Shown in pieces: positions 1-17,619 of a stretch of 17,619 nt of DNA. Position numbers and translations under genes: made by a program. Source of the stretch: Gemmatimonadota bacterium (lineage in GTDB: Bacteria; GCA-2686955); the NCBI GenBank assembly GCA_002686955.1, contig NYZA01000113.1:1-17619 (forward strand), read 5' to 3'. Under the pieces are notes generated by a model that did no database searches, was not told the origin of the DNA, and saw only the letters and a list, made by a program, of their open reading frames with translations. Numbering within the stretch: position 1 is the stretch's first letter; every line of letters begins with the position of its first letter.

Positions 1-118
1 GGCAACCAGCCTTCCCGCGGACCCAGCTCCTTGATCTCGAAACGAACTCGAACACTGGGCTCGAAAGCCTATGCGCAACAGGCTCCTAGGCACCCTCCGA
101 GGGCCCACTCCGAACCGA

Positions 119-240
119 GCTGCCGCGAAGCGGCAGCAAGATTCACAAGCAAAAGACCCCTTGTGAGCACGCGAGGGATTGAGCTGACGCGAAGCGGCCA
201 GCTCCAATCCCGAGTGCATGGGCTGCTCCGCAGCCCATGC
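119..240. repeat. tandem array of four stem-loops
   Basis: Four inverted repeats follow one another almost without gaps. They are 119-137 (8-bp perfect stem GCTGCCGC/GCGGCAGC, loop GAA), 143-166 (7-bp stem TCACAAG/CTTGTGA, 10-base loop), 175-211 (long imperfect stem GGGATTGAGCTG against CAGCTCCAATCCC around CGC-GAA-GCG) and 216-240 (10-bp perfect stem). Hairpins 1 and 3 share the core GAGCTG-n-CGCGAAGCGG and look like diverged copies. None is followed by a T-run on either strand. The array lies directly downstream of the secreted-protein gene at 241-1869 (-), so it would form the 3' untranslated part of that mRNA. It could be a mRNA-stabilising 3' structure, a REP-like element or a terminator region. 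The stems are seen directly; the role is inferred. Confidence 0.6.
216..240 (-). terminator. possible hairpin terminator of the secreted-protein gene
   Basis: A perfect 10-bp stem (GCATGGGCTG/CAGCCCATGC) with a 5-base loop abuts the stop codon at 241-243, with no spacer. There is no T-run after it in the minus direction, so a classical intrinsic terminator is not supported. A U-less terminator or an exonuclease-blocking 3' hairpin are alternatives. Confidence 0.35.
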
Positions 241-1869
241 CTACTTGAGCATCAACAAACGCGTAGTCTGAACCGTCTCACCCGTCACCAAGCGAGCCGT
301 GTAGACACCCGAAGGAAGCGCCGCACCCTTGTTGTCCCGGCCGTCGAAGCTCACCGAATGATCACCGGCAAGCTCTCGACCGTCCAGCAGAGTGCGCACC
401 AGGCGTCCGCTGACGTCGAAGATCCGCAGCGACACATCCGCCGTCTCCGCCAACGTGAAAGAGACACGCGTCCGCGGGTTGAAGGGATTCGGGCTCGCAT
501 CGTGCAGGGCGGCCTTGCCGCCGATCGCAGGCAAGTCACCCTCGATACCGGTCGCATCCTTCGTGTAGAACACCTCGACGTTGTCGACGTACCAATAGAG
601 GTAGTGTTCCGGGCCGGTGCCGGTGCCGGCGCGCAGACGCACCCTCACATCGGACATTCCGATATAGGCATTCAACGAGTAAGAAATCTCCTCCTCGCCC
701 CAGTCGAAGGTCCCGGCTTCGAGACGGTACTCGATCTCCTGCCAACTCGTGCCACCGTCCGTGGAGACATCGAAATACTGATACCCGCCCACGCCGTCGC
801 GCTTGGCCCGCTCCTGCCAGCGGATCGAGGCGGTCTCCATGTCGGGATCGCCGGAAAGATCGATCGGAGGCAGCTCGACGCCGTTGTCGAGGGGGCGCAG
901 CTCGTGATCGTCCGCATAGTAGGTACCGTCGCCCTGGCTGCTCGCTGGATCTCCGATGAAAAGCGCGTTGGGGGCGGAGACATAGACCGGACGCCCGTCG
1001 GGCTGGGGGTGCGAGTCATCGACGATGTCCCACCAGTCGCCCGAGGGGGTGACGGGCCCGGCGTGCGGATTCCACTCCGGCTTCAGCGCCCCTTCCATGT
1101 CATCTTCGAAGTAGACATCCAAGCTCGTGTTGCCCACGGCGACATCGTCGATGAACCACGCCGAGAGGGCGGGATCGTATATGCCGTCCTCGGGGGATGC
1201 GAACTTGTCCGACGCGAAGTCGAAACGGACAATGACCTCACCGCCGACGTAAGGCGTCAGATTGAAGGTGACCTCTTCCCAGTCGGGGGAAGTGAGGCGT
1301 CCGGACCACCCGGGAATGTCGTGGGTGCCGTCTTGCAGGAAGAAGGCGTAGATGCTGCTGTAGAGGTAGGTCTGTTGCGGTGTGATCACCGACCAGGTCG
1401 TTCCCCCATCGGTCGAGACCCGTACCGTTCCTCCGTCCCACGTGTCGTCGGGAGGCTCCGGATTCGCCCACTCTGCGTCGAAGAACTGCCAGTAGGTCAG
1501 GCCGGTGATACCCGTGGCCGAGCTAAGATCGAGTGTGAGATCGAGCTGCTGCCGCCACATGTTGCCATAGCCGGTCCACCCGTCACCCTCGGTGCCGCAC
1601 CACCAGGCACCGGTTCCGCCGTATGTGTTGAGATCATTGACGTTCCAATAGGTCGGGGCGATCACATCGGTGTAGTCGATCGAGCTCCAACCGCCGGGCA
1701 GAGCGCTGCTCGTATCGAAATCCTCGCTGATCAGCCAAGTCGTATCGGTCAACGCGGAAGTGAGCGGGGGTGCTTCGAGCACGACTTCAGGTGTCTTGAG
1801 CGAGACGTCGAGAGCGCGTGCCGCGCCGCCGATCGCGACGAGGCCGGTCAGGGCAATGGCAATTCGCAT
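241..1869 (-). CDS. secreted two-module MAM/immune-inhibitor-like protein with C-terminal sorting domain
   Basis: A 542-residue exported protein of unknown precise function. The ATG at 1869 is chosen over an upstream in-frame codon at 1905 because it is preceded by GGAGA at 8-base spacing and opens directly into a signal peptide (MRIAIALTGLVAIGGAARA). Residues about 45-250 and 250-440 are two related modules. Each carries a VSTDGGT(T/S)W motif and ends in a W(F/Y)(I/V)D(D/N)V strand (AWFIDDVAVG, LYWYVDNVEV), as in the jelly-roll modules of MAM and immune-inhibitor-A type proteins. Residues about 460-542 form a FlgD-like/type-A sorting domain, with SPNPFNPRTRVSFTL, then LRIFDVSGRLVRTL and a terminal SGVYTARL strand. 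The protein is acidic and Trp/Asp/Gly-rich, as expected for a surface protein. No protease motif is visible, so a binding or structural role is likelier than catalysis. Signal and sorting domain are firm; the module family is a fold-level guess. Confidence 0.88.
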   Translation of the reverse strand: MRIAIALTGLVAIGGAARALDVSLKTPEVVLEAPPLTSALTDTTWLISEDFDTSSALPGGWSSIDYTDVIAPTYWNVNDLNTYGGTGAWWCGTEGDGWTGYGNMWRQQLDLTLDLSSATGITGLTYWQFFDAEWANPEPPDDTWDGGTVRVSTDGGTTWSVITPQQTYLYSSIYAFFLQDGTHDIPGWSGRLTSPDWEEVTFNLTPYVGGEVIVRFDFASDKFASPEDGIYDPALSAWFIDDVAVGNTSLDVYFEDDMEGALKPEWNPHAGPVTPSGDWWDIVDDSHPQPDGRPVYVSAPNALFIGDPASSQGDGTYYADDHELRPLDNGVELPPIDLSGDPDMETASIRWQERAKRDGVGGYQYFDVSTDGGTSWQEIEYRLEAGTFDWGEEEISYSLNAYIGMSDVRVRLRAGTGTGPEHYLYWYVDNVEVFYTKDATGIEGDLPAIGGKAALHDASPNPFNPRTRVSFTLAETADVSLRIFDVSGRLVRTLLDGRELAGDHSVSFDGRDNKGAALPSGVYTARLVTGETVQTTRLLMLK

Positions 1870-1981
1870 TATTCCGATCTCCAGGGAAAGCGGCGCGCCG
1901 GGCATTCGATCCGCACCGGCGAAGGCGACCGCGGGGCAAGCGACTGGACCCTCCGCGGAGGCGAAGGGCGACCGTTTCGCG

Positions 1982-2000
1982 GGAGGTTAGCACTAACTCC
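1982..2000. promoter_or_regulatory. palindrome in the divergent intergenic region, candidate operator
   Basis: GGAGGTTAGCACTAACTCC is a near-perfect palindrome: GTTAG-CA-CTAAC flanked by GGA/TCC with one bulged G. It lies between the divergent starts at 1869 (-) and 2103 (+), where a shared operator would sit. A possible plus-strand -10 box, TATCAT, is at 2042-2047, about 55 bases before the downstream start, but I see no good -35. Regulatory role is inferred. Confidence 0.35.
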
Positions 2001-2102
2001 AGAGAGTGGCCGCCCCCTTCTCCGGAGGGAGCACCGGGCGTTATCATCTGTTCGTCGGTCGGCGGCTGGCGGTTGGCGCGTTGGACCTGAAGGAACGACG
2101 GA

Positions 2103-2445
2103 ATGAAGATCCTATCGATCGCCCAAAAAGCCCTCGTATCTCCCTTGGGCGTGGCGTTGGCCACCGGGATCCACGTACCGGACGACTACCCCACCATCCA
2201 GGAAGCGATCGAGGGCGGCTGGCCGGGCGAGGGCAATGTCGATGCCGACCCCTTGTTTTGGAGCTATCGCGGATTCCCCTTCCCTCCGGACCAAGAGCCC
2301 TTGCAGGAATAACTTCCCATTTTGGTATCCGAACGGTGCGCGTAGCGACATGGGAGCGTACGGGGGACCGGGCAACGCGGGTTGGTTGTCGCGACTCTAT
2401 CTGCTCGGCTCGGCCGAACTCACTCCGAAGGGAGCTTCCCGATGA
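2103..2445 (+). pseudogene. collapsed right-handed parallel beta-helix protein (internal deletion plus frameshift)
   Basis: The first frame (2103-2258) starts with a signal-like N-terminus, then GIHVPDDYPTIQEAIEGG, the hallmark opening of secreted pectate-lyase-like beta-helix proteins. It jumps at once to GEGNVDADPLF, which normally lies several hundred residues later. Everything between, the helix itself, is missing; the join is in AIEGGWPGEG. At the T-run 2256-2259 one extra base shifts the frame. The typical C-terminus continues in the next frame: LRTKSPC, then YPNGARSDMGAYGGPGNAGW, ending at TGA 2443-2445. That stop overlaps the ATG of the next gene by four bases (ATGA), which supports this second frame being the ancestral one. 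An AAGGA sequence precedes the ATG at 2103. The gene is certainly not full length; family members usually have 400 or more residues. Confidence 0.78.
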
Positions 2446-3619
2446 CCCGAAGATCCGCCCATCTCATCATCGCCCTGTTGGTAGCGGCAGGGATAGCACA
2501 AGCGACGTACCCCGAGCTCGATTGCCTCCTCGCGACCCCTGAATTCGATCTGATCGGAACAGCCACGCAAGTCGTCGTGCTCGGGAGCGACGAGGAGGGG
2601 GCGCCGACCGCTCTCGCGCGGGTTCCGATCTCCGGCGGCGTCTGGGCGATCGCGTTCGAGGACGGGCTCGCGATCGTCGCGACCGGCAGCGACACGGTGC
2701 TGAGCGTGGATTTGACCGATCCCGCCTCGCCGGAGAGGATCGGCGGCTATTTGCCCACTCTCGGGGAATCGCATATCAGCTCGGTTGCGCTGGCGCCGGA
2801 GAGAGGGTATCTGCGCCTTCGCGACGGAGGCCTGGAGATCCTCGACCTGACCGATCCGGCTTCGCCGACCCTCGCGGGGACCTGGGATTCGCGTACCGAT
2901 TCCGGCCCCGGCGTCGCGGCCGGTCCCGAGGGAGCGGTCTATCTCGCCTGCGACGATGCCGGAGCACCCGGCTGGTGGCTCGATGTCGTGGATGCATCCG
3001 ATCCCGAAGCCCCGGTTCGGACCGATTCCCTGGACCTCCCGGATCCCGCGTGGCTCTGGCCGCTTTCGCACACACCGATCGTGAGCACCGGCTCACTCCT
3101 GCTCACCCCCTTTTGGGGCGGCCTGACCGCCTGGGATCTGAACGATCCCTTCCATCCATCCCGCAATTGGTCGGCGGCCGTCCCGGGCGAGGCCAGAATG
3201 TCCGGTATCGCCGCCACCGCTTCGTTCTCGACAGTGAAGGCGGGCTCGAGAGTGCCGGCAGCTTCTTGCCCGACCTGTTCAGGGCACGTCTCGGGACCAC
3301 CCGCGGTCTCGGCAGCGACGAGCTGATCGTCGCTCAGAGATGGCCCGGCTCCTCCCGCTCCGAGTTGGAGCTCTACATCACGGGACCGGGCTCCAGCATC
3401 CGGTCGCGCGGCCTTCTCATGGCCAAAGAGCAAGAGTGGGGCGGAGCAGAGCTCCAATTGCTCGACGACGCTCTCGTCGTCTGGGGATCGACCGACACAC
3501 TCCGCACCCTGAACGCCGATCTTCCCGGCCCGCCGGTCGAGCTCGGCGCGTGGGAGGACGGCCTAGTTCATAGTGTTCAACACTCGAATCGGCGCGGTCA
3601 TCGGTCAATACAGAATTAG
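2442..3619 (+). pseudogene. LVIVD-repeat beta-propeller secreted protein, frameshifted and 3'-truncated
   Basis: The ATG at 2442 follows GAAGGGAG at good spacing and encodes an export signal (MTRRSAHLIIALLVAAGIAQA). It overlaps the preceding pseudogene stop by four bases, so the two were once an operon. Four LVIVD-type repeats are visible: VDLTDPASPERIGGY, LDLTDPASPTLAGTW, VVDASDPEAPVRTDSL and AWDLNDPFHPSRNW. This family forms extracellular beta-propellers. Around 3213-3224 the reading frame shifts by -1. The first frame becomes low-quality Ser/Ala-rich sequence ending at 3326, while native-looking protein continues in the other frame as FVLDSEGGLESAGSFLPDLF and runs to 3619. The last about 15 residues (HSVQHSNRRGHRSIQN) look non-native, and no sorting domain follows, so the 3' end is lost. 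A sequencing error could explain the frameshift alone but not the missing end. Confidence 0.72.
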
Positions 3620-3626
3620 GCGACGC

Positions 3627-4000
3627 TCAAGGGTCGTGGGAGTGCGCGACAAAAGCGCCGGCGAGGTCGTACACCCGCAGATCGATCTCGCTCTCCCGAA
3701 GAAGCGACACCTGTACGCGTATGCGCGGATTGAAAGGATTCGGCCCCACACTGAGCACCGGTCGGCCGAGCGGAGGCGCACCGTCGCGTTCCGATTCCAG
3801 ACCCACCGCGCCCTCTTCGGCAATGCGCAACACCTGGTCCGCGGCCAGATCGATCTCCGTCGCGACGGCGCCGGAGAGCCAGTGAATCCGCAAGGTATCG
3901 ATCGAAGTGGCTTCGGAGAGACCGAAATGGAGCGTCAAGCCACCCTGCGCCGCGCGCCTCGATTGCGAAGCGACCTCTTGCCATTCAGGGTTCGGATCTG
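3627..4000 (-). pseudogene. ASPIC/UnbV plus FlgD-like C-terminal fragment, truncated at both ends
   Basis: Open minus-strand sequence without a credible start encodes the tail of an ASPIC/UnbV domain (WQEVASQSRRAAQGG, LTLHFGLSEATSIDTLRIHW). A sorting-domain start follows (SVGPNPFNPRIRVQVSLL, then LRVYDLAGAFVAHS). The translation stops at TGA 3627-3629 in the middle of the FlgD-like domain; compare the complete version in the protein at 241-1869. The N-terminal FG-GAP/VCBS region that normally precedes ASPIC is absent. The frame is the same as that of the sigma factor gene just upstream and begins right after its TAA (4032), so the 5' breakpoint lies within about 40 bases of that gene. A TTG at 3936-3938 could nominally start a 103-residue ORF, but it lies inside the domain and has no ribosome site. 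Confidence 0.75.
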
Positions 4001-4031
4001 ATCGATCACCTGGCTTCCCGCCCCGCCCGGC

Positions 4032-4922
4032 TTACGCGACCTCCGCCTTTCTTGCGATCGTTGTAGCAACCGGCTCCGGAGCGGAGCTCGAAAGGGGGGA
4101 TCGCTCCAGATCAGCCAGCGCGGCCGCGAGTGAGCGAAGAGCCCGCGACTTGATTTGACGAGCGTTCTCGCGGGTGAATCCGTGCATCTTCCCGACCGCG
4201 TCCAGGGTATGAGGATCTTCACCATTCAGCCCGAAGTAGAGTTCGAGAACCCGGCGGTGGCGTTCCGGCAGCGTGGCGAGCGCCTCGTGGAGGCGATTGG
4301 AGCGATGACGTTTGCGGTAGATCCTGTCCGGTCTGGAGTCGGGATCGTCGGCCAGAACATCGAGAAACGACGTGCCGGGCTCGACGAAGATATCGGCGTC
4401 GAGGGAGAGCGGCCCCTGCGATTGACGGCGATCTTCCGAGAGGGCCTTGGTCGGGAGCCCCAACTCGGTCGCAACCTCGTCCTCTTCGGCGGGACGGCCC
4501 AGCTTCGAAGAGAGTCGCGCCTCCGCTTTCCGAGCCTTGCGGATCCGTTTCACCTTGTACGCGGGCAGGCGAACGGTGCGGCCGTGGTCCATCAGGGCCT
4601 GCACGATCGACTGCCGAACCCACCACGAGGCATAGGAGAGGAAGCGGAACCCCCTCTCCGGGTCGAATCGTTCGGTCGCTCGAATCAGACCGAGATTCCC
4701 CTCCTGAATCAGGTCGTGGAGCGAGAGTCCCTGATACTGATACCGCTTCGCCACCTGAACGACGAATCGCAGATGAGAGCTGACGAGCCGATTCCTCGCC
4801 TCGTTATCGCCCTTCCGCGCGCTACGACACAGCTCGCGCTCCTCATCCGCTCCCAGTAAAGGCAGGGCTCCGATCGAATCGAGGTAGTGATCCAATTCAT
4901 TCGTGATGGCGACGGCGCTCAT
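4032..4922 (-). CDS. sigma-70 family RNA polymerase sigma factor, group 2-like (RpoD/RpoS type)
   Basis: A 296-residue primary-like sigma factor without region 1.1. Region 1.2 covers about 8-40. Region 2 covers 42-120, with the core-binding and -10 recognition stretch LIQEGNLGLIRATERFDPERG and ASWWVRQSI. Region 3 lies around 121-200 and region 4 around 205-268. The region 4.2 helix-turn-helix (about 239-262, TLDAVGKMHGFTRENARQIK) keeps the Arg/Glu and Arg/Gln positions that contact a TTGACA-type -35. The usual RER(V/I)RQIK is changed to RENARQIK, and the position matching E. coli RpoD Thr440 is Val. The C-terminal 30 residues (Ser/Ala/Pro-rich) extend beyond the family end. The ATG at 4922 has GGAGG close upstream. 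No anti-sigma gene is adjacent. It follows the CtpA-like protease gene after 146 bases, so co-transcription is possible. It is probably an alternative general-stress or stationary-phase sigma rather than the housekeeping one. Confidence 0.93.
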   Translation of the reverse strand: MSAVAITNELDHYLDSIGALPLLGADEERELCRSARKGDNEARNRLVSSHLRFVVQVAKRYQYQGLSLHDLIQEGNLGLIRATERFDPERGFRFLSYASWWVRQSIVQALMDHGRTVRLPAYKVKRIRKARKAEARLSSKLGRPAEEDEVATELGLPTKALSEDRRQSQGPLSLDADIFVEPGTSFLDVLADDPDSRPDRIYRKRHRSNRLHEALATLPERHRRVLELYFGLNGEDPHTLDAVGKMHGFTRENARQIKSRALRSLAAALADLERSPLSSSAPEPVATTIARKAEVA

Positions 4923-5051
4923 GGATCCTCCATGTGAGATCGTGGTCGATCCTCATGAGCAAAAGCCATGCCGCCCTCATGAATCCCCTTGAAGTCGCTC
5001 GCCCATATCAGGTTGCCGCGATCGCCGCCGGGATTGGAGTGGCAACGGAAG

Positions 5052-5066
5052 TGAACGTACCGTTCA
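5052..5066. promoter_or_regulatory. 15-base inverted repeat between ctpA and the sigma gene
   Basis: TGAACG-TAC-CGTTCA is a perfect 6+3+6 inverted repeat starting two bases beyond the ctpA stop codon (5069-5071). It is nested inside a wider imperfect one (AGTGAA...TTCACT). It could be an operator upstream of the sigma gene, whose start is 130 bases further on, or a short 3' hairpin of ctpA. There is no T-run. Confidence 0.3.
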
Positions 5067-5068
5067 AT

Positions 5069-6658
5069 TCACTCCGTGAGAGTAACGATTCGTTCAGGAT
5101 CGGCGGCGGCGAGCGCCCTCGTCTCGTCTACCTTGACCCAGAGATCGTCCTTCGTGAGGACGCCGTCCAGCAGGTCGATCGTTTCTCCGAGCTGGTGGTC
5201 CGCTTCGAGACCGAATCGATAACCCGCCTCCATTCCGTGCAGCTTGGTCGCGATCTGGCGGCTGATGGCGCTGACGATGTACTCCCTGTCCTCTTCGAGC
5301 TCAACGTCGTCGAACTCGATCTCGGCCTCTCGAAGGTGCTGGCTGAACTCGTAGAGCATCTCATCGCTCACCCGCGGTCGATCTCCGAGATCGCGATCGG
5401 ATGAGGTCGCCTCGACAGCGAACTTGAAGAAGAGGTCCTTGCGGAGGATGTCGATGAGAAGCCGTGACGCCTCGGGAGCCTCCACGACGACATCCGGCTT
5501 GATTCCACCGCCACCTTCGATCGGCCGTCCGGACTCGGTCTTGAAATGCTCCGGCTCCTCGTCTTCGTCCGAAGCGCTCTTGCCGCTACGATGCTCCGGC
5601 CGGTGGATCGAGCGGCCGCTGGGCGTGTAGTACAGCGCCGTCGTCAGCTTCAAGGCGGTGCCCGACGACAGGTTTCGGACCGTTTGGACCGACCCTTTCC
5701 CATAGGTGCTCACGCCGAGGACGACTCCGATGTCGTAGTCCTGAATGGCACCGGAGACAATCTCTGAAGCGCTTGCGGTGCCGTCGTTTACCATCACTAC
5801 AAGCGGGATTTCGCCCAGAATCGACCGGTGCGGTGCCGCCCATTCCCGGCTATCGGAGGGGTGGCGGCCTTTGGTGTAGACGACGAGCTTCCCTTTCTCG
5901 ACGAAGAGATCGGCCACCGCGACGGCCTGCTCGAGCAGTCCACCGGAGTTGTTCCGTAGATCGAGGATCATCGCCCGGACATCTTGATCGAGCAGATCTT
6001 CCATCGCGAGCGCCAGCTCTTCACTGGCCACCTCGGAGAAATTGACCAGGCGTACGTAGCCGATCCGGTCGCCGACCACGCCGGCGAAGGGGATCGATTT
6101 GATCGCGATCACATCGCGTGTGATGGTGAAGTCGAAAGGATCGGAGATTCCGGCACGGGCGATCGTGATCGTCACGTCAGTGCCCTTCGGCCCACGCAGC
6201 TTCGTGACCGCCTCTTCGGTCGTGATGCCATCGGTGGGCTCGCCCTCGATCGCCACGATCCGATCTCCCGCCTCGATCCCTTTCTGCCAGGCGGGTGTGC
6301 CCTCCATCGGAGACATGACCGTGAGGAAGTCGTCCCGAATCGAGATGACGATTCCGAGCCCCCCAAAGCTGCCCTTGGTATCGATCCGCAGCTCACCGTA
6401 GGCCGTCTCGTCGAGAAAGACCGAGTGGGCATCGAGATCGCGCATCATGCCCCGAATAGACGAATGAACGAGGTCCTTGGCGTCTATATCGTCGACGTAG
6501 TTCCGTTTCACTTCGTCGAGCACCTCGGTGAAGAGATGCACGTAACTGTAGGTGCCGCTGGCCGTGGCCTGCACATACCCGTCGGTCATGAATCCGAGAA
6601 AAACGCCACTCACGAGAATCGTGCAAGTGGTCACCAGGATCGATCGCGCATTCCGCAT
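5069..6658 (-). CDS. ctpA: C-terminal processing peptidase, S41 family (CtpA/Prc type)
   Basis: A 529-residue periplasmic or membrane-anchored serine protease that trims or degrades proteins from the C-terminus. The ATG at 6658 is preferred to one at 6697 because GGAGG stands 8 bases upstream, and it begins with a signal anchor (about residues 6-24). A helical N-terminal segment (35-95) is followed by a PDZ domain (about 97-170, GGLGIVI...GIEAGDRIVAIEG). The S41 core comes next: GYVRLVNFSE, LDLRNNSGGLLEQAV, then NDGTASASEIVSGA and STYGKGSVQT. The expected Ser/Lys/Gln catalytic set falls at Ser296, Lys321 and Gln325, with the same spacing as in CtpB. The usual NPGG is NSGG here. The C-terminal 130 residues are acidic and beyond the core, with GGGIKPDVVV marking the domain end. 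It lies between tmk and the sigma gene; an extended -10 promoter candidate lies about 100 bases upstream. Confidence 0.95.
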   Translation of the reverse strand: MRNARSILVTTCTILVSGVFLGFMTDGYVQATASGTYSYVHLFTEVLDEVKRNYVDDIDAKDLVHSSIRGMMRDLDAHSVFLDETAYGELRIDTKGSFGGLGIVISIRDDFLTVMSPMEGTPAWQKGIEAGDRIVAIEGEPTDGITTEEAVTKLRGPKGTDVTITIARAGISDPFDFTITRDVIAIKSIPFAGVVGDRIGYVRLVNFSEVASEELALAMEDLLDQDVRAMILDLRNNSGGLLEQAVAVADLFVEKGKLVVYTKGRHPSDSREWAAPHRSILGEIPLVVMVNDGTASASEIVSGAIQDYDIGVVLGVSTYGKGSVQTVRNLSSGTALKLTTALYYTPSGRSIHRPEHRSGKSASDEDEEPEHFKTESGRPIEGGGGIKPDVVVEAPEASRLLIDILRKDLFFKFAVEATSSDRDLGDRPRVSDEMLYEFSQHLREAEIEFDDVELEEDREYIVSAISRQIATKLHGMEAGYRFGLEADHQLGETIDLLDGVLTKDDLWVKVDETRALAAADPERIVTLTE

Positions 6659-6755
6659 TGAGCGGTCCTCCGATGGCAATGGCTCTGTTCGGATCATCGG
6701 GCAGTTTTGCCTTCGAGGCCAGTCGAGCGCCGGGTTCGAGCAGTCCGGCTCCTAG

Positions 6756-6764
6756 ATTCTATCA
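6756..6764 (-). promoter_or_regulatory. candidate extended -10 promoter upstream of ctpA
   Basis: On the minus strand the sequence reads TGATAGAAT, a TGn extension followed by a 5/6 match to TATAAT. It lies in the 126-base gap after tmk. I see no matching -35, which fits extended -10 promoters. It would give a leader of about 90 bases and let ctpA be expressed apart from the upstream genes. Confidence 0.35.
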
Positions 6765-6784
6765 TCCGGCCCACGCAGGACTCG

Positions 6785-7432
6785 CTACGTTGAAAGGCCT
6801 TTTCTGTTCCCACTTTCCAGCCACCGACGCACCTCTTGGGCGATCCTCTCGCCCAGAGCGTCCGGTGAAAGCGTGCCGTCGAGCAGGAGAAAGCTCTCCG
6901 GCTCGGCCCGCGCCTGCCGAAGGTAGCCCGCGCGCACACGCTCGTGGAAATCGATCGATTCCCGCTCGATTCGGTCGACCCGCCCGCCGCTGCGTGCCCG
7001 TGCCCTCTGAATGCCGATACCGGCTTCCACATCGAGCAGGATCGTGTGATCGGGACGGAGACCTCCGGTCGCGAATTCGTTGAGCCAGACGACCGAGTCC
7101 AGCGATACGCCGCGTCCACCCCCTTGGTAGGCCACGCTTGCATGATAGAAGCGATCGCAGACCACCACGGCTCCCCGTGCGAGTGCGGGCCGGATCAGCT
7201 GATCGACATGCTGCGCACGACTCGCCTGAAAGAGCAGGAGCTCAGCGCGCGGGCACAGACGCTGCTTCGGATCGAGAAGAAGGGAGCGGATCGCCTCGGA
7301 GGCCGGAACGTCGATCCCGCCGGGCTCACGGCTCAGCACCACCTCGTATCCGAGCCTCTCCAACTCGAGCCGCAGAAGCGAGCACTGGGTCGACTTCCCC
7401 GAACCCTCGATCCCTTCGAATGTGAGGAACAC
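6785..7432 (-). CDS. tmk: thymidylate kinase (dTMP kinase)
   Basis: A 215-residue cytosolic enzyme phosphorylating dTMP to dTDP in dTTP synthesis, EC 2.7.4.9. The P-loop GIEGSGKST is at residues 7-15. The substrate loop SREPGG is at 34-39 and the DR motif VCDRFYHASVAYQGGGR at about 91-107. An Arg-rich LID segment follows (RARARSGGRVDRIERE, about 143-158). Length is normal for the family. The start is GTG at 7432, only 16 bases after the stop of the inositol-phosphate synthase gene, with a weak AAGAGA ribosome site. An ATG is not available without losing the first beta-strand. Position in the run suggests co-transcription with the inositol genes, but a functional link is not implied. Confidence 0.95.
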   Translation of the reverse strand: MFLTFEGIEGSGKSTQCSLLRLELERLGYEVVLSREPGGIDVPASEAIRSLLLDPKQRLCPRAELLLFQASRAQHVDQLIRPALARGAVVVCDRFYHASVAYQGGGRGVSLDSVVWLNEFATGGLRPDHTILLDVEAGIGIQRARARSGGRVDRIERESIDFHERVRAGYLRQARAEPESFLLLDGTLSPDALGERIAQEVRRWLESGNRKGLST

Positions 7433-7448
7433 GCCGGGCGTCTCTTCG

Positions 7449-8768
7449 TCACTTCGATTCGTAATAGTCGAGCCCGAGGTGGGTGATGAGATCTTCTCCC
7501 ATCATGTGGCGCAAAGTGTTCTTCAGCTTCGTCTTCTGGATGAAGAGGTCGTGCTCCGGGTAGAGATCGGGGGCGCACATCGGCGACTTGAAGTAGAAAG
7601 AGAGCCACTCCTGGATTCCGCCCATCCCCGCACGCTCGGCCAGGTCGAGGAAGATGGCGAGATCGAGAACGATCGGTGCGGCAAGAATCGAATCGCGGCA
7701 GAGAAAGTCGATCTTGATCTGCATCGGGTAGCCGAGCCACCCCTTGATGTCGATGTTGTCCCACCCCTCTTTGTTGTCGCCTCGGGGCGGGTAGTAGTTG
7801 ATCCGGACCTTGTGATAGAGGTCGCCATACAGCTCGGGAAAACGCTCCGGCTCGAGAATCTGCTCGAGAACGCCCAACTTGGAGACCTCTTTCGACTTGA
7901 AACTCTCGGGGTCGTCGAGCACTTCTCCGTCGCGGTTGCCGAGGATGTTCGTCGAGAACCAGCCGTCGATCCCGAGCAGGCGGGCCTTGAAGCCGGGAGC
8001 GAGCATCGTCTTCATCAGGGTCTGCCCCGTCTTGAAGTCTTTCCCGGCCACCGGCATGCCGGTTTCGGCAACCAGCTCGTGCATCGCCGGAAAGTCGACC
8101 GAGAGGTTCGGCGCGCCGTTGGCGAAGGGCACCCTCTCTTTCAAGGCGGCGTAGGCATAGAGCATCGATGGAGCGATCTCGGCGGAGCTCTCGTCGATCC
8201 CCCGCTCGAAGCTCGCGAGATCTCGGTGGATGGCGGAGGTCGGGCCCTGATAGACCTCGGTGCTGCCGCACCACACCATGACGCATCGCTCGAGCTCATG
8301 CGTGGCCCTGAAACGGCGGATGTCTTCTCTAAGCTCTTCCACCTTCTCGCGCAGACTCCCCTTCTTCACGTTCGGTCCATCGAGGTTCTTGACATGGCGG
8401 CGATCGAAGAGCGCGGGCATCGGACGGATCGCCTCGAGCTCTTCGCGCACCGGGTCGAGCATCTCGCTCGCGAGCACACCGGATCGACGGGCGGCGGCGT
8501 AGCAATCCTCTTCGAAGATGTCCCAGCCCCCAAAGACGAGGTCGCCGATCTTCGCCAGCGGGGCGAAATCCTGGATCGGAACATGCCGCCGATCGGTCCG
8601 CTTGCCAAGGCGCAGGGTGCCCATCTGCGTCAACGATCCAAGGGGTCTGGCCAGACCCCGGCGGATTGCCGCGACGCCGGCGACGAAAGTGGTGCTGACG
8701 GCGCCCATGCCGGGCAGAAGCACGCCCAGACGCCCGGACGCCGGTCTGATGGTTGCGGGTGTTTGCAT
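7449..8768 (-). CDS. ino1: myo-inositol-1-phosphate (inositol-3-phosphate) synthase
   Basis: A 439-residue NAD-dependent enzyme that converts glucose 6-phosphate to 1D-myo-inositol 3-phosphate, EC 5.5.1.4. The N-terminal dinucleotide-binding turn is GVLLPGMGAVSTTFVAG (about 15-31). Family blocks follow: GSLTQMGTLRLGKRTD, FGGWDIFEEDCY, AGKDFKTGQTLMKT, then NILGNRDGEVLDDPESF with the Lys-containing SKEVSKLG. After these come KIDFLCRDSILAAP and DLAIFLDLAERAG. All the blocks of the active site region appear intact, and the length is normal. The ATG at 8768 lies 14 bases after the stop of the PfkB kinase gene, with GAGGA about 10 bases upstream. The same frame stays open far upstream to 9593, but that part is antisense shadow. 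Its product is the head-group donor expected by the CDP-alcohol phosphatidyltransferase two genes upstream. Confidence 0.95.
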   Translation of the reverse strand: MQTPATIRPASGRLGVLLPGMGAVSTTFVAGVAAIRRGLARPLGSLTQMGTLRLGKRTDRRHVPIQDFAPLAKIGDLVFGGWDIFEEDCYAAARRSGVLASEMLDPVREELEAIRPMPALFDRRHVKNLDGPNVKKGSLREKVEELREDIRRFRATHELERCVMVWCGSTEVYQGPTSAIHRDLASFERGIDESSAEIAPSMLYAYAALKERVPFANGAPNLSVDFPAMHELVAETGMPVAGKDFKTGQTLMKTMLAPGFKARLLGIDGWFSTNILGNRDGEVLDDPESFKSKEVSKLGVLEQILEPERFPELYGDLYHKVRINYYPPRGDNKEGWDNIDIKGWLGYPMQIKIDFLCRDSILAAPIVLDLAIFLDLAERAGMGGIQEWLSFYFKSPMCAPDLYPEHDLFIQKTKLKNTLRHMMGEDLITHLGLDYYESK

Positions 8769-8782
8769 CTTCTGCGAATCCT

Positions 8783-9673
8783 CTACGAAATGCTCGCGAC
8801 GCGCCGCCGCGCCTCGTCGATGGTCAAGCCGAATTCGGGGCCGGTGTGTTCGATCATGAGGGACGAGACCGAGGAGCCCCATCGCCCCGCGACGTCGAGT
8901 GCGCCGCCTCCCGACTCCAGGAAGGAGTGGACGAAGCCCGCCATGTAGGTGTCTCCCGCGCCGGTCGAGTCGCGGGCAAGGGTCTCGTACGGCGGGATCT
9001 CGAGGTAGGTGGAGCCGTCGAAGATCACCGAACCCGCTTCCGCGAGGGTGACGACCGCGATATCGCAGCCCCGGGCGTGAATCTCTCGCACCGATCGCGT
9101 TGGGTCGTGCCGGGGATCGGTCCCCGTGATGATCCTGGCCTCGTGCTCGTTCGGCTTGGCGATATGGCTGAGCGAGATTCCCTCGTCCACCGCCGGTCCC
9201 GCCACCCGTTGAATCCGCCGTCCATCGAGCACACGCATCAATCCCTGAACATCGAGCACACGCAGAGCGTCGGAGCGTTCGGCGACATCGCGCATGTGCC
9301 CGACACCGCACTCGCCCAGAATCGGTCCGAATATCACCGCGTTGCAATCGTCGGGAATCTCCCCGGTCTCGCCGATCGGATCGGCGATGCCGAGAACATC
9401 GAGGGTCCGGTCGCCGGTCTCGTCGTAGATCAGCCGAAATCCCCCGCTTTCGGCGCAGCGGCCGACGCGGTGGGTGATGCCGAAGCGCTCCATATCGTCG
9501 ATGAAGCAGTCGTGGTAGTCGTCGCCGATGTTGCCGACGAGTATGGTCGAGTGACCGAGAGCCGCCAGTGCCAGGCAGGCGTTCGTCGAGCAACCGGAGA
9601 GCACTCGCCCTTCGGTGCGGACGTGGGCGGTGACGATGTAGTCGTAGACCGGATTGCCGATGCCGAGAATCAC
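8783..9673 (-). CDS. PfkB-family carbohydrate kinase, possible inositol kinase
   Basis: A 296-residue ribokinase-fold kinase. The N-terminal substrate segment (MILGIGNPVYDYI, then SGCSTNACLALAALG) is followed by VGNIGDDYHD, the KPNEHEA motif (about 173-179) and the C-terminal signature DSTGAGDTYMAGF (235-247), in which Asp241 is the expected catalytic base. The second residue of the signature is Ser rather than the common Thr. The start is GTG at 9673. It overlaps the upstream stop as GTGA, with GGAGGGG five bases before it, so translation is coupled to the phosphatidyltransferase. The stop is 14 bases before ino1. Substrate cannot be read from sequence. Its place between an inositol-phosphate synthase and a phosphatidyltransferase makes free myo-inositol a reasonable candidate; a nucleoside or sugar is the alternative. 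Confidence 0.88.
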   Translation of the reverse strand: MILGIGNPVYDYIVTAHVRTEGRVLSGCSTNACLALAALGHSTILVGNIGDDYHDCFIDDMERFGITHRVGRCAESGGFRLIYDETGDRTLDVLGIADPIGETGEIPDDCNAVIFGPILGECGVGHMRDVAERSDALRVLDVQGLMRVLDGRRIQRVAGPAVDEGISLSHIAKPNEHEARIITGTDPRHDPTRSVREIHARGCDIAVVTLAEAGSVIFDGSTYLEIPPYETLARDSTGAGDTYMAGFVHSFLESGGGALDVAGRWGSSVSSLMIEHTGPEFGLTIDEARRRVASIS

Positions 9674-10335
9674 TGCGGCCCCTCCGCGCCCCCGACTCGA
9701 TCGCGTTCGATGGCGGCGCTCGTCTGCTCTGATGAGTTCAACTGAATCGCGGCGAAACGCAGGCGCTGCATCGCCGTGTACAGGCTCGTGACGGCAGTGA
9801 TGACAACGCCGAGCTGAAGCGGGCCGAAATCGGGCAAGGCGGTCTTATCGACCAGAATCTGCAAGAGACCGCCGGCCGCGATGATGATCATCTTCTCGGC
9901 CCGGCCGACGACGCCGACCTCGCAGCTCTCCAATCCGCCCTTCGACTCCGCCACCGCGCGGGTGTACGACGCCATGAGCATGCCGAAGACCGCCGCGAGC
10001 ACCCAGTAGTCGGCCACGCGGCCACCGAGCATGATCCCCAGGAGAAAGAGGAACTCGGCGTATCGGTCCGACACCATGTCGAGAACCTGGCCGTAGCGAG
10101 TCACGCGCCCGCTGGCCCTGGCGGTGGCCCCGTCGAGCATATCGAGCAGACCCACCAGTCCGAAAAGCACCAACGCGGCGAAGATCCGGTTGATCGCGAA
10201 GAAGTAGCACGACCCGACCGCGATCGCCACACTGGTGCCGGTGATCACATTCGGCGTGATCCCTGCGGCGGCGCAGAGGCGTCCCCACGCGAGCGTGAAG
10301 CTCTCGTACTCCGCCCGAATCTTGCGGTTCAACAT
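9670..10335 (-). CDS. CDP-alcohol phosphatidyltransferase, probable phosphatidylinositol-phosphate synthase
   Basis: A 221-residue integral membrane enzyme that transfers a phosphatidyl group from CDP-diacylglycerol (or a related lipid) to an alcohol. The complete family signature D-x2-D-G-x2-A-R-x8-G-x3-D-x3-D is present (Asp65, Asp68, Gly69, Ala72-Arg73, Gly82, Asp86, Asp90). The segments SYTRAVAESKGG and VGVVGRAEKMI resemble the acceptor side of phosphatidyl- and archaetidylinositol-phosphate synthases, where basic residues hold inositol phosphate. About six hydrophobic stretches follow the N-terminal amphipathic LNRKIRAEYESF. The ATG at 10335 has no clear ribosome site but begins the protein as relatives do. 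It overlaps the kinase gene by four bases, and ino1 follows that, so inositol 3-phosphate is the likely acceptor. Class is firm; the acceptor is inferred. Confidence 0.9.
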   Translation of the reverse strand: MLNRKIRAEYESFTLAWGRLCAAAGITPNVITGTSVAIAVGSCYFFAINRIFAALVLFGLVGLLDMLDGATARASGRVTRYGQVLDMVSDRYAEFLFLLGIMLGGRVADYWVLAAVFGMLMASYTRAVAESKGGLESCEVGVVGRAEKMIIIAAGGLLQILVDKTALPDFGPLQLGVVITAVTSLYTAMQRLRFAAIQLNSSEQTSAAIERDRVGGAEGPQ

Positions 10336-10357
10336 GTTCGAGCCTGCACAGCGGTGG

Positions 10358-10381
10358 CCCGGCTACCGATGTAGCGCCGGG
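10358..10381. other. hairpin between rsgA and the phosphatidyltransferase gene
   Basis: CCCGGC-TAC-CGAT-GTA-GC-GCCGGG forms a nine-pair stem with a two-base bulge and four-base loop. It sits in the 93-base gap between the rsgA stop and the next start. It overlaps an alternative pairing of GTAGCG (10371-10376) with CGCTAC (10400-10405). There is no T-run. It may attenuate or separate the inositol genes from rsgA. Confidence 0.35.
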
Positions 10382-10428
10382 TCAGGGCAAAGGATGCAAC
10401 GCTACTTCGGAAAGGGATCGAAGTCAAT

Positions 10429-11445
10429 TCAATCCTCCACCCAGCGCTCCTCCCAATCGGACTCCGGCTCCGGCCGCGCCCCCTCACCGGGATGCTCTTC
10501 CAGACGGTCTCTGCGCTGCTCGAGTGTTGCGTACATATCGCGATAGAACACCAGCCGCTCGCGCGCGATCTCACCCGCCTCGACCGCCGCGGCGAGTGCG
10601 CATCCCACTTCTCCCGCCCGATGCCCGCAATTGCGCCATTCACACGAGCCGCCGTAGGGCGCGAGGTCCGGCAACCAGCGCACCAGATCCTCCGGATCGA
10701 CACCCCAAGTATCGAGTATTCCGATGCCGGGTGTGTCGACCAGGCGCGCACCGTTCGGCATCCGCACCAACGATGCCCAGCTCGTGGTGTGACGCCCCGT
10801 TCCGGTCTTGCGAGAGATCGCACCCACGCGGAGACCGAGCCCCGGCGCCATCGCATTCGCCAGACTCGACTTTCCAGCCCCCGAGGGGCCCACGAAGGCA
10901 CAGGTTTTCCCAGCCATCCACGTCCGCAGCTCATCGAGCCCTTCCCCGGTCAGCGCCGAGGTTCCCAACACGAGATAGCCGGTCGGCTTCAATAGTGTCG
11001 CCAGCTCTTCCGCGGCTCGCAGCTCCTTGCGCCTCGCCAGGTCGAGCTTGTTGAGCACGAGGATCGGCTCGACGCCACCGGTCTCGGCCGCCAGCAACAG
11101 GCGTTGCACGAGCCGCGGATCGGCTCTCGGTCCCCGGTAAGCGAAGATCGCCGCCACGCCGTCGACATTCGCCGCCAAAACCTGCTCCAAAGGCACCTCG
11201 CCCGAAGCGGTTCGACTGATCTTGTTCCGCCTCGGCAGAATCTCCTCGATCGTTCCCTGCGATTCCCCTTCTCCGATCTCCTCGACCCGCTTCACCCGAA
11301 CCCGATCGCCGACGGTCAGAGGGCTTGTCACTGCTTCGTTCAGAAGTCTGTGTCGACCGCGCATGGTACAATCCACGATCGTCTCGTCGCCGAGCTCCAC
11401 ACCGAAGCTGCTCCCATGCGCCCGCACGACAAGGCCATCGAGCAT
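10429..11445 (-). CDS. rsgA: ribosome small subunit-dependent GTPase A
   Basis: A 338-residue circularly permuted GTPase that acts in late maturation of the 30S subunit. An N-terminal OB-fold (about 1-75) is followed by the permuted motifs in the order G4 NKLD (132-135), G5 TSALTGEG (162-169), G1 GPSGAGKSS (186-194), G2 region GRHTT (217-221) and G3 DTPG (237-240). The C-terminal zinc site reads C268-x4-C273-x-H275-x6-C282, one residue longer in the last gap than the common spacing. The tail is acidic. The start ATG at 11445 overlaps the stop of the upstream racemase-like gene by one base (TGATG), which implies translational coupling; a TTG one codon earlier is also possible. A 93-base gap separates it from the lipid genes. 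Confidence 0.95.
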   Translation of the reverse strand: MLDGLVVRAHGSSFGVELGDETIVDCTMRGRHRLLNEAVTSPLTVGDRVRVKRVEEIGEGESQGTIEEILPRRNKISRTASGEVPLEQVLAANVDGVAAIFAYRGPRADPRLVQRLLLAAETGGVEPILVLNKLDLARRKELRAAEELATLLKPTGYLVLGTSALTGEGLDELRTWMAGKTCAFVGPSGAGKSSLANAMAPGLGLRVGAISRKTGTGRHTTSWASLVRMPNGARLVDTPGIGILDTWGVDPEDLVRWLPDLAPYGGSCEWRNCGHRAGEVGCALAAAVEAGEIARERLVFYRDMYATLEQRRDRLEEHPGEGARPEPESDWEERWVED

Positions 11446-12620
11446 CAAACCACGCCCAGCTTCTTCAGCGTCTCTATTCCAGCGCGATCATGACCCAGCT
11501 CTTCGAGAATCGCATCGGTATCGGCACCCAACATCGGCGGCGGCCTGTGCACGAGCTCGGATTGCGCCGACAGCTTGAAAGGTGTCGCGATCGCGGGCAC
11601 CGAGCCTTCGCTCGGCCGTTCGCAATCAAAAAACAGACCGCGCTCCTTCATATGAGGGTGGCGCGGCACCTCGTCGGGCTCCAGGACCGGAGCGACACAC
11701 ATATCGTCGTGCCCCAGGATTTCCATCCACTCCGCCAGTGTGCGCTCAGCAAACAGTGTCGCCAAATCTCGGCGCATCGTTTCACCCGCCATGTCACGCT
11801 CGGTCCATTCGGGCCTGCCGACCGCCCTCGAGAAGTCGATCCAGAATTTCTTCTCGATCATGCCGAGAAAAGCGATCGAGATGTACCGATCGTCCGCGCA
11901 GCGATAGAGCCCGTAGGTGGGCAAGGCACCGGTCAGAGGACCTCGGCCGGGCCCATCGCCCGGCGCACCCGCCACGGCCATCGCGTAGCCGATGACCGAG
12001 AAGAGAGCGGCGCCGTCGGCCATCGACACATCGACCGCCTGCCCCCTGCCGCTTCGCTCCCTCTGCAAGAGGGCCGCGAGGATCCCCGCGACCGCCGGCC
12101 AAGTCCCCCCCCCGATGTCGGCCACCTGAGATCCCGGCACGCCCGGACCGCCCGCCTCCCCCGCGCCCTGACTCACCAAACCGGCCAGCGCCTGATAGTT
12201 CAGATCGTGCCCCGCGCGGTCCTTCCAAGGCCCCGTGCCCCCGTAACCGGTGATCGAGCAGGTGATCAGGCGCCGATTCTCTTCGCGCAACCGATCGAGA
12301 CCGAGCCCGAGACGCCCCAGAACCCCCGGACGAAACCCCTCCACAAGCAGGTCCGCCCTCCGCACGAGCTGCTCGAAGACCTGCTTCCCCCCCGCCGACT
12401 TCAGGTCGAGCGTGAGCGAACGCTTGTTCCGATTGAGGAGGCAGAAGATCGCTCCCTGCGATCCGATCAAGGGCGGAATCCAGCGGGTCTTGTCCCCCGT
12501 CCCCGGTGGCTCGACCTTGATGATCTCGGCGCCCAGATCGCCCAAGATCTGAGTCGTCAGCACCCCAGGCAAGAGCTGGGTCAGATCCACGACCTGGATT
12601 CCTTCGAGCGGGGATGACAA
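11445..12620 (-). CDS. CaiB/BaiF family protein, alpha-methylacyl-CoA racemase-like
   Basis: A 391-residue class III CoA-transferase superfamily member. Family blocks are LEGIQVVDLTQLLPG, LGDLGAEIIKVEPPG, NRNKRSLTLDLK, DLLVEGFRPGV and SITGYG. His138-Asp139 in AGHDLNYQALAG and Asp168 in VADIGGG are 30 residues apart, matching the His126/Asp156 catalytic pair of mycobacterial alpha-methylacyl-CoA racemase. This points to racemisation of 2-methylacyl-CoA rather than CoA transfer, although a transferase using the single Asp cannot be excluded. The TTG at 12620 is chosen because GGAG stands 8 bases upstream and relatives begin close to SSPLEGI; a TTG at 12635 without a ribosome site is the alternative. 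The gene is 27 bases after the glycosyltransferase stop and overlaps rsgA by one base. Confidence 0.88.
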   Translation of the reverse strand: MSSPLEGIQVVDLTQLLPGVLTTQILGDLGAEIIKVEPPGTGDKTRWIPPLIGSQGAIFCLLNRNKRSLTLDLKSAGGKQVFEQLVRRADLLVEGFRPGVLGRLGLGLDRLREENRRLITCSITGYGGTGPWKDRAGHDLNYQALAGLVSQGAGEAGGPGVPGSQVADIGGGTWPAVAGILAALLQRERSGRGQAVDVSMADGAALFSVIGYAMAVAGAPGDGPGRGPLTGALPTYGLYRCADDRYISIAFLGMIEKKFWIDFSRAVGRPEWTERDMAGETMRRDLATLFAERTLAEWMEILGHDDMCVAPVLEPDEVPRHPHMKERGLFFDCERPSEGSVPAIATPFKLSAQSELVHRPPPMLGADTDAILEELGHDRAGIETLKKLGVV

Positions 12621-12647
12621 AGCGTTTGGCTCCAATCCGCAGTAAGT

Positions 12648-13979
12648 CTATCGGAATTCCGCGGGGAAACCCCGGCCCTCGACGAGTGCATCTAGAATCC
12701 GCGCCACCCGCTCCGCGCCCCGTTCTCGCGAATGCTCCAGCCGAGCCTCGCCTGATGCGCCCTTCAACTCTCCGGCGCAGAGCCGTCGCAGCGCCTTGTC
12801 CAAGGCCAGTGGATCGTTGCCCGGCGCAACCACACCCGCGGCGGCGCGCCGCACGAGCCGGGCCACCTCCCCATCGGCCGGAGCCTGCGCCAGAATCGGC
12901 CTGCCCGCGCCGAGGTATTCGAACACCTTCCCAGGAATATGCCCGATGCTCCGCGGATCGTCCCGCACGATCAGCCAGAGCGCGTCGGCCCCTCTCTGCG
13001 CGGCCAAGGTCTCGGCATGCGGGCGGAACCCCATGCTCTCAACGACGTCGCCTAGTCCGAGCTCCCCCGCGACCGCGAGCACATAGGGATCGGGCGCACC
13101 GTAGAGCCGCACCCGAAAGGCATCGCGGGCCACGATTCCATCGGCGAAGAGCCTGTCCAGCGCATCGAAAAGGGGGCGCGGATCCTGTCGCCGCCCATAA
13201 AAGAGGCCGGCGTACATCAGAACGAAGGGATCAGCGGCCGTGGGCGGAGCGCGCCTCGGCTCGGGCTCCGGAAGGCCGGCGAAATCTTCGGGATCGTAGC
13301 CGTTCGGCACCACGAAGAAACGCTCGGGCGACACCTGGCCGCGCGCCAGATCGTCGCGCCAGGCTGCGCTCACGGTCGTAACCGCATCGGCGTCCCGCAA
13401 GACTCCACCCTCGAGACGCCGGTCGATCGCCAGACGCAAGCGCGAATCGTAGAAAGGGTAGTGGGAGCGGGTCCAGAGGTCGCGATAGTCGGCGATCCAG
13501 GGGATCGAGCGTCGGCGCGCGACGGCCCGGGCCGCCAGATGAGCCGTGGCGGGAGAGCTCGTCGAAAAGACGGCGTCGGCGTTCCGGGCCGCATCCATGG
13601 CTGCGCGACGGGCGAAGGGGAGCCAGCCGATACAAGGATCGGGGATATACATCCAGGTTCGGATCAGCCGCCGAATCCGGCCGTGCCCCTCGACCGCCGG
13701 CGAATCGGCCGGCTCCACCGAACCCTCGGGCAAGACGCCCGGGCGAACCCGCGCCAGAACCGTCCGCAACAGACGCGGCAGCTCTAGAGAGCCGGTCCGG
13801 ACCACCTCGGTCTCGTCCTCCAGTGAGCGGTCGAGCGCATACGAACCCACGTCGGGAGTCACGACGATCGCCCGCCAACCGAAGCGAGGCAGATGTCGCG
13901 CCAGTTTTAGCGAACGCTGCGCACCGATGCCGCCCAGGGGCGGGTAGTAGTAGCTGAGCATCAAGAGGGTGCGGGGCAC
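12648..13979 (-). CDS. GT4-type glycosyltransferase (GT-B fold)
   Basis: A 443-residue cytosolic or membrane-associated glycosyltransferase. The N-terminal Rossmann half has SYYYPPLGGIGAQRSLKLARHL (about residues 9-30, donor-loop glycines). The centre carries WIADYRDLWTRS and VVPNGYDPEDF, and the C-terminal donor half has LMYAGLFYGRRQDPRP. The donor site IPGKVFEYLGAGRPILA with the conserved Glu lies at about 345-361. The start is GTG at 13979 with AGGAGA upstream at about 8-base spacing. It is the first gene of the long minus-strand run and is read away from the second glycosyltransferase at 14491. Sugar and acceptor are unknown; a cell-surface glycan or glycolipid is likely. Confidence 0.9.
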   Translation of the reverse strand: MPRTLLMLSYYYPPLGGIGAQRSLKLARHLPRFGWRAIVVTPDVGSYALDRSLEDETEVVRTGSLELPRLLRTVLARVRPGVLPEGSVEPADSPAVEGHGRIRRLIRTWMYIPDPCIGWLPFARRAAMDAARNADAVFSTSSPATAHLAARAVARRRSIPWIADYRDLWTRSHYPFYDSRLRLAIDRRLEGGVLRDADAVTTVSAAWRDDLARGQVSPERFFVVPNGYDPEDFAGLPEPEPRRAPPTAADPFVLMYAGLFYGRRQDPRPLFDALDRLFADGIVARDAFRVRLYGAPDPYVLAVAGELGLGDVVESMGFRPHAETLAAQRGADALWLIVRDDPRSIGHIPGKVFEYLGAGRPILAQAPADGEVARLVRRAAAGVVAPGNDPLALDKALRRLCAGELKGASGEARLEHSRERGAERVARILDALVEGRGFPAEFR

Positions 13980-14030
13980 TTGGGGGTCTCCTACCCGGGC
14001 CGAGGGAGTACGAAGCCTGTTTGAGATCCC

Positions 14031-14036
14031 ATTCTA
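14031..14036 (-). promoter_or_regulatory. weak -10-like box upstream of the GT4 gene
   Basis: The minus strand reads TAGAAT about 50 bases before the GTG at 13979. It is the same hexamer as in the ctpA promoter candidate. The hexamer 17 bases upstream (TCTCCC) is a poor -35, so support is weak. Confidence 0.22.
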
Positions 14037-14071
14037 CCGAGCAACCGATCTCCGGGAGAAGTCGCGTGGAA

Positions 14072-14115
14072 GAGGATTGGGGAGGCGATACGCGTCATCG
14101 CCACGCCCGATCCTC
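14072..14115. other. long imperfect hairpin in the divergent region
   Basis: GAGGAT pairs with ATCCTC, then a T/G wobble, GGG with CCC, a small internal loop, and GGCGAT with ATCGCC around a 7-base loop. That makes about 16 pairs in 44 bases. It could be a transcription-factor site, a structured leader of the plus-strand gene or part of a small RNA. Stem seen; role unknown. Confidence 0.4.
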
Positions 14116-14156
14116 GATCGACGCCGACTCCAGCGGCCGCACGCAGGTATGGGGCT

Positions 14157-14188
14157 CGTGTGCGGGGGCTCTTGAACGCGTGTGCGGG
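14157..14188. repeat. 10-bp direct repeat at 22-base spacing
   Basis: CGTGTGCGGG occurs at 14157-14166 and again at 14179-14188. The start-to-start distance of 22 bases is about two helical turns, which would place two protein monomers on the same DNA face. It lies upstream of the plus-strand glycosyltransferase. Confidence 0.35.
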
Positions 14189-14490
14189 AGGCCGAGAGGG
14201 CGGGGCGCCTCACAACGGTCCCCACGCTTTCAAGGCTCTTGCGTATAGCTGCTCTTGTCCCACACTTCCTATCGGCGACCGGCCGAAGAAACCCAGGACC
14301 TCGGGGCATCCGGGTAGCCGCCGTCGCGATGGCACGGAGAGCGCAGCGGAAGTGCAGGTCACAAGAGAATCGCAAGGCCCCGGTCCCGGAGTTGGAAGTT
14401 GGGCCTTCGGAGGCGTTACGCCCGCCCGCGCGCTATGCTTGCGCCGCCAGCGAATCCTCGGTGGCCCTTTCAACACCGGAGCAGCCTCTC

Positions 14491-15837
14491 TTGGCCCGCG
14501 TCGCCCTCTTCTCTTTCAAGCCGATCCTCGATCCCGCGGGGAATCTGGCCGGCCCGGCGATCAGGCCCTTCGAGATGGCACGCGCCCTGGCCGCCCGCGG
14601 TCATGAAGTGCGGCTCCTCGAGCCGGAGAGCGCGAGTGCGGCGGCTCCTGAGCTCAGCGCCGGAGCCGGCGTCGATCTGGGCCGGTGGCACCCCGGCCGC
14701 TCCCTCTCCCCCTTCGTGCGCGATGCCGACCTCGCTATCCTCCCCCAGGAGCTGGTCGGTCGTTTCACCGATCTCGGTCCCGTCCCCCGGGTGATCGACC
14801 TCTTCGACCCGCATTTCGTCTCTTGCCTCTTCAATCAAGCCCCTCACTTCGACGCCGAGCAAGCCTTCTACTACGCCGGCAAGATCCACGACCTGGCACG
14901 GGCACTGCGCGAAGGGGATCTCTTTCTCTGCGCCGGCGGGCGGCAGCGCCTCTTCTATCTCGGCATGCTCCAGCTTCTCGGGCGGATCAATCCAGAGACG
15001 ATTCGCGAGATCGATCGACTGATCCGGATCGTGCCCCTCGCCGCCCCGGAGGGCGAGCCGGCGGCCGGTCCTCCCCTGATTCGGGGCGTTCACTGCTCGG
15101 ACGACGCGCCGATCGTGCTCTGGTCGAGCGGCATCTACCCCTACCTAGACGCCGAGATCGTGCTCGACGCTTTTCTTCGACTGCGCGCGGAGCTACCCGC
15201 CGCGCAGCTCCTCTTCGTCGGCGCCGACAATCCGACCGCCCCCGAAATGCGGGAGGGGTATCGGGCGCTTCGCTCGAGGGTCGAAAACGAGTCGATCCAG
15301 GGCATCCACTTCCACCCTTGGCAGCCCTACGAAGAGCGGGGACGGATCTACCACGAAGTCGACGTGGCGGTGGCACTCTCTCCCCCCCACCTCGAGACCG
15401 AGCTTTGCTTCCGCCACAGAATCGTCGATCTGCTCTGGGGTGGCGTGCCGGTCGTGGTCGCGGGCGGCAACGACCTGGGGGAATGGACCGCGCGCGAAGG
15501 GGCGGCGCGCATTTTGGGCGAGTTCGACGCGGGCGCGCTCGCCCGGCTTCTGAGCGAGATCCTCTCAGACCGCGACAAACGTGATGCGATGTCGCGATCG
15601 GCCCGCGCGATGGCGGAAGGCCCGCTCTCTTGGGAGCGGATCGTCGGGCCGGTCGATGAATTCTGTCGCGACCCCCGCCCGGCCCCCGATCTCGCCGCAC
15701 GCCATCTCGGCGTAAGCCTGCGCTCGGTTCTGCGCATTCCGCTCACCGACTACAGAGGGCTCTTGAATCGGGCCCGGATCTCCTACCACGTTCGCGGCGG
15801 TCTCGCGGGGATGCTGCTGCGTCGGGGACGGGGCTAA
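14491..15837 (+). CDS. glycosyltransferase, GT-B fold (glycosyl transferases group 1-like)
   Basis: A 448-residue glycosyltransferase. The N-terminal half opens VALFSFKPILDPAGNLAGP and RPFEMARALAARGHEVRLLEPE, the usual substrate-side Rossmann start. The C-terminal half has IVLWSSGIYPYLDAEIVLDAF (about 207-227), QLLFVGADN and HPWQPYEERGRIYHEVDVAV. The donor-site segment CFRHRIVDLLWGGVPVVVAGG follows (about 306-326). The start TTG at 14491 is chosen because GGAG stands 9 bases upstream and the protein begins at its first beta-strand. A GTG at 14461 has no ribosome site, and the frame open back to 14182 encodes low-complexity Arg/Ala-rich sequence. It ends 17 bases before the convergent VapC gene. 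It probably belongs with the GT4 gene and AsnB homologue to a surface-glycan region. Confidence 0.85.
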   Translation: MARVALFSFKPILDPAGNLAGPAIRPFEMARALAARGHEVRLLEPESASAAAPELSAGAGVDLGRWHPGRSLSPFVRDADLAILPQELVGRFTDLGPVPRVIDLFDPHFVSCLFNQAPHFDAEQAFYYAGKIHDLARALREGDLFLCAGGRQRLFYLGMLQLLGRINPETIREIDRLIRIVPLAAPEGEPAAGPPLIRGVHCSDDAPIVLWSSGIYPYLDAEIVLDAFLRLRAELPAAQLLFVGADNPTAPEMREGYRALRSRVENESIQGIHFHPWQPYEERGRIYHEVDVAVALSPPHLETELCFRHRIVDLLWGGVPVVVAGGNDLGEWTAREGAARILGEFDAGALARLLSEILSDRDKRDAMSRSARAMAEGPLSWERIVGPVDEFCRDPRPAPDLAARHLGVSLRSVLRIPLTDYRGLLNRARISYHVRGGLAGMLLRRGRG

Positions 15838-15854
15838 TCCGCGCGGAGCGGCGC

Positions 15855-16292
15855 CTACTGTCGGAGCGGATCCCGGACCTCGACGAAGGGGAAACGGTGG
15901 AAATCGGTGTCTCTCGTGTAGATGGTCCGGATTCCGTGTTCCCGCATGAGCACGGCGGTATGACCGTCGTGCACCAGATTGCCGCGAAGATCGGGAACCT
16001 CGTCCAACACGGAGCGCGCGACGACCGGGTGGCGCTCGGTCTCGACCAATACCGAAAAGCTGGGCGAGGCGAGCAACGCATCGACGAACGCCCAAGCCTG
16101 GACCGCGGACCACGGAGATCGAAAGACACGCCGATGCGTCGTCACGCGGACGAATTCGTAGAGGATGCCCCAGGTCGAGTACCAGGCCGACGCCTGGCCC
16201 AGCCACTGCTCGAGCAGGCCCCGGCAGGGCTCATGCTCCTCGAACGACCTATCCGCGGCGTAGATCAGCAGATTCGTATCGACCACGAACAC
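15855..16292 (-). CDS. vapC: VapC-type PIN-domain toxin ribonuclease
   Basis: A 145-residue PIN-domain protein, expected to be a metal-dependent RNase toxin. The acidic active-site residues are Asp5 in VVDTNLLIYA, Glu46 in WGILYEFVRV, Asp109 in GNLVHDGHTAVLMREHG, and Asp128/Asp130 in IYTRDTDFHRF. The third motif is DGHTAVL where relatives often have DAHIAAL. The set is complete, so activity is plausible. The start is GTG at 16292, two bases after the antitoxin stop, with GGAGG 10 bases upstream inside the antitoxin gene. The pair forms an operon between two glycan-related genes. Confidence 0.92.
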   Translation of the reverse strand: MFVVDTNLLIYAADRSFEEHEPCRGLLEQWLGQASAWYSTWGILYEFVRVTTHRRVFRSPWSAVQAWAFVDALLASPSFSVLVETERHPVVARSVLDEVPDLRGNLVHDGHTAVLMREHGIRTIYTRDTDFHRFPFVEVRDPLRQ

Positions 16293-16294
16293 CG

Positions 16295-16522
16295 CTAGCG
16301 CGCCTCCATCGCCTGATAGAGGGCATCTCGATCGGAAACGTCGACGATGGCCCCTCCCCCATCGAAGGAGGGAAGATCCGGAAGCTCCGCCGTCGTCCGG
16401 GGGCGCTGAAGAAAACGCCTGAGCGCCGACTCGACCAGCTCCGACATCGGCCGCCCCTGCTTCGCGGCCTCCTGCCGCAACCGCGCCATCACGCCGTCGT
16501 CGATGATCATTGTGGTCTTCAT
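16295..16522 (-). CDS. vapB: VapB-type ribbon-helix-helix antitoxin
   Basis: A 75-residue antitoxin. The N-terminal MKTTMIIDDGVMARLRQEAA and PMSELVESALRRFL form a ribbon-helix-helix DNA-binding unit. The C-terminal LPSFDGGGAIVDVSDRDALY matches the toxin-wrapping tail of VapB partners. The ATG at 16522 is chosen because residues from it align with the fold, and upstream in-frame codons encode unrelated residues. It has no ribosome site, and the predicted transcription start lies within a few bases of the ATG, so a leaderless mRNA is likely. The protein probably represses its own promoter through the palindrome just upstream. Confidence 0.9.
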   Translation of the reverse strand: MKTTMIIDDGVMARLRQEAAKQGRPMSELVESALRRFLQRPRTTAELPDLPSFDGGGAIVDVSDRDALYQAMEAR

Positions 16523-16529
16523 ATGGAAA

Positions 16530-16558
16530 AGCATATGCTGTTTACGGATGGGAATCAA
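16530..16558 (-). promoter_or_regulatory. vapBC promoter with overlapping palindromic operator
   Basis: On the minus strand TTGATT (16553-16558) and TATGCT (16530-16535) are separated by exactly 17 bases, a sigma-70 type arrangement. The -10 is embedded in the perfect palindrome AGCATATGCT (16530-16539), and a second CATATG lies at 16520-16525 across the start codon. This is the place and form expected for autoregulation by a ribbon-helix-helix antitoxin. Only 7 bases separate the -10 from the ATG. Confidence 0.6.
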
Positions 16559-16641
16559 GCTCAGGGGCAAGCCCATCCGCTCCGGCGGAGCTAAAGTCCG
16601 TCCATGTCCAACTCACCGACGGAAACGACGACACCAAACAG

Positions 16642-17619
16642 ATGTGCGGCATAGCGGGATTCCTGAGGCTCGATGGCGCCGGCGCCGACGCGCGGGAGCT
16701 CGTGCCGATGGTGCGCGCCCTGGCCCATCGCGGGCCGGATGACGATGGGGTTTTCGTTTCCGGTCCGGTCGCTCTGGGCCACCGGCGGCTCTCGATCGTC
16801 GATCTCTCGGCGGCCGGGCACCAGCCGATGCTCGACGAGAGCGGTGAGTCGGCGTTGGTCTACAATGGTGAGATCTACAACCATGACGAGCTCCGGCGGG
16901 AGCTGGAGAGCGGCGGACGGCGATTCCGATCGCGCACCGACACCGAGGTGCTCCTGCAAGGGCTGGCGGAGTGGGACGAGGAGCGCCTTCTTCACCGCCT
17001 GAACGGAATGTTTGCTTTCGCCTGGTGGGACGGCACGCGGCTCTTGTTGGCGCGCGATCGGCTCGGGATCAAGCCACTCTATACCGCCGAAGCGGAAGGG
17101 CTCTTCCTCTTCGCGTCGGAGCTGAAGGCGATCGTCGCTCACCCGGCGTTCACGCCAAGCCTCGATCCGGTCGCGCTTCATCACTATCTGGCCTTCTACG
17201 TCGTTCCGCAGCCCCACTCGCTTCTGTCCGGAGCTGCGGCGCTGCCCCCGGCCCACACGCGGGCGGTCGATCTCGGTGGCGCGCGAGCGCCGAAACGCTG
17301 GTGGAGCCCTCCCGCGGAGATCGAGCCGGAGCGCAGCTTTCGGCAATGGCGCGACCGGGTCCGCTCGTCGCTCGAGGAGAGCGTGCGTCGGAGGAAGATG
17401 GGGGACGTCGACGTGGGCGCCTTCCTCTCCGGGGGCACCGACTCATCCGCGGTGGTGGCCCTGATGCGCCGGGCCGTAGAGGGCGACCTGCACACGTTTT
17501 CGATCGGCTTCGGCGAGGAGGGGGCCGAGCTCGACGAGCTTCCGCATGCGCGGGCGGTCGCGGAACGTTGGGGCACGCGGCACCGGGAGCGGCGGCTCTC
17601 GGGCGAAGATGTGGCGGCC
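16642..17619 (+). CDS. asnB: asparagine synthase (glutamine-hydrolysing) homologue, partial
   Basis: The first 326 residues of a class II glutamine amidotransferase of the AsnB family; the reading frame is open to the window edge. The start is fixed by the catalytic Cys2 (MCGIAGF), which must become N-terminal. The glutaminase domain shows HRGPDDDG (29-36), GHRRLSIVDL, VYNGEIYNH (73-81) and SRTDTEVLL. The ATP-pyrophosphatase loop is FLSGGTDSSAVVAL (261-274), with Thr where Leu or Val is common. It is followed by TFSIGFGEEG. Full-length relatives have about 550-650 residues. No strong ribosome site precedes the ATG. AsnB paralogues often sit in polysaccharide clusters, where they amidate sugar acids. 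Two glycosyltransferases nearby make that as likely as asparagine synthesis. Confidence 0.93.
   Translation, partial: MCGIAGFLRLDGAGADARELVPMVRALAHRGPDDDGVFVSGPVALGHRRLSIVDLSAAGHQPMLDESGESALVYNGEIYNHDELRRELESGGRRFRSRTDTEVLLQGLAEWDEERLLHRLNGMFAFAWWDGTRLLLARDRLGIKPLYTAEAEGLFLFASELKAIVAHPAFTPSLDPVALHHYLAFYVVPQPHSLLSGAAALPPAHTRAVDLGGARAPKRWWSPPAEIEPERSFRQWRDRVRSSLEESVRRRKMGDVDVGAFLSGGTDSSAVVALMRRAVEGDLHTFSIGFGEEGAELDELPHARAVAERWGTRHRERRLSGEDVAA

Follow-up and report, generated by a model that had tools for sequence, protein, structure and literature searches.

An inositol kinase-like gene tied to a phosphatidyltransferase: a predicted variant of phosphatidylinositol synthesis in bacteria and archaea

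The individual elements of the pathway discussed here are already known: phosphatidylinositol (PI) synthesis via phosphatidylinositol phosphate (PIP), phosphatidyltransferases linked to myo-inositol-3-phosphate synthase (MIPS), and inositol kinases. The closest described kinases are two. Myo-inositol 3-kinase (MI3K) of Thermococcus kodakarensis (structures 3w4s and 4xf7) contacts inositol through residues D12, G26, Q136, R140 and D219 (PMC5931981). TM0415 of Thermotoga maritima (5ysp) is a PPi-dependent myo-inositol 1-kinase, and its N78L/S89L mutant (7e4l) is described in its PDB title as a myo-inositol 1-kinase that the mutation made a 3-kinase.

The closest described transferases are the actinobacterial PIP synthases (PIPS), represented by MtPIPS (PgsA1) and RsPIPS, and the archaeal AIP synthase (AIPS). 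In PIP synthases the acceptor-phosphate residue R155 (R153 in RsPIPS) is described as absolutely conserved and as needed for full activity (PMC4634129, PMC6506517). The closest described gene cluster is BT_1522-1526 of Bacteroides thetaiotaomicron (PMC9246714), in which a CDP-alcohol transferase lies near a MIPS of known structure, together with a PIP phosphatase (BT_1525) and a PI-dihydroceramide synthase (BT_1522).

The window analysed here is a stretch of 17,619 nucleotides that forms one contig of a Gemmatimonadota genome estimated as 84.5% complete. Its features of interest, all on the minus strand, are as follows.

9670..10335, minus strand: CDP-alcohol phosphatidyltransferase of a PIPS-like sister subfamily, 221 aa (PF01066, 59.8 bits against a cut-off of 22)
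Within 9670..10335, minus strand: transferase motif D65xxD68G69xxA72R73...G82xxxD86xxxD90
9670..9673, minus strand: four-base GTGA overlap of transferase stop and kinase start (from the sequence and open reading frames)
8783..9673, minus strand: PfkB/ribokinase-family kinase, predicted ATP-dependent myo-inositol 3-kinase, 296 aa, GTG start (PF00294, 92 bits)
9233..9256, minus strand: predicted acceptor-binding motif LDVQGLMR (Q143 and R147, aligned in 3w4s with Q136/R140 of Thermococcus MI3K)
8769..8782, minus strand: 14-base gap between kinase and MIPS (from the sequence)
7449..8768, minus strand: MIPS of the Bacteroides BT_1526 type, 439 aa (PF07994, 321 bits; PF01658, 115 bits)
6785..7432, minus strand: thymidylate kinase, conserved downstream neighbour (PF02223, TIGR00041)
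5069..6697, minus strand: S41 C-terminal processing peptidase, conserved downstream neighbour (PF03572)

The preliminary description of this DNA had reported a tightly coupled trio of transferase, kinase and MIPS, and this layout is borne out in every detail. A Shine-Dalgarno-like AGAGGA overlaps the kinase stop at the gap before MIPS. The gene rsgA lies upstream of the trio, and the surrounding genes in a Pfam scan encode RsgA, a CoA transferase, the thymidylate kinase, the S41 peptidase, a sigma factor and glycosyltransferases. The downstream order is shared, with a thymidylate kinase flanking the cassette on this side in 16 further loci and an S41 homologue in 15; no part in the mechanism proposed below is assumed for the thymidylate kinase. 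The MIPS matches the solved structure 7nwr at 555 bits and is the only one found in this genome. A CDP-alcohol transferase near a MIPS of this type recalls the B. thetaiotaomicron cluster. The trio differs from it in having neither the PIP phosphatase nor the PI-dihydroceramide synthase, and in including a kinase, none being mentioned for that cluster in the passages cited from PMC9246714.

A neighbourhood survey had been proposed as a check on the trio, and it upholds the pairing. When 84,980 species genomes were scanned with the kinase alone, 80 loci were obtained, which together with the window and three distant relatives make up a set of 84. In 80 of these 84 loci, many of which are close relatives and not independent, a transferase of one subfamily is the same-strand neighbour of the kinase. 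It lies within 1.5 kb in 79, and the median distance between the two genes is 35 bases. The kinase orthologues of the three distant relatives (32-49% identity in the alignment) all adjoin a transferase. Three of the four exceptions come from fragmented assemblies that encode the transferase elsewhere in the genome (E below 1e-74), and the fourth locus is cut off by the end of its contig just past the kinase. As a control, the transferase profile was run on the surroundings of other PfkB kinases, where it found nothing (0 of 26 loci). The pairing is thus more than chance. It is present in Chloroflexota, Zixibacteria, Calditrichota and archaea, with the transferase downstream of the kinase in Chloroflexota and upstream elsewhere, so that the adjacency has survived rearrangement. 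Cultured Chloroflexus islandicus is among the organisms that carry the kinase.

Co-occurrence is equally strict. In a sample of 98 genomes (that of the window and its relatives), the transferase subfamily is found exactly in the four genomes that carry the kinase, at 246-298 bits, the next-best transferase scoring 146 bits. Several of the transferases outside the subfamily adjoin a MIPS without this kinase; ordinary PIPS-MIPS pairs therefore occur, and it is a variant of them that this kinase identifies. The distance matrices of kinase and transferase correlate at 0.90 over 77 loci, a figure to which we give no weight because it does not tell co-evolution apart from shared ancestry.

The kinase belongs to a PfkB subfamily that has no name. 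A search of NCBIfam gave no equivalog above cut-off, and identity to characterised inositol kinases is only 16-23% (about 17% over the whole chain for MI3K, whose gene differs from the present one in that the latter is tied to a phosphatidyltransferase). When a profile of the acceptor domain was compared with the PDB, only 3w4s (E 4e-8) and 7e4l (E 0.004) matched. All five inositol-contacting residues of MI3K have identical counterparts in 84 of 84 sequences, as D11, G27, Q143, R147 and D241, of which Q143 and R147 were aligned to 3w4s and the other three matched by family motif position only. D11, G27 and the GXGD motif are general to the PfkB family, and the Q/R pair is not: it is present in one of the 26 control PfkB kinases.

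The residues at the switch positions are also informative. L81 and L91, which correspond to L77/L87 of MI3K and to L78/L89 of 7e4l, are invariant in all 84 sequences, and the combination of Q, R and both leucines occurs in 0 of the 26 controls. With I118, they are the counterparts of the hydrophobic pocket L77/L87/V112 of MI3K.

An AlphaFold2 model of the kinase (pLDDT 95) matches the ribokinase-family fold. Foldseek gives the inositol kinase TM0415 and its N78L/S89L mutant as best matches, TM0415 being the top structural match, with Z 32.8 and an rmsd of 2.4 over 270 residues. Nucleoside kinases and ribokinase follow within about 1-2 Z units, and it is therefore the residues and not the overall fold that carry the argument about substrate. 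TM0415 shares the D, Q and R acceptor residues. It differs in that the present kinase has leucines at both of the positions that decide between 1- and 3-phosphorylation, is not encoded in a catabolic cluster, and lacks the RXGRGD sequence of the PPi type.

The phosphate donor can be predicted from the same region. The GXGD and NXXE motifs are present in 84 of 84 sequences as G238-[A/C/V]-G240-D241 and N175xxE178, and RXGRGD is absent, position 236 being S, P or A and position 239 A, C or V in every case. The small second residue of GXGD and the absence of RXGRGD indicate the ATP type by the rule of PMC5931981, and PPi was rejected as donor on the latter ground. One of the three PPi-binding residues of TM0415, K171, does have an invariant counterpart (K173), which is a loose end. 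Judged from its conserved residues, its modelled structure and its gene neighbourhood, the kinase is most likely a myo-inositol 3-kinase that makes D-myo-inositol 3-phosphate (Ins(3)P) with ATP.

The transferase is related to PIPS and AIPS, with which it shares the fold, the CDP-alcohol motif and most pocket residues. Its best NCBIfam matches are AIPS (126 of 180 bits) and PIPS (82 of 170), both below the equivalog cut-offs. The AlphaFold2 model (pLDDT 93.9) is closest to PIPS structures (Z 19.5-21.4), followed at a distance by phosphatidylglycerol phosphate (PGP) synthase (Z 12.7) and phosphatidylserine (PS) synthase (Z 10.6). PGP synthesis, which the preliminary description had named as one of the findings that would overturn its reading, was rejected as a role for this enzyme: PIPS structures fit far better, and a separate PgsA-like gene lies near a PgpA homologue on another contig of the genome (C128). 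Its other refuting case, a kinase for an unrelated nucleoside or sugar in a trio that is not conserved, did not emerge from the analysis either.

The CDP-alcohol motif, catalytic aspartates included, is invariant in 77 of 77 sequences. So are R91, S123, R126, R145 and R191, the equivalents of MtPIPS R94, S132, K135, R152 and R195, with Arg at R126 in place of the Lys of MtPIPS. A departure is seen at the position of R155, which is K148 in 77 of 77 kinase-linked sequences and Arg in all 16 PIPS-like transferases outside the subfamily among the relatives. Because of K148 and the sub-cut-off scores, we treat the enzyme as a sister subfamily that would work as PIPS does, and not as a proven member. 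On the model and the conserved pocket, its acceptor is probably an inositol phosphate.

These observations suggest the following route. MIPS would convert glucose 6-phosphate to Ins(3)P (equivalent to L-myo-inositol 1-phosphate), and the kinase would produce the same Ins(3)P from free myo-inositol and ATP. The transferase would then move the phosphatidyl group of CDP-diacylglycerol onto Ins(3)P, giving PIP, which a phosphatase encoded outside the cassette would convert to PI. We consider it quite probable that the cassette makes PI in this way from two sources of Ins(3)P, namely MIPS and an ATP-dependent myo-inositol 3-kinase acting on salvaged or recycled inositol. The earlier proposal of an inositol-phospholipid cassette whose kinase acts on free inositol is thus supported, in sequence and model, by the acceptor residues, the fold, the linkage and the genomes without MIPS discussed below. 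Its suggestion that the kinase might phosphorylate a different head group found no support.

The preliminary description had also noted that no phosphatase was visible, and that the product might therefore remain PIP. This holds for the window only and is weakly founded: the genome has the PgpA homologue, on a different contig from the trio, and two inositol-monophosphatase-family genes, and a phosphatase need not be clustered with the genes that it serves.

The distribution of MIPS bears on the purpose of the kinase. MIPS is encoded within the cassette in a number of loci, and an actinobacterial-type MIPS lies near the kinase-transferase pair in 19 loci other than the window, where the enzyme is of the Bacteroides type. 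The pair is thus accompanied by MIPS of two different types. Overall, MIPS is encoded in 39 of 44 kinase genomes, compared to 42 of 98 in the sample of relatives. This association favours the route proposed above, and because so many kinase genomes encode MIPS, the idea that the kinase is a general replacement for it was rejected. The need for the kinase in these genomes is unexplained, which counts against the route proposed above.

In the remaining five genomes, which have both kinase and transferase, no MIPS was detected using PF01658 or PF07994. They are Candidatus Oscillochloris fontis (99% complete), Zixibacteria CP070756 (whose record is titled as a chromosome) and three MAGs, one from candidate division GN15 and two small archaeal ones, for which absence is weak evidence because the assemblies are incomplete. 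Here inositol phosphate would come from the kinase alone.

The proposal can also be restricted: the kinase would recapture only intracellular inositol, which inositol monophosphatase or the turnover of lipids sets free, and take none from outside. We regard this as less likely than not. The presence of MIPS in most kinase genomes favours it, as does the lack of a prominent transporter in a general listing of the recurrent neighbouring genes. Inositol-monophosphatase-family genes are also present in all 36 kinase genomes tested, but they are equally present in all 14 control genomes; they are thus uninformative, and were rejected as a marker. Against the restriction, the genomes without a detected MIPS must take their inositol from outside. 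For the salvage and recycling route as a whole, uptake and recycling may both apply.

A second alternative is that the kinase uses another cyclitol or another position, such as scyllo-inositol or O-1 of myo-inositol, and that the Lys-type transferase makes a different cyclitol phospholipid. The consistent presence of K148 in place of Arg would fit this, and kinases of the TM0415 family vary in the position that they phosphorylate (PMC5931981). On the other hand, both of the leucines that made TM0415 a 3-kinase are invariant here, a MIPS that makes Ins(3)P is found in the same cassettes, and Lys for Arg retains the positive charge. This alternative is thus improbable, and myo-inositol phosphorylated at position 3 is preferred.

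It is very improbable that the kinase acts on a nucleoside or an ordinary sugar and lies beside the transferase without pathway meaning, because, despite the similar overall fold of nucleoside kinases and ribokinase, the lack of an NCBIfam equivalog and a strongest full-length PDB profile match to 3kd6 (titled as a Chlorobium nucleoside kinase), the linkage spans phyla and domains with rearranged gene order, the two subfamilies co-occur strictly, and the acceptor-domain profile matches inositol kinases only.

It is worth adding that in one further genome (G025, 98% complete) the gene immediately after an Arg-type transferase encodes another PfkB kinase, different from the present one, in which the acceptor residues D, G, Q and R are retained and the switch positions are occupied by N and Q. 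No MIPS was detected there in the genome survey. This second, independent pairing of a transferase with an enzyme resembling inositol kinases supports the link between the two, perhaps with another isomer as product.

PI has been reported in Chloroflexus, for which direct lipid data were not found in the literature searched. The remark in the preliminary description that such lipids are poorly known outside Actinobacteria, some Bacteroidota and archaea was too narrow, since a Chloroflexota isolate, of a different class from the loci described here, is reported to have PI as a major lipid (PMC12453558). Searches of the open-licence literature for PI synthesis or a CDP-alcohol phosphatidyltransferase in connection with an inositol kinase or a PfkB gene found nothing relevant.

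What is new is the conserved unit of predicted inositol kinase and phosphatidyltransferase, a putative variant of the PI pathway that is undescribed in the open literature searched. We see a roughly even chance that the two genes constitute a self-standing PI salvage route in bacteria and archaea, with phosphorylation of free inositol preceding its attachment to lipid, and the sole route where MIPS is absent, with a transferase that forms a distinct subfamily marked by its Lys. The analysis provides a specific and testable function for a kinase family that has no name and occurs in archaea as well as in several bacterial phyla. If the proposal is true, many microbes in the environment would be able to make their inositol lipids out of scavenged or recycled inositol, and the kinase motif together with Lys148 of the transferase is a signature by which such microbes can be recognised.

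The phosphatidyltransferase encoded at 9670-10335 carries a lysine (K148) at the position of the phosphate-binding Arg155 of phosphatidylinositol phosphate synthase (PIPS). Lysine is found here in all 77 kinase-linked phosphatidyltransferases, and arginine in 16 of 16 PIPS-like transferases from outside this subfamily.

A second pairing of transferase and kinase is seen at 1492-3035 of locus L132, on contig C119 of genome G025, where an Arg-type PIPS-like transferase is followed directly by a different PfkB kinase. This kinase has the D, G, Q and R inositol-binding residues, with N and Q at the two positions that determine 1- or 3-phosphorylation. Inositol-3-phosphate synthase was not detected in this genome, which is 98% complete.

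Within the window kinase (8783-9673), the sequence around V142 reads DVQG, as against DPQG in 83 of 84 kinase sequences. The kinase also has an invariant lysine, K173, two residues ahead of the NXXE motif, in the place of K171 of the Thermotoga maritima kinase TM0415, a PPi-binding residue. In other respects, the kinases bearing K173 look ATP-dependent.

Other open reading frames in the window include the following.

241-1905, minus strand: secreted-looking protein
15855-16292, minus strand: small PIN-domain toxin-like ORF, by eye
16295-16576, minus strand: putative antitoxin ORF paired with the toxin-like ORF, by eye

By eye, the domain at the end of the secreted-looking protein is similar to the C-terminal sorting domains or FlgD-like domains of FCB-group bacteria, which may be a clue to the group of the host.

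Some genes downstream of the cassette recur between loci.

5069-7432: thymidylate kinase and S41 peptidase, after the cassette
L046 8649-9317, L108 10141-10800 and six other loci: HAD-like gene

The first two also trail the cassette in about 15-16 other loci, mainly from Zixibacteria. The HAD-like gene, of about 220 residues and phosphatase-looking, lies downstream of the cassette in these eight loci; going by a visual reading of just the beginning of its sequence, it may encode a phosphatidylinositol phosphate phosphatase.
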